Origin: Sphaerosporella brunnea
Taxonomy: Eukaryota; Ascomycota; Pezizomycetes; Pezizales; Pyronemataceae
Assembly: GCA_008704415.1 (NCBI GenBank)
Contig: VXIS01000094.1
Span: 1 to 64,000, forward strand
DNA length: 64,000 nt
Reading direction: 5' to 3'
Shown: in pieces, positions 1-64,000 of the stretch
How positions within the stretch are numbered: position 1 is the stretch's first letter
Layout of the letters: every line of letters begins with the position of its first letter
Translations under genes and position numbers: made by a program
The notes under the pieces: generated by a model
Told to the model about the DNA's origin: nothing
The model's input: the letters and a program-made list of their open reading frames with translations, nothing else
Databases searched by the model: none

Positions 1-174
1 ATATTGGACTCCCGACTGCATGGACGGTGGCGTAAGCTCCAGTATTTGGTCAAGTGGACCGGCTACGATCGGCCGAAGTGGGAACCAGCCGAGATGGTCA
101 ATGGTCTGGAAGCTATCGATCGCTTCCACGAGGCCTATCCGGACAAGCCGGGGCCTCTGCCGGAAGATGAATGA
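1..174 (+). CDS. Ty3/gypsy polyprotein C-terminus with chromodomain (partial)
   Basis: Frame 1 is open from the window edge to a TGA at 172-174 and gives the last 57 residues of a retrotransposon polyprotein. It has the chromodomain pattern YLVKWTGY followed ten residues later by WEPAEMV, then a short acidic tail. In chromoviruses (Ty3/gypsy) this domain follows the integrase and directs insertion toward particular chromatin. The stop is followed by a purine-rich tract and an LTR at 209, the expected order for the 3' end of such an element. The rest of gag-pol lies outside the window, so whether the element is intact cannot be judged. Confidence 0.85.
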   Translation: MLDSRLHGRWRKLQYLVKWTGYDRPKWEPAEMVNGLEAIDRFHEAYPDKPGPLPEDE

Positions 175-208
175 GCTTCGCCGGAGCTCAGCCGTAGGAG
201 GGGGATAC

Positions 209-1398
209 TGTCACGGCGCGAGTTTGGATGGAGTTTTCCGACTAAGCTACCGGCTTTTACTCTCAATGAAATCGGCTGGAACTCTCAGATCTAAGGCTTC
301 AAAGGATGCTGATTCATTTGCTGTTCTCAAATTTACCCCCCCGTTGATGGTTGTCACGTGGTGAGGTTCGGAAGTGGGGGTTGTTTGTGGTGTCGTGATG
401 AGGCTCTGTAGGGGGACTCGGTGGGGTGGCTCCGAGCCGAGGTTATATTCGGCTACCACGTGGCGCGGCGCACCGCAGTCACGTGATTGCTATAAGGGGC
501 CTTCGCTTCCGCTTTGTTGTTTGTTTTCCCTTTCCTCTTTACTGAACCTTCGTATGTCAATCTGAGTACCTTCGTTCCAATCTGAATCCTGACCGTGCGC
601 ATCGCGCCTCTTGTCCTGCCTCTTGTCCTGCCTTTGGATCTTGTCCCAGCTCTCGTTCTTGCCCCCTCTGTACGCGAGTACCTTGGGCCCCTCCAGTCTG
701 TTCTCGACCCTCTCCGTTACATTCTCTTGGCGGAAGCAATCCTACTTATAGTAGAACGCCGCTCCAGAGACTATCGTCTCCCTGAGTAATACTCAGCCTT
801 TACTCCTTGCTGGCTTTCCGACAGTCTCTACGACTGCGGGCGTCAAGGCGCGCACAGAGATCGCCCCACCTTCCTATAACTCACTCTTTGATTCCAAATC
901 ATGAGTCATAGACATGGGTCGCACCCGGATACCCCCCTCCGTAAGCGTTGTATTCTCGTGTTGCAGGAAGATGCTCAGCCCTATTGGCTCTATCTACCGA
1001 TCTTCTGCGTCGCATGCCCTACGCAACAACCATACTTACTATGGAGGTTCTAGGCCGAGGGATTCTTCCCTTTTTCGGCTCTACGCCTTCCGGTTGATCA
1101 CTCCTGACCCCTCCGATCGTCATGCTAGTTCCTGGAACAGGCAGGTCAACGAAGATATCTCGGAAAAGCTCTAACAATAGCCTATACTATTGTTATCTCC
1201 GAACCGGATGCTCTTCCCAGGTAGCGTCCTACCTAAGGTACCCGATCTCCGAGTTCTTCCATAGCGTCACTCAAGCTAGCTACTATGATCCGGAGCCACC
1301 CGGCTATCACGTGCCCTCGAGGCGATCACTATGCAGACTCTATTCTATTCCCCTAGCTGACTACTTAGAGTACATGTCACGTGACCATACCCGTGACA
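209..1398 (+). mobile_element. 3' long terminal repeat of the Ty3/gypsy element
   Basis: A polypurine tract (GGAGGGGGATAC, about 197-208) is followed by TGTCACGG at 209-216. The matching inverted end CCGTGACA lies at 1391-1398, giving an LTR of 1190 bp with perfect 8 bp TG...CA-type termini. A TATA-like CTATAAGG lies near 490. It directly follows the chromodomain ORF, so it is the 3' LTR. The 5' LTR is off the window, so the target duplication (expected CTCTG at 1399-1403) cannot be confirmed. Confidence 0.8.
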
Positions 1399-1767
1399 CT
1401 CTGCCACTTTGGCAATGAGCGGCTCTGTGATCTCGGTCATCAGTCTGAGTATACGGCCTGTGTGTGTTTCGAAGCCGGCATCTAGGCGGTTCAGGTGGCC
1501 GGACATGGCCTCTTTGACGGCGTCGTGGATAATCTCTGCAAGTTTGTTGTTTCTGGGCATTTCCTGGCGTCGGCGCTTACGCGACTCCGCGAGGGGCTGG
1601 GCCGGCGGTCCATCAAAGGCGGTCGGGGTGCTGAACCTGCTAAAGTCCAGAGGGTTGCTTCCTGTAAGGCCAACCTCTATGCCGTCCATTCTGTTTTGGC
1701 TGCCCAACTGGGACGACTCGATCGGGTCAGACGGATCCTCCATAGGAGGTGTGACGATCGGATCCAT
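1399..1767 (-). pseudogene. Unknown ORF truncated by the LTR retrotransposon
   Basis: A reading frame starting at 1767 runs leftwards for 123 codons and then crosses into the LTR at 1398, so its original C-terminus has been displaced. The visible part has a Pro/Asp-rich start (MDPIVTPPMEDPSDP), a basic patch (ESRKRRRQEMPRNNK) and an amphipathic helical stretch that could form a coiled coil. That layout fits a retroelement gag or LINE ORF1 but no family motif is seen. A second insertion into an already mobile sequence is plausible but unproven. Confidence 0.4.
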
Positions 1768-2893
1768 GAGGCTGCGCGTTCTAAGGTGTCGCGCGCCCTT
1801 TGTCCGGATTTGCCCGCGCGCTCGTGAGCGGCAAGCGAGCTTGAAGCTTGGGTGTTGTTCGCGATGTTAGTTTTGGGCCAATCAGAGTTTGACACGTCGC
1901 GGCTTGGCGTTTCCAAGCACGGAGCGTTTTTTTTTTTAATTTTAATCATAATGTATTCGGCCGCTTGCGGCCATGACATATGGTTGTATACAGGAAGTCT
2001 ACCCTTGGACCTCAGGTGTCCACAGACGGGCGTGACTTGGTAGGCGCACCAAGGAAATCCGCAGCTGGTAAAAGGCAACAAAGGGAACAAAAAAGCACGG
2101 AGCGTGTGAGGTGTGTGTGTGTTGTTGTCTTTTGCGGTGGCGAACTTTATGGGAGTTGTCTAAGCTCTGAGTGAGTGTCTAGACATCACTGAGGGAGCTT
2201 TTCGAGCCATAATCTGTCTTTCGGGGCGCGACTGAGAACACCGCGTTGCCCCCAGCTGCATGTGCAGCTCGACCTGAAGATGATTCTGGTTTGGAAGACG
2301 TAAAGTCTGTGGAGGCTGCGCTGATCCATGCCGGAGTCCGCGGCTGACTATTGCGGCAACAGCCTCTAGGCTTTGCAGAATTTCGGAATCCAGCGGAGCG
2401 TGGTCCGTCACCAGCGGTTGAGCGGGTGGGTGGAGCAACTTTTATCGAACACGCCGCGCAAATTTGTGAATGCCACGGCCACGACGAGGGTACCAGTGGC
2501 CCAAGGCCGTCAAAGCTGACCCTTCGTGGGGGGGCCACGAGGTCACAACTGTTCACGACGGACAAGGCGACCTGGTGGAAGGATTATCCTGCGGTTCCCT
2601 GGAAGCATCGAAGCCTCACGCTCGACGTCCTCCGCGAAGCTGACGGCCCGGTCAATGGGGATGCCATCAAGACTCTGAAATTTCGCGAAGGCTCACGGGA
2701 AACTATTCATCATGGGGTTACGTTACATCGATATGCGCGGGTGTGCCTGGGACCGTACTTTGCCGCGACCGCCTGTGTGATTCGACCAGAACTGACCTTA
2801 TTCAACCTGGATCGACCTATGTCAACCTGATGCACGGCGTGACTGTAAATGCCACAGCAGCGTCCGCCTTTCCACAACAAATCTGCCGCCACC
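1768..2893. other. Intergenic, upstream of the interrupted F-box-like gene
   Basis: No recognisable gene. A 159-codon plus-strand frame (2351-2830) and overlapping minus-strand frames have no family signature and compete with one another, so none is called. The last 700 bases should include the promoter and leader of the host gene that starts at 2894. The bases just before that ATG (GCCGCCACC) match a strong Kozak context. Confidence 0.4.
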
Positions 2894-2912
2894 ATGGCTC
2901 CGAACAACCCCT
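2894..2912 (+). pseudogene. 5' stub of F-box-like host gene, split by a transposon
   Basis: ATG at 2894 in the context GCCGCCACCATGG begins MAPNNP and stops being host sequence after 19 bases, where the 10.5 kb transposon begins. Joining 2912 to 13394 (that is, removing the element and one copy of the 3 bp duplication CCT) continues the frame as SSTTLTLESLPFDI, the F-box-like region at 13394-13926. The host gene is therefore disrupted in this copy of the genome, unless the element excises or the downstream part is used on its own. Confidence 0.75.
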
Positions 2913-2913
2913 A

Positions 2914-2948
2914 CCCGAGCATACAAGCGATCCGTGTCGTACGGAATA
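2914..2948 (+). repeat. Left terminal inverted repeat of the 10.5 kb transposon
   Basis: Begins CCCGAGCATACAAGCGATCC. It matches the reverse complement of 13356-13390 at 34 of 35 positions (T/C difference at position 27). Outside it lie A (2913) and the target duplication CCT (2910-2912). Confidence 0.9.
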
Positions 2949-2979
2949 AAAAACAAACCCCAAACAAACGGAAAAAAAA

Positions 2980-3225
2980 ATCCCGTAAAAAACCCGTAAA
3001 ATATCCGTAAAGACAATCCGTAAAGCACAGATTTACAAGAGGATGGAAACCCGTCCAGAACGGGTGGCACGAGGGGAAAGAAATCCGTAAATGACAGATT
3101 TACAAGAAGAAGGAAACCCGTTCAGAACGGGTGGCACGAGTGGGAAGAAATCCGTAAAGAACAGATTGACAAAAAGAAGGAAACCCGTCCAGAACGGGTG
3201 GCACGAGTGGGAAGAAATCCGTAAA
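2980..3225 (+). repeat. Left subterminal repeats: CCGTAAA motifs and a 67 bp tandem array
   Basis: CCGTAAA recurs at about 2984, 2994, 3004, 3018, 3085, 3152 and 3219. From 3016 the spacing becomes regular: three 67 bp units (3016, 3083, 3150) and the start of a fourth (3217). Each unit contains ACCCGTCCAGAACGGGT, an imperfect palindrome, and about four CpG sites. Position and layout suit binding sites for a transposon-encoded DNA-binding protein. The internal minus frame 3549-5800 encodes a candidate. The binding role is inference. Confidence 0.85.
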
Positions 3226-3548
3226 GGACGGAAGATGAAGAATAAAAAATTCTGTTTGAAATACGTAGAAAGCGGGCAAACGAAAGCGTATATACATATA
3301 GAAACAAATATAAGACAGTATGAAAAGGTTTAAAAAAAACCCGTCCCAGAAAGAAGTAAAAGGAATAGACTTGACTGGTACCTTCAGCATCCCGAATCGT
3401 CCTGCCTCACCCACCCATTACAAAAATAAACAAAATAAAAATAGTAAAAAAAAAAAAAAAAACACAAAACACTTAAAGAAGGTTGGGACAGTGAAAACAG
3501 CAGAAACAAGCTAAAGCATAACTATGTAAGATTATCCCTGCACTAAAA
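3226..3548. other. A-rich left flank of the transposon interior
   Basis: No gene. An A-rich segment with a run of about 18 A near 3450 lies between the subterminal array and the stop codon of the AT-hook gene. It probably holds that gene's 3' untranslated region. Confidence 0.4.
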
Positions 3549-5800
3549 TTAATTTGATGTACGAAAGACTGGCAGATAAGGTAATACCTCAACAGTTTTC
3601 AACGTTTGTAGACGTTGAGCATGGATTGTTCGAGCAGCCTTTGTGGAGGTAGTGCGGAGTCGTTTGGTAGTTCGTCCGGCCTCAATACTAGCCTGTTGGA
3701 CTTCAGTTGAGGTAAAACGCTTTGTTCTAGTTCGGGAACGTGGCGGCGGAGTTGGAAACCGTTCAACAATATCACGAGCCCGCTTACGAGGACGTTTTCG
3801 AACAGCTGGCGGTGATGGAGATGTGTGTGAAGTTTGACGGTTGGGAACGGGAACTAAGGATGGATCCAAAGTATTGGTAGTTGTTGAAGGAAGAGGAACA
3901 GGAGTAGTAGGTGCAGAATATGAAAACATTGTGATCTAGAATAATAGAAGTTAATACTGATACTAATAGTCAACAAAGTGGAACAAACGTACCTTTTCCA
4001 AATGGACAGCATGAAAGTGTGGATCCAGAACAACCTGTTCACGTCGAACACGATCAAGAAAGATATTATAATCCTCAACAAGATCAATATCACGGGCGAT
4101 AATCACTTCACGGTGACTGTCACCATTGGTAAAAACATGATATCGGTATCCAGAACCGGAATCAGGTACAATTGGTGTAGGTTGATAGCATTGAACATGA
4201 GTGTCGATAGTATCGATCCATTCCTGCATAGAATACTGAAAGTGAATCTGGAGACAATGACCCACAATACAAGCCTCATAATACGGTTCATGCGTGGAGT
4301 CATCTAAGGGTAAAGTAGTAGTCGGCAAATCTTGGACAGCCCGTGTGATTGGAGTGTAACCGGAAGATGTAGAAGGTAATCCAGAGTAGTGAGGCGATGC
4401 CAGTTGTGAAGTAAGAGACTGTGGATGCTGTGGACTAAAAGATGAGGAAGAAATACCAGCATCTGTTCCAACGGACCGTCGAACTAAAGCATGATGTTTA
4501 TCACTAAACATCGTCGTAGGTCTGACCCGAGTGGTGGAAGTTCGGGAAGCAACAGCAGCAATAGGAGGACGCTGTGTACGTCGAACTGTCACAGATCCCG
4601 TCACCAAACCAGAGGATGACTGCTGTCCAGAGCTGTGACTGACAGACCGAGAAATATCTTGTGAACATGGTGTAGGTGAAGGACTCGTTGGAGTTGGTGC
4701 AATCGGTATGGGACCACAATTATGGTCAAATAACAGCCTAGAAGAACGAGCTTTTGGGGGCCGTCCGGGTTTGGCTTTGATACCTTGTGCAGCTTGCTCC
4801 TGAAGTATACGTCGACGTCCATTTTCTCGATTCCGTCGGATGATATCCTTTAGTACAACAAGTACCAGATCTTTGGTCCACTTGTAAGGAGCCATATAGT
4901 GGAGGACAGCTATAAACAGTAGTTAATATATGCCTGAATATAAGGTAAAAGAACATACCAGAAATCATACGCTCAACCAAACCAGGTTCCTTTCGATAGT
5001 CGGTCCAGGTCTCGCGAAGAGTGACATCAATTGTAGCGCAGCATACTTTCACCTTACTCCTCATAAGACGTGACTGTCTATTTTGTTCCGCTTTGGGTAA
5101 ATCAGCACTGATACCCATGCGACGTCGTAGCAATGCTTGGCTTGGATTCCGCCACCATGGCTTGTGATGATCAGAAGTAGAAGGTAATAATGCAGCATCA
5201 GGAATTTCGGCATCTGAGTTGTGTTCCGAATCCACGGCATAGTCAGAGTTGAGGTCAACATCCAGCTCATCATCGGAGGTGGGGTAAAAATGCTCGGAGT
5301 CTAGTACAAGAGGATCAGTTAGAGCCATATAAGTATAAAACTCGAAGATAGTAGTAAGACAAACCATAGTCTGTGATAGCATCACTGTTGCCAACAGTAT
5401 CAGGAGAATGATGTGCATCATTTGATGGATCCGTTGTCTGCTTAGCATGGTGTTGTGCAAAAACTATGTCATGTAAGCGGCGATCGTTAACTATGGTGAA
5501 AATATGGAGACCAGAAGGACGAGCAACAGATTGAGTCTGTTTTGATGTTATATCAGGCGGTGCAGGAAATGACTCCAAAAGAGATGCAGGTAGCAATGGA
5601 CTTGAACGGAAAGTTGTTGAAGCCGACGATGTCGATGTAGATGGCTATCACAAATTGTTAGAAAGCACAATGACAAACGAATACAAGCAAGACAATACCG
5701 CCGGATGAAGTTGGCGTGCAAGAAGTTCACCCTGCATTTGCTGAAGACAGCGTCGTAATTCTGTCTGTGATAATTTAGAAAAATCAATACCGGACATCAT
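3549..5800 (-). CDS. Transposon-encoded AT-hook protein, five exons
   Basis: Five minus-strand exons fit in phase: 5800-5699, 5644-5365, 5300-4959, 4909-3993 and 3935-3549. The introns are GT-AG, 49-64 bp, each ending TAG. The product is 675 residues. Around residue 290 the sequence KAKPGRPPKAR is an AT-hook (Gly-Arg-Pro core in a basic setting) that binds the minor groove of AT-rich DNA. It follows a Trp/Lys/Arg-rich segment (YKWTKDLVLVVLKDIIRRN). The middle is Ser/Thr/Pro-rich, and the C-terminus is very basic with SRTRTKRF-type patches that could serve nuclear import. No catalytic domain is recognised. It is transcribed away from the transposase across a shared 525 bp spacer and lies nearest the left repeat array, so by analogy with Spm TnpA it may bind the element's ends. 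That role is inference; the gene model is strong. Confidence 0.8.
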
Positions 5801-6325
5801 ATAGTAAAGATATAGGTGGTTTAATAAAAGCAGTGATGAAAGTGAATTTGAATTGGAATGTAGAGTTTAATGGTGATGAACAAACTGGAAAGTGATAAAG
5901 GACGTGAGTGTGGGAAAAGACCGTACAAGAAGTATTATAGGTGGCAAACATGGTGGGTATCGATGAGCCTAAAAAAGGTATGGTGTCTTATCACAAGCAC
6001 AAACATGTGGCTGATTTCAAATGATAGTCGAGAAGATTCCACACAAAAGCATATGATACAAGCATATCACTGCTGCCAAATTGTTAGTCCAAGTTTCAAG
6101 TTCGCGACAGTGTGTTGAATAGTACCAGTAAAATCAAGTACAACCTTCCAAGTACAGAAATCCGTGTCTGTACGGAATGCGAAGCCACCTTACATGCATA
6201 TAAATTGACGATAAGCTGAGCAATGTACGTTACCTGGCAATGTACGTGTGGAGTGATGTTTGCCACTGATTTCATACTTGAACGTATAGATACTAACATT
6301 ACTGTTTTGAACAATCAGCAATCAA
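5801..6325. promoter_or_regulatory. Divergent promoter between AT-hook and transposase genes
   Basis: A 525 bp spacer separates two start codons pointing outward. It is AT-rich, and the overlapping ORFs in it look accidental. One bidirectional control region would link expression of the accessory protein and the transposase. No particular promoter element is assigned. Confidence 0.5.
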
Positions 6326-9300
6326 ATGCAACGACGATGGACGAACAACCTCACCATGATAAAGCCACAAAGCCAGACTGTCAACGGCCGTAAAGAACGT
6401 CCAATATTACAGCCACCCGTAGCATCGGTGGATAAGACAGTGGCACCGATTGCACCCCTATCGAACACGGTAGAACCAATAGCACCACCACAACATCAAT
6501 ACCGTTCAAGCCAAGCCAGATCTATTGTGTCAAACATAGCTGGAGTACCATCATGTATACCGGCAAAACGTTCGATGGACGATGAGCTCAAATCTGGTCA
6601 TCCAGTAAAGGCTATACCGAATAGTGTGGAGAGAGGTTCACCTACACATACCTCAAGTAATGCCACCCGAAATTCGTCAGCATACAATACAAATTCATCC
6701 ATCCAGCAAGCTGCAGCAGATTCGGAAGGGGACAAATGCATACCAATTCAAGAAATAGTGTCACATCGTTTTAATCTTGATGAGTTAGATCAAGTAACGA
6801 CAGCTGGCACGATTTTCAATTACGGAATCCTACCAGCACTCCATCTTGATGAGATTATATCTGTTGCTCTCTATCAAGTGAAAACAAGATGTAATGTAGC
6901 CTTGGATACACATCTTGAGTATTTGGATATAGTTCGATCCCTTCTTGGCTGTACAGTGCAAGATACCCGGACGGTGGAGGCGCTGCTGGAACGTATCACC
7001 GGTATAACCCATCAAAGATATGATGTATGCAAAAATGGCTGTGTCTGTTTTGCCTTACCGGAGTATCGAGACATGACGAACTGTCCAATCTGTCATGAAA
7101 GTCGACATGATCTGAAGGGTATGTACCGTTAAATTGTACACCTATAATGCAAGTTTATAATAATAATATCTGATAGGCAATCCTCATCAAACCTATGATT
7201 ATGTACCCTTGGTACATCAGTTACAGCTCCAATATGCGAATCCGCAAAGAGCAGTCGACTTGGTACGATATCGTCAAGATCTTCATCATCAAAAAGCCAA
7301 TGATACAGCCTTTGAACCATCAACATTGCGAGACATCTGGGATGGTAAACTATGCCAACAACTCCAACAAAATGGGATGTTAACTGCCGATACCGATCTT
7401 GCTCTGGCTCTGTCCACAGATGGTGTGGAGTTATTTCGTAAGGGAAAGACACATCAGGTCTGGCCTATTATACTGCAATGTTATAACCTTGCACCAGAAT
7501 ATCGCTTCCAGGAAGACAATATTCTTTGCAGTGATGTTATTCCAGGACCGCACAAACCAAAAGATATTCATTCCTTCCTATATCCCACCATACGGGATTT
7601 GAAGATACTCCATAATGGAGTTCAAACATATAATGGTGCCACAGAGTCAATATTTGATCTTCATGCATATGTGGTGGCGGTAACTGCAGACATGCCTGCA
7701 AGAGATATGTTGATGGGTTTATCCGGTTATAACTCTCGACATTACTGCAATTATTGCACAATTCGTGGATGCTCAGGGTACAAGTCAGCAGGAAATGATC
7801 AAGATGATTGTTTCACCGGGGTGGCATTGAATACATCATATGTTCAGCAATGCACCGAGTCTGATATCGATGATGATGTTACATCCTATATGTCTGGAAT
7901 GGAGGAGGAGTCAGCCAATGAACATTCTGCGAATGCGATAATGCACGAATGTCTCACCGCTAAAGCTGTACCACATCGACGAGGTACACATATGTACTGT
8001 CCGCTCAAACCACCGCAAGATGTGCCAAACGATTCCGACTGGCGTGAATATGATCCCACAAATCTTCAGCTTCGTTCCCACACTCAAGATGGGATGACTG
8101 CAAAGTACTTTGATACACGCCATCCAACCTTTCATGATTCAAGAGGTGAAAACAATGCTGCTACATCAGCTTCAGTACACCCTAATCAAACAAAGGCTGG
8201 TCGCCGTCAAATTACCTATACATCAGGAATTCAGAGCTGGTCTGGATTATGGGATTTACCGTCACTTATTTGGCCGTGGTATGTTTTTTGTTCAATGGTC
8301 TTCTCTGATGAGTAAAGATGAACATTGCTATAGAATTGTACTGATTGATTCCGTTTTTGTTGTAGGAGCTTTCCCATTGATGGTATGCACTTGTTTTACC
8401 TCAATGTTGTACCTGGTATGCGGGACCATTGGCAAGGTAATTTCTTTCCATGGGAACGACAGTCCGGTGCCTTTGGAACTGCACAAAAAGCAAAGCATAA
8501 GCCAAGTGGTGAACCGTATTGTATTTCTCCACACGATTGGACATGTATCGACAAGGATATCCGATTGATGGTACAACCTGCTGCTTTTGGAGACCGGATC
8601 CAAGGAGTTTCTGATATTCGGAAAGCCAATCAGTGGAAGTCTTGGGCTCATGTTATATCACCCATTGTTTTAAAGGACCGTTTGCCTGAGCCATTTTACT
8701 CCTCCTGGCTTCGTTTCGTATATGCAATCACCATTGCAATGGACTATTCTATCCGCCAAGATGATATCAGCCTTATCAGACAATCTATGGTGGATTTTGT
8801 CAATCATTATCATGACACTTATTACCGCTTCCAGAATCGCCGGCTGCCAGCATGTCGAGCTGTGTTTCATGCATTATTGCATGTTGCAGATTGTATAGAC
8901 TGGTTGGGACCAATGTGGTCGTATGCACAGTGGACAACGGAACGGATGGTTGGACTCTGGACCTCCAAGGTTAAACAACGAGCATCTGCTTCCCGAAACT
9001 TGTCCTTAGCTATGTTACGGAGTTCTTGGATTAGCAACCTTCGATATAGTTCAAACTTAACCTCACCATATAGTATTTCATCCTCCCAACCGTCGTGGGT
9101 CACTACTTTCGATGACTTTCGAGATGATAAGGATGGTTCCATACGGCCTACCGGTATATCAACCCTCCTAAAAAAACTCAGAAACCGTACCGAGCATGAT
9201 GAGGATGGTACTAGGGAACGTACCAGTCGTTATCTCACCGATTCCAACCATCAAAGTTCGCTTCATCATATGATGCACCATTCAAAGCTGCTCACCGTGT

Positions 9301-9902
9301 TGCAACTGGTTGACCTCCATTCCTACCTGGTCAATTTGCATCTTACTTTTCCTTCCACTGTCAACTTCCATGTTGAGACCATGCTTGGCAATAAACGTCG
9401 TAAACGATCAGATGCTTTGACCGGTGTCCCTGTATCTGCTTGGCAGAAATGTCTGTTGAATGATCCAAGTACCTCACAGACCGTCTATCGTACGTATATA
9501 AGATCTGCTGCCTATGAGAAGATTGATGCCCGAAATGCTACACACATTCGATATGAAATTCTGAATGATGGATTGGATTCCAATGGAAATTACATTAGCC
9601 GTTCTGTCAGTAAGTTTGGCTGTGTCCAATTCTTCTGTGCATATGATGCTGTTGAATTATCTTCAGGCAATTCAATGCGTGTACTACTGGCTTGGGTTGA
9701 TGAATTGCCAGTTGTTTCGGAAGCAACAGCTGCTGGTTTGCTTTATCGTCTTCATTCAACTTCCATGTCGCTGTCCGGATCTAATCTGTCATACTTTATT
9801 AATGTTGATGACATTTCCTGTCTGATGGGACTTGTCTCTGTAACGGATGGTCATGATTCCGTTGCACAATATCTTGTTGAGAAGGATTCCGCATTTTTGT
9901 AA
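6326..9902 (+). CDS. CMC-superfamily (Plavaka/Tnp2-like) DDE transposase, three exons
   Basis: Exons 6326-7118, 7177-8278 and 8366-9902 join in phase (introns 58 and 87 bp, GT-AG) to give 1143 residues without a stop. A zinc-binding cluster CKNGCVCF...CPICHESRH (C235, C239, C241, C253, C256) matches the N-terminal cysteine motif of Tnp2/Plavaka transposases. The core follows in order: LSTDGVELF (D346), VTADMPARDMLMG (D436) followed by HYCNYC, PIDGMHLFYLNVVP (D637), and QWTTERMVG (E824). These are the usual acidic landmarks of this superfamily. The C-terminal third, with YEILNDGLDSNGNYISR, is also family-like. It would cut and move DNA bearing the terminal repeats at 2914 and 13390. The first 180 residues are low-complexity and the start could be at M11. 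KDZ-type motifs are absent. Confidence 0.9.
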
Positions 9903-10268
9903 TTGCCGTTGCTGTTGTCTTCGGGTTGTACTGCTTCCTAGTAATGTATTGCTGTTGGCTTTGAAGTGAACGTACGTCTGGCTGGATTGTTGCTGTGTTC
10001 ATACTGTATCATATTCTCTTGTTTCTGTGCATATCTGTCAGCATATTGATATTCTGCCAGTTTCGGTGTTGTGTCATGCGCTTCTGTGCTTTGTATTGAC
10101 CTTCTGTGTGTTGTACCTTCATGTTTCTCGAAACCAACAATGTCATCTATCATACATCTTTCATCCAGCCAACGTCAACCTTTTTTCACTATTGTACTCA
10201 ACAATCACTTTGCACGAACATATTATACTGCATCTCTTCTTTTTGTTCCTCCCGTATTTACTCTGTTT
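9903..10268. other. Convergent 3' spacer between transposase and dioxygenase genes
   Basis: 366 bp separate the two facing stop codons. T-rich, with no gene. Expected to contain both 3' ends and poly(A) signals. Overlapping transcripts from the two strands are possible here. Confidence 0.5.
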
Positions 10269-12161
10269 TTAAGAATGATCCTTTCCCATATCTTTTCCCA
10301 TATCCTTTCCCATCTCCTTTTTAATATCCTTTCTCACATCCTCCGGAAAGGTAAATACCCATGCATATCGATTGTCCCCTCTCCATTTTGTTGTAAAATG
10401 CTCTACACATTCTCCTCTGATACCAATAACTGCACCTGGCTGAAAGACAAGCTTTCGCTTGATCAGAGGAATGCAGAATAATCCACCTGTATAGTCCCCA
10501 AAGGGAGTGATCCATGCCCATCCTTTGATCCAATCCATATGGTCCATATGAGGCTCAGTCAAGACATTGATCAGGAGAGCTCGATAAGCAAACAACTCTT
10601 CATCAAAGGTTTCTGCTACTCGTCGATCCCCTATGTTTTTCAATGCCGCATAAGTTCTTCTGTATTCATCTCGCAGTGCTTTGTCCACATCTGCAAAACA
10701 GGCGTCAATGGTCTGGGTAATGTTTCCACACCAGACTTGTAGGTTCCGGATTAATGTTCCATTGTATGTACCGTTTGCATTCAGGTCTTTGGACAATCCT
10801 GCTTGGGTCCTTTTATGGCCTTGCTCTCCTTTTATTCCAAAGTAGTAAATTCCGGACCTAGCATCTGGACCTGCCGCCCAACTATAACGTTGGTTTTCCT
10901 CTTCTTGACGCCACTCCTGACATCCACCATGACGTCTAGTATCCATACTTTTGTGAGGTTTGACAAATCGTGCCACTTTATCGATGTTCTCTGTGGTTAC
11001 CTTCACAATGTAATGTCCGAGGTCTTTTTCCCAGGCCCTTTCAAAGGCATCATGATAGAGGGCGATAATAGGTGTAAGGTTCTTGTCCATTGCTATGTAG
11101 CTTTTGCCTCGTTCAATTTCTTCATATGTTTCGGCATTTTCCAGTGCAGTGGCCATTGGCGTTCCTTTTGCTGTGCTTTTCTCATTATTGAGATCGATGT
11201 TGAAGAATACTTCCACAATTTTATCCCTTCCGGTGAATCTCCAGGTCTCTGCACCTGCTTTTTGTGCAGCTTCTCTCTCGGCAGCTTTGGATTTACTTAT
11301 GCCAAAAAATCCATTGAAGACTTTGGCCCGATCACCATTTGGTTTCAACTTAAATACCTCGGTATTTAATTCTGCCTTTGAATCCTCTCTGGCAGCTGAC
11401 CAGCGGTTGGGTGGCCATGGATAGGGATATGGTGGCATCCGTTGAGTTCTTCCACCATGGGTTGCCTGATCATCGTTATTGTTGCTTAACTCTTCAGGCT
11501 TCAACGTCCACATCCAATCAGGAACAATGTGCCGGTACGGTGTCCTTGCATGCTCAACTATGTCCGGACGGAGCTTTTTGTTGCCCTTTCCTTTTAAGAT
11601 ACGCTCTTGCCTGTCGGGATGTATCCCTTCCATGTTGTTGGCATTGTTTGGACAATCCACGGGTATAGTGTCATTGCTGATATGGAGTGGTATGGTATCG
11701 GCTGATGTATACTCTCTGGAATCCTGATCATCAACAATCCGATTGTTGCTTTCCTCGGGGTTGTTCTGTTCTTCCCTGGACTGTTTTCTCTTTTGCTTTT
11801 TCTTCAATTTTTTGCCTGGGGGTGCTGGCTGTGTCCGCTTTGATTTTTTCAACTTCTCGGTATCGTCTTTCATATTTCGGATTTCCATTTGTGTTAAATC
11901 TCTCCATTCTCCAGCATTGTCCCACTCTGAAGTCTTTACCCACACTCTTCGTCTATAATCTGGTCGAATATACCCAGGTTGTTCCTGTCTTGCATCCGGT
12001 CCAAACACTGCTTTTCTTGTATCCATCGTCTCGGATGGATTTCCTGCCTTCTCCGCTTCAAATTGCCACGGTGTTGCAGACTCCGGCCTGCTGGTATGTA
12101 CAGCTTCTGGCTGTTCAGACTGGATTTGGTGTTCGGCCATAGTATGGTATCGACGGTGCAA
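10269..12161 (-). CDS. TET/JBP-like Fe(II)/2-oxoglutarate dioxygenase (5-methylcytosine oxidase type)
   Basis: One uninterrupted 630-codon frame. Residues 1-270 are low-complexity with a strongly basic, nuclear-signal-like patch at 116-128 (GKKLKKKQKRKQS). Residues about 290-610 form the catalytic part: EPHMDHMDWIKGW gives the HxD metal pair (H538, D540) with a further D543, then GDYTGGLFCIPLI, FQPGAVIGIRGECVEH (distal metal ligand H588) and DNRYAWVFTF (R598 for 2-oxoglutarate). The spacing HxD, 48 residues to H, ten to R is that of the TET/JBP core as I recall it from Naegleria Tet1, and D543 falls where a base-contacting Asp sits there. Family members oxidise 5-methylcytosine or thymine in DNA. 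Fungal relatives have been reported inside transposons. Here the gene lies tail-to-tail with the transposase inside the same terminal repeats. A related start at 12140 (second Met) is possible. Substrate is inferred from family only. Confidence 0.85.
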   Translation of the reverse strand: MHRRYHTMAEHQIQSEQPEAVHTSRPESATPWQFEAEKAGNPSETMDTRKAVFGPDARQEQPGYIRPDYRRRVWVKTSEWDNAGEWRDLTQMEIRNMKDDTEKLKKSKRTQPAPPGKKLKKKQKRKQSREEQNNPEESNNRIVDDQDSREYTSADTIPLHISNDTIPVDCPNNANNMEGIHPDRQERILKGKGNKKLRPDIVEHARTPYRHIVPDWMWTLKPEELSNNNDDQATHGGRTQRMPPYPYPWPPNRWSAAREDSKAELNTEVFKLKPNGDRAKVFNGFFGISKSKAAEREAAQKAGAETWRFTGRDKIVEVFFNIDLNNEKSTAKGTPMATALENAETYEEIERGKSYIAMDKNLTPIIALYHDAFERAWEKDLGHYIVKVTTENIDKVARFVKPHKSMDTRRHGGCQEWRQEEENQRYSWAAGPDARSGIYYFGIKGEQGHKRTQAGLSKDLNANGTYNGTLIRNLQVWCGNITQTIDACFADVDKALRDEYRRTYAALKNIGDRRVAETFDEELFAYRALLINVLTEPHMDHMDWIKGWAWITPFGDYTGGLFCIPLIKRKLVFQPGAVIGIRGECVEHFTTKWRGDNRYAWVFTFPEDVRKDIKKEMGKDMGKDMGKDHS

Positions 12162-12842
12162 CTTTTGGAAATGATTTTCACCGGTCTCCTGTATTCTTAT
12201 CAGTATCTTTCAGTTGACAACATTTGATATTGTGTTTCTGCTTACTTTGCTTCTCAACAGTTGCAGGGTATTTTCTTATCCGTCTAGCTCCTTCACAATT
12301 TCAACTTCTTTCACTGTGGATTTTGAATAGCCTTCCGAGTCCTGGGTAGCCTTCAGTGTCCAAGTAGCCTTCGGGATCCTTGGTAGCCTTGTGGGTCCTG
12401 GATGGCCTTCCGGGTTCTCGATAGCCTTTGGAATCCTGGGATAATGTTCTAAATCCTCATTAGCTCCTTACTAAAATTTGGCAGCATTTCCCCCTATATT
12501 TTGCTTCGCCAACATTGATCGGAGGCCTCATAATGGCACTCTTCTCTGTTGGGAGCTGGGATTATTCTTACCTTACTCCTCCGCACCAAATGTGGTGTGT
12601 TTCCTCTGGCTTATGAGCAGCCGGTCTCCTTAGCCTCCTCTTCCTGGTACCCGAAAACTCTCTGGCACAATGCCAGTTGAAGGTCTGACCTGTGGGCAAG
12701 CCCACGTTGGGGAGACTACGGCAATAACAGCTCGCAAGCGAACTCGTTATACCTCCTCAGGTTTTCAAGCACCAGTGATGTCTTTAGCGCGGATAGGGTG
12801 ATTGTGGTGATGGTGTTGATGGGGGTTGTTGAGGTGGGTTCG
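12162..12842. promoter_or_regulatory. Dioxygenase upstream region and right subterminal repeats
   Basis: The minus-strand dioxygenase is presumably driven from here. At about 12325-12441 a degenerate 20 bp unit of the type TAGCCTTCGGGATCCTTGG recurs six times. Further right are short hairpins, CTGGCACAATGCCAG near 12662 and GTGGGCAAGCCCAC near 12692. These lie inside the transposon and mirror the left-end repeats in position but not in sequence. Confidence 0.6.
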
Positions 12843-13200
12843 ATGCTGGACACGACCTGGGTACGGAGCAGAGCAGACTGGGCGTGCTGGGAGCGCGTTG
12901 GTAGCGGGTTGGTAGCTGGCAGCAGGTTAATGGCTGGCAGCAGACTGGATGCTGGACACGAACTGGGTACGGAGCAGAGCAGACTGGGCGTGCTGGGAGC
13001 GCGTTGGTAGCGGGTTGGTAGCTGGCAGCGGGTTAATGGCTGGCAGCAGACTGGATGCTGGACACGAACTGGGTACGGAGCAGAGCAGACTGGGCGTGCT
13101 GGGAGCGCGTTGGTAGCAGGCTGGTAGCTGGCAGCGGGTTAATGGCTGGCAGCAGACTGGATGCTGGACACGAACTGGGTACGGAGCAGAGCAGACTGCT
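12843..13200 (+). repeat. 106 bp tandem array at the right end of the transposon
   Basis: Units begin with ATGCTGGACACG at 12843, 12949, 13055 and 13161, a constant 106 bp period. The last unit is cut short. Each unit has about six CpG sites and internal GGTAGC/GGCAGC repeats. Long ORFs across it arise from the repetition, and because 106 is not a multiple of three they change frame each unit, so none is called. Confidence 0.9.
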
Positions 13201-13281
13201 CGTGCTGGGAGCGGCAGCAGACTGGAAGCGCGTGCTGCGAGCGAGTTCAGTGCTGGGGCTTGCAACCCGTCCCACTACGTA

Positions 13282-13926
13282 TTGTCTGCATCTCACCCGT
13301 CTGTCGCGGTTTTGCACACTACTCGGACTTTTTCTATCCGTGGTTGTACGGATATTATTCCGTGCGACACGGATCGCTTGTATGCTCGGGCCTCCAGCAC
13401 CACCCTGACCCTCGAGTCCCTGCCTTTCGACATACACGTCGAGCTGCTCGCCACGCTACTCTCGACGCAAGGCATCGCCATCGGGCACTCCTACGAGTGG
13501 CATCTACTGCCATTGCTGGTCGCAAGCCCCAAGATCTGTCTGGTCTGGGACGCCAGCCGGACCGCGATCCTGCATCGCGTAGCAGCCGAGCAGCTGGCGC
13601 GCCTCAAGTACGATGCTCTCACCACGCGAAGCAGCTACGTACGCGCGTTCTTCAGATTCAAGGCGTGGCAATCCCTCGTGCAGCTACGCCCTGAGCACGT
13701 CCGGGATCGTTGCCAACCGCTGCGTGCTGCCGCGTTGCGGGAATATGACGATGCCTGGCGCGATTACAGTGACGTTCTTGTCGCGGTGTTGAATATTAGA
13801 TACTGGCTGGTGCCGCCGTATAATCCGCCCAAGCTCGAGTGGAGTAGGAAGCTTCCGATGTTTCGGCCGCACCTCGGACCAGGGAGCATCAGCAGGGTGA
13901 CTAGTCCTGTATACCGATATTTCTGA
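13282..13926 (+). pseudogene. F-box-like host gene body, now fused to transposon end sequence
   Basis: Host sequence starts at 13391. Its frame reads SSTTLTLESLPFDIHVELL, then LVASPKICLVWDASRTAIL, which resembles an F-box (LPxDI...ELL, later a conserved VCxxW-like site). F-box proteins link substrates to SCF ubiquitin ligases. About 130 more residues follow with no repeat domain recognised, ending at TGA 13924-13926. The native start is at 2894, beyond the transposon. In the present arrangement the frame stays open back into the element to an ATG at 13282, so the terminal repeat contributes 37 foreign N-terminal residues. Whether that chimera is made depends on transcription from the transposon end. 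The C-terminus could be extended by an unrecognised intron near 13900. Confidence 0.65.
13356..13390 (-). repeat. Right terminal inverted repeat of the 10.5 kb transposon
   Basis: The reverse complement begins CCCGAGCATACAAGCGATCC and matches 2914-2948. It is followed by the target duplication CCT at 13391-13393. Confidence 0.9.
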
Positions 13927-14111
13927 CAGAGTTCCGGGCGTGGCGCGTGGTCCGAGTACTGCCGGCTGAGTAGCTGTTGCAAGACCACCCGCATGTGGCA
14001 CCCCGCCGCTTAACAGTTTCATGTTTCTACATACAGGTGTCCAGGCATGTACGGTCCCTAGAATGACCAACACGTGGTTTGTGTTGACTGGGTAGTAAGC
14101 CCCAGTTTTTG
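13927..14111. other. Probable 3' untranslated region of the F-box-like gene
   Basis: No ORF of substance between the stop codon and the start of a dispersed repeat at 14112. Confidence 0.35.
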
Positions 14112-14296
14112 TTTTGTTTTAAATCATACAGCGTACACGAGGACGTTAGCCCAAGTGCCTCCTATTTTGCGAGTCGGAGTGGGGCCAAAGGCCTATGACG
14201 GACATAAGAAACCTGGTATCCTGTCCCCACGGTTTTACCCGTCTGTTGGGGCTCCCCATACAAAAGAAATACATAAAAGCAAATCGCACCATTAAA
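14112..14296 (+). repeat. Dispersed repeat family D, copy 1
   Basis: About 185 bp from TTAAATCATACAGCGTACAC to CACCATTAAACAC. It matches 41953-42133 in inverted orientation at roughly 90% or better by eye, with both copies ending at the same CACCATTAAACAC boundary. No coding capacity. Likely a short non-autonomous element. Confidence 0.8.
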
Positions 14297-17200
14297 CACA
14301 ATGGGGACTTAACCCGTACGTCTTCCAATTTCAGTCTCGTTAAGAAATTTTAGCACGACCGTCGTCATCCTGTCATCGCAAAAAATGTCCCTCACTCTCT
14401 TCTGTCTGCGTCGTCCCCATGTAGTAAGCCCCAGTGCACAGGAGGTTGTTAACACGGTTGGAGGCTTGTTGTTGGCGGCCTGCGCGCCTCTCTCAGTTCG
14501 CCCCTTCGACATACCCCTGAGCGTAAGGCGAATTCTCCAAAAAGACGCTGATTATTGAATCCGTTCCCTCGCGGCAAAGGTTTCTGATCCGGCTGGAGCC
14601 TTTCGGTAACCTCGCGTCATCGTACAGTTCCTACTATGTGAACTATTTTTGTAGCCAGTATCAAGCCCTTTCATCAACTGTTTGTTGTTGTTGTTGTACG
14701 CTGGCTCGCTTAAAACGAATCTTTAATTCCTGTAGGGAATTTTCCGTATCATCTACTCTGTATATCGCCAACGATTGGGTGTACGCATTCGTGTAGTCAA
14801 ACTTGAAGGCAAGTGGGTGTCGGTGTGGTCATCAGTGTGACCTTCGACCTGGGAAGTCTTCCCGTGACATCGTGGGTGACGGAAGCTGCCTTGACAGCAC
14901 AATTTCCAGCCACAAAGCCAGCCTACCTGTTGAAGGTGGTGGTTGGAGGTTTCAACACCAAGCACATTGCCGGGCTGCAGGGGAAAGGTGAGGAGGAGGT
15001 TGGTGGAAGGGCTCATCTCGATGGATGTCCCGACGTGGAGGTGGGGGGTTTGCTATAGGTGGAATTTACTCAGGACTGGGGTGAGGATTTTTTAGCCAAC
15101 CAGGAGCTAAAGGTACACTTACTTTGCTTTCGCTGGTAACACTATTGAAGGCAACGCTGATAGTCATTCTAGGTTGACCTCGTGGGTCTTTAGAGCGAGG
15201 GATCTTGCAAGTTTGGGCGAACCGTGGGGAAAAGAAAAAACAAACGGTGGTCTGAACGTGGGCTGGAGCTGTCGAGCTGGCGGGATTACTGATTACAATC
15301 TGAGGGGGTCGCGGGGAAAAAAAGGGGGTATCTGCGGGGAATTTGGGGAGGGATCGTCGCGAATTCGGGAGACAGCGCGTGTGGGAGGGGGGGCTTTTAC
15401 CTCTTGAGCCAAAGTTCATTTTTATCCCCTAACTTTTACTCTATACATAAACTGGCCAAGTGATGGATCATGACCAAACTCGGGCCTTTCGATATAGCTA
15501 GATTAAATTGTCTCGGTATGCGGCCTTCTCCATTTGAGAGCGAAGTGCCGGCCATCACGCACCAGCGGCAACCCACCTGGAACTTGCTTGTGGGTGTCGA
15601 ATATCACCCTTCAGGAATACCAGTGCAGGGTGGCTCACAGGATGAGATTCTTGGATCTGAAAGCTCAGAGTCTCAGGCTGTCTGCGACCGTCGTCCCCTC
15701 AGGAATTGCTTTGAGCCTGGTTTCGTGAGAAGAAGGATTAAATCGGCACCCAATGGAGAGCGGTTTTCAGCATGAGATGCAATGCAGTTCGCTCTGGCAA
15801 AGTGTTCAGGTATGCTGCGGGCTGACAACGCGACGTGTTTCATAATGATGCTCCGTGCCAATGTCGTGCGCAGGCGGACTGCGGGGGCGACGGGGCGAGT
15901 GACGGAGGGTGGCGGGGCGAGTGACGGAGGGTGACGAACGACGGAGCGCCAGGGCTAGTCTAGTGAGCAGAATTCCGCTCCTTCTCTGTCCATCCCCATC
16001 CATCGCGCCACGGTTCAGTTGCTCGCCCACCCACCCAGGCCATTAGGGCCATCTCTGATGCTCAGCAGCTGCGCTGGGAGGACCGGCCCGGGGGGCAGCA
16101 GCTGGGATGGTAGCTTTTAAAGGACCAGATCGAAGCGACTGCGGATGGAGGTGATAGTGTTTGTTCTGTGTTTCCTGTTCCTTGGTTTTGGTATTATGGC
16201 AATCCACGGGTTTTTGTGATGCGCATCGATATTGGTGACTTGCATGTTCAGCCGGGGGGGATAGAGCACATTTGACGGAGAACGTCGCTTTACCGAGTTC
16301 ATATCATCCCGGTCAGAAAGATGCTATCCTGTTCCTTCCTCACTCCTCCTTCTCTGCGCTTTCTTCACCTGTTTACCCCCCATCACCGTCACCACCGCAC
16401 CACCTCCTCCTCTCGGGCAGTCGACATGCCGAAAAAGAAAGCAAAAGCACCTCGAACTCAGGCTGTCGAAAGCACAAGAGCTGCCAAAGACGACCGATAC
16501 CAGTTCCGCTTCCGAGACGCTTCGTACTGACCTCGCCCATTCCCAAGTGTTGGAAAGTGCGTCCTGACATAATGTGGGTGCGGACTGATGCCCAGTCAAC
16601 AGACACGCCCCTGCAGCTAGTGGGTATTTGGAACGACTCCTGGATTGCAATCCACTTTGCGGTCAATTCACCCATACATTCTGCAATGATGTGCGCGGCA
16701 GCCCGATACCGGACCTACTCGCTAATAAGGGCATGCCAGAACAAAAGGCGGGAGATGCGGCTCAGTCACTGCGCCACGGCTTCCGGCGCGCAACTCTTCC
16801 GCCTTGTGGTTTATTACCGAGTAGATCCGGCACCGCCTCCTGAGAAGTGTGGATGTCTTCAATCTTTAACCACGGATTACATGCTTTATGTATGATCGTA
16901 CCTATTCTCTTTCGTGCTCAAAAGAATTATGATTGTCGGCATCATCGGCGTCTCATAGTTTACTAGGTAGGATAAAGAGATCAGTCAAGTTAGCTCGGCG
17001 TAACAGATGATACACTGGTTTAAATGCATCACCGGATGCCTTGGCTTGCCAATAGGTCCCGCGTGGGTGTGGGTTTGAGTCCCGTGGAATTTTTTAAATT
17101 TTTTTTTGCTTGCCCAACTTTAGACGTTCAATGCACCTCCTAGCGCGTGGGCAATGGTCCACAATTCAGAGACCAAACAATCGTGCTTTCAACCCTCTAA

Positions 17201-20200
17201 GCATCCCATTTATGATCACACCTCTCCGGAGGACATATCGTGCGCGAACACGATATGCAACATGACAGGTGGCTGTTCTCGACGTGTATGATGCTAGCGA
17301 ACTGGCAGTTGCAACAGGCCCAGTATGAAGCTATCGCTCCGGCTGCTCCTCGGCTAGTGCCGTAGTAAAGTGTGCACATGTCGCGTTTGGTCGAATGATG
17401 CGGTATTGGTCGTGTTATTCGTTGAAGCGGCGTCGGATGTGTTATTGCGATATGTGAATGTATTGTGGGTATGTCCATGACTGGAGGCGAGACGCCGGCG
17501 GTTTTTATACCCGGTAGTGGCTTTACTATGACAATGTTGCCATTCAAGTGTGTATGCGATTTATCTGCAGGTAATGGCGCGTTGAAGAGGTAGAATCCTC
17601 ACCTTTCCGACTATTGGTTCGTGGGTCAGGACGGAACCGCAATTGCGCGCCACGTGCAATGACCGAGTACTGCAAGAAGCACCCTGGCTGAAAACTCCGG
17701 GGCTCAAGTGGTCAGGGACTTTACATGCTAGAAGACGACAGAGCCAAAATAGCGGCTTGTGATTATGGTCGGGTAGAATGTTCGCGGCCATAGTGTGTTT
17801 AATGTCATCGTCGCCGCATCGCCTGCTGCGGCATTGCACTCTTGAGAACATGAACACAGACAACGATTGTCGACCGGGCAGCGCTGCGGGTCGGCTTTTG
17901 CAACCTCGACAAGCAGAGGGTTCAAACACGTGCCCGGGGAGGTTGGTTTGGTGCTATTGCGTGTGCGTGATGCAAGGTAGCATCAAACAGATTGCCAGCC
18001 TACGTATTGCTGTCGACGTTGTTGCTTTTGCTGGAGATCTGGTAATGTGCCATACGATATGAAGAGGTGACGCGGGCAGCCACGGTGGCTCATGAACTGC
18101 GGAAACCGCGTGCAGAAACCATTTTGGAGAACACATTAAGCAGTGGATGGGGCCGGCCAACGGTCAATCCTATGCGCCAGTGCCAGTCTGCGTTACCCAG
18201 TGGTTGATGTGACAAGCAGTCGTCACTGGTTGCTGCAGGTATCTCAACCATCACGGCTGCAAGAACGGGCAGTTTGGGCTCGGCTGTCTATCAGGGGCGC
18301 TATGTATAGACATAGTTGACAGCGGTTGTTGAGTTTCTCCTCGGCGCCATTTTCGTTCACCCTCGTCATCACAGGCATCAATCTGCAGAGTCCCCTAAAA
18401 AAAAGACCCCAGTGGTCCCCTCTTCACTGACGTTGCGGAGTTTGTATGCGTTTGATCAAGACGTTGCGCAACGGAAAAGTCTCTTTCGGATCACAGGGAA
18501 GTCGATCTATCAACAACGGCGGCAGTGCCAGGTCGCGCCTTACGTCGCCGGACAATCTGATTGTGCGACCAAACAGGAGGCGATTAAGTTCCTTTCAACA
18601 GCCAAGATATTTAATCTCCTTACAGGGCAGCCGCAATGAGGCTGTCGCCGTTGTTTACGGGATATCACAGGTCCCAGTGACACCCTCGCTTACCTTTTCC
18701 GCGCGATGGTGACCGATAGTGTGGCTGTGCGTGGTGACGGACACAAATGTGGACAGCCGTCGGAAGCAGGAGTGGAACCCGTAACTATCAATCGGAAGAG
18801 CTTTCTCGAGCAGCCAGATCTTCCAGCGTTGAACGTGGCCAACCTGCGGGGGTACCTTCTGCTAACCTAAGTACGCATATATACCACCATAACGTCATTC
18901 GGTCCTCCATCACAGCATATCACTCCTCCAAGCACTCGCTCTCACTCGTTCTTATCCACGCCTTAACCATGCCTAGAAAGCCAGTTTCCAACAACCGCTG
19001 CAATGATGGGCAGCTTGTCGTTGTGCCTACAGTCGTGTGGCGCGACGTACATCACCAATGCGGACGCCATCCCAGCGCTTCCAATACCGGTTTACAGATT
19101 ACAATCAAGTCACGTTGTGTTGAGTTATGACACAACCAAAAAGCCCTGCGTCCTGGACAGATGAGATGACCACTACCTTTGTGTGAAAAATGCTCGATTT
19201 AAAAAGAGAGGGAAAGCGATCGGGCAATAGGTGAAAAGCAGAAATGTGGCAGGAGGCAAGAAAGGCAGTGAATAAGAGATTTGAATCGGATCTGAGTGTC
19301 GAGCAGGTCACAAATAAAATGACTGCTGGTTGGTGGCTGTTCGAGCGAACTCGAGTGAGACCGTATGCTTGGCAGCTCAAGCTGAATGAGACTTTTGGTG
19401 CGCTGACTGTGCTTTTCGGCATTGTATGGATACTGCGGTTGTCAACAAATATAACGTGTGGCAAACGTCCGGGTTGAATGCGGCGCATCACAGTACCCCC
19501 AACTGAACGCCCACGCTGTGCGGCGTACGCTGAATTTATGAATCATAAGTTATGATCCAGGCAAAACAGACGCAGAACCCAATGTGCGTTTTTTCTTCTA
19601 CTTCCTCTGTCAATATAATTGCGAGGCGTAGAATACACGCCGAGCTAATGGCAGGCAGCAAGCGTAGGCGACGAGGATTCTGAATATAAAACAATGGCTA
19701 GATTTGGTCAAGAATTGGTGGAGTTATGGCGCTTGACAGATGGGAGTCCTCACGGCTGTCGGCGTTGTGGTTGCCAAACATCCTTTTTTGCGAATCGCCG
19801 CGGAACACTGATTTTTGGCCAACCCTCGTCGTTTTTGGGTCGCCAAGCACGCATTTCAAAAGTTTGCCGATCATTGAGTGCATTACGCTTCCAACAAACA
19901 ATATCCACATATCCGCCATTTGGGGTACCGTCGTTTAGACCGGACGATACATACAACATACAGCTGTGCTATTCGGCATATTATCGTCCACTGGCCAGCC
20001 AATAGGGAGGTTTTGTAACGTCCGACATCGCCATTTTCGGCATTGCATGTGTCGGATACGGCGCGTTCAGATATCTATAATATAAGCGGATGCACTTCAG
20101 TTCATGTAACCACTCTTGACTGGTGGTGAGAAAGCAAAACCTTAATCGCCAACAACTTTGCGGGCATGATGTCGATGGCCATTGGGACCACCTGCACCGG

Positions 20201-21524
20201 ATCCGGGCCACCATATCTGGGCCCTAGTTATCCCGCCATAGCTCGGCAGTCCCCAACTCTCACCAAATAGCGAAGGAGAATGGATCATGTAGGGTGTATG
20301 TAAGCACAACGCACAACGCAGGCCGACGGATGGCTAGTTATTTTATTGTCGCGTTGAAGTGGTGCGACGTCGACTGTCCAAACTTCCACCCAGTTCTGCT
20401 TGTTTTTGTACTGCGTATTGTATTCACCTCATCAATGGCCATGTGTAACCAAAAGGATGGATCCCAGTTCAACGGTAATCCCTGTCTGAGATGTCATAAC
20501 CGCGTGGCTACAACCCTAAACTATCTACACGTGATGTTCCAACTTCCAAGCCGTCGCCCTGCAACAGCGCATGTCTGCGCTCTCCCCGCCATCCCCAGAC
20601 GTTCGGGTGGAGCTATACCTACTCTATCTATAAGGCGGATCGTAGCTTTCACGGGAAGCTATTTTGCTCAGCGCCGACGAGCTTAGTAGCAATCACGACA
20701 CACCCTGGAGCTGATACCCAACATAGGCCTCGTCTCGTGTGTAACACTAATGATGACGTGACGGTGGGCTGTTTAAATGTCCACAGATACAGTTGGGGAT
20801 GCCTTTAACCTGTCGGGACCTTCTTCCGGACTTCAAAATTACCAAAAAACGGAAATTAATTCTGCAATCAAGCTGCCAAGTTGCGAATTATGCGGGCCAA
20901 ATTATGCATATCAGCCGCAGGTGCGCTTGCCATTTATGGTAATTGTGCCTGCTAGCGCGGTTTTAATTGCCTATTACAGTAGGTTTTGCAGGGGCATCGC
21001 GTCTGACCCCCATATAAAATGCTTTTCTTTGAAACTTAACTGCTCCTCCAAAAATACGGAGAGTCATCCAAAGAGTTGAATAATGACGGGTTCTTTCGGA
21101 AAAACCTTTTTTGGTGGAGGAGATAGATGGTGAAAGTGATGCTCAAAACCCTCCGGTTTAAGGTGTCCCCAACTGTAATTTCAAAAACTGAGGTTCATTG
21201 GATCTAGGGAATAATCAAGCCGAATATGGTGGTACCCCATGTCAAAAAAAAGAACAAAAGCGATTTCGGTAGTCATAAGTCATTCATATCTCCGTTCCTC
21301 CATACCCCCTTCCCCCCACCTGTAGCCCTCTCTGCGTGACCCTCCTACCGCTCGGTTTCCCCAAGTCCATCCTCTACACCCGGGGGGGAGCGGGAATAAT
21401 CAACCACTGTTGCCCGTTGGTTGCACCGTCTTTGGCAGCCGCGGTGCTAACTACGTTCGGCTTCCATGCCATCACTAGGGTGGGACGGCTGATAGGGACA
21501 AGCGTGTAGGCCCTTTGATAAAGG
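14297..21524. other. Long gene-free stretch with scattered small repeats
   Basis: About 7.2 kb without a gene I can defend. Items seen: a 22 bp unit (CGGGGCGAGTGACGGAGGG) repeated twice at 15890-15933; a CT-rich leader followed by ATG at 16426 opening 34 codons (MPKKKAKAPRTQ); a box-B-like GGTTTGAGTCC near 17081 followed by a T-run, but no full tRNA; and a TATATA-containing upstream region at about 18875 before ATG 18969 (53 codons, MPRKPVSNNRCN). The two short ORFs resemble the first exons of genes but nothing downstream extends them convincingly. Confidence 0.4.
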
Positions 21525-21858
21525 TTAATGCTTTGCCAGGATACAGAGGCTAATCAGGGAAACAAACACGCCAGTCTTCCGGATTGCCCACTTTTGGTTG
21601 GGTTGTGGATTGGATCTGTGATACTTCCACGTGACAACGTCATCGCTTCCTGCGGGCATATCTAACGCGATGTCGTCCGAGTCCGCATTCCAGATAGTGT
21701 AGGTGGCATCGTTGGCATTGAAAAGTATGTGCCACTTGGTCGCGTTTTGAGGTACCGTGGTGCTACTCACGACGGTTCGGGCATTTCCGGCTCGCAGGAA
21801 ATTGTTATTATTCAGGATCCAGTAAAATCCGTCGGCGAGAGGTCGCGCCTGTGACGAT
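21525..21858 (-). pseudogene. Ricin-B-type (beta-trefoil) lectin fragment
   Basis: The minus strand reads ARPLADGFYWILNNNNFLRAG, VVSSTTVPQNATKWHILFN, IWNADSDDIALDMPAGSDDV and NPQPNQKWAIRKT. The repeated W/N-rich short strands and the QKW (QxW) triplet are typical of fungal ricin-B-like carbohydrate-binding folds. Only one to one and a half of the usual three lobes are visible. A stop lies upstream in frame unless an intron ends at the CACAG before GCGCGACC. The far end runs into a short unrelated tail, possibly intron read-through (GTGTTTGT). A partial copy or a decayed multi-exon gene fits best. Confidence 0.5.
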
Positions 21859-21924
21859 CTAGATCAGTACGGAGCCACTCTGCGAGAAGGGAATATGTGT
21901 ACATTAGGACTGGTCATGTTTGAC

Positions 21925-22010
21925 AGTATAGAGTAGAGTAGAGCAAGGAGTCGTCAGGTTTGGACCGTTTGGCAGTATAGAGTGTAGAGTGTAGAGTGTA
22001 GGGTAGAATA
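21925..22010 (+). repeat. GTAGAGT-type simple repeat
   Basis: Alternating AGTATAGAGTAGAGTAGAG and AGTGTAGAGTGTAGAGTGTAGG. A degenerate microsatellite just upstream (on the minus strand) of the lectin relic. Confidence 0.8.
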
Positions 22011-23783
22011 AGGTTTTAAGGAAGATACCTTCAATCGTGAGCGCTCGCCGTCCTTTATACACCCCACTTGCCTTTACCTGCAACGCCCGGGCTCTTGCCA
22101 GTCGGGCACGACCGCGCAGCGTAAGGCGGTCAGTAGTCCGAGAGCATCCACATTGTCCATGCACATGATCGGGAGTTGCGATAGATCAACAACAGCACCA
22201 ACAGGTACACATCCTATGTCATACATGGAATGTGTGTGCTCAAAATTGTCTGACGAACTTGTTCAGCTGGCTGCAGACTTATGGACGTAGGAGGGGTCCA
22301 CGCCTATCGGTCTGCTCTCCTATCACGAGAGATCTGCCAGCTGCAGCTTCGGTCAAGATTGGTGAAGATTGGCCTTACAGCTGACGATTCCTACTATCGC
22401 ATTGCGTGCCAGTTGCGGACAAGTAAGGAGTTATGCGAGACTTTGCCACGCCCCCGCATGGAGCCCCCAGGCATTGAACAAACTGGAGATCCTCCTGTCG
22501 CTCTATAGCGGTCGAATATATCGATTTTCTATAGCAACATACAGCCACCAAGATATTCCAGTTGCAAAAACCCAATCTACTCTATAGAACAGGGGGTGGG
22601 GACGTCCTAGTCTATAGCAACGGCCTAGAACGTCAGAATTGATGTCGAAGCAGGGAAATGTGATCGTCAATAATAGAGGGACGGGAAGGTTTCCGCTGTA
22701 TTAGGGTACCCTGTAATACGGGTATGAAATTCTGTGTAACGGCGCACGACTTCCCCATAACAAAACAGAATGCCAAGACCGTTCTCCTTCCTGAGAAAGT
22801 GGATATTTTTCTCTGTGAAGCCCTTAGAGACGCCATTCTAGGTGTGGGATCCCTTGATCCGCTTTTCTAAAGCCTAACAGCTGTTGTGGAAGTGACTTTT
22901 CGGCTGTGCATTCGAGTTTTGGGTGGGATCGGCGAATTCATTTGTTTTCATTGGATTTTCGTGAAACACATGAAACAGAGAACATGGCCGAATGCAGACA
23001 AAAAAAAGGTTGCCGCACCACCCAAGCGGCCTTAATCAAATTCTCAGTTAACCCCGCACTTTCATGCTTCAAGTTTTTTGGTTTCCTTTTGCTAAAAGCT
23101 TGCCAGCAAATGGATACTGTCAATCGTACTGGTTGCAGGTGTGACAGGGCGGATGGGGAAAGCGGGGCCGGGTATGCATGGCCGACAAAGTGATGCATCT
23201 TCATGGCCCGTTCGCAACTGTCCAGTTAGATTATAGGTGTGTTGTTTGTCATGCCTCATCCATACAAAGCTTCAGTTGCTCTGTCGTTAGAAATATGAGG
23301 TGGTGTTTATGCAGTAAACATCTGCCGACGCTGCGAACAAACATACAATATTTCGATTGTAACTACCACGCCTACAAGAGGCTGGTTGGCGTGCTTCCTC
23401 CTAGGACGTATCGGAGGACGGTGAAAACGCACCAAGCACCACCACTGGACCTCCTCAACTGCACTGCTTATCATGACGCTTGAGGACAAGAGTCCGGTCC
23501 CGGGACACACTCAGTCCTGCCTGAAGATTGGTTTCACTCACTCTCCAACCAGTATCTTAGGGAAATATCACATAACCCTAAGGTAGCCTTCCTCGGCGGA
23601 ACTGTCGTTCGCGTTTCGCAAATGTGCAATTTCTGTCCAGGGCCCCGAAGCCGTCGTCTCGTCTCCTGATACCCCCAATTCCACTCGGTAGGGGTTGAGC
23701 GAACTAAGAGCGGATGTCGCCGTGATGAGAGAGGGTCGGACGTGGTTATAGTTCTTGATTTGTGCTGTGGTCAGGTTCTACGC
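22011..23783. other. No gene seen; holds one copy of a short dispersed repeat
   Basis: 22331-22430 (GATCTGCCAGCT...GATTGGTGAAGATTGGCC...CTGACGATTC) resembles 58521-58640 and 58681-58735. Otherwise only short, overlapping, unsupported frames. Confidence 0.45.
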
Positions 23784-24110
23784 CAGTGTTCTAATGGCCG
23801 GCCCAAAAAGCCCGGCTGTGCGGGCGGGCTGCCAAAAGGCAACAGCCCGGCTGTCTCAAATCACGACGGGCTGGCTGCCGGGCTGCCAAGCACTTTCGAC
23901 TGCGGTGAACTTCTCATGCAACCATCAGTTTGACCTAGTTACGTCGTAAACGGAAGAGTGTTTCTGTGTAGCTGTTGCTTTGTTCCCCATAGCGCATGAT
24001 CCCTTCATCCGCTGGAAGCCCCGCCAGCCAGCCCAACGTGGGCTGCAGCCCAAACAGCCCGCCCGTCTTTGCGATCAGCCCCACGGGCGGGCTGGCTATT
24101 AGGAACACTG
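23784..24110. mobile_element. hAT-type MITE, 327 bp, with 8 bp target duplication
   Basis: Starts CAGTGTTCTAATGGCC and ends GGCTATTAGGAACACTG, imperfect inverted repeats with the CAGTG ends typical of hAT elements. The flanking octamers are TTCTACGC (23776-23783) and TCCTACGC (24111-24118), a 7/8 target duplication. The arms are rich in CCCGGCTG/GGGCTGGC repeats. The centre is unique. No coding capacity. Confidence 0.85.
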
Positions 24111-24456
24111 TCCTACGCACCCTAACAATTCCTGCCACACCAAAAAAAAATCGCGAGCGTTTATGGAAATTGATCCACCGTTCTATGGGCAGCGTAGCCC
24201 AGCCAGTGTTCCCGCACCAACACCCGAGTACAACTGCACTGATGGGATTCCACGGAATGTTCTCGATCAACTCGCCTTGGGCCCCGCACTTTTCATTTTC
24301 GCCCCGCCGACGGGATGTCTCCTCCTACCTAGCTAGGGAAAACAAAAGGCTCGAGCCAAAGCTCAGCTCGTCAGGCAACAGGCTCGAGCCAGCTCGGCTC
24401 GCCGAAGGGTCAGGCTCGGCTCGGCTCTGCTCGAGTCGGCTCGGCTTAGGTCCATC

Positions 24457-25050
24457 TAGTGATGGAAACGAGCCCACTCGAGTCGAGCCGAGGGGTACGC
24501 TCGAGCAGGCTCTGCTCGAAGAGGCCGGAGGCTCGTCAAGCCGAGTCGAGCCTGTAAAGCTCGAGCTTTCGCTCGAGCGGCCATACGATTTCCGATGCGC
24601 GAACCGGCAGACAAGGAGGATGTCAAAAACGGTCCGATTCTCGGAGCCTATATATTCAATACTGATATACTAGTACTCTAACCCGAATCGCGGCGCGCGC
24701 GGTTCCTCCGCTTGTCATAAGGCCTCTGCCGGTGCCAGTGCGTCTCTGTTGCTCGCGGCAGCATCTTCAGGTTGCGCGGGTTGGGCCTCTAAGCCATAGA
24801 GTTCCCAATCGTCAACGGTTTTCTGATTGAGCCCACTTTTGAGCAGTAGAACCGCACTGCTGGATTGCTTAAGGAGACGGTTTCGCTTCTTGCTTATCAC
24901 GTCCATGGAATTCGAAAAGCTCGAGCTAAAACTCGGCTCTTGGGGCAACTGGATCGAGCCTGCTCGGCTCCCCAGTGGGTACGGCTCTGCTGTGCTCGGC
25001 TTGATGCTCGAGCTTTTTGCTCGAGCCGACTCGGCTCGTTTCCATCACTA
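24457..25050 (-). mobile_element. hAT-derived deletion element, 594 bp, with perfect 8 bp target duplication
   Basis: Terminal inverted repeats TAGTGATGGAAACGAGCC at 24457 and its complement ending at 25050. The flanking octamer GGTCCATC is identical on both sides (24449-24456 and 25051-25058). The arms are dense in GCTCGAGC/CGGCTCG motifs. The interior keeps coding sequence of a parent element (see 24715-24906). It lies inside an older sequence of the same GCTCG-rich kind whose right end CCATCACTA is at 25062. Confidence 0.85.
24715..24906 (-). pseudogene. hAT transposase C-terminal remnant
   Basis: The minus frame reads MDVISKKRNRLLKQSSSAVL and LLKSGLNQKTVDDWE. The run VISKKRNRL followed by a hydrophobic LLLKS helix is the signature of the hAT C-terminal dimerisation region. 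It is confined within the hAT-type ends at 24457-25050, which supports the element's origin by internal deletion of an autonomous hAT transposon. Confidence 0.65.
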
Positions 25051-25379
25051 GGTCCATCACTAATTTTGGCGGAGCGTCTAAGTAGGATGCATGGCTAGTG
25101 CGCCACAATAAGGCTGCTAATGAGAGAATTCAAAGTTGTTGTGCCGATCATATCGCGGCACTCGACTATTTTTCGGCCAAAGTACTACCTAACCACCATC
25201 AATAGGGCCCTCAATGGCGACATTCAGCAACCACAGTTGTCACATCAGGATCAATGGCCCCCTCAGCGACAATAGCACCAACATGTAGTAAACTATATAA
25301 CCCCCCGCCCGTTGAAGCTCTCGCCGCCTCATCTCCAGCACTATCCTCCTCCGACGTTTACAACAATAACCTTTGTAAA

Positions 25380-25726
25380 ATGCCCAACAATCTCAATCTC
25401 CGCCGCTCAACGCGTGCCGCCGCTGCCGCCGCAACCACCAAGCTTACGGCGCTCCACGCCGAACACAAGTTGAACAGTCGGGCACGTCCTTTCGGCAAGC
25501 GCCGAAAGCGACCCGAAGACACCAGCAGGTGTACCTGCATTTGGAAGACGACGATCACGAAAAAGAGTGAGTGATTGTGCAGGCGTTTCTTTTTTTAATG
25601 GGTAGTACTGATGTGGTTGCAGAGTATCTTTTTAAGAAGTGTGGGGTCGCCCCACATCGAAAGATCAATGGGAGGCTTCCTCCCTTGAGGTTTCCCCACA
25701 AGAAGTACGGGGGAGGTGGAAGGTAG
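25380..25726 (+). CDS. Small basic hypothetical protein, two exons
   Basis: A TATATAA motif near 25288 and a CT-rich leader precede AAAATGCCC at 25380. Exon 1 is 25380-25566, the intron 25567-25622 (GTGAGT...GCAG, 56 bp), exon 2 25623-25726 ending TAG. The product is 96 residues: an Ala-rich stretch after LRRSTR, a basic segment (RPFGKRRKRPED), then KKCGVAPHRKINGRLPPLRF and a GGGGR end. No family is recognised. Basic content suggests nucleic-acid binding or nuclear location, which is only a guess. The start could instead be the upstream ATG at 25254, but the leader features favour 25380. Confidence 0.45.
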
Positions 25727-27659
25727 TGGCGGTGCAGTGGGGATATATCTGTTTCTTGTTTTTTTTTTTTTCTCTCTATATTTGTTGCATTTTTTTTCTC
25801 TCAACTTCTTGTTCTTTCGAATCCACGTGATAAAAGACACAGCCAAGGGAGCGAACACCAATGGCGCAATTTTCACCTTTCGACATGCAGCATGCAGGAG
25901 AATGAGGGGAAGGGCAGAGGACAGGGCTTACTTACGATGGACTACACAAAGACGAGGCTCTGATCTTGGAGCGGGTTTCCCGAGCTGATTGGACGTGTTT
26001 CCTTTGTTGACGCTGTTGTGAATTCTTCTTGTTTTTGAACTGCGTCTTGTGCTCACCGCACTCATGGCCATAGCTGAAAGGCTGCATGCCGGATGGATAA
26101 ATAAATAGATAAGTAAACAAACAAAAATAAATAAATAAATAAATAAATAAATATACGGCATATGTCCAGCATACCGCCTCGAAACCTGCAAAAAGAGCAG
26201 GCTACCATCGAATCTTTGAGTTGTCCAGGATTCCACAACATAAGGCGAGAGTTAGGACGGGAGCGGGCTCAGCTGAAAGCGAAAGACCTCGGGAATAGGG
26301 CGGACTGGAGGCTACGGTACCATGCGAAAAAGATAGAATACGCCGATTGCCCCTTCACCTGGTAATTCTTGTAGACCTACAGCGTCCACAAAGTGCGAAC
26401 ACTCAAAGAGCATTTCAACTCTTTTCCAGGAGGCCCAATTCTAGCCTGCGTGGCACGCCAAAATTGCTTTTTTTGTGGGGTGTATTTTATATAAATACGC
26501 GTAGCATAAACAACTCAATTAGTTGGGTGTTGTCTCTAAAGTCTCTATTCTTGCCAGTGTGGTTTTAATACCATTCCAGATTCCCGACAACTCAACGCCG
26601 CTGTCATGCTCAACGCAGCGCGACGAACACACCCGGAATCGCCACAACCACCATCCGACCATTGAGAGGGAAGGGCCCTGTGAGTCTGTAGAGGCACGGA
26701 TTCAAGTAGCAATTGAGGTTCTGATGGGGAGAGGGGCGAGGAAAAATTCAAATCTATGCCTGGGGACACCACCCAACTTCACCATGCTCCACCACCATCA
26801 CACACATTTACAAATTAAAGGCTTGGTATAGATCAATAGAGAACTCATTGGAAATACTATTCTATAGGTTCAGAAGAAAAATAAAATGGTGGTGGAAGGT
26901 GGTGAAGCGGGGTGAAAAGGCCAAGTATGGCAAGAAATGGCATGGCTTAGTAAACTCATATCCAATAACACGAGTGCCAGTCCATGAAGAAACTTCATCC
27001 ATAACGCCGGCCATACGCCCCTAAAACCAAAGAAAACGCAAAAAGACACCTGTCTTTGTGAATTTTGGACCCCAAAATCGTCCCTACGGGTCTCAGCAGG
27101 GCTTTATTTTGAAGCTACAAGGCTTTGGACTCCGGCGGGGCAACTTCTTTCTCTATTCCAAATGCTAGAGCTGGAGTCGCATTGCTTCAGCGCTCGGGGT
27201 CAATCGGCCGCTGGCTCGCAACGATATTCACATCCTAACCCCAGTGTCTACTCTTAGTATGTACCTAGCATTGCAGCATCAATAAAACCCGGATGAGCGA
27301 ATGCCGAAACTTGAATATTTATCATGTATGCTATGACCTGTGAAGTGCGAAAAGGAACAAGAAGAGTGCTAGCAAATGGAGAGATACCCTCACGAGCGCG
27401 TCGTCTGCAGGAAAGCGATCACGAGGAAGCCATCGGTACCCAACCTTGTGGTGAGGAATCCCCGGGATTCCCTAACCACGCACTGCGATTATTTTGTGAC
27501 CGCCCGCACGTGATGACCTTGGCAAACGACTAACAGCGCCGGTTTGGAAATGTATAGTTATCCTGTTGCGCGGCTAAATGAAAAACACAAAGCAAAGACA
27601 AAGTAACAAACAACGACTTGACGAATCAACAACCCCATCGCCCCAACCGGCTGCATGTC
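25727..27659. other. No gene seen; AAAT microsatellite
   Basis: Contains an (AAAT)n tract at about 26097-26153. The ORFs here overlap on both strands without family signs. Confidence 0.45.
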
Positions 27660-28913
27660 CTAGATACCATTTGCACTTGCCCTTGCAGCCTCCATCTCCT
27701 GCGCCATGCCTAGGATATCTTGTGCGGCCGCTAACCTGCCGGATGCGGTAGACAGGTCATGAATAGGCCCCTCTTGGAGGGTCATGAACGGCAGGTCCTG
27801 CGCGGGGGAATGCTCTGCGGTGCCACATTCCTCGCTGGGACTGGCGACACAAGGAAGGAGCGGTGAGCGCTGAGGGGTTTGCTCTGCCGGATTGGGGAAG
27901 ATGTAGTCGAGGTATTCTGGCGAGAACTCGACCCACTTCAGCTGGAGGTAATAATTGTTTGCCACAACCAGAAAGAAGCTTGAACACGGAAGGGTTTCTG
28001 TCAGCATAGTTCAAGGAAGGTGGGAGGGAGGATAGGATACCGTTTGTGGCATCGGTCGCCATCTTGGCTCCGGTGCGTAGCTACGAGCGCGAGAAGTTTG
28101 GACACTTGCTTCGCAAGCACTTTCTGCGACTCCCGCAGGGCGGCTGTACCCGCTTCGTCGTCGTCGTCGTCCACCACACTATTCCACTGGGGCTTACATT
28201 CCAGCGCGGTGATCGGTGCAGTCTCTGCCGATAAATTCAAAACCACCGTTATCCTCCGATTCAAACCTGCCGGCGCGAGTGACTACTTGGGTGCGTCGAG
28301 GATAGAGGGAAAACCTAAGGCGTTGCGCAGGTACCTGGTCACGGAGGCTCAAGACAACCAACAGGAACGGGCTCACCATGCTCAACGTCAGCTGGTTGGG
28401 CACGATTCGGGCTTGCGGCAGGACCCGGGGACGTGCGAAGCTAGGTAGCGGGAGGAAGCGCGGAGCTTTGTAGGGGGTGCTGCCGTACGCACTCGCGTCC
28501 ACCGGGCGCGTCGGGCACGATGGGGAAAGTCCTTGTTTAGCGGGGGTGACGGGTTGGTGGCGTGCGCTGATCCTGCTGTCGTCCGCCTCCCGCAGCAGGT
28601 CCGCCAGCGCTGAGTAGAAAATGTGCGAGCAACCGGCGTCTACCATTGCGTCGGGGCCGGCATCGAGGAGTTCGCGGGCGCTGGGAAACAGTTGCAGCTG
28701 GGAGCAGAGGGCGGTGTTGGCCGCGAAATTCAGCGCGGCATGGGGGGTAGAGTGCTGCGGCACAGAAAGCACGCGGTAGATCTGAAGGTGCTCGAAGCGC
28801 GAGCTGCTGCCACTCCGTTCGATCAGAATCCGCGCGGCGCTTTGCAGAGTGAGCGGTGCGGGATAGCGCGCGTGGAAATCGGCGATGGTTGCGGGTGCGG
28901 GAAGGGTCGTCAT
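27660..28913 (-). CDS. Hypothetical protein, three exons
   Basis: Minus-strand exons 28913-28335, 28186-28085 and 27941-27660 join in phase for 320 residues. The start is MTTLPAPATIADFHARYPAP, with a further in-frame Met five codons upstream. Exon 1 looks globular and helical (ALADLLREADDSR). Exon 2 has an acidic run (DDDDDE) followed by a helix (RESQKVLAKQVSKLLAL) with coiled-coil character. Exon 3 begins LKWVEFSPEYLDYIFPNP. Intron 1 (GTACCT...CCCCAG) could alternatively start at GTGAGC 36 bases earlier. Intron 2 uses GTAGCT, and a competing GTATCC site gives a less protein-like frame. No known domain is recognised. It lies just left of a Harbinger element. Confidence 0.5.
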
Positions 28914-29306
28914 GTTGCGGCATCGCACCGTGCGGGGTCGGTTGTTGAAGCTGGCAACAGCGCTTACCGTGTGGCGCGGCTATTTCTTGCGAGATGTGGG
29001 AGTACTCGTACTTTATGATAGGTGTTCACGACTCTGAATTTACAACGCTGAATTCGCGCCTAGATCCCTGCAGAATTCGACTTGTCAAGTTTCGCGTCTC
29101 AAATTCTTCCCCAAAACTACGTCCTGATGCGGATTAGCCGTGACATGTATTTTTTTATATTTTTTTTTCAGCCTTACAACACAGCGCATCGCAACTCAGC
29201 GCATCGCAACTCAACACCTGTATAGGAGTACAGCACCCTCCTCTTGTGTGCACGGTAATCCCATCAACAGCATCCAGAAAGTATGTACCTAACTAACTGA
29301 ACGACA

Positions 29307-29515
29307 GTCCCCGCCGAGCCTGCGTTGGGAGTCCCTACCAAGCCTGCCCCGAGTCCCCGCCGAGTCCCCGCCGAGCCTGCACTGGGAGTCCCCACCGAGC
29401 CTGCGCCGTGTCCCCGCTGAGCCTGCCCTGAGATGTCACCGCCGAACGTGCGTCAAGTCGCCGCCGAGTCCTCGCCAAGCCTGCACTGGGAGTCCCCGCT
29501 GAGCCTGCGCCGAGA
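29307..29515 (+). repeat. GC-rich minisatellite
   Basis: Degenerate units of the form GAGTCCCCGCCGAGCCTGC, about 20-40 bp, repeated roughly eight times ahead of the Harbinger transposase relic. Confidence 0.75.
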
Positions 29516-29631
29516 CTTCGCTGAAAATGGGCAAGAAAGCGATAAAGACAATGGTGATGGATACCTTGACGACGACGGCTGCTGTTCATTGTTCACTGGT
29601 TTCTCAGGTTGTGGAGAACTACTGTGAAGAC

Positions 29632-30931
29632 ATGGAGAATGACAATATCGCGAGTGCCTCGGAACACTCAGATCTAGCTTTCGATTAGATGGTGGAAGTA
29701 CTTAGTAAATCTACACAGGCAGTCTGCGCACTGATTACAGAGGCCAAAGATCTGTCTCAGCTGCGAAGACTTCCTACTGTGCCAACCCCTCGCTTGTCAC
29801 ATTGATATTTGAGGGCTACATGATGACCGATCGCAAGAGATTTCAGCGAAATCTCCGCGTTTCCCCTGCATGTTTCCTACGATTGGAAGAGAAGCTCAGT
29901 GCACACCATGTCTTCGAAAAAAAAACCCGGACCAATTGACCAGCTGTCGGTGAGGTACCAGTTGGCTATTGCACGGTACCGATTTGGTCATGAAGGGTCT
30001 GCCTCATCATGCGAGGCTGTTGCGCAGTGGGCAGGGGTATCGGCAGGAATAGTGGACAAGGCTATACGAAGGGTGATGAGAGCAGTGCTAAGCTTTCACG
30101 ATGAGGCGATACGATGGACTACCAACGAGGAAAAAGAACAAGCGAAAAGCTGGGTGGAAAGTCGCTCCTGCAAGGCATGACGGAATGGTTTTTGCATGGT
30201 TGATGGGACACTTGTTCCGCTGTATGGGAAGCCTCACCATTTTGGAGAGAGCTACTTTGACCGGAAGAGCAACTACTCGTTAAAAGTTCAGTTAATATCG
30301 CTGCCGAACCTTCGAATTATTGATTACATCGTTGGACACACCGGGAGCAAGCATGATAGCTCGGTGTTTAAAGATTCCCTTACCATGGAAAAACACAATG
30401 AACTTTTTCAAAATGGCGAGTAATTCAGCGTATTCATTGGAGACGTGGTCTACAGCTCCTTACAAGAAACCTCTCAGCGAATGTCCAAACAACACAACCT
30501 TCAACTACTTTGTCTGCCGGGTGAAAGTACGCTCTGAGCATGCGGTTGGATATTTGAAAGGACGGTTTCAATCGTTACGCAGACTGCGACAGCAAGTGCG
30601 CAATGAACGGTTCCACGAACTGGCATGGGCTAGGGTTAAAACCTGCATAGTTTTACATATGCTTTGTTTTTGGATAGAGCAAAAACTACCTGATGGGGAG
30701 ATGGTAGAGGAGTTGATGAGGGAAGGGTATGATCATGAGCGAGTGGGAAATGGGAACGAAGAAAATTGGGAAGACTTTTGTGATACAATTGATCTTGACA
30801 AAGCAGGGAGGCTACAAAGAGAAGAAGCATTGCAAAGAGCACGTGTTAACCTGAGTGCGGGCCAAAAAAAAAGAATTGAACTAAGGGAGAAGCTTTTTGA
30901 CAGCGGTGTTGTACGCCGAACGCAGCAGTAG
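29632..30931 (+). pseudogene. HARBI1-like DDE transposase, multiply disabled
   Basis: Recognisable segments in order: LSQLRRLPTVPTPRLSH, FQRNLRVSPACFLRLEEKL, SVRYQLAIARYRFGHEGSAS, CMVDGTLVPLYGKPHHFGES (first Asp), VGHTGSKHDSSVF (second Asp), then TAPYKKPLSECPNNTTFNY and VRSEHAVGYLKGRFQSLR (Glu), followed by a helical C-terminus. The DDE set is therefore all present. Lesions: TAG near 29684, a frame change near 29807, a frameshift at the A-run near 29919, TGA at 30178-30180 where related proteins have Trp, and TAA at 30421-30423 with a small deletion. PIF/Harbinger transposases need the Myb-like partner encoded downstream on the other strand. This copy cannot make full-length protein as assembled. 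Confidence 0.85.
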
Positions 30932-30996
30932 TAAATACATAAAATTTAGCTAGAATTCAGGTACAGGAGACGCGGGCCTTGACGTCTTTCCTGTTC

Positions 30997-32044
30997 CTAC
31001 TGAGAAAGAAGAAATGGATATCTGCTTATTTCCGCTCGAAACTTAGCCTCCCGTTTGGCCAGCTGGTGGGCATCTTCGTGCTTCCTCTGAGCTAAAGCTT
31101 TGTCTTCCATCTCCAGTTTGAACTGACGCTCCTTTTCGTTGTCAGCCAGCTGACGCTCTTGAAGTTTCAGCTTGAGGTCTCCTCTCTGTGCTTGTATTTT
31201 GCCGCTGTTTACCGCTGTAACATCAAGCCTCCGTGAAGACTCCTCTAGAGTATCAAAAACGTTCTTTGAGATACGTGCTTTTTTTTCCTGTACTGACTCG
31301 AGGTCTTGCACGGATCGTTTCGCAGATTTACCACCCTCCGTGATCTCTTTTTTCGGCGTGGAAGATAGTAGTTTCTCAAAGGATGCAGAATGATCGTGTC
31401 CAGACTTGGAGTTGGACACTCCTGTTGGATTGTAGTTAGGCTGTGGTGACCATAAGGCATGTAGATTATCCCACCAGGGCCACTCCGCTCGGTAACGCTC
31501 GATAAGATTTTTCTGCGCAGCTCGGCGTGCGCTCTGACGATTTTGACGCTGCTCAAGCTCTGTATCCGACAAGCCGTCTTCATCTGTATTGCTTGAAAGG
31601 TCTTCCAAATTATCATCGTTTTTTATGCCCTGTCCCGTAGTTTTTAAAGCAGCCACTTTGAGTTGGTAATCTGCTTAAGCCTTTATCATGGGTTAAAATC
31701 AATATGCTTCTTTTCACAAAAGGTACTTACCTTGCCAGACGGTTCCCAATAGAGCCAGTTAACTTTTGTTGGTGTTTGGAATCCTCCAAGTCGACTCCAG
31801 GGAGGTCGATGAAAATGCGACGTGCCAACTCCCACCACCAGTACTTATTAGATTTTCCCGATGAATTTTTTCCATTCGATGTGGACGAATCGTAGAAGAG
31901 GCCGTCACGTATCTGCGCATTTTCTGTGCAATGCTGGACAAGTCGGAGTGTGTACTCAGGATTGGCCGCCCAGTTGATGTTGGGAAGCTTCAAAGCCGAA
32001 ATAATTTCATTTTGGGGTGCAGTGTTCTTGTTGGTTGCAGACAT
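30997..32044 (-). pseudogene. Myb/SANT-like partner protein of the Harbinger element
   Basis: The N-terminal part (32044-31732) has NINWAANPEYTLRLVQHC and NKYWWWELARRIFIDLPGVD, the spaced tryptophans of a Myb/SANT-like DNA-binding domain. The C-terminal part (31656-30997) has a Trp motif (YRAEWPWWDNLHALW), a basic/acidic middle and a long charged coiled coil (QERQLADNEKERQFKLEMED). A GTAAGT donor follows the N-terminal part and a TTAAGCAG acceptor precedes the rest, but splicing them leaves a one-base frame conflict, so a frameshift is likely. Partner proteins of this kind bind the transposon ends and recruit the DDE nuclease. Confidence 0.65.
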
Positions 32045-32479
32045 TGTGGGGGTTGTGGTTGTGGCGATAATTTTTCTTCAGGGTTGTGATGAGAGTCAGA
32101 AGGATCACGAAGAATTTTTTTTTTTTACGTGGCTTAGTTGGGGTTCAGGGTTGAAACAGCTCTGGAGCTACTTCAAGAATTCACGCGCTTAGGTGGCTAT
32201 TTGATTTGATTGAGGTGCCGAATTCTGTTGAATTCGGCTGAATTCCGGGGTCCTTATGTGTGGCGCAGCGCATAAGTTCAGCGCACGGCGCCGCGGAGAC
32301 AAGGGGACGATGGGACAGGTGCGCTGTAGACGCCGCAGGCGCCTGTCCGGGTGGCTGCACACCACCTTCGGCCACCCATCAACCTTATCAGCGATCTCTG
32401 CAGGCCCGCTGAGGAACTCGTAGGCGGTGCGATTCCGGTAGTCCGTGGGTGGTGGTACGTGGGTAGATGCCGCAAAGTC

Positions 32480-32700
32480 GTTGATCGTCGGCATCTCCAA
32501 CTCTCGCAATGGCCACGATCACCATTTCCTCAGGCCGACCGGTGGATTGCCGGTGCGCTTGTGCCAGTGTACGCATAGATGCCCGTGCAGGAAAGCCTGG
32601 ATTCGGCTTCTGCGATCGAATCTGACCCCAAACTCCGAGATGCCCACACCGTCAATTCCCGCCACTGCCGCGGTAGAATGGTTTGAAAACCTCACCTTCG
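32480..32700 (+). repeat. Dispersed repeat family R, copy 1
   Basis: Contains CACCATTTCCTCAGGCCGAC, CTGACCCCAAACTCCGAGAT and the following CACCGTCAATTCCCGCC block. Diverged copies lie at 34490-34670 (+) and 49215-49385 (-). Translated frames of copies 1 and 3 resemble each other (NSRNGHDHHFLRPTGG against NSRDGHDHHLLGPTGG), so the family may include coding or 5' regulatory sequence of a multi-copy gene. Confidence 0.65.
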
Positions 32701-33254
32701 TGGGGCCTGTATCGCGAGATCGCGGTCATGGTGGGGTGGAGCATCACCACCCGGATACCAGTTTCGCCATTCCCCCCCTTTCGGCTCAGGGTACACACCA
32801 TCGGATCACATACGCCACGTGGGCGATGTTGACGCACAGTCTCTGGACGTCGCCCGTCGCCCATACCTCGTTGACTAAGATAGAACTCGGGCGCCTACGG
32901 CATAGTAGCCTCGTCGGGCGGCCATACCGGAAGCGGGTGGCGCACGGTATGTATGCCACCGCTCCCGCCTGTGGTTGTGGCATGTCCTTATTCCCGAATA
33001 GATCCGGTACTGCCTCCTCGGGTTCGCTCGAGGGCCTACGGCATACAGGCATCGGGCTTCCTAGGGATCTCAGGCTCAAAAATCTCTGGACCCGCGGCTG
33101 ATCGGCATCCCGTCACCGTGTCCTCCTCGGCGCTTTCCCGGCGCCTACATCCGTCTAGTCGCCACGGCGCCTCGATATATCGGAATTTTAGTCCCTATTG
33201 TCACTTAGCGCAAGACGCATTTCCCCTAGCAGCTTAAGTTTTGCGGTGAAGCGT

Positions 33255-33382
33255 TCCAAAGCTATGTTTGTATCAATAAACTTATGCTCCTTCAAACCAT
33301 CCCCGGGGTGAATAACTATCATTTAGCTATATGCACACACTGCAATCGCCGCGCACAGCCCATACACCTGAACGATAGGGCA
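33255..33382 (+). repeat. Inverted repeat pair I, left arm
   Basis: About 125 bp including CTCCTTCAAACCATCCCCGG and CACTGCAATCGCCGCGCACA. Matches the reverse complement of 34668-34803 with a few small indels, enclosing 1.3 kb. Confidence 0.85.
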
Positions 33383-34167
33383 CTGCGGTCAAGGACCGGC
33401 CAATGGGTGAAGACGGATACCTCTTTCCATCTATTCGAGCATTTGCGAGCATACGGTTTCCCTACTAACGATACAGAAGAGGATAAACTTGCGACTTGCC
33501 CGCCAGCAGCCTCGAGAAACCCTAAATTTGTGTCCTCACCTTGAACCCTCCAGTGAGGACTCAGAAGTGGGAACCTACCTTCGTGAGCCGGTCCAGCCCT
33601 ATGATGTTGGTTTCCCCCGTAGTCCGAATCCACTAACATTTCCAGACGAACATCCTGTCGTGGTGGAGGCTAAATGCTCGGCGTTTCCCCGGCCTTCAGC
33701 GATATTGGGCTGCACCCGCAACCAGTGTGCCTTCGGGGGAGGTTTTCTCGGCTGCTAGTGATCTCATTCATAAGAAGAGGAACCGGATATTACCAGTGGA
33801 TGCATGCACCTGGAGCCATGCTAGTGGTGATGACTTGGATGAAGATCATGACCGACTCTGAGTCAGTCCAGGATTTGAGGGCCGATGAGGATGGAATTTA
33901 TTCGTGGAGGCGGAGCACCAGAGAAGAGGAGCGATCTTTCTGAAATCAAAAAAGCACCTTCGCTCCGTCAAATCACACATTATCACTCAGTTCACGAACT
34001 GGTTCGAACGGTGTAGTGGACACCACTAAGTTACATTGAGGTATGGGGCATAGAAAAAAGGTTGGGGGGGTCCGCTGCAGATTCCACTATGTTTAGGGGC
34101 ATAAAGGCGGTTGAATTTATTGTCCACATACCCCATGATCTTATGAATGTATGTTCCATCACTACAA

Positions 34168-34239
34168 GTCGGTGTAGTATAGTGGTGAGTACAGCTCGTT
34201 GTGGCCGAGCAGACCCATGTTCGATTCATGGCACCGACA
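34168..34239 (+). tRNA. tRNA-His (GTG)
   Basis: A full 72-base cloverleaf folds: acceptor GTCGGTG/CACCGAC, D-stem GTA/TAC with AGTGGTGAG in its loop, anticodon stem GCTCG/CGAGC around TTGTGGC (anticodon GTG at 34201-34203), T-arm CCATG-TTCGATT-CATGG, discriminator A. All stems pair perfectly. No intron. A T7 run about 30 bases downstream (near 34264) is a good polymerase III terminator. An identical copy lies at 36995-37066 on the other strand. Confidence 0.95.
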
Positions 34240-34375
34240 ATTACATAATTGACCGGTTTGGTTGTTCTTTTTTTGCGCTTCGTGGTCTTTCTTTTGCTGG
34301 GCTGCCAGAGGAGTACCAAGTTACTGTCGCGCAGCGGTAGCCATAGCCGCCGGCGCCTATTCGGATGGCCTCACA
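34240..34375 (+). repeat. tRNA-His downstream flank, duplicated in inverted orientation
   Basis: The 135 bases after the tRNA, through the T-run to GGCGCCTATTCGGATGGC, are repeated at about 36870-36994 on the minus strand. The duplicated block begins exactly at the tRNA 5' end and includes the flank, so a segment of about 205 bp was copied, not just the tRNA. Confidence 0.85.
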
Positions 34376-34489
34376 CCACCGCACGAGCTTTATCACTGCA
34401 AGCCTGAAGAGATGCCGGCGGGAGGCCGTGGGTGGGCGCGATTCTGGTAGCCCGAGGGTGAGACTCGGAGGTCTTTGATTGCTGGTATC

Positions 34490-34670
34490 TTCGACAATCA
34501 CCCATATCCCCTGGATGACCTGTAGGCTACGCATGCGTACGCACATGCGCATGCCCCAGGGGCCAGGAGAGGTACTTTGCCCGAATCTAGCTCACCAACT
34601 CTGACATGTCCACACTGTCAACTCCCACCACTGCCGCGATGGACCACATTGAAAATCTCACCCCCCCCCC
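34490..34670 (+). repeat. Dispersed repeat family R, copy 2
   Basis: Diverged relative of 32480-32700, clearest in CACTGTCAACTCCCACCACT followed by GCCGCGATGG, GAAAATCTCACC. Confidence 0.55.
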
Positions 34671-34803
34671 TATCGTTCAGGTGTTATGGGGCTGTGCGCG
34701 GCGATTGCAGTGTGTGCATATAACTACTTAGTTAAATGATAGTTATTCACCCCGGGGATGGTTTGAAGGAGCAAAAGTTTATTAGTATAGACTAGCTTTG
34801 GAG
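34668..34803 (-). repeat. Inverted repeat pair I, right arm
   Basis: Reverse complement of 33255-33382 with about 90% or better identity by eye. Confidence 0.85.
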
Positions 34804-36867
34804 TACTTGTCTTGCTTTACCCGTCGCCGGAGTTATCAGGCTGCTTTCGGGTCTACTACTCGAGGCCGTGATTTCTTCTGTGTTTGCCAGTCACTCCGAG
34901 TCCAGTGCTCGGTCACGGTCGCTGACCATTGGACAAACCATAAGAACCAGCAAGACTGTTCAAGAAGGCTGACACTGAAGAAAACTCAATAGGGGGAAAA
35001 GGCTTCCTCGCCGCTGGCAGCAGGTCACGGTCGCTGCGATGCCAGCGGCGATGTTGATGCAGCCTTTGATTGAGATATATCTGTTGACATACGGTGAGAA
35101 TACGTTCTCGGGCTCACTCAGGCTGGCTGACGTCAATCTGATGAACTGGGCTCCGATTGGTCCCTGAACTGGCCGGTCGGCTATTCCTCACCTATAGTGT
35201 CAATAACCCCGGTTGTAAAGTTCGTTTGTCGGAAAGGCAAAACTGACGGGGTGTGGAAAAACCTCTAATTGGCCCCGGTTGGTGATCGTGATGACGGGAA
35301 TCTGGTGCTCGCGAGCACCGCTCCACGCATCCAACGCCTCAACCACCGATGCAACCACCATCGCCACAGCCCCCAAGCTCCGCTCCCCCAGCCTTACAAG
35401 AAATCCAAATGCCACGCCGCTCAGCCCGAAAACAAGCGATAAACAATCTGTCGACACAATTGACGACCCGCCGATACGATTCCCAATATCTGGCTCGTCT
35501 TTGACAACAGCGAAGGCACTGGCATTCCCAATATCAGGAGCTACAAAAGGTCTATGAGGAACTCGTGATGCAGCGCTACAGCATTCCCAAAGTTTATGGG
35601 TTTGTAGGGGCTGGCGAGCGTGGTGCTGGTCGCTATGGGGTCTATATTTGCTCGGCATGGGTACCGGGGATCTCTCGGTGGCGTTGTGGGTAGGTAATCT
35701 CTCGGCGTCGTGGGTAGTTCAGCGGCGGGGTCGGATTGGTTGGGTGCGGTGTTGCTTCTCGGCGTCATCCGTTTATGACCGGGCGCCGGGCGGTGACAAC
35801 ACCATAAGGTTCTCAATAAGGGCGCGTTGGGTATGCGCGGTCGGGGGAACTGTGACCTGGTCGGACTGTGATCTAGCGTCCCCGGATAGAAAATCTGAAG
35901 GATGACGTTCCACGGAGCCAAACACACAAGTGGACTATATCGCCGCACTGGCACCTCACAACGATAAATAGAAAGATACGCAGCTGTTATTCTACCGGGA
36001 CCGGACGCGAGGCCCTTAGGAATTTACGTGCCTTGTTGCCTTGTATACTCAGACTTACCTTCAACATATTTCACAAACGCAAAAATACCGATTTTTTCAT
36101 CCACAGATTTTCCCATATCCTTCCCTCACTTCCGGTCAATAGTTCCTGTGTACTCCTCTCCTGAGAGTGGTGATGTCCTGCATGGCTCTCGATCACCTTG
36201 ACCATCTAGGAGCAACATCAAACTGGCATGCAATATTGTCGCTGCAGCAAAAATTGTCATCTCCTCCATGTCCTCAAGCTCGCTGTTATCCATTTCTGTA
36301 ATACGCATACGATCAGGGTGGCGGTTCTCTGGTAGGCAGGTTGTCGGGTCGGGTGATAATCTTTACTGGCCCAGCGAGCGGAATTGCGGCCAGCTTAAAT
36401 TTGCAGACTTGTGTAATTACATGGGCGCGACGCGGGAATTTCCATGCTCCTATTCTCCTGTCAGCGCGACCAATATTGGGGGTGATATTGGAGGTGATAG
36501 CGGGGGTGCTGGTTGCCATTGCTGGGGGCGGTGGTGATGGTTCCCAGGACCAGCGTGGATCGCAAAAGACGATTCTACTTTTTTGTGATTGCCTGTAACT
36601 ACCATCCACGGATCATGGAAAGTGGCGCACCAAACAGGGCTTTGTCAACAGGATCGCGTTCCGGTTGCGATGATGGTCCAGCGACCGTGGAACATGATCC
36701 AACGCCGAACCAAACGCGCCCTAAGCTTTCACCAACAGAGTCGGGATCACGGACGGAGCGAACGGAGGTTATCGGCACCCGCTTATGTAAAAAATAAGGT
36801 TTGTTTGGCGGTTCGAACCGGCAGACGTTCGAACGGGGTCGCTAATCGCAGATAAGGCAGGTGTCAG
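34804..36867. other. Low-information stretch with one decayed ORF
   Basis: No firm gene. Plus-strand fragments from about 35385 (MQPPSPQPPSSAPPALQEIQ, MPRRSARKQAINNLSTQ) and about 35540 (ELQKVYEELVMQRYSIPKVY) lie in the same general frame separated by a TAG. Together they look like the N-terminus of a decayed gene of unknown type. A 22 bp CTCTCGG...GTGGGTAG unit is doubled near 35672-35720. Confidence 0.35.
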
Positions 36868-36994
36868 CCATCCGAATAGGCGCCGGCGGCTATGGCTACA
36901 GCTGCGCGACAGTAACTTGGTACTCCTCTGCCAGCCCAGCAAAAGAAAGACTACGAAGTGCAAAAAGAACAACCAGACTGGTCAAATATGTAAC

Positions 36995-37066
36995 TGTCGG
37001 TGCCATGAATCGAACATGGGTCTGCTCGGCCACAACGAGCTGTACTCACCACTATACTACACCGAC
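36995..37066 (-). tRNA. tRNA-His (GTG), second copy
   Basis: Identical in sequence and fold to 34168-34239 but on the minus strand. Acceptor GTCGGTG at 37066 inwards, anticodon GTG, discriminator A at 36995. Its downstream flank is also shared with the first copy, with a shorter T5 run in place of T7. Confidence 0.95.
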
Positions 37067-37133
37067 ATGTGATATGCGTTTGGACAATGCAATGTCCATT
37101 TTAAAAAGAGAAATCCTGGCAACACAAAAAAAC

Positions 37134-37169
37134 ATGTCTGCTTGGCCACAACAAGCTGTACTCACCACT
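37134..37169 (-). pseudogene. tRNA-His fragment
   Basis: About 35 bases match the D-arm and anticodon-arm part of the neighbouring tRNA-His, differing by two C-to-T/G-to-A-type changes in the anticodon stem. No acceptor stem. A truncated third copy, 70 bases beyond the second gene. Confidence 0.75.
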
Positions 37170-39044
37170 AGAAGCCCTTCCGTCGCTCTTTTGGGTCCGA
37201 ATAGAACAATTACCTATCCGCTGGATTGGAAGCTTCGACCCAATTTTTGGTGTTCTATCGCCGTTGCTATTGACAAGGGGTCCCCACCCCTATTCATTGC
37301 ACGAATAGATGGAATATCGCTCTATTCGGCCGCCACACGATTGCCCAGATCCTTGCCAAACATCCCAAACTTTAAAATCACTCACGCATAAGGACCTGGC
37401 GATGAAGACGCAAGTCATACGCGAGAGCATGGGGCGTGGTGTCTGCGGTTGGTACTGAGAATCTGTTTTTGGGAAGAACGGGGACTGGTGTATGGTATAT
37501 GCTTCTACGGAAATGGGGATCCGGTTTTTACTCCAAACGATTGCGGAACTCAGTTCATTTCGTTCAGTTGGCGTACGTGGAGAGCACTCTTTTGGTAACA
37601 GCCGGTGCATCTATGGTAAGCATGGAACCGAGAAACGGAAACCTGAATCAGCGAGGTGCTCCTTAACGCGGTTTAGGTCTATTCTGATATTTGCGCGGAG
37701 CGGATAAATAGCGCGGAAAGCGCCACGCAATACTTCCCCAGCCGCTCCTGTCTCGGTAATCTATCGCTCGATCTGTGGTTGGGCTAGGCATACCGGCCTG
37801 GAGTGTGACAGTAATGTCAAGTCATGTCATGTCACATCAAGCAAAGTCGTGACTCGTGACAGTCATGGCTTCTCAGCCATAGCACAATAGGGATGTACTG
37901 TCCCCAAATGGGAGGCCAGAGCATTTGCCAACATTTGACGACTGGCCATGACAAAGGACTGTCACGGATAGATCATGACTGGCATCCGGCACCCTAAGTG
38001 GTTCTCCTGCCTCGCTAGAATTCTGTTTCGGCATGTTCCGCCCAAAGTCCCGCTTGAACCTGCGGTTAGTTAACTCCTGAGGTATGGGTCCCCCTGCAAA
38101 CGAACAGCGTCCCTTAATCAAAGACGACAACATCATCCATTTCGTCGACAGAAGTGCTTCCCTGAGCCATCACCCATTTCGTTGACAGAAGTGCTTCCCT
38201 GAGCACGATTCTCGGGAATGCTTGGGTCAGCGTGGGCAGATAGGTACAAGTGTTTAGGGCTTGCTTGATTCCCAACCGTTTCGGTCGTCCTGACCATGAG
38301 GCAACCGCGATCCAGTACAGGGTGCTATAAGAGTGGAGCCGAGCAGGGCACGGACCCCAAGCTGCTAGGCATCACAAGCTATCACTCAATCACCAGATGC
38401 CATGATCCAAGTTGCAAACCAAACACGCCCTTAATATACTTAGTACTGAGTATGTCGCATATGTATTCAGGTACAGCCATAAGTTGGGTGCATTCCTGCA
38501 TATGGCAATTTTTATGCTGGAAAGCCGGGTGGATACGCACGATTTAGTACAATATAAGCAATCTGAGTGATGGAGCATGACCCGCGACGTGAGGGGAAAA
38601 AGTGGGGTGCATGCTCTTTTGGTTCTTCTCTGCAAAACTGACGGCGTCGCGTCGCGACGTTGTTCAGTGTCACTGGCCGCCTTCAAGCCAGTGTCCATGC
38701 TTCAACTCATGTCTCTGAGTTCTAATGGTGTACCTGTAATTGTTTCCTGCTCGCGAGCACGCTTCTGGTTCTGGTTGTGGTTGTTGTGGTTGCGGTTGTG
38801 GATTTACACCCTAATACTCCACGTCGGGGCCAAGGGTTCTTAGATTATTCCACTATTTGCCGCTTGGATAGCAAAACAAACTCCGCGGATAGAGCGGAGT
38901 ATGATCTTTTCTTAAAGAATCAGCCTTGCTCAAAAACCCATTCCCATTTCTTCACTCACCGGCTTGTTGTTTAGTCGCGCTGGAAGACACCCTTTCTTCT
39001 ATTACACTCTATCAGTTGAACTGATCTTTACATTCGTTGTCGCC
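37170..39044. other. Intergenic region upstream of the rhamnogalacturonase
   Basis: No supported gene. Contains a 37 bp direct duplication (CATTTCGTCGACAGAAGTGC, at 38138 and 38175). The last few hundred bases should carry the rhamnogalacturonase promoter and a T/C-rich leader, without an obvious TATA box. Confidence 0.4.
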
Positions 39045-40563
39045 ATGTTGGCCAAATTTTTATCGGCCCTTCTGGTGCCTGCGGTGTTCTTGTCACTCGT
39101 TAATGCCTCTCACGTCGATAAACGATCTGTTGGTGCTTTAACGCCTCTTTCGAAGAAAACTACCGTCTGTAACGTCCTAAATTATGGTGCTGTCGCCGAC
39201 AACAAGACCGACATCGGCCCTGCCATTAGCAAGGCTTTTACTGCATGCGCCAAAAATGGAGGAGCAACCTTATATATTCCCGAGGGGAATTATCTTCGTA
39301 AGCTAAACGTCAAGAAAAGTGTGCACCAGCAAGCTGACTGCAGACCATAGAGACAACCGGCGTGGTGCTTAATGGGGGTTCAGCATTCGCCATTCAGCTC
39401 GATGGCCTGATCACCCTCAGCTCCGATGGCTCCTTCAGCGGCAACGCCATAGTCATTCAGCATAGCCAAGATGTCGAGGTCTTCTCGTCTAATGCTAAGG
39501 GCGCTATCAATGGGCAAGGTTACATTACGCGCATGACATCTTCAGGCCAAAACGCTCGCCTGCTCCGGTTCGTGAAATGCTCAGACCTTTCGGTTCACGA
39601 CCTCATCTTGGTCGATTCTCCGACTTTCCATCTCGTCTTTAACGGCGTTTCAAACTTGGAAGCTTACCATATCACTGTTCGCGGACCAGATAAGGGTGGA
39701 ACTGATGGTATTGATGTCGATTGTGTTGACAACTGCTACTTGCACCATATCGAAGTCACAAACAGAGATGAGTGCGTATGCGTGAAGTCTCCGTCATCAA
39801 ACGTCCTCATTGAGGAAATCTTTTGCAACCAGAGTGGTGGTATGTCTATTGGTTCTCTGAATGCCAATGGTAAGCCATCCTTCTCCATGTATTTATGCAG
39901 TTTGCAGTTAATAATCTCACAACAGGTGCGACTGCCGACAATGCACCTATGGTTTCCAACATCACCATGCGCAACATCCACATCTATCAATGCACGCAAA
40001 TGCTGATGATAAAGACCTGGCCCGGCGGCACTGGCGCAGTGGGCTACGTGAAGAACTCCGTCTTCGAGAACTTTGACGCCTACGATACAACCTACGCGCT
40101 CGACATCGACCAGTACTGGTACGGCCGCACGACCCCCAACACGGGTGCCGTCGCGCTCTCCGACCTCACCTTCAGTCACTGGACCGGAACGGTAGACAAC
40201 GGCGCACAGCGCGGCGTTATCCGCATCGCAGGCTCGGACCAGGTCCCGCTCACCGGCATCACTCTTGAGGACTTGGATATGTGGACCGTGAACGGCAACA
40301 AGGTCCTCAACAAGTGCAACAACGTCTACGGAACCGGCTACTGCGCTGCCGTGTCTACCTCTGGCATGTCTTTGACTACTTTTACTTCGACCCAAACGTC
40401 CACCGTTGCCCCTACTGGGTTTACGAGCCCAACAAAGCCGGCTTGGGGTGTCAGCGGCTACGGAGTTACGGTTCCCATCCCCGTTTACACTCCCGCGGTC
40501 TTCTGGCAGCCGGCCAGCCCGGGGGTTGCTAAGCGCGCGGCGGCTACTCCTACCCCGCTGTGA
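39045..40563 (+). CDS. Secreted rhamnogalacturonase (GH28), three exons
   Basis: Exons 39045-39297, 39351-39869 and 39926-40563 with GTAAGC...TAG and GTAAGC...CAG introns of 53 and 56 bp give 469 residues. Residues 1-22 (MLAKFLSALLVPAVFLSLVNA) are a signal peptide, perhaps followed by a KR processing site. The parallel beta-helix core has YGAVADNKTDIGPAI near the start, GGTDGIDVDCVDNCYLHHIE and VTNRDECVCVKSP (catalytic Asp positions of the rhamnogalacturonase branch), NQSGGMSIGSL, then MIKTWPGGTGAVGYV and YALDIDQYW. DEC in place of DDC and SGG in place of GHG separate it from polygalacturonases. The enzyme hydrolyses the rhamnose-galacturonate backbone of rhamnogalacturonan I in plant pectin, outside the cell. 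The Ser/Thr/Pro-rich tail is probably O-glycosylated. All sites are present and no lesion is seen; it is the clearest working host gene in the window. Confidence 0.92.
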
Positions 40564-40759
40564 AAGCTGACGGTTTAACGGATTTCTGGGAAATTGTGGA
40601 GTATGTGGACAGGGCGCTGATAAGAGTGTGAGGGGGGGGGGGGCATTTTTGTATATTTTTTGCTTTCATATAACTGGCGGGGCGATCGATTCGTATATGT
40701 AAAGTACTAGGTGAGGTTTAGGCTGGTCCTCGCCGAGATTAGGTTGGTGCCCGTTGCGG

Positions 40760-40900
40760 TCCACCTGAACATCCTGCACGAATCGTCAACAGATTTCAAT
40801 CTTTATTGACCGGGGAGGACTCACTAGAGCCTGGTTTTTGTATTTGTTGAAAGAATTATTATTAGGAACACCCTGCACGAGTTGTCAACAGAGTGTCCTT
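40760..40900 (+). repeat. Repeat family E (CCTGCACGAATCGTCAACAG), first cluster
   Basis: Two copies about 100 bp apart (near 40773 and 40870) of a motif that recurs at 43840-44090. The stretch before it (TTGAAAGAATTATTATTAGG) is also shared. Confidence 0.65.
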
Positions 40901-41754
40901 GCAAGTGACCAGCGATACATACTTCCTACTGCTTTCACGACTAGGAGATATGGGAAGCAGTGCGAGCGGATGCACCCTACACCCGTCGCATATTGGGACG
41001 ATTATCGCACCTTCGATTCCTGTTGTCCCACAGACTTCAGCCAGGACTCGGCTCAATCGCTCTACACTATCCTTAGTAGTGTTGCCCATGAACGGAGTTA
41101 CGTACAGGTTATATTCAGTAACCTTGGTCAGTAGTCATGACATCGTTCGTAACTTTTGTCTTAGCAAGTAGAACAGCGATGACGCCGGCGCTTCACTCTA
41201 CCACCATGCCCGACGCCCGCTGCAATAGAGAAAATCTCGTACATTTATTCTATATATATAGAGAAGTTTCCGGCGCGAAAATTTACCCGGCTTCCCAGCG
41301 AGTCACGATTATAATGCAGTTGGTGTGGCGTTTTCCGGTGCTCAACCCTGAATTTCCGACCAACTGCACAGCTCTATCATTCTGGAGCGGAGCCATATCG
41401 ACGACACTGAATGAAAGCAACTGCGCCGTGTTTCACACACATACGCCCTGAATGCAACGTACATATGACTTTACTTTAAGTGGCGCTGTACTAATGACTG
41501 CACATCGTGTGGTCTTTCTTCTAATGGGCAAGCGTGAGGAGTGCGGTCATGCATTCTCACTCTGTCCACTCCCGCCTGCTCAGTAACCCACCATTCAACT
41601 CCACACCTCCCCTCTCGACCAAGCGACAAAGAAAATAAAAGAAATGCATAAGAAAATTAATAAAGTCCACGCGCTTAGGCAACAAAATCTACGCAAAGGG
41701 GAGAGCAGCAAAAACCTTCCGCTCCCAGGCGTGTAGGAAGCGGCGAGGAAGCCC
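40901..41754. other. No gene seen
   Basis: Overlapping frames on both strands of 75-104 codons lack family signs. Nothing else stands out. Confidence 0.4.
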
Positions 41755-41836
41755 CAGGACTTGAACCTGGGCACCCCAGCTGTGAAGGGGTACCAGTCCT
41801 ACCCAGCAGTTTATACCACTGGGCCATGGGGGCTTT
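41755..41836 (-). ncRNA. tRNA-like sequence with intact Pol III A and B boxes
   Basis: On the minus strand TGGCCCAGTGG (box A) is followed about 50 bases later by GGTTCAAGTCC (box B, perfect consensus), inside a strong T-arm CCAGG-TTCAAGT-CCTGG. A CAC anticodon would suggest Val, but the anticodon stem does not pair correctly and the acceptor halves do not match, so it is not called a tRNA. Best read as a tRNA pseudogene or the head of a tRNA-derived SINE. A second box-A-like TAGGTCAGTGG lies at about 41933-41943 on the same strand. Confidence 0.5.
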
Positions 41837-41952
41837 TTGATATGAGGTTGAAAGCAATCGGACCTATAAACACTCAATGTTGTAAGGCCTACTCCGACAA
41901 CCTATTTTTTCTCTCCCCATTAAGGGGCTGATACCACTGACCTAGGGAGTGT

Positions 41953-42133
41953 TTAATGGTGCGATTTGTTTTTATGTATTTCTTTTGTACGGGGAGCCCC
42001 AACAGACGGGTAAGACCGTGGGGACAGGATACCAGGTTTCTTTTGTCCGTCATAGGCCTTTGGCCTCACTCCGATTCGCAAGATAGGAGGCACTTGGGCT
42101 AACGTCCTCGTGTACGTTGTATGATTTAAAACA
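41953..42133 (-). repeat. Dispersed repeat family D, copy 2
   Basis: Inverted copy of 14112-14296, sharing the same CACCATTAAACAC boundary. It lies between a tRNA-like sequence and a hAT relic. Confidence 0.8.
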
Positions 42134-42171
42134 AAAAACAAAAACAAAAAACCTATTTTTTCTGCAAGGTT

Positions 42172-42591
42172 TTAGCCATCACTCAGCAGCCATCGCGCAT
42201 CGACAACCTGCACGAGGGTAAGGCTAATCATACCGCCGGAGGCAATGTGTTGTCCAAGATGAAATTTCAGGTCCTCACGATTGCTATGCCACAGCTTAAC
42301 GATGTCACGGCCAATTGTATTCCGTCCAATAAGGTGTTCTTTCACCGTTGGAACCAGAAGCTGAGGGAAATATGTGTTTTCCACAATTCGCTCAGCAACG
42401 TTGGATGACAGAATAAACAAAGCAAGAAGGTGGCGGAAAATTCGTTTCCTTAACGGAATACCACTTGGTCTAGTTCGAAAATGCTCTTCTCCATTGTCTT
42501 CTGGCTCCTCATCATCCGGGCAGCGTCGCTTCAGACTGACAACAACAGACTGACCAAGAGAAGCTCTCTCCAGAAGACATAAACTTCCCAC
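42172..42591 (-). pseudogene. hAT transposase N-terminal relic
   Basis: A 139-codon minus frame. RIFRHLLALFILSSNVAERI, VENTYFPQLLVPT, NTIGRDIVKLWHSNREDLKF and then GGMISLTLVQV follow the order of the hAT region before the first catalytic Asp (host-searching helix, VENxxF motif, RRTIxRDI-like motif, then SxTxDxW). The expected DAWTS motif is degraded to VDARWL and the rest of the transposase is missing. No terminal repeats were found. It is unrelated in sequence to the hAT scrap at 24.8 kb. Confidence 0.5.
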
Positions 42592-43839
42592 TGTACGCTG
42601 CGGCTTGCAGTCTCATTAGCATCACCGTCACGGCTGCTCAGGCCTGCGCCCTCGCTTTCCATGGTGGGGAACTCTATTCAGACCTAGCGGGCGGTCTCGG
42701 TCGCGCGGGCGTGGGCTACACCCGCTCCCGCCTCCCTTTCTTTAGAAACATAGGAACTGACAGTTGAACGACAACCAGAAAGAAGACCGAAGGAAAAACA
42801 GCCGAACCTTTCTGATGAATGGCTGCCGTGTAGGTAGAGACCCGGAGGGGACTGATCTCTACCTGGACTCCCCCAGCCGGCGATGGGTACCTGAGTCGGG
42901 CTTCCCTAGGGACGATGGGTGGGTGAAGACCGATGCTTGACCCCCCTTTTCCCGTCCCCGGGGCCGCCTTTTGTCCCCCTCTACCTAAGTTTTCCCGGCG
43001 CGAGCTCGACCTCAACCTCAACCTCAACCTCAATCCTCGACCCGGTCCGGGCCCCAAGTTCGAAAGCACTAAAGCAACGCTGATAGCTATACATAGGATA
43101 CGCTTCTTGCCTCGACTGCTCGCCCCCGCTAGTACCCAGGCAAGCTGGAACATTTATGAACGGCATGAACAAAGTTATAACTTAGGTCACGCAGTTTTGG
43201 TCAGAAGTCAGTGTACAAAGTCAAGCGTTGCCAACCAGTCACAGGTCATGGGCAACACTAATCCGTAGACATGCGACCCTGACTCGCAAGATCCACCGCA
43301 ACAGACTTCAGCAGCGTCAAGCCGTGTGTTGTGTTCTCGTTGATCATTTTCACAACCTCAAGACTCTGGTCAGCTGTCGCTTAAAGCTATGTGAGCAGAG
43401 CCACAACCGAGATGTGTGCCCCTCCCGGCATGGTTAGTATAGCTCCAAGCGGAACCGCGACTGGATTGATAACTATCTTGTTTTTCCGAGCCAAAGCGGA
43501 GCGGCCACCAGATCGGACGAGGCTTGTGGTGATTTTTGACAAAGCTCCACATCACTTCTTCGTTTTTTTTGAAGCCTGAACAGTCTTGCGCATAAAAGTT
43601 GCCACACTAGCGTACCTTCGGGCATCGTCGTCCCCTCAATCTCTCCATCGATGCCGGGCCCGGCGTCCCGTAGACGTGGTTTCTGGCTGACCGCTGGCGC
43701 ATCGGGCCCAAACGCGGAGAAGATCGAAGGCGATGTGAGGGCTACCGAGACATCGTTAATGCTGTGTGTCTTGATCGGGGTTGCAGCGAGGACTTACTAA
43801 ATCTTTTTTCATTGGCTGGACATCAGGTGTGAACTCGTC
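42592..43839. other. No gene seen; CTCAAC simple repeat
   Basis: A short CCTCAACCTCAACCTCAAC tract lies at about 43009-43033. The ORFs on both strands look accidental. Confidence 0.4.
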
Positions 43840-44090
43840 ACGGTCAACAGCCTGCAGGAATCGCAATTCACCGTGAAGGACTTACAAGAGCCTCTTCCTC
43901 GTGATCAAAATTATCGGCTTGGACACCCTTCAGGAATCATCAACTGATTTTCGTTGCAATCGAACGGCGAAAAATTACCAGAACACGATGCTCATTGAAG
44001 GAATTATTGGGATAGACAACGTCTCCTCTGTCAGTTGATTCATCACCCTGGACGAATCGTCAACAGACTGTGATTGCTTTGAGTGGAAAG
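43840..44090 (+). repeat. Repeat family E, second cluster
   Basis: Three diverged copies of the CCTGCACGAATCGTCAACAGA motif near 43848, 43929 and 44048, each followed by a variable stretch of 80-120 bp, two of them with GGACTTACAAG/GGGCTTACC-like tails. Same family as 40760-40900. Confidence 0.65.
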
Positions 44091-44282
44091 GGCTTACCTT
44101 TTGTTCTAGACATTTCACTAGCCCATTGGCCATGTCCAACAACAATCCCCATGGCCGACTATTCCGATCCCTGTCAATCGTTCCTCGATTCCTTGGGTTT
44201 TGTTGTTAATAGAGAGTTGGGTCACGCTCAGCCCACTCAAATCGCCACGGATGTCTGAGAGGTGCCGGTGGGGGAGTCCAGG

Positions 44283-44320
44283 GTTAGGGTACCTAACCCT
44301 AACCCTAACCCTAACCCTAA
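44283..44320 (+). repeat. Interstitial telomere-type repeat
   Basis: TTAGGG, then TACC, then nearly five CCTAA/CCCTAA units in the opposite sense. A short head-to-head telomere motif inside the chromosome, 37 bp from a MITE. Confidence 0.9.
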
Positions 44321-44357
44321 GCGGCATGCTAAAGATGGAAGATGGAGTCACTCACTA

Positions 44358-44557
44358 CTATCGCGTTGCCACCTGTGTCGTTTTTTCACCTATGTCGCGC
44401 TGAAAAGTACGCCGGCTGGCTCAGAAATACGCATGACAACGGGCGGCGTTGCGGGGTGGTGGTTGCGGCGCCAGAGCTGCCCGCGTATTTCTGAGCCAGC
44501 CAGCGTACTTTTCAGCGCGACATAGGTGAAAAAACGACACAGGTGGCAACGCGATAG
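44358..44557. mobile_element. 200 bp foldback MITE with TA target duplication
   Basis: Inverted arms of about 75 bp (CTATCGCGTTGCCACCTGTG at the left; the complement ends at 44557) differ at only one or two positions and flank a 50 bp loop. TA occurs on both sides (44356-44357 and 44558-44559), the duplication made by Tc1/mariner transposases. No coding capacity. Confidence 0.9.
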
Positions 44558-46831
44558 TACTAGTGGAATTCTTTTTCTTGGGGGGAAGGAGATTAGGGTG
44601 TTGCGAGGGGCCGCCAAAACCCTCCCCAAAACCTTAGATACAAAAGTCGCTGTTACATGTTAGGGAAGCGTAGCTTCTGCAAAACGTTTCCACCCGCCTG
44701 GAGGAGGTCGGCACAGCCGCTATACCTTAGGAAGTCCCCCTCCAAAATCTGGGGCTGGGGATCGACTTTTTGTTGTAAACAAACCAAATTTCATCGGTTG
44801 CACCAAATCGAGTTGCAGAATCCATTGGCTCCTAGTCCTTCGCGGGCGATGTTGGCTCAGTCACTAGGTTTCCCAGGACCCTAATTCCGTATGCTTGCAC
44901 AATCGTTTGATGGATTCTGTTGGCGCCGTCGCCGATCATCCTAGATCGGGCTGACTCCGGTACGCTTCTTGGCCACAGCCTCGCTGTGAATTGCATCGCA
45001 TATGCCTGGACGACAGACTTCTGATCGCGTAGAATAGGGGATTCGCGGCCCAGAATTGACAACCTCCATCCGCGCTGATACCCCTGTAGAATTGGACTTA
45101 TCGTGAGAGCCCCCCCACCAATCCGCCCAAACCACGAAGTGAAAATTCTTTAAACCCCCCCCTCCACCGGCCTGGGCCCCCCCACCACAAAGGAAGTCGT
45201 GAATTCCAGGGGATGCCTGAGGGCGACGAGGAAGCGTAGGATTTCGAAGATTGTGTACAACTGACAATGACGAAGATGAGCTTCTCACTGTAGGGCCACA
45301 GAATAGCGCTGTGCAAGGACAACTGTATCATCCGTTGGAGGCTTTGGTTTCCTGGTGCCTGCGCTCCCAACAGCTGTCAAATCGCTGGTGTAAGCACCCA
45401 TCTAATTCTGTGGATGGTTGTAGAATTTGCTCCTCAAGGCACTTTTTGCAATTCCCAGCCCGGCCGTCACCTCGGGTCCAAGGTCGGAAAAGGTGGCCGA
45501 CGGCGGGGTGGCACTAGTAGTAGTTTCCTTCCGAGGCTACCGTAGATTCGGTACTAAGGCAATGTGGCAAAGTCACTGCGCTCTGTGGAGAAGTCACTCA
45601 GCCTCATGGCAAAGTCACTTAGCCACATTTCCTTAGTACGGTATTGGATCGCGGACCAAAGGGCGGATAAGGACAGATAAAATCCCACCCAATCGAGCTC
45701 TCGTTCTCATAGGCGAGCCCATCGTTTTGCTGGTTGAAAAGCGAATTCGAGCGCAGTGTGACCAGTCCTGTCAACCCGACAAAGGTGGTGGTTGTGGTGT
45801 GTGACGGCGGAGATTAGGTGGGGCGGGCGAGTTCATCTGTTCTCGTGCGCGTCGAAGGAATGCATGGGGTGGTCTCATCATAGCCTTGAATACCTAGACA
45901 AAATCAGCGCTGCCGATGGCCTGCCCCCAAGTTCACTGGCTGTTTTCACTTGGCTGTAAATCCAGAAATTTCACCCTTTATCTTGGCCGCGGACGTTGGA
46001 ACACCGTCAGGGCTCGATCAAGGGTGAGAAAGATCGTTTGTTGGGATGTCTTCTGGTGGCGCTGGTCGTCGTGTAGGGCGTTGGAATTTCGGCAGACAAA
46101 TCTCGAGCCGAGTGATTGACGTGATGAGGATATCTGCATGAATTCGAACCGAATACACCATTCGTCCCCCGTGCATGAAATGCCCTTTGCGTGAAGCCAC
46201 GGCCAGCAAAGCAACAAAGGAGATAGGTGCACGTGTATATGCAATTCCAGTCTTGTCAAGCGAGTTATGCGCGGCGACGGAAAAAAAACACTTGAAAAGA
46301 AAGAAGAAGGAGTAAGCTTAAAATAATCGTGGAACCGCCAAATGCCCAAAATCGCATCTTCCCCTGCCGCTGCCGGGTGTTTGAACCACCTCGGAGGGCC
46401 GGGAAAGTATCTTCAAATACTCGCGTCGGACGAGATTTCACATTTGCCAGTTGCGAATGCAATGAGGATTATGCCAAGTCCCGTTCCATTATTGTCCCCC
46501 GCCGCCTTAACCACGAAAACATAGTTCATAGAGAGAAAAAAAACCCCCACAGAAGAACAAATCATCATTGGAGCAAGAAAACAACCACCGCATCAGCAGC
46601 CGCCAGAATGCAAACCATGTCCGACAATAAACAAGCAATTAAATAACGACGTCATAGGAATCCGAGAAAATATCAAAGAATCGGAAGTCGCCTGGATGTC
46701 GAACGATCAACCATAAAAAGTTAAAAGCAAAGTAGCAATCATCAAGTTAAAGAGACAAGGAAAAACAAAAAAAAAAAAAGGCTTTCTCCTCCATCCAATT
46801 CACCCATAGGTCCAGACCAATCAAGCATTTG
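44558..46831. other. No gene seen apart from an 89 bp MITE
   Basis: C-rich patches near 45120-45190 and short competing ORFs only. A foldback element at 45551-45639 is listed separately. Confidence 0.4.
45551..45639. mobile_element. 89 bp foldback MITE (GTACTAAGG ends)
   Basis: GTACTAAGGCAATGTGGCAA at the left is inverted at the right (GTACTAAGGAAATGTGGCTA as read on the other strand), about 21 of 23 positions matching. GTAC at both ends includes a TA pair that may be the target duplication. Confidence 0.75.
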
Positions 46832-47984
46832 TCACTCTGACTCGGGAAAGTCCAGCGTCAGCCGCATGTGAGGAATCGGGCGACGGTGACCCAGTTTCAT
46901 AGTAACCAGCGAGTGGGTGCCACGGGGAGTGCTAGTCACATCCATGGAGATGGAATCAATAGGCACGCCACGGCTGGCCGGAACGTCAGGTGCTTCCTCA
47001 GTTGATTCCCTAGACTCGCCGTCCATAATGATAGATTCCTCGGTGCATCCCTCATCGCCAGATTCGTCCTCCTCCGTGGCCATGCTGAGATCGCCGCCAG
47101 TCGTGGGAGCATCGAGGTATTCCTCATGGTCTTCGCAGTCATCGTCCCGCTGGTCGATGTACTGCTCATCCTCGCCGGCTGACATAATCTCAGAGCTCAG
47201 AAACATGGCATCGTCACTCTCCTCCTCAACCTCAGACTTGACGATGACCCGGTGCTTGCCCTTTCCCGAAACACCTCCCTTCTTTTGAGATCGGTCCTTG
47301 GGTGGGGTGATAGTGTACTTGCTGCCACTGCCGGCAAGGCTCACCATAGAGGTATCGGACTGGGAGACGGACTGACTTCGGAGGGAGCGCCTGGGTTCTG
47401 CAGCACTGGCAGTCAGCACCGAACACCACGATCACCCAAGAATAATATCCTGCCAACTGGCTGCTGGGCAGTCTTTCCCTTTCCCTTGCCCGTATCCTTG
47501 TGACGGATCGCAACATTCTTCATCGGCTTCGTCACGCCCTGCACTTCCTCATCCGGGGACGCCTCTTCCTGTATCGCTTTCTGACGGGGAGTCTTGCCGG
47601 GGCCACGGCGTTGGGGCGGTTCGGTGTTCTGCTCGGCGGGGCGGGAAACAGTCGATCCTGACTCCATCAGCTCCGGGCACCAGCGAACGTCCTCTGCCGG
47701 TTTCTTACCACCACGGGCCTTGCCGTTTCCCCTAGCCACAGGACCGGCGGGGGGCTCGATGGTCTGGCTGCGGGTGACTCGCCTAGCCGGCTGGGGGTTT
47801 GCTGAAATCGTCAGCAACGGTCGTAGGGACGGGAAAGGGCTGTACCTTCACCGGTAGCGGTGTCGGTTCTAGCGGTGGCCTGCCAAGTGTCAGCTATCGT
47901 CAACTCGCGTCCAGCGGGGGGCTGGAGACATGCCCGCTGCTGCTGCTCATCCGAAGGGCACGGAGTGGTTCTCAATCTAGCCAT
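46832..47984 (-). CDS. Acidic, disordered nuclear-type protein, three exons
   Basis: Exons 47984-47846, 47801-47436 and 47397-46832 fit in phase for 356 residues. Intron 1 is 44 bp (GTACAG...TTTCAG). Intron 2 is only 38 bp (GTGATC...CTGCAG), unusually short, so that junction is less certain. The N-terminal half is Pro/Arg/Lys-rich (ARRVTRSQTIEPPAGP, GPGKTPRQKA). The second half alternates basic (KDRSQKKGGVSGKGKHRV) and long acidic Ser-rich stretches (EEESDDAMF, DDDCEDHEE). No domain is recognised. Composition suggests a chromatin-associated or retroelement gag-like protein. It ends near a run of A bases at 46770. Confidence 0.5.
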
Positions 47985-48728
47985 GATGTCGAATGCGGAA
48001 AGCAAGCAGGAAATGAATATAGCGAGAGGTAAGGAAAGAAAAAAGAAGAGAAGAAGAAAAGAATGAACAACGCTGAAGGACGAGGCTTCGTGGGAGGGAA
48101 AGGGCAGCACGGTGCGGTGAAGAAGGAAAGAAGGAAAGAAGGAAAGAAGCAGTGGAAGATGCGCACGTGCCGCCGCTTCCTGCTCGCTCCGTCGCCACAC
48201 ACGTCCCTCGCGGCTCGCAAAACACTGGCCAGCCGAACGAGGAGCTGGCGGTGGAGTGGATACGGCGACGGGGATGGCCACTAGATTTTTGCTCGGAAAA
48301 TCACCAGAAAAATCGCAGAAATCGGGAGCGGTTGGAGTTGGGGGTAGGGGCTGGGATAGGGCTGGGTCCGGTTGGATTGCATCATCAATTTTCGTGGTGA
48401 AAATTCGGTATGTAGATTATCAAAACACAAGCAGTTTTGTAGACCTTTGCTCGCAAACAAAAGGAACTAACGGCAAACAAAAAAGAAAGAAAGACAAAGA
48501 AAAGACTGCGAACGGGCAAGGATTCCTGCCGCCACTTCAAGAGCACCAATGGCTCGTGCGCATGCGGACAGCATCTGATTTCTACCGTTGAGGTGCCGTC
48601 TCTCGTGAAGGGCCATCCAGCCTTCTCTCAGCCTGCCTTGTTGTCGCGAGTCCTGGGGCCAGCCTCGCCTAATCCAGCCTCGGCCCAAAACTGGGCGGGG
48701 TGAAATGACCGGAGCCACCCTCTTGGTA

Positions 48729-49258
48729 TCAGAGGGCTTCCTCAATATAAACGTTGACCATGCTCCGGGTTCGCGGGGCCACTAAGTGATCGACGCCAAC
48801 CACATTCCAATTCTGCCGTGCCTCGTCATCGGCCGCCATGTCTGCCGATTCTCCGGGACTTTCGTTTTCGGGTGGTGCAGCTTCCGGGGCCTCGACCCGC
48901 GGAAGCTGTAGGTTCTTGACGTGCAGACGGTCACTGTTCATGGCCGGTATCTGTCAACATATGCCCTTCCAATTACAAACTTTGCAGCTGGTGATCAATG
49001 CACGTACCTGCTCACTCAACGTTCAACCCCCGCAACTCCTTCGTAAGGTTTTCCATCGTAAGGTTTTCCATCGTTACAATCCAAGCACAAATAGCCTGCA
49101 GTGAGTCCACCCTCCTGTTTCTGCGTCTGCTTTCGCGCCTTCCGCTACTGCTTTTCCCCGTTTCTTCCCCGCCTTGGATTTGGTCATCTGGGGATCCGTA
49201 GTCGGAGAGGAGGACATTGGGCGTGGATTGGTTGGTGTTGACGGTATGGGCATGTCCG
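48729..49258 (-). pseudogene. Decayed gene of a multi-copy family
   Basis: Minus-strand pieces in order: MPIPSTPTNPRPMSSSPTTD (from 49258) with QMTKSKAGKKRGKAVAEG, then in another frame DSLQAICAWIVTMENLTMEN with KELRGLNV, then an apparent intron (GTACGTG...TTGACAG), then MNSDRLHVKNLQLPRVEAPE ... WNVVGVDHLVAPRTRSMVNV ending TGA at 48729-48731. The basic start and short acidic tail resemble fungal gag or accessory ORFs. A 15 bp unit encoding MENLT is doubled. The sequence upstream of its start is dispersed repeat family R, which again precedes a similar ATG (MPTPSIPATAAVE) at 32640. At least one frame change makes it non-functional as read. Confidence 0.4.
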
Positions 49259-49385
49259 AGTTTGGAGTCAGAACCGGAATCCAGGCTCTCCTGCGCAGGC
49301 GCATACGCGTGGGCATGTGCACCGGCGATCCACCAGTCGGCCCGAGGAGGTGATGATCATGGCCATCGCGAGAGTTGAAGATGCC
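49215..49385 (-). repeat. Dispersed repeat family R, copy 3
   Basis: Inverted relative of 32480-32700, about 75% identical by eye across GCCTGGATTCCGGTTCTGAC and the following CCGTCAACACCAACC. Confidence 0.6.
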
Positions 49386-52300
49386 GCCGAAGAACAGGAG
49401 CCTGCGGCGGGTATTGCTTTCTCCGAAACTGCCGGTAAACGACCCCACCTACTGCTCCCTCCCTACCCAATCGCCCGGGTGCCCCGCTGCCCACTGTCAC
49501 CATGCGGTACAGGCACCTCGCCGGTATGCGTGCACCGGTGTTGCCTTGGCCAAGTCGCACGATGACGATTTGCAGTCAGAAGAACGGACTGCACGGATCC
49601 CGGTTTCAAATGGCGTGGGGAGCACTCTGGTCGACCAAGAATACTCATCGGGTTCGATTCCAAGTCTGCCGCCGTGTGGGTGTCCATGGAGGTTGATGCA
49701 GTCAATGGGAAAGCCACAGGTCTTGACGTGGAATTTTCCTGACTCTCCGCGCTGACTAAGCGAGGGCGCCATCCAGTTTGCAATCCATCTTCCTCTCCAC
49801 TCTTCATCTGACGCGTCGCGTTGAGCTCCGATCAGCACGACCCTCTTCGAATCCACCGCCAATGCGCGCCCAATCCACCCGTCCTGTCGGTCTTTCGCAC
49901 CGGCCTCGCTCGCCTCCACCGCTGCCAACATCACCGGGTCGATTCACCTGCCATCCGCACTGCCTTATCCGCATTCAAACACCACGGTGTCCGTCAGCGA
50001 CAATCCACACCATCCCCCCCTCTGCCGAACTCAGCCCGCCATTTGCGTTATCACGGTGGATGGGTTGTTGTTGCCCAAGCGACGACGCGCCGAACAGGTT
50101 TTCCTCTTCCTTCGTGTCTGCGCCCTCGAATATCGACCGTCACGTGCTCATACCGTCGCCGTTTTGCTCATCGCTTGCCTCCTTCTCCGGGCACTCCATA
50201 AACGTGCTCGTTTTGACGTCGTCCTCTTACACCCTCCACCGTCACCGCTGCCCCGCACTTAAAACACTTTCCATCACCATCGATCGCTTGCCGACTCCGC
50301 CCACTCTGTATTTCGAAGCCGCTGCACGCTAGACAATCACTCGATGCGAGGATACGGTCGAATACTGGATCCAGGGGCCAATCGACAAAGCCTAGTTGGC
50401 GATGTTAGGGAACCCTTCCGCCATTACGTCGTCGCCTAACCTAACGTCCCGTCTCATCCGATGCCACCGGACCGGCAATGACCCGATTCGACCTTGGCCG
50501 CTCTCGCGCCTATAATCCGAAATGCCAGCGAGCGTACGTCTACATTTCTTCGATGAGGCTGCATACCTTTTAGAGCTATTGAATGATATCAGCAGCCGAG
50601 AGATGTGCGGTCTGAGGCTTCCAGGACAGGAAGGAACCCGGTGAATGCCGGCTCGTCAGATAGTATGGTGATTGTCCCTGCGTCCATCTTCTTATTTCTG
50701 TTTCATCGGGATAAGGTGGTGCTAACTGGGATCCGCGCTTCTCACCAGCGGTCGAAGCGGCTCGACATGACAATGATTCGTTGAAAGCCTCTGCTACCTT
50801 ACTCCGAATGTCCCCGATCTCGAAACGGTGCAGCAGACCCAAGAAACACCCACCATCAAAGTTTGCCTGCCGTTCGGTGGCCGCCTTGGGCTTTCCCTGT
50901 CACCCGGCAATCCACGCCTTCCTTTGCCGCGGTCGAGTCCGTCACGGGTGTGTACATTTGCGCGTTCCGTCGCTCCCTAGGACGCTCCTCGATGCGTCGT
51001 TCCCTTGTTGCCTACAGCCTGGGTTCGCATAGTCACGTCACGAGTGGAGCTTTTGGCAAGGCAGGTAGAGTTTTGCGGCGCCGCCTTTCGGATTGGACAG
51101 ACCTCCACTAATGCTGATCCGCCTTGACAAACGATAGCATTCTCATGCATTGTATTCCCTATCCAACACCGCGCAAAACTTCACCACGAAGTACCGCCAG
51201 ACTTCTACACATCCTTTCCTGGTCGCAGCATGAGGGGCAGATGTGTTAAGCTGGTGGAGGAGTAAAGGCGGGAAGGACAGAAGATTCCAGCGCTGCATGT
51301 CTATCGTGTTCGCATCCACCCACACAATCTCTGTCCATCGGGGTGGAATCTCAGGATACCACCACCGCCAGCACCGGGCACCGGAGCACTCACTCCGCCG
51401 CCTTTGAGTGCTTACGGTCGAAAAGTCAGGTTCCCTGACACGCATGCTTCTTCCATCATGGTATGCTGGTGTTGGAAACACTCTTTACCGATGTCACTGT
51501 AGCCTCAGCCACGACCCCACAGATATCACGACGTTGGAAAGAATGTGTGATTTTTTGGGTAAGCTATGCCGGTCCAATTCACCCGCAGCAGAATCTGATG
51601 CAAGTGGTGTAGGCCGTTTTCTATCGGTGCGCAAAGCTGCAGATCGTCTACCTCGGACAACTCACTTCAGTTTGCTTTGCGAGAGCAGTTCCCTCCAGTG
51701 ACAGTGGTAATTCACGCTTCCAATATCTGTTGTCCGCATTTCACGCAACCCCTGCAGCATCGATTTTGTTGTCCAGATTTCCCGCCTCGTCTTTGACAGC
51801 TGCTGCTGCCTCATGCCAGTGCCCACCTACACCCGTCCGGTACCCCATCCCGCGAACGCGGACCTTCGAAACACCATCTCATCCACTCTGTTTCCCGCGG
51901 CAGCTAGATCAAGCCTAAACGCCGGCGAACTTCTTTCAGTCAGGAAAATCGTGACTTCAGGGATATGTTCTAGTGCCGGGGAAGAAATCTTTTCTAGTGC
52001 CAGGGAAGAGCAAGCAGGCGTCCTTATGAAGGGCACGTTTGGTGTCTATGTCAGTCATGAAGGTCTGTTCTCACGTTGTCTGTTCAAGACGGGTTTTAAA
52101 TCGAAGGCTAACGGGGTTGGGCCGCACAGAAAACGGATGTCCGATGCCGGTAACAAGTGCCGACTCCGTGCAGCCGCATAATAAGCCCCCGGCGGCTTCG
52201 ACGTCGCGGCATCGATCGTGGATGCCTTGGACAAGTTCGGATTACGCATCGACAAAGATGTGTTCTATCCTGCCGAGCAGATATCCCGGCGACCGCCAGG

Positions 52301-53306
52301 CCGGCCGGCCGAGCAGACGATGCACCAAATACGCATCAAAACCTAACACAACCACTCACGGTCGGGCTCAAAGTTGGAGATCTACCGTAGAGAATCTTCT
52401 CGGATGTATTCCCAGATTTTTAGAGAAATTAGAGGTCATCAACACCACAAACGAGCCCGGTATTGCACACGGCAGGGAGCCACACCTCGAAACTGTGGAC
52501 ATCACAGTTCCAAAATCACCCAAACTGGCCTTATATGATAAGCTTATTCGCCTGGCTTTTCACACGACTCTCCGTTGCTTGGAGTTGGAGTTATTGGTGA
52601 AAATCAATTGTTGTTTGGTCGACTGGCCGGCCTGGCGGTCGCTGGAACAATATGGTCGGCAGGATAGAACAGATGCAAGCACTGCGGAGGCCCTCGTTCC
52701 CCATTTGGGGGTGCAACACAATTGGGAATGCTCTGGGTGGAGGAATCGGAGTCGATAGCCATGGCTACCGCGAAGACTGGTCTCTGGGGGAGGTCTCAGC
52801 AGGAGATGGCGGATCCGGTCAATGGTTGTCAGAGAGTGCGTTGTTCGGTCTCCTAGAGAGGCATGGAATTTATCTGGATCCGTGCCCCTTGTCAACCGAG
52901 CAAAAAGTCTACCACGAGATCGGACTTCGCAACGTCTGGCTACGAACGGGATCAGTGTTGTCTACTTCCTCACACGTGGACGTGTCAATTTGATCTTCAG
53001 CGGCCAACACCGACCTCGCTTGGAAACAGGCCTACTTGTGGTATCCAGTCACAGGCTATTTGCTACTCTGGTATGTCCCTTTGCTACTCACCAAGGGCGG
53101 CGCGGCATTTACTTATTCAGCACAGAGCATGACGGTCCCTATATATGCTTCGTATTTCGGGAAAGCGACGAGCCTGGCCCAATGGGATCGGTCGTTCATT
53201 TTTTCAGGGCAGTGGTGATGGAGTGTTTGGAGAATTCAACCCGTGTGCATATAGGATTACGTCTTGGATGCTAAAGGAGAGAGAGGCATGCGCAACATTT
53301 CGATTG

Positions 53307-53307
<1 letters not shown>
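49386..53307. other. No recognised gene; several protein-like fragments
   Basis: Fragments with natural-looking composition but no family or start: plus strand 52184-52348 (GGFDVAASIVDALDKFGLRI, then DKDVFYPAEQISRRPPGRPA); minus strand 51481-51143 (WWYPEIPPRWTEIVWVDANT); plus strand 53036-53218 (MWYPVTGYLLLWYVPLLLTK, hydrophobic). They lie in different frames and cannot be joined into one gene. Probably decayed coding sequence. Confidence 0.35.
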
Positions 53308-53363
<56 letters not shown>

Positions 53364-53737
53364 GCTGTATGATGATATAGAACATGGTGATGGTGGGGGG
53401 GCGTAGTAGGCGCCTACAAAATGGATTGGGTGATCCGTCGTCATCGTCTGAGGCGCAGTGGGAGCAGGAGAGAGGAGGAGGAGTGGCCCGGCCCTGGAGG
53501 CCATGGCTTTTCCATGTTACGGGCTTTTTTTTTTTTTTTTTTTTTTTTTATTTTTAATTTCTTTTATCTTTTTGTTTGATGCTTTTGGTATTTCGGGGTG
53601 GCCGCAGTTGACCTATGAGATAGCATCAATAAGATAAGAGGGGCAGACAGGAGAAGGGATGGGACGAGTAAGAGGTCTGTAAAACTTGGTTGCAAACAAA
53701 AAAAAAAAAAAAAGCGGATCGGATCTGTCGATTTCAT

Positions 53738-53777
<40 letters not shown>
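53308..53777 (+). repeat. Cluster of four long homopolymer tracts
   Basis: T55 at 53308-53362, T25 at 53525-53549, A16 at 53698-53713 and A38 at 53740-53777. The T tracts all precede the A tracts, so the outer pair could form a 38 bp A:T stem. Confidence 0.95.
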
Positions 53778-53780
<3 letters not shown>

Positions 53781-54489
53781 GAGAAAACCCAGCAAGCGAC
53801 AGCGCGGAAGATAAAGAGCTCTGGTGAAATCTCCGTGCTGTCACGTAAGGATGCGAGCGTTGTAAAAGGCTTGGATCGTAAACGGTGGAGATTGCAAAAG
53901 GAGTGATGGTCTTTAGGCGGCGGCTTTTTATGTCAACAAATTGGGCCACAACACCGCCTCACGGAGAGTAGGGATCGGTAAAGGGTGGACCCAGATCGAA
54001 ACAAAGCGTAAAGCTTTTGGGATCGCTGAAACAAACGGCCACCGGGGGGCTCACCGAAGCGTGCGGCCGGGGATCGCAAAAGAGTCTGAACCCTCGGCAG
54101 CTGGTCGTACCTAGAAGCCTGACACTTGTCCGCCTGTTGTAGTGAACATACGATTCTCGATCATATCGCGTTTGTTATTGCCTGTGAAGGCGAAGCTCCA
54201 GACCTCGCATCATCGGCCGGCGTCTAGAAGTGATGATGGATTGCGGGGGCGGCGGATCCGCACTTATACAAGGTTTGTGACGATCGATCTCTTATATCGT
54301 GTATTGGAATCGATGTGGAATGTGAGGTGGAACAGCTTGACACACTCCAAAGCCTGAGCATTGCCGACTGCGCTGCAACTTGAAGCAGCTTTGTGGGAAC
54401 GAAGTGTAGGCAACGGATAAGCATGCGATAGTGGGATGAAGCTGATTGTCGGTTGCACACGGACCACCAGCCCAAACTCTGACGCTCTC

Positions 54490-55398
54490 TCACCGTTCTG
54501 AAGTCGCGGGGTTTGCGAGGGGATATGGTAGGTGGGTTGGGGGGGGGGGGGTGCATCGGCGATGGGGGGCTTGATCAGGAGGAAGTGGGGGGTGGTGACG
54601 ATGAAGTAAGGCGGAGGTTTGAGTCCACTGGCAGGTTGTGGCGGTAGATCTGTGAGAGGGGGGCAAGGAAAAACGCACCAGCCGGCGGACCCTTTTGCGA
54701 TCTTTGATATTTGCCAAGTCGAGATTGGGGGAGAGGGGGAATAGAAGCGGCGGAACTGATGCTGGGTTCGCTGGGTTCCAAGGGCGGATTGCCACCCAAC
54801 AAGTGGTGCCGTTACCATGGCAGGCCAGGCATTTCATGCGGTTGGGCCCGCCCGAGCCATACCGCGGAGGACTCGCGATCGCTATTGTGGCGGAGGCGAC
54901 ATCGAAGCGCTCGCCCTCGACAGAGCCGACGGGGTGATCTTCCCCTCAACCCCCTCACGCGGATCTGTGTAGGGCCACGACGCGAGAAGATGATGTGCGG
55001 ATGCATTTCCGTTGCGGCCCTCCAACAGATTCCTGATACTTCGTGGCGTGTGGTGTGTCCCTAGGTTCGTTTCCTGTGCCGTGGCCGTTTGCATAGGTCG
55101 GCAACGATGGGGAAGAATGTAGCAACTCGCAGCTGAGGTTCCGTGCGATCTTCGTTCCGAGGAAGCGGTCCGAAGGCACCGCGAAAACGTAGTCGAGCGA
55201 GCATGCGCTGAACCGCGGCGGGCACCAAAGGGGGCGCGACGTCCCATTCGTGTACACCGTGGGCGGGGGGGTAGGATGTAGAAAGCTGAAGCCGGTGGTC
55301 GAGGCAGATCTGGGGAAGGTAGGCTTGCCGCGTTTTGTTTTGTCGGTCGGTCTTTCCACAGGAGTTGGCGGTAGAGGAAGCGGCGCTTGATCGCTCAT
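54490..55398 (-). CDS. Hypothetical Pro-rich protein, gene structure uncertain
   Basis: A minus frame from 55398 begins MSDQAPLPLPPTPVERPTDK and continues through SLDYVFAVPSDRFLGTKIAR to about 54955. A second segment on the same strand (54861-54490) has MKCLACHGNGTTCWVAIRPW, a cysteine cluster (CxxCH...C) that could bind zinc. The junction between them is not resolved. Pro-rich N-terminus plus a small zinc site is common among fungal retroelement gag proteins and transcription-factor-like proteins. No firm family. Confidence 0.3.
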
Positions 55399-55811
55399 TG
55401 ACGAGTTGGTGCTTCGCTTAGGAGGGAGCCAGCGGTGGCGGTATTCTTTTGCGGCGACGTGCGAGAACTAGCGTAACGAGTGACTCCCCCGTCTTGCTGC
55501 TGTGGTGTCGCGTCAAAGCTGCTCGAAGGAGGGTGCGTGCAAACGAATGCGAGCCCTTGGGAATCTGGTGGCCAGCTGAAAAGCGATGGAGGTATGTATG
55601 TGTAGTGACCGGCGACCCAGCACCAACTACGCGATAGCATGTCCCGGAACTGGAGTGCCCGCCATCCAGTCAGGATAGCGCGACAGGGGGGGGTAAGGCC
55701 TCACACAACCCCCCAACGCCGACCCTTATTCCTCCACAAAGAATAAAAAAGAATTTATTTAACGAGCGTCAGGTGAAAGAGCGGCATGTGTTCCATGGTT
55801 CACGTTGAGAT

Positions 55812-56228
55812 TAGTGGTACTCAAGGTAGGCTGAAAAGGCCGGCTGGCTGGAAATCAGGTCACGTTGAGTGGGTTCTATTGGCCGCAGGCCACGTGAGTT
55901 TTTCAGCCAGATTTTTCCATCCAGCTCCGAAAAATCAGGCTTGCTGGGCAACAAAGAGATCAGATGACAATATTTTCACGTGACCACACGCTTTACTCAG
56001 CGAAATTTACTCCGCCCTACAGCCCACGCTTTCCATACGGCGCGCAAGTTTTGATTTCGTCACAGCCTGGTGGCATGACCGCGACGTCACCCAGCCAGCC
56101 AAGCCAGCCAGCACGTTTGCACAAAAGGTCGCTCAGAGTCTGCAGCCAGGCTGGAGCCTCCTATTGGATCTTTTGCGGCAGTCGATTTCCAGCCAGCCGG
56201 CCTTTTCAGCCTACCTTGAGTACCACTA
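55812..56228. mobile_element. 417 bp MITE with 45 bp perfect inverted repeats
   Basis: TAGTGGTACTCAAGGTAGGC at 55812 is inverted exactly at 56228, the match running 45 bp to GGCTGGCTGGAAATC. TA sits at both outer edges, fitting a TA target duplication. The centre has further CAGCC repeats. No coding capacity. Confidence 0.9.
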
Positions 56229-56304
56229 TTTTGTGGTTGGAGGGGGTGGGGGTAGGGATGCTGGACTAGCGTGTTTCAGTAATGTAATGTCACGTAACGT
56301 CACG

Positions 56305-56905
56305 TGAAGTTACCGTATCGTGGTCAACTTTACAGTATCGTGATGGCCAAGCCGCGGATATGGGGCGGCCCGGGCAAGTGTATGATGGTGGACCGGCTGG
56401 TGGTACGGTGAGGTAGGTAGGGAGCCTGAGGGCACACAGAGAGCGGTACAAAGATGGTTGGCATTGGTCGCGCGGGGCGCGGGCGGAACTTGTTGATTTA
56501 CTGCACGAAATACACCCGTCAAACCTCCGGAATTTCCTGCAGCCCTTCCTCCCACAAGTTCTCCAAATTCTCCAGCGCACCATTGGCGAGAAGCTCATCC
56601 TCAAGCTCTAACAGCTGCTCCTCATTGAGGTCTTCCCAGCGGATGGGTTGGGTTCTGCATCCGTGTAGCGGTCAAAGGCAGCAGAAACTTCTTCATGCCG
56701 AGGGTTTCCCATAGCTGGTGGTGGTGGTGGTGGTTGTTTTCGCTGTAGCAGGCCGGGGTATAGTGACGGTCAAACGCGTTTTGAGTGTGGCGGCTGTGGT
56801 GGCGCACCAACTATTACTAAGGTGGCTGTGCTATGTAACGTTACATGCCAAGCTTTCCACGTTACGTTACAAGTTTACCGTATCGTGCTCAACTTTACGG
56901 TATTT
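56305..56905 (+). repeat. Direct repeat pair (GTATCGTG...CAACTTTAC) around a decayed ORF
   Basis: AGTTACCGTATCGTGGTCAA (about 56308) and AGTTTACCGTATCGTGCTCA (about 56869) start two 40 bp near-identical direct repeats, each preceded by palindromic CACGTAACG/ACGTTACG sequence. Between them the minus strand reads MGNPRHEEVSAAFDRYTDAE and, after a frame change, WEDLNEEQLLELEDELLANG ... EGLQEIPEV stop (about 56714-56535), an acidic protein fragment of unknown type. Confidence 0.5.
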
Positions 56906-57053
56906 TAGCATCCCTGGGGGTGGCGAAATATTGGCCAGAAAAAAAAAGTAAATTTTATATGGGCAGCACCAATTTTTGGACATTCTTAGAGCCGCACAGA
57001 GCCTCAAAAATTACCGAAAAAAGGCAATTCGAGTGATATATTATGACTAGCTA

Positions 57054-57605
57054 TTATACAAAAATCCGCCGAGTTTCCCTGCGATGGGATCTATACTGCT
57101 TCTCCCCGTACGCTCTCTGCTCCTCCGTCAAGCCATTCATATACGCCAACATCCATCGCTTACTACGCATCGCAAATCGACGTATTGTCGTTAAGCTTAC
57201 GGAATCCATAGCTTTCATCACCATTTTTTTCAAGCTCCGCAAAGCTGTACTTGCAGTTCGCCCGTGTATACCGCTTCAATTCAGCCCAATAGTACTCGAT
57301 GTAGTTGAGCTCGCGGTGAAATTTCGGACAGAAGATCACTTCGTGTCCGGCTTCGCGTATAATGGTCTCAAGCAAAGAAACTTCATTTTTTAAAGTCATC
57401 TTGAGCTTCGAGGATCCGCAAGGCGCAAAAATGGTTGGCCCACCTCGCCTCGATCGGCCGTACGGTTTTCGCATTCTTCCATCGTTTCCTCAAAGACCCG
57501 CTCTTCAAAATTGGTTGTCTTCTTCTTTTTGTCTCGGCCGCACTGTTTCTTCAAGCCTTCCCGCCGCCATAAACCTCGTTCTTGAAGAATACGCTTCATC
57601 CCTTT
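57054..57605 (-). pseudogene. Tc1/mariner-type (DDE_3) transposase 3' half, frameshifted
   Basis: The minus strand reads MKRILQERGLWRREGLKKQC, then in another frame LRILEAQDDFK, then NEVSLLETIIREAGHEVIFC, PKFHRELNYIEYYWAELKRY (the PELNxIE box with catalytic Glu), and in a third frame MDSVSLTTIRRFAMRSKRWM ending SHRRETRRIFV. The order is that of fungal Tc1/mariner-like transposases, C-terminal half only. The frame changes near 57388 and 57232 coincide with runs of A. The N-terminal half, with the DNA-binding domain and first Asp, is not present. No terminal repeats were found nearby. Confidence 0.85.
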
Positions 57606-60474
57606 AGCCTCACCGATCAGCTCTCGAGCGATTGGCTTCCCTGAGAATTAGGAGGTGGAATTGGGGGAGCGGGTGCCTCGGAATCGGGGTGCATGATAAA
57701 TCGCTCGACTAATTACTAAGCGAAAAACAAGTTTTTAACATTGCCAAGAAATGCCAAGACGCTACCCTGACTAGATGGCGGGCACTTCTACTCTACTCGA
57801 GTACTTGTAACCAACCCAAAAGAGCAGGGTGAGTGACCCGTGATGTTCGGCATTCTGGCGTATCACTCGCCGCATTTCCGCAACGCCCCGTAAATTTAGG
57901 CCGTTGCCCCACTTCTTCGGCCCGTGTTGCTTATTGGGTTTCCAATAATTTTGATTTTGACGAGCACATCGTATACGCTGTCGGTAAAATTGCGGCACAC
58001 ACACCCGGCAACCCCAAACAAAAAACACCTTCAACTCCACGGGTTTTGAAACGATTTGGCCGACCAAGGACTCATACCAAAGCTAGGAAGCTACTCTACA
58101 AGATCGATCGTGCATACGACAAAACAAAAATCGCACTGAAAAGCTGTGACGCTGTGACCGTGTGCTCTCTCTCTGCGCGCACGGGGTTAGGGTTATGGGC
58201 GTTTCCAATACCACATACCCGATGCATTATCGGGCAGCTATCTCCGTCGAGCTGTGCCCGTGGGGATTTGTGTCGGGATTTGGTTGGTCATACATATTCC
58301 ATATTCGACTGTGGCTGCATGTCAGCGATAAAACAGACTCCCCCCCCCACACATATCCAGTTAGCGGCACAGAATCGCCTTATAGGGAATTTAACCGTCT
58401 CCAAAAGGAAGTCAGTAAAAAACAAAAACCCTCCTTGGTAGGCCTTAAAAATTTGTCTATAAGGCAGGGGCTTCTCTCATCCGAGTTTTTACGGCATGTC
58501 CCCCCCCACACAAAAGATGTGATCTGTCAGCTTTGGCATCTCTCAAAATTCTCTGTGATTGGTGAAGATTGCCCTTGCAGCGTTGGGCGTTTGCTGCTGA
58601 CGATTCTTATCATTACTTGTCGTTTGCGTAAGTCTCAACAAGCACTCGAGAAAAGTAGAGTCTCTTGTGCCTACGTCGATCCTCTCGGTGATTGGTGCAG
58701 ATTGTCCTTGCAGCGTGGGCTGTAGACGATTCTTTGGGAGGGGACAGCATCTAGCGACCCCCCAGCTGTCCGCCCGGTGATGGCTGGATAAATACCCCGC
58801 AAAACCCCACCAGCTTTCTTTCCTTTCCACTCCTCCACCACGAAGACACGGCAGAAACCCCGCAGCCTCGCACCGCCTCGCCGCGGCGAGCAACCTCCTA
58901 CCCGTCGCTTGCTCCGAGCAAGACCTTTGCTTGCTTGGAATCGAGTTTATTGTCTGTATTCGACCGCGGACCCCCGCCCTTATCCTGTCCACCCTTTATT
59001 GATACTATCTCATGCGTCAACTGCGGCCCCCCGAAGCGGATCTCGCTCCGGCTCAGACGACGACAAACAGAAGCCAGTTCGAAGTTCCCGACTTACGGAT
59101 ATCGCCACACTCGAGTAATAAATAGCAAGGTCAAGAAGCGTCTGAGCCACGCTCGACATCGCCATCCACATCCACAACCTGACGCCAGGTGGTGCTGGCT
59201 ATGACGGTAAGTGAAGTGTTGCCTTGCCGTTCCTTCCCCAGATATCTATATTGACTGATGGGATGGACACGGCAGAGATGGTTGCCGCACGCACGCGCTC
59301 AGGTCAGCAAACCGCCGCCCCCCCCCCCCGATTCGCAGACCCCCGCACAAATGGGAACTCACCTGCCATGTGGGGATTGCATTGTTGGGCAAGTTACCCC
59401 CCCCCAGCGACAATTCAAGTCGGTTATTTGGGCTATCCACCCACGGTTGCACGATCTGTGCTTCGATGAACGAGTTTGCACGCTTGCACGCTTGCACGAT
59501 CTGTGCTTCGATGAACGAGTGCCCGCCTGCGGCTGCTACGAAGATCACACAGGCTTGGTGTGTATCCACCGCGGCGGATGCGGCCGGATGCGGCGTGCGC
59601 GACGGTGGAGGACTTGCACGACAACTGCCTTGGCGTCGCATTCGCATCATCGCACAAGCAAGACGAAGCTCTCCGGCAACGCGAAGAAACTACCAGAAGA
59701 GGAGATACGCGTCGTCGTCGGCGACCACAAGGTGTCGTGGAAGTGGAGCTCCGAGTGGTGCGACGCACGCTCCACGACGTCGAGTACCGCCAGGTGGTGG
59801 TGCTCAACGTCTCCGTGACCAACTCGCCAAGCTTGCTGCACGAATCATCGCGGAGCGAGATCGTACCATCGCAGAGCGAGATCGTACGGTGGCTGAGCTG
59901 AAAGCCGCTCTACACGCGAATTACCAAAAAACAACACACAAAAATTTTCAAAGGCCGTGGAAATCGGCTCTTGGCGGTATGTCTGCAGACCTGTTCGTCA
60001 TTGTCTGAAGAGGAGTCAAGGAGGGAGGAGTGATTCGGCCCTGGCGAGGAACGCGTCGCACTTTCACTCCGCCCGCCTCCGCACGGTGCCTCGCTTTACG
60101 CGTGCCTAACCTCGTTCCACGCCGAGCCAGCGCCAGTCAGGCGCGAGAGCAAGAAAAACACGCGTAGCACCGGCGACTTCACTGCAACGACATCCGACAC
60201 CCGGCGCTCGCGTGGCCCGGCTTCTCGCTCGCCGCTGGCCACGGCTTTTGTTTTGTTGTGGGCCTGTTTCTTTCCTTTGTTTTCCCGATTACACTTTTCC
60301 TTCCTGGCAGGATACGGGCGGGGACGAGTAGGGGGGTCTGTCATTATCGTTCGCGGTCGAATGCAGATAATAAATAAACTTGATTACAAACAAAATATGT
60401 CGCGGTGAGCCGTGGGCTAGCATAGCAACAAAGACGCTGCTGCACACACGGCTCTCGTTCGCTATCATCACCAA
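57606..60474. other. No firm gene; small repeats and a coiled-coil relic
   Basis: 58521-58640 and 58681-58735 are copies of a repeat also at 22331-22430. A 50 bp unit (CACGATCTGTGCTTCGATGA) is doubled at 59455-59520. Plus-strand pieces near 59730 (RTLHDVEYRQVVVLNVSVTN) and, after a frame change, LAKLAARIIAERDRTIAERD form a helical fragment with a tandem IAERDRT motif, probably a decayed gene. A C-rich leader precedes an ATG at 60476 (MSAASPPPPYNTRS), which may start the DIRS-like element's gag region. Confidence 0.35.
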
Positions 60475-60724
60475 AATGTCCGCTGCCTCCCCCCCCCCCT
60501 ACAACACTCGCTCCAGCGCGAGTCTGCCAGCACTCAGCTGAACTTCGGAGGCCTCGTCCTCAGCCACCGCTCCCGTCGAACCCACCCATCTCCGCCGGCA
60601 CAGCCGTCGCCGCCATCGACCCAGCACTCCAGTCTCCAGGCGGTCATCACCACGCTGGGCACCGACGGTATTCGGGCCCTGCTCATGAAGGCCCTCGCCC
60701 CCCCAGACACCCCGTCCCGCTACT

Positions 60725-60962
60725 CGACGAAAAAAAAAAAAGTATTCGGACACTCACTGCCAAGCCACGCAGTGAAAAAAATCGATAACTTCTCTGGATC
60801 TCACTCAAAAACTTTGGAAGAAGTCTCAAATTAAGAGATAGCAGTTGAAACCCTTCAGGCATAAAGAATTTGTGCTGACGATTTTTTTGTTGCGCTGTTG
60901 CGTTTTGGTGGGATACCCGCGAGTTGGGGGGTTGGTGTCCGAATACTTTTTTTTTTCCGTCG
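60725..60962. mobile_element. 238 bp foldback MITE inside retroelement sequence
   Basis: CGACG, an A-run and GTATTCGGACAC (60742-60753) at the left are inverted at the right as GTGTCCGAATAC (60935-60946), a T-run and CGTCG. The interior has no coding capacity. It interrupts the region upstream of the DIRS/Ngaro reverse transcriptase. Confidence 0.75.
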
Positions 60963-61069
60963 AATACCGCACCACCACCACCTACCACCGCCAGTCGTGC
61001 TGCAGCCTTTTCCTCTGTCTCCGACACATTCCCCATACAGTTCTCATCTACACCGACCCCCGTTTATTC

Positions 61070-61945
61070 TCCCAGCCCGCTTCACACCTCTGGATGGGCC
61101 GAACTGCTTGCCCAAAATCCCGACCGCTTATTCGTCGATACACTGCTTCACATCGTTCAATATGGTGCGCGCATCGGATATTGTGGACTCACCTCCGCCA
61201 CCGCTGATCCCTCAACCCTGTCTCTCGACATCGCCAGAGAGCTTTCCCATCATCGCATTATGCAGGTACCCGCTCCAGATACTACGGCGCCAGACACTAC
61301 TAGCAGTACAGCCACATCTTTCATTTGTTCCCCCCCCTAGGCCTGGTTCCCAAGGGCAGCGGTGGTTGGCGACGTATTCATCACCTCTCTTACCCTCGAG
61401 GAAGCTCAGTCAACGACCACATCCCCGCAGAATGGGCTGCCCTCGAGTACGCAACGGTTGATCAAGCAATCGCCATGATAGCGGCTCAGGGCCCCGGGGT
61501 GATGCTCATCAAGCAAGACCTCCAAGATGCCTTTCGCCACATACCTATTGCTTCCCAGGACCTATGGCTACTGGGCTTTTGCTGGGAAGGAACCTATTGT
61601 GTGGCAAGCTTAGCCTCCAGGAACTACAGTCCCTCATCGGCTTCCTATCGTTCTGCTGCAAAGTTGTCCCCCTTGGTCGCAGCTTCCTTCGCAGGCTCTA
61701 CGATGCGACCAGCAACTACCCACACTCAGACACTAAAAGACGGCGCCTGACAGCTGAAATGAAGGCCGACCTCCGATGGTGGAAACAGTTCCTTCCGTCG
61801 TGGAATGGGATCGCCGTCATTCGCCCTGCTCGCGCAACCCTCCCTCCTCCTCTGGACCGGGGGTCGGCGGTTCATGGGAGATCGAGTGATATGCAGTGGT
61901 GGAGCGCAGCAGCGAGGTGCGCGCGCTCCACGGGCACGCTGCAAT
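61070..61945 (+). pseudogene. DIRS/Ngaro-type reverse transcriptase, internally deleted
   Basis: The frame to 61340 has TSGWAELLAQNPDRLFVDTL and VQYGARIGYCG, the conserved lead-in. A second frame has PLGLVPKGSGGWRRIHHLSY, SVNDHIPAEWAALEYATVDQ and IKQDLQDAFRHIPIASQDLW, the fingers of the enzyme with the first catalytic Asp (QDLQDAF). At about 61600 it jumps directly to KLSLQELQSLIGFLSFCCKV and VPLGRSFLRRLYDATSNYP, the thumb and linker, so the palm with the catalytic YxDD box is missing. The wording (HHLSYP, QSLIGFL) is that of tyrosine-recombinase (DIRS/Ngaro) retrotransposons. RNase H is only started and the recombinase is absent. Dead copy. Confidence 0.8.
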
Positions 61946-63460
61946 AATAACCCGCGTCGCGTCCTACGCCGAGCCTTGCCCTGAACCTCTATGTTTTGAG
62001 TACGCTTCTCCGGCCATAACTTTGACAGTTTTCATCTGATTGACTTGGGGTTTGAAGCTGCAGATTACCCACCGCATCCTCTACGCTCCAAACGCTCCAC
62101 CCCCCCCCCCCCCCCCCGAACCCCGCATCGCGTCCCACGCCGAGTCCCGCGCCGAGTTCTGCGCCGAGTTCTGCGCCGAGCCTCTATGTTTTGAGTACGC
62201 CTTTGCTGCCACAACTCCGTCAGTTTTCATTTGACTGACTTCGGGATTGAAGCTACAAATCACCCACCGCATCGTCCACGCTCTACGCTCCGAAGCTCCT
62301 GAACCCTGCATCGCGTCCCGTGCCGAGTCCCGCGCCACGTTCTGCGCCGAGTGAATGGAAGATCAAGTAAATTGCCGTGGAGGAGTGCAGTGGTGCGCTG
62401 GGCATGACTGCTGTACGCTCCGATAACCCGCATCGCGTCCTATGCCGAGCAGGGCGTCCCACGCCGAGTCCTACCCTCTATGCTCTGAGTATGCTTCTCC
62501 GGCCATACCTTTGCCAGTTTTCATCCGATTGACTTGCAGTTTGAAGTGGCAGATATCTCAACGCTCCACGCTCCACGCTCCACGCTCCACGCTCCACGCT
62601 CCACCATGCTCCACGCTCCAAACCCTCATCGCATCCCACGCCGAGTCCTGCGCCGAGCCTCTATGTTTTGAGTACGCCTTTACTGCCACAACTTTGACAG
62701 CTTTCATCCGATTGACTTGGGGTTGAAGCTGTAGATTACCCACAGCATCCTCCATGCTCTACACTTGAAACCCTCGGACCCGCGTCGCGTCCTACGGCGA
62801 GCCTTGCCTTCTATGCTCTGAGTACGCTTCTTCGGTCATATCATTGCCAGTTTTCATCTGATTGACCTGGGGATTGAAGTAACAGACTACCTGTGCTCTC
62901 CACCACCACGCTCTCCACTACCCCGCGCTCTCCACCACCCTGCGCTCTCCACCACCCTGCGCTCTCCACCACCCTGCGCTCTCCACCACCCTGCGCTCTC
63001 CACCACCCTGCGCTCTTCACCACTTTGAACTGCGAAGCTACCTTGCCGAGCCCCGCAACTCTGAGCCATGTAGTCTAAGTATCTGTGTTTCGAGTATGTC
63101 TATCCTGCCGCAACTCTGTCAGTTTGCATCCAATTGACTTGGAGATTGAAGGGACCGACTACTCACCTTATGCTCTACCCGGGCACGCTCTTTACCACCC
63201 TGCGCTCTCCACCACCCTGCGCTCTTCACCACTTTGAACTGCGAAGCTACCTTGCCGAGCCCCGCAACTCTGAGCCATGTAGTCTAAGTATCTGTGTTTC
63301 GAGTATGTCTATCCTGCCGCAACTCTGTCAGTTTGCATTCAATTGACTTGGGGATAGAAGTGACAGAGTACCCATCTCATGCCCATGCTCTACCCGGTTA
63401 CGCTCTCTACCACCCCGCAATCTCCACCACTATGCTCTCCACTACCCTGGTGTACACCTT
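61946..63460 (+). repeat. Degenerate satellite array, about 150-300 bp units
   Basis: Seven copies of a block containing TTTTGAGTACGCTTCTCCGG and CATCTGATTGACTTGGGG lie near 61997, 62193, 62487, 62668, 62817, 63093 and 63299. Spacers between them are shorter repeats: GCCGAGTCCCGC, CTCCACG (62560-62615) and a 15 bp CTCCACCACCCTGCG unit (62895-63020). No coding capacity. Confidence 0.85.
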
Positions 63461-63464
63461 GATA

Positions 63465-63585
63465 GGCGGCCGTTAGGCTGTAGTTTAACGTCATTTCGGA
63501 CCAATACACCTGGAATAGGCGGCCACTAGGCAGTAGTTTAACGTCATTCCGGACATCTCAATAGGCGGCCATCAAGCAGTGGATT
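63465..63585 (+). repeat. Three-copy 45-60 bp repeat (AATAGGCGGCC)
   Basis: ATAGGCGGCCGTTAGGCTGT, ATAGGCGGCCACTAGGCAGT and ATAGGCGGCCATCAAGCAGT each precede (A/T)TTAACG. It directly follows the satellite array. Confidence 0.8.
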
Positions 63586-64000
63586 AACGGGAATGATTTG
63601 GAATTGCACGAAGGTAAAAATGTGGATCTATCTCCTCCTCCCTTTCCTCTATGGTGCAGGCAGCTATAAACCTCGTTGTCGCACGTCCCCTGTTGGTGGA
63701 GATGGGTGGAGATGGACGACCATAATAAACGCAGTTATCCCCGCGTGCAAACTCTGTGCAGACACCACGTTTCTCGACCAAACAAGATGCGCTCTATGAT
63801 TCTACGTCGTGCAGCTCCACAGGTTTAACACCATTGTACTCTGGTTATGGGGTCGCAACTACGGATTGTGAAAAGCTTGGACCAGCTAAATGGCACGGCC
63901 CCGCAGCCATGGCCAGTTGCCAACCGCCGTGGCCACCTGACAACGCTACCATCTGCCAATATCTTGAAGGTTATACTGTTTGAAACAGTGAACTTGGTCC
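63586..64000. other. No gene seen at the right edge
   Basis: Short ORFs only; any gene would continue beyond the window. Confidence 0.35.

Follow-up and report, generated by a model that had tools for sequence, protein, structure and literature searches.

The 64,000-nucleotide stretch of Sphaerosporella brunnea DNA analysed in this work (the window) harbors a 10,477-bp element whose 36-nt inverted ends are 97% complementary and bound positions 2914-13390. Within it lie an AT-hook-type accessory gene, a Tnp2/CMC transposase and a relative of the TET/JBP dioxygenases (Table 1), and thus the three genes in one unit proposed in a first-pass annotation of this DNA were corroborated. S. brunnea is an ectomycorrhizal cup fungus of the order Pezizales. 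When a transposon carries a demethylation-type enzyme, the conflict of mobile DNA with genome methylation can be observed directly.

Table 1. Features of the element and of its insertion site, in window positions.
Feature	Position	Strand	Basis or remark
Left target site duplication (TSD), CCT	2910..2912	.	One extra A at 2913 follows
Left terminal inverted repeat, 36 nt, starting CCCGAGCATACAAG	2914..2949	+	Inverted-repeat comparison
Left subterminal tandem repeat, 67-bp unit x 3.3, with CCGTAAA motifs	3009..3229	+	Repeat search
AT-hook-type accessory gene	3549..5799	-	Exons 3549-3929, 3966-4895, ~4990-5300, start near 5799; predicted joints
Tnp2/CMC transposase, 1143 aa	6326..9902	+	Transposase_21, E 3.1e-24
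TET/JBP-like 2OG-Fe(II) dioxygenase, 630-aa ORF from TTG	10272..12161	-	CcTET 8jkk/7vpn, E 2e-4; convergent with transposase
Non-coding stretch upstream of dioxygenase	12459..12776	-	~68-75% to dioxygenase loci C579, C24, C400
Tandem repeat inside right end, 106-bp unit x 3.5	12842..13213	+	Repeat search
Right terminal inverted repeat, 36 nt	13355..13390	-	Inverted-repeat comparison
Right TSD, CCT	13391..13393	.	Flank reading
Interrupted host-family gene, remainder	13394..13926	+	Its start codon (2894) lies to the left of the element

Structure and insertion site of the element

The inverted ends had initially been described as 35 bp long from position 2913; they are real, although one nucleotide longer and starting one base to the right. 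Similarly, the reported 3-bp duplication was found as CCT on both sides, but the extra A separates the left CCT from the inverted repeat. A chance inverted repeat was ruled out by the 14-mer at the ends (CCCGAGCATACAAG), which displayed 25 matches in the genome (50.6 Mb in 640 contigs, the window being on contig C635), whereas the reversed control pattern displayed none; these counts also support the mobile unit proposed originally.

The insertion interrupts a host-family gene: when the flanks are joined at a single CCT, an open frame of 183 aa extends from the start codon to 13926. This gene has 24 further matches in the genome, some of them several per locus, and five other places match the final portion of the left flank. 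At C22, C556 and C44 the right-flank protein match follows after 2-3 bases, equivalent to one CCT with no element, while C201 and C312 carry left and right flank pieces without exact line-up; at all these paralogous loci the evidence for empty sites consists of match positions and spacing rather than letters. The paralogous genes devoid of the insertion confirm the element boundaries and, given the element-free spacing at C22, C556 and C44, the inserted segment most plausibly comprises the 10,477-bp element preceded by the A and followed by one CCT.

Tandem repeats are located inside both ends, and those of the left end are proposed as putative binding sites. The CCGTA motif (or its complement TACGG) occurs 7 times in the first 300 bp of the window element versus 0.45 times per 300 bp internally, with a slight excess at the right end (2 in 300 bp); across four full-length elements, the terminal 300 bp contained 7 occurrences on the left and 2-4 on the right, versus 0.13-0.45 per 300 bp inside, these counts being made without a shuffle control.

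Transposon class and copies across the genome

The transposase model, one of 32 open splice models with predicted splice sites, comprises two introns with plausible GT-AG borders (7119-7176 and 8279-8365) and reads 1143 aa without a stop. Transposase_21 was the Pfam family recognized in this protein, as well as in its sister family (E 1.7e-24). The landmarks D (STDG), D (TAD), CNYC, HALLH and E (TTER), read by eye from the model without an alignment and following the list in Kojima's text, appear in this order. According to the main text of Kojima (2025; PMC12730594), the series D, D, C(2)C, H(3-4)H, E characterizes EnSpm, Plavaka and their relatives. The Transposase_21 match, the ordered landmarks and a TSD of 3 bp, within the expected 2-5 bp, agree with the CMC/CACTA clade, and the segment 2914-13390 is, judging from its sequence, a complete, intact-looking and autonomous-looking transposon of the Tnp2/CMC clade.

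The AT-hook-type gene displays 34-46% identity to ORFs of the sister family in the aligned parts, including an AT-hook-like KxGRPxK core that is kept there, and had no Pfam match in the pieces scanned. Together with the CCGTA subterminal repeats, this gene resembles the layout of plant En/Spm-CACTA transposons, which encode a second, repeat-binding protein beside Tnp2. These plant elements also share with the window element the Tnp2 transposase, the subterminal repeats, the 3-bp TSD and methylation-sensitive ends; their TnpA brings relief of methylation, and unlike the window element they are not known to carry a dioxygenase.

Regarding known carriers of TET/JBP genes, the first-pass annotation took KDZ transposons as the point of contrast. 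This comparison is outdated because Kojima's main text reports such genes in 11 DNA-transposon lineages, Plavaka included, and already proposes that they serve to escape silencing (PMC12730594). The KDZ transposons (Kyakuja, Dileera, Zisupton) do have their own TET/JBP gene (Iyer et al., 2014, as cited in PMC12730594), but an unrelated transposase and a TSD of 7-8 bp; membership of this group was discarded by Transposase_21 and the 3-bp TSD. The TET-bearing Plavaka elements of Agaricus bisporus and Gymnopus confluens, known to us through the description of PlavakaB in that main text (PMC12730594), are more similar, having an EnSpm-related (CMCT-clade) transposase with C(2)C and H(3-4)H, a TSD of 2-3 bp and an internal TET/JBP gene; however, they have CATCA..TGATG ends, a PE-type enzyme with HxE and hosts in the Agaricales, as opposed to CCCGAG..CTCGGG ends, HxD and a host in the Pezizales. 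These ends, present in all 10 paired elements described below, do not correspond to those of Plavaka A (TGT..ACA) or Plavaka B, nor to those of fungal EnSpm (CAC..GTG). Within the Pezizomycotina, the carriers named in Kojima's main text are Helitron and IS3EU only, with no Tnp2/CMC element among them; those of Pezizomycetes come from the same host group as the window element, but their transposition machinery differs (PMC12730594).

Twenty of the 25 end matches constitute 10 facing pairs, four of 10.4-11.1 kb (the window element and those on C420, C446 and C523) and six of 0.94-4.1 kb, all with CCCGAG..CTCGGG ends, the window element included. Whether other copies always enclose the dioxygenase was the check suggested in the first-pass annotation, and copies that never do were its counter-argument: each of the four full-length copies found contains a transposase and a dioxygenase, convergently arranged as in the window element, and the six pairs without the dioxygenase are short. 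In these six, no transposase match was obtained either, in protein searches that score the best candidates only, so that absences weigh less than presences; five were read through, and the one on C248 (4121 bp) was covered at its right part only. The short elements without dioxygenase could be helped in trans.

The remaining five end matches are single ends. Two of them (C543 and C579b) are clipped by contig ends and have both genes; another (C131) has the transposase on a contig that stops before the expected dioxygenase position, and the last two (C302 and C410) are remnants in which no gene was seen. Additionally, C418 contains broken pieces of a window-type transposase along with a dioxygenase piece, likewise broken, that belongs to the clade of the window enzyme; their order differs from that of the other copies, and element ends were not found at this locus. 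Identity among the elements on C420, C446 and C523 is ~98-99%, and their aligned parts share 64-72% identity with the window element; not every copy is whole, as C446 has an insertion within the transposase. Among nine same-ended elements whose flanks were read, seven are directly abutted by a perfect 3-bp TSD (GTG, CTT, CCA, CTT, TCA, CCT and GGT; GTG for C420, CCA for C446 and CTT for C523), a 2155-bp copy has none, and the window element has CCT with the extra base.

Identity and proposed role of the dioxygenase

For the dioxygenase, an ATG near 12140 (about 623 aa) is the more likely start. In a search of 177,635 PDB sequences, the first two matches were CcTET from Coprinopsis cinerea (8jkk and 7vpn; E 2.1e-4 and 2.3e-4), followed by an unrelated sequence at 0.28; profile searches with 15 and 22 sequences recovered CcTET at E 4.9e-4 and 3.6e-4 and nothing else of weight. 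The match is remote (22-23 bits) and covers the catalytic core, in which both enzymes share the H-x-D motif and the distal H. Placement among non-TET 2-oxoglutarate enzymes, the outcome that the first-pass annotation saw as contrary to its proposal, was not obtained, CcTET being the only credible solved relative.

In TET/JBP enzymes, H-x-D...H...R provides the Fe(II) and 2-oxoglutarate residues. The corresponding H343, D345, H393 and R403 (numbering of alignment A3) are present in 21 of the 21 rows that cover the motif, the other row of the 22 stopping short of it. Thirteen dioxygenase ORFs listed from the genome include 11 with HxD, 2 with YxD and none with HxE; in the C523 and C543 enzymes, Tyr replaces the first iron-binding His. 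The Pfam model PF12851 (Tet_JBP; curated cut-off 34.9 bits) did not match the window dioxygenase, weakly matched 4 of 15 relatives (best 7.8e-5) and, in a second set, 4 of 10 (best 7.1e-5), all below the cut-off, and, among the best candidates scored across the genome, hit C51 only, also below the cut-off, with no member of the window's dioxygenase family; as a test of TET identity, Pfam was thus discarded as too insensitive for this family. From its homology and residues we conclude that the window enzyme is a divergent TET/JBP relative.

Of the types defined by Kojima, PE has HxE as its hallmark, which is absent here, HxD being present in the 21 covering sequences. Residues of the AG type, to which CcTET is close, are likewise not conserved: the positions of CcTET named in the main text of Kojima (PMC12730594) for 5mC/6mA catalysis, Gly331 and Asp337, correspond to Asp and to Ala/Thr, respectively, in 21 of 21 sequences, as placed from an ungapped alignment with CcTET. 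Due to these replacements, substrate and product of the dioxygenase may differ.

Homologue searches, one of which scored the best 8000 candidates, yielded at least 19 relatives of the dioxygenase, including three in S. brunnea and one in Tricharina praecox; none of those with a species name came from Tuber, Morchella or Agaricus. Between dioxygenase lineages, synonymous differences amount to 0.61-0.91 per site and non-synonymous ones to 0.16-0.39, a synonymous excess that points to long-term maintenance of the enzyme by selection; among the recent C420-family dioxygenases, with few changes, the ratio is 0.39-1.33 and purifying selection is not clear.

Concerning methylation, three sister copies differ from one another by C>T (or G>A) at 27 of 1001 CpG positions (2.7%) versus 42 of 3833 positions elsewhere (~1.1%; odds ratio 2.5, p 4e-4), an excess such as CpG methylation would be expected to leave. 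The host genome contains four DNA methylase (PF00145) matches over the cut-off, on three contigs. Based on the CpG-bearing end repeats, the CpG decay and the host DNA methyltransferases, we infer a role in demethylation. In soybean, a CACTA element with a Tnp2 ORF is reported to be more methylated where its transposase apparently no longer binds the subterminal repeats (PMC4219821). Taking selection, CpG decay, methylases and the soybean CACTA element together, the most likely reading is that the oxidase clears or changes 5mC on the ends and promoters of the element. We hold, with moderate confidence, that the TET/JBP dioxygenase is regular cargo of this Tnp2/CMC transposon and would oxidize the 5mC of its own element and relieve its silencing. 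Several observations weigh against this reading: the missing Tet_JBP match, the replaced CcTET positions, the spread of short same-ended elements lacking the gene, the Tyr-bearing enzymes of C523 and C543, the interrupted transposase of C446, the unclear purifying selection in recent copies and the slight CCGTA excess at the window element's right end. The dioxygenase would act on methylated cytosine chiefly at the CpG-bearing CCGTA end repeats and at the promoters; oxidation would relieve silencing and open the ends to binding by the transposase and by the AT-hook protein. Every step from the activity of the enzyme onward is one that we infer.

A rather unlikely alternative is that the enzyme makes another modified base, for instance on 6mA, thymine or hypermodified cytosine, marking or protecting the element instead of erasing 5mC. 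The replaced CcTET positions would fit such a function, and Kojima's main text allows another activity in divergent types, recalling CMD1 and JBP (PMC12730594). Conversely, the CpG decay in the sister copies suggests that 5mC is the mark present, and no partner base-modifying gene was recognized in the element pieces scanned with Pfam.

Probable dioxygenase exchange between transposons

Ends and transposase alike make the window element sister to the C420 family: their transposases share 58-59% identity (452-456 bits), the next lineage scoring 142 bits. The dioxygenases are related differently. In a tree of 27 rows, in which broken copies were entered as single open pieces, the window enzyme grouped with C579, C400 and C24 (support 100/100), followed by C430 and then C112, with the C420 family in another clade. 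The tree omits P0002, P0011, P0012, P0014 and P0018 (of P0001-P0019), which represent a genome-row locus, near-duplicates or short sequences, as well as the genome pieces C579b, C24b, C30, C513 and C224 and weaker matches. Constraining the window and C420-family dioxygenases to form one group lowers the log-likelihood by 147 units (AU p 1e-6), and a constrained group that also includes P0015 lowers it by 58 (p 4e-4), these two groups having been named after inspection of the tree.

The neighborhoods of the related enzymes are diverse. The C579 dioxygenase adjoins a RecQ-like DEAD helicase and a DUF6589 protein, a domain for which our literature search found no paper linking it to transposition; C400 has a weak DEAD match and C430 a weak RecQ zinc-binding match. 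At C112, ~4.5 kb separate an enzyme of the window's family from the frame of a PIF1-like helicase (E 5.4e-15), such as a Helitron would have, and this locus may be one. The C24 dioxygenase, with two near-identical copies, adjoins a different Tnp2 transposase; among the matches listed, this is the only other Tnp2 locus with a dioxygenase nearby, apart from C418 with its broken pieces of both. Since the likeness to C579, C24 and C400 spans the upstream non-coding stretch, a cassette including the control region seems to have moved. These findings support the view that the dioxygenase and its upstream stretch constitute a module probably exchanged among transposons of different types.

Two further explanations were weighed. 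The dioxygenase could act mainly in trans, lowering methylation genome-wide, with short same-ended copies and the host profiting and the element as one of several sharers. The six short elements without the gene, the four kinds of neighborhood carrying this dioxygenase family in one genome, and the oxidized 5mC that Kojima's main text mentions also on retrotransposons in Coprinopsis and Laccaria (PMC12730594) are compatible with this possibility; nevertheless, a benefit to the carrier better accounts for the enzyme being inside every full-length copy found, and we consider a main action in trans improbable. We regard as very unlikely that the dioxygenase is a mere passenger, a captured gene riding along without a role in transposition: swapping of genes between elements and the loss of active-site residues in some copies would fit a passenger, but the long-term synonymous excess, the conservation of H, D, H and R in the 21 covering sequences and the repeated association with unrelated transposon-type genes speak against it.

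Compared with the main text of Kojima (PMC12730594), whose supplementary tables may hold such an element, four aspects are apparently new, albeit not with certainty: a Tnp2/CMC carrier from the Pezizomycetes; ends of the CCCGAG type, which fit neither the Plavaka A, Plavaka B nor EnSpm descriptions; an H-x-D lineage set apart by description from the H-x-E PE type; and the replacement of the dioxygenase gene within a family. A broader proposal, which we offer as tentative and doubtful as a whole, is that of a fourth transposon-borne TET/JBP lineage, H-x-D and Pezizales-centred, beyond PU, AG and PE, serving as an exchangeable cassette of an undescribed CCCGAG-ended CMC group and clearing 5mC from CpG-bearing subterminal repeats so that the transposase could use methylated ends. 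With a same-ended family whose related transposases are accompanied by two dioxygenase lineages, and the same enzymes near unrelated transposon-type genes, the S. brunnea genome offers a natural test setting for two questions: does the enzyme benefit the element that encodes it, and does it have to match the ends with which it travels?

As for C24, no terminal inverted repeats longer than 14 bp were found in the stretch examined. This dioxygenase locus sits in a long, near-identical inverted duplication that extends past that stretch.

Dioxygenase loci adjoining helicase genes

Dioxygenases of the window enzyme's family, divergent TET/JBP relatives, were found next to helicase-related frames in the S. 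brunnea genome. On contig C579, such a dioxygenase adjoins a DUF6589 protein as well as a RecQ-like DEAD helicase; on C400 its neighbour is a weak DEAD match, and on C430 a weak RecQ zinc-binding match. These neighbourhoods possibly represent a further TET-carrying mobile element. On C112, a dioxygenase of this family lies ~4.5 kb from a PIF1-like helicase frame (E 5.4e-15), an arrangement that is perhaps a Helitron, possibly the one named Helitron-1_SpBr in Kojima 2025 (PMC12730594).

The sole Pfam Tet_JBP match of this genome, on C51 (E 2.4e-6, under the cut-off), is absent among the genome matches listed for the window dioxygenase family.

Active-site variants and an inverted duplication

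In the C523 and C543 copies of the sister family sharing the window element's ends, the first iron-binding His of the dioxygenase is replaced by Tyr and the reading frame is still open; these copies may be catalytically dead or have another role. On C24, a stretch of 12.8 kb or more that contains a Tnp2 transposase and a dioxygenase occurs twice in inverted orientation at 99.8% identity, which could reflect recent duplication or assembly.

Interrupted host gene and tRNA genes

The window element splits a host gene 6 codons past its start; a search for a Pfam family for this gene found none, and its family has 24 further matches in the genome, some several per locus. The window also carries two tRNA-His genes ~2.8 kb apart.

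Coordinates of the described features
Feature	Contig	Positions	Remark
RecQ-like helicase locus	C579	99248-108476	
Tet_JBP match	C51	3248-3637	
PIF1-like helicase locus	C112	1-9500	
Inverted duplication	C24	1-12776; 56000-68776	
Host gene parts	window	2894-2912; 13394-13926	
tRNA-His genes	window	34168-34239; 36994-37067	anticodon gtg; opposite strands
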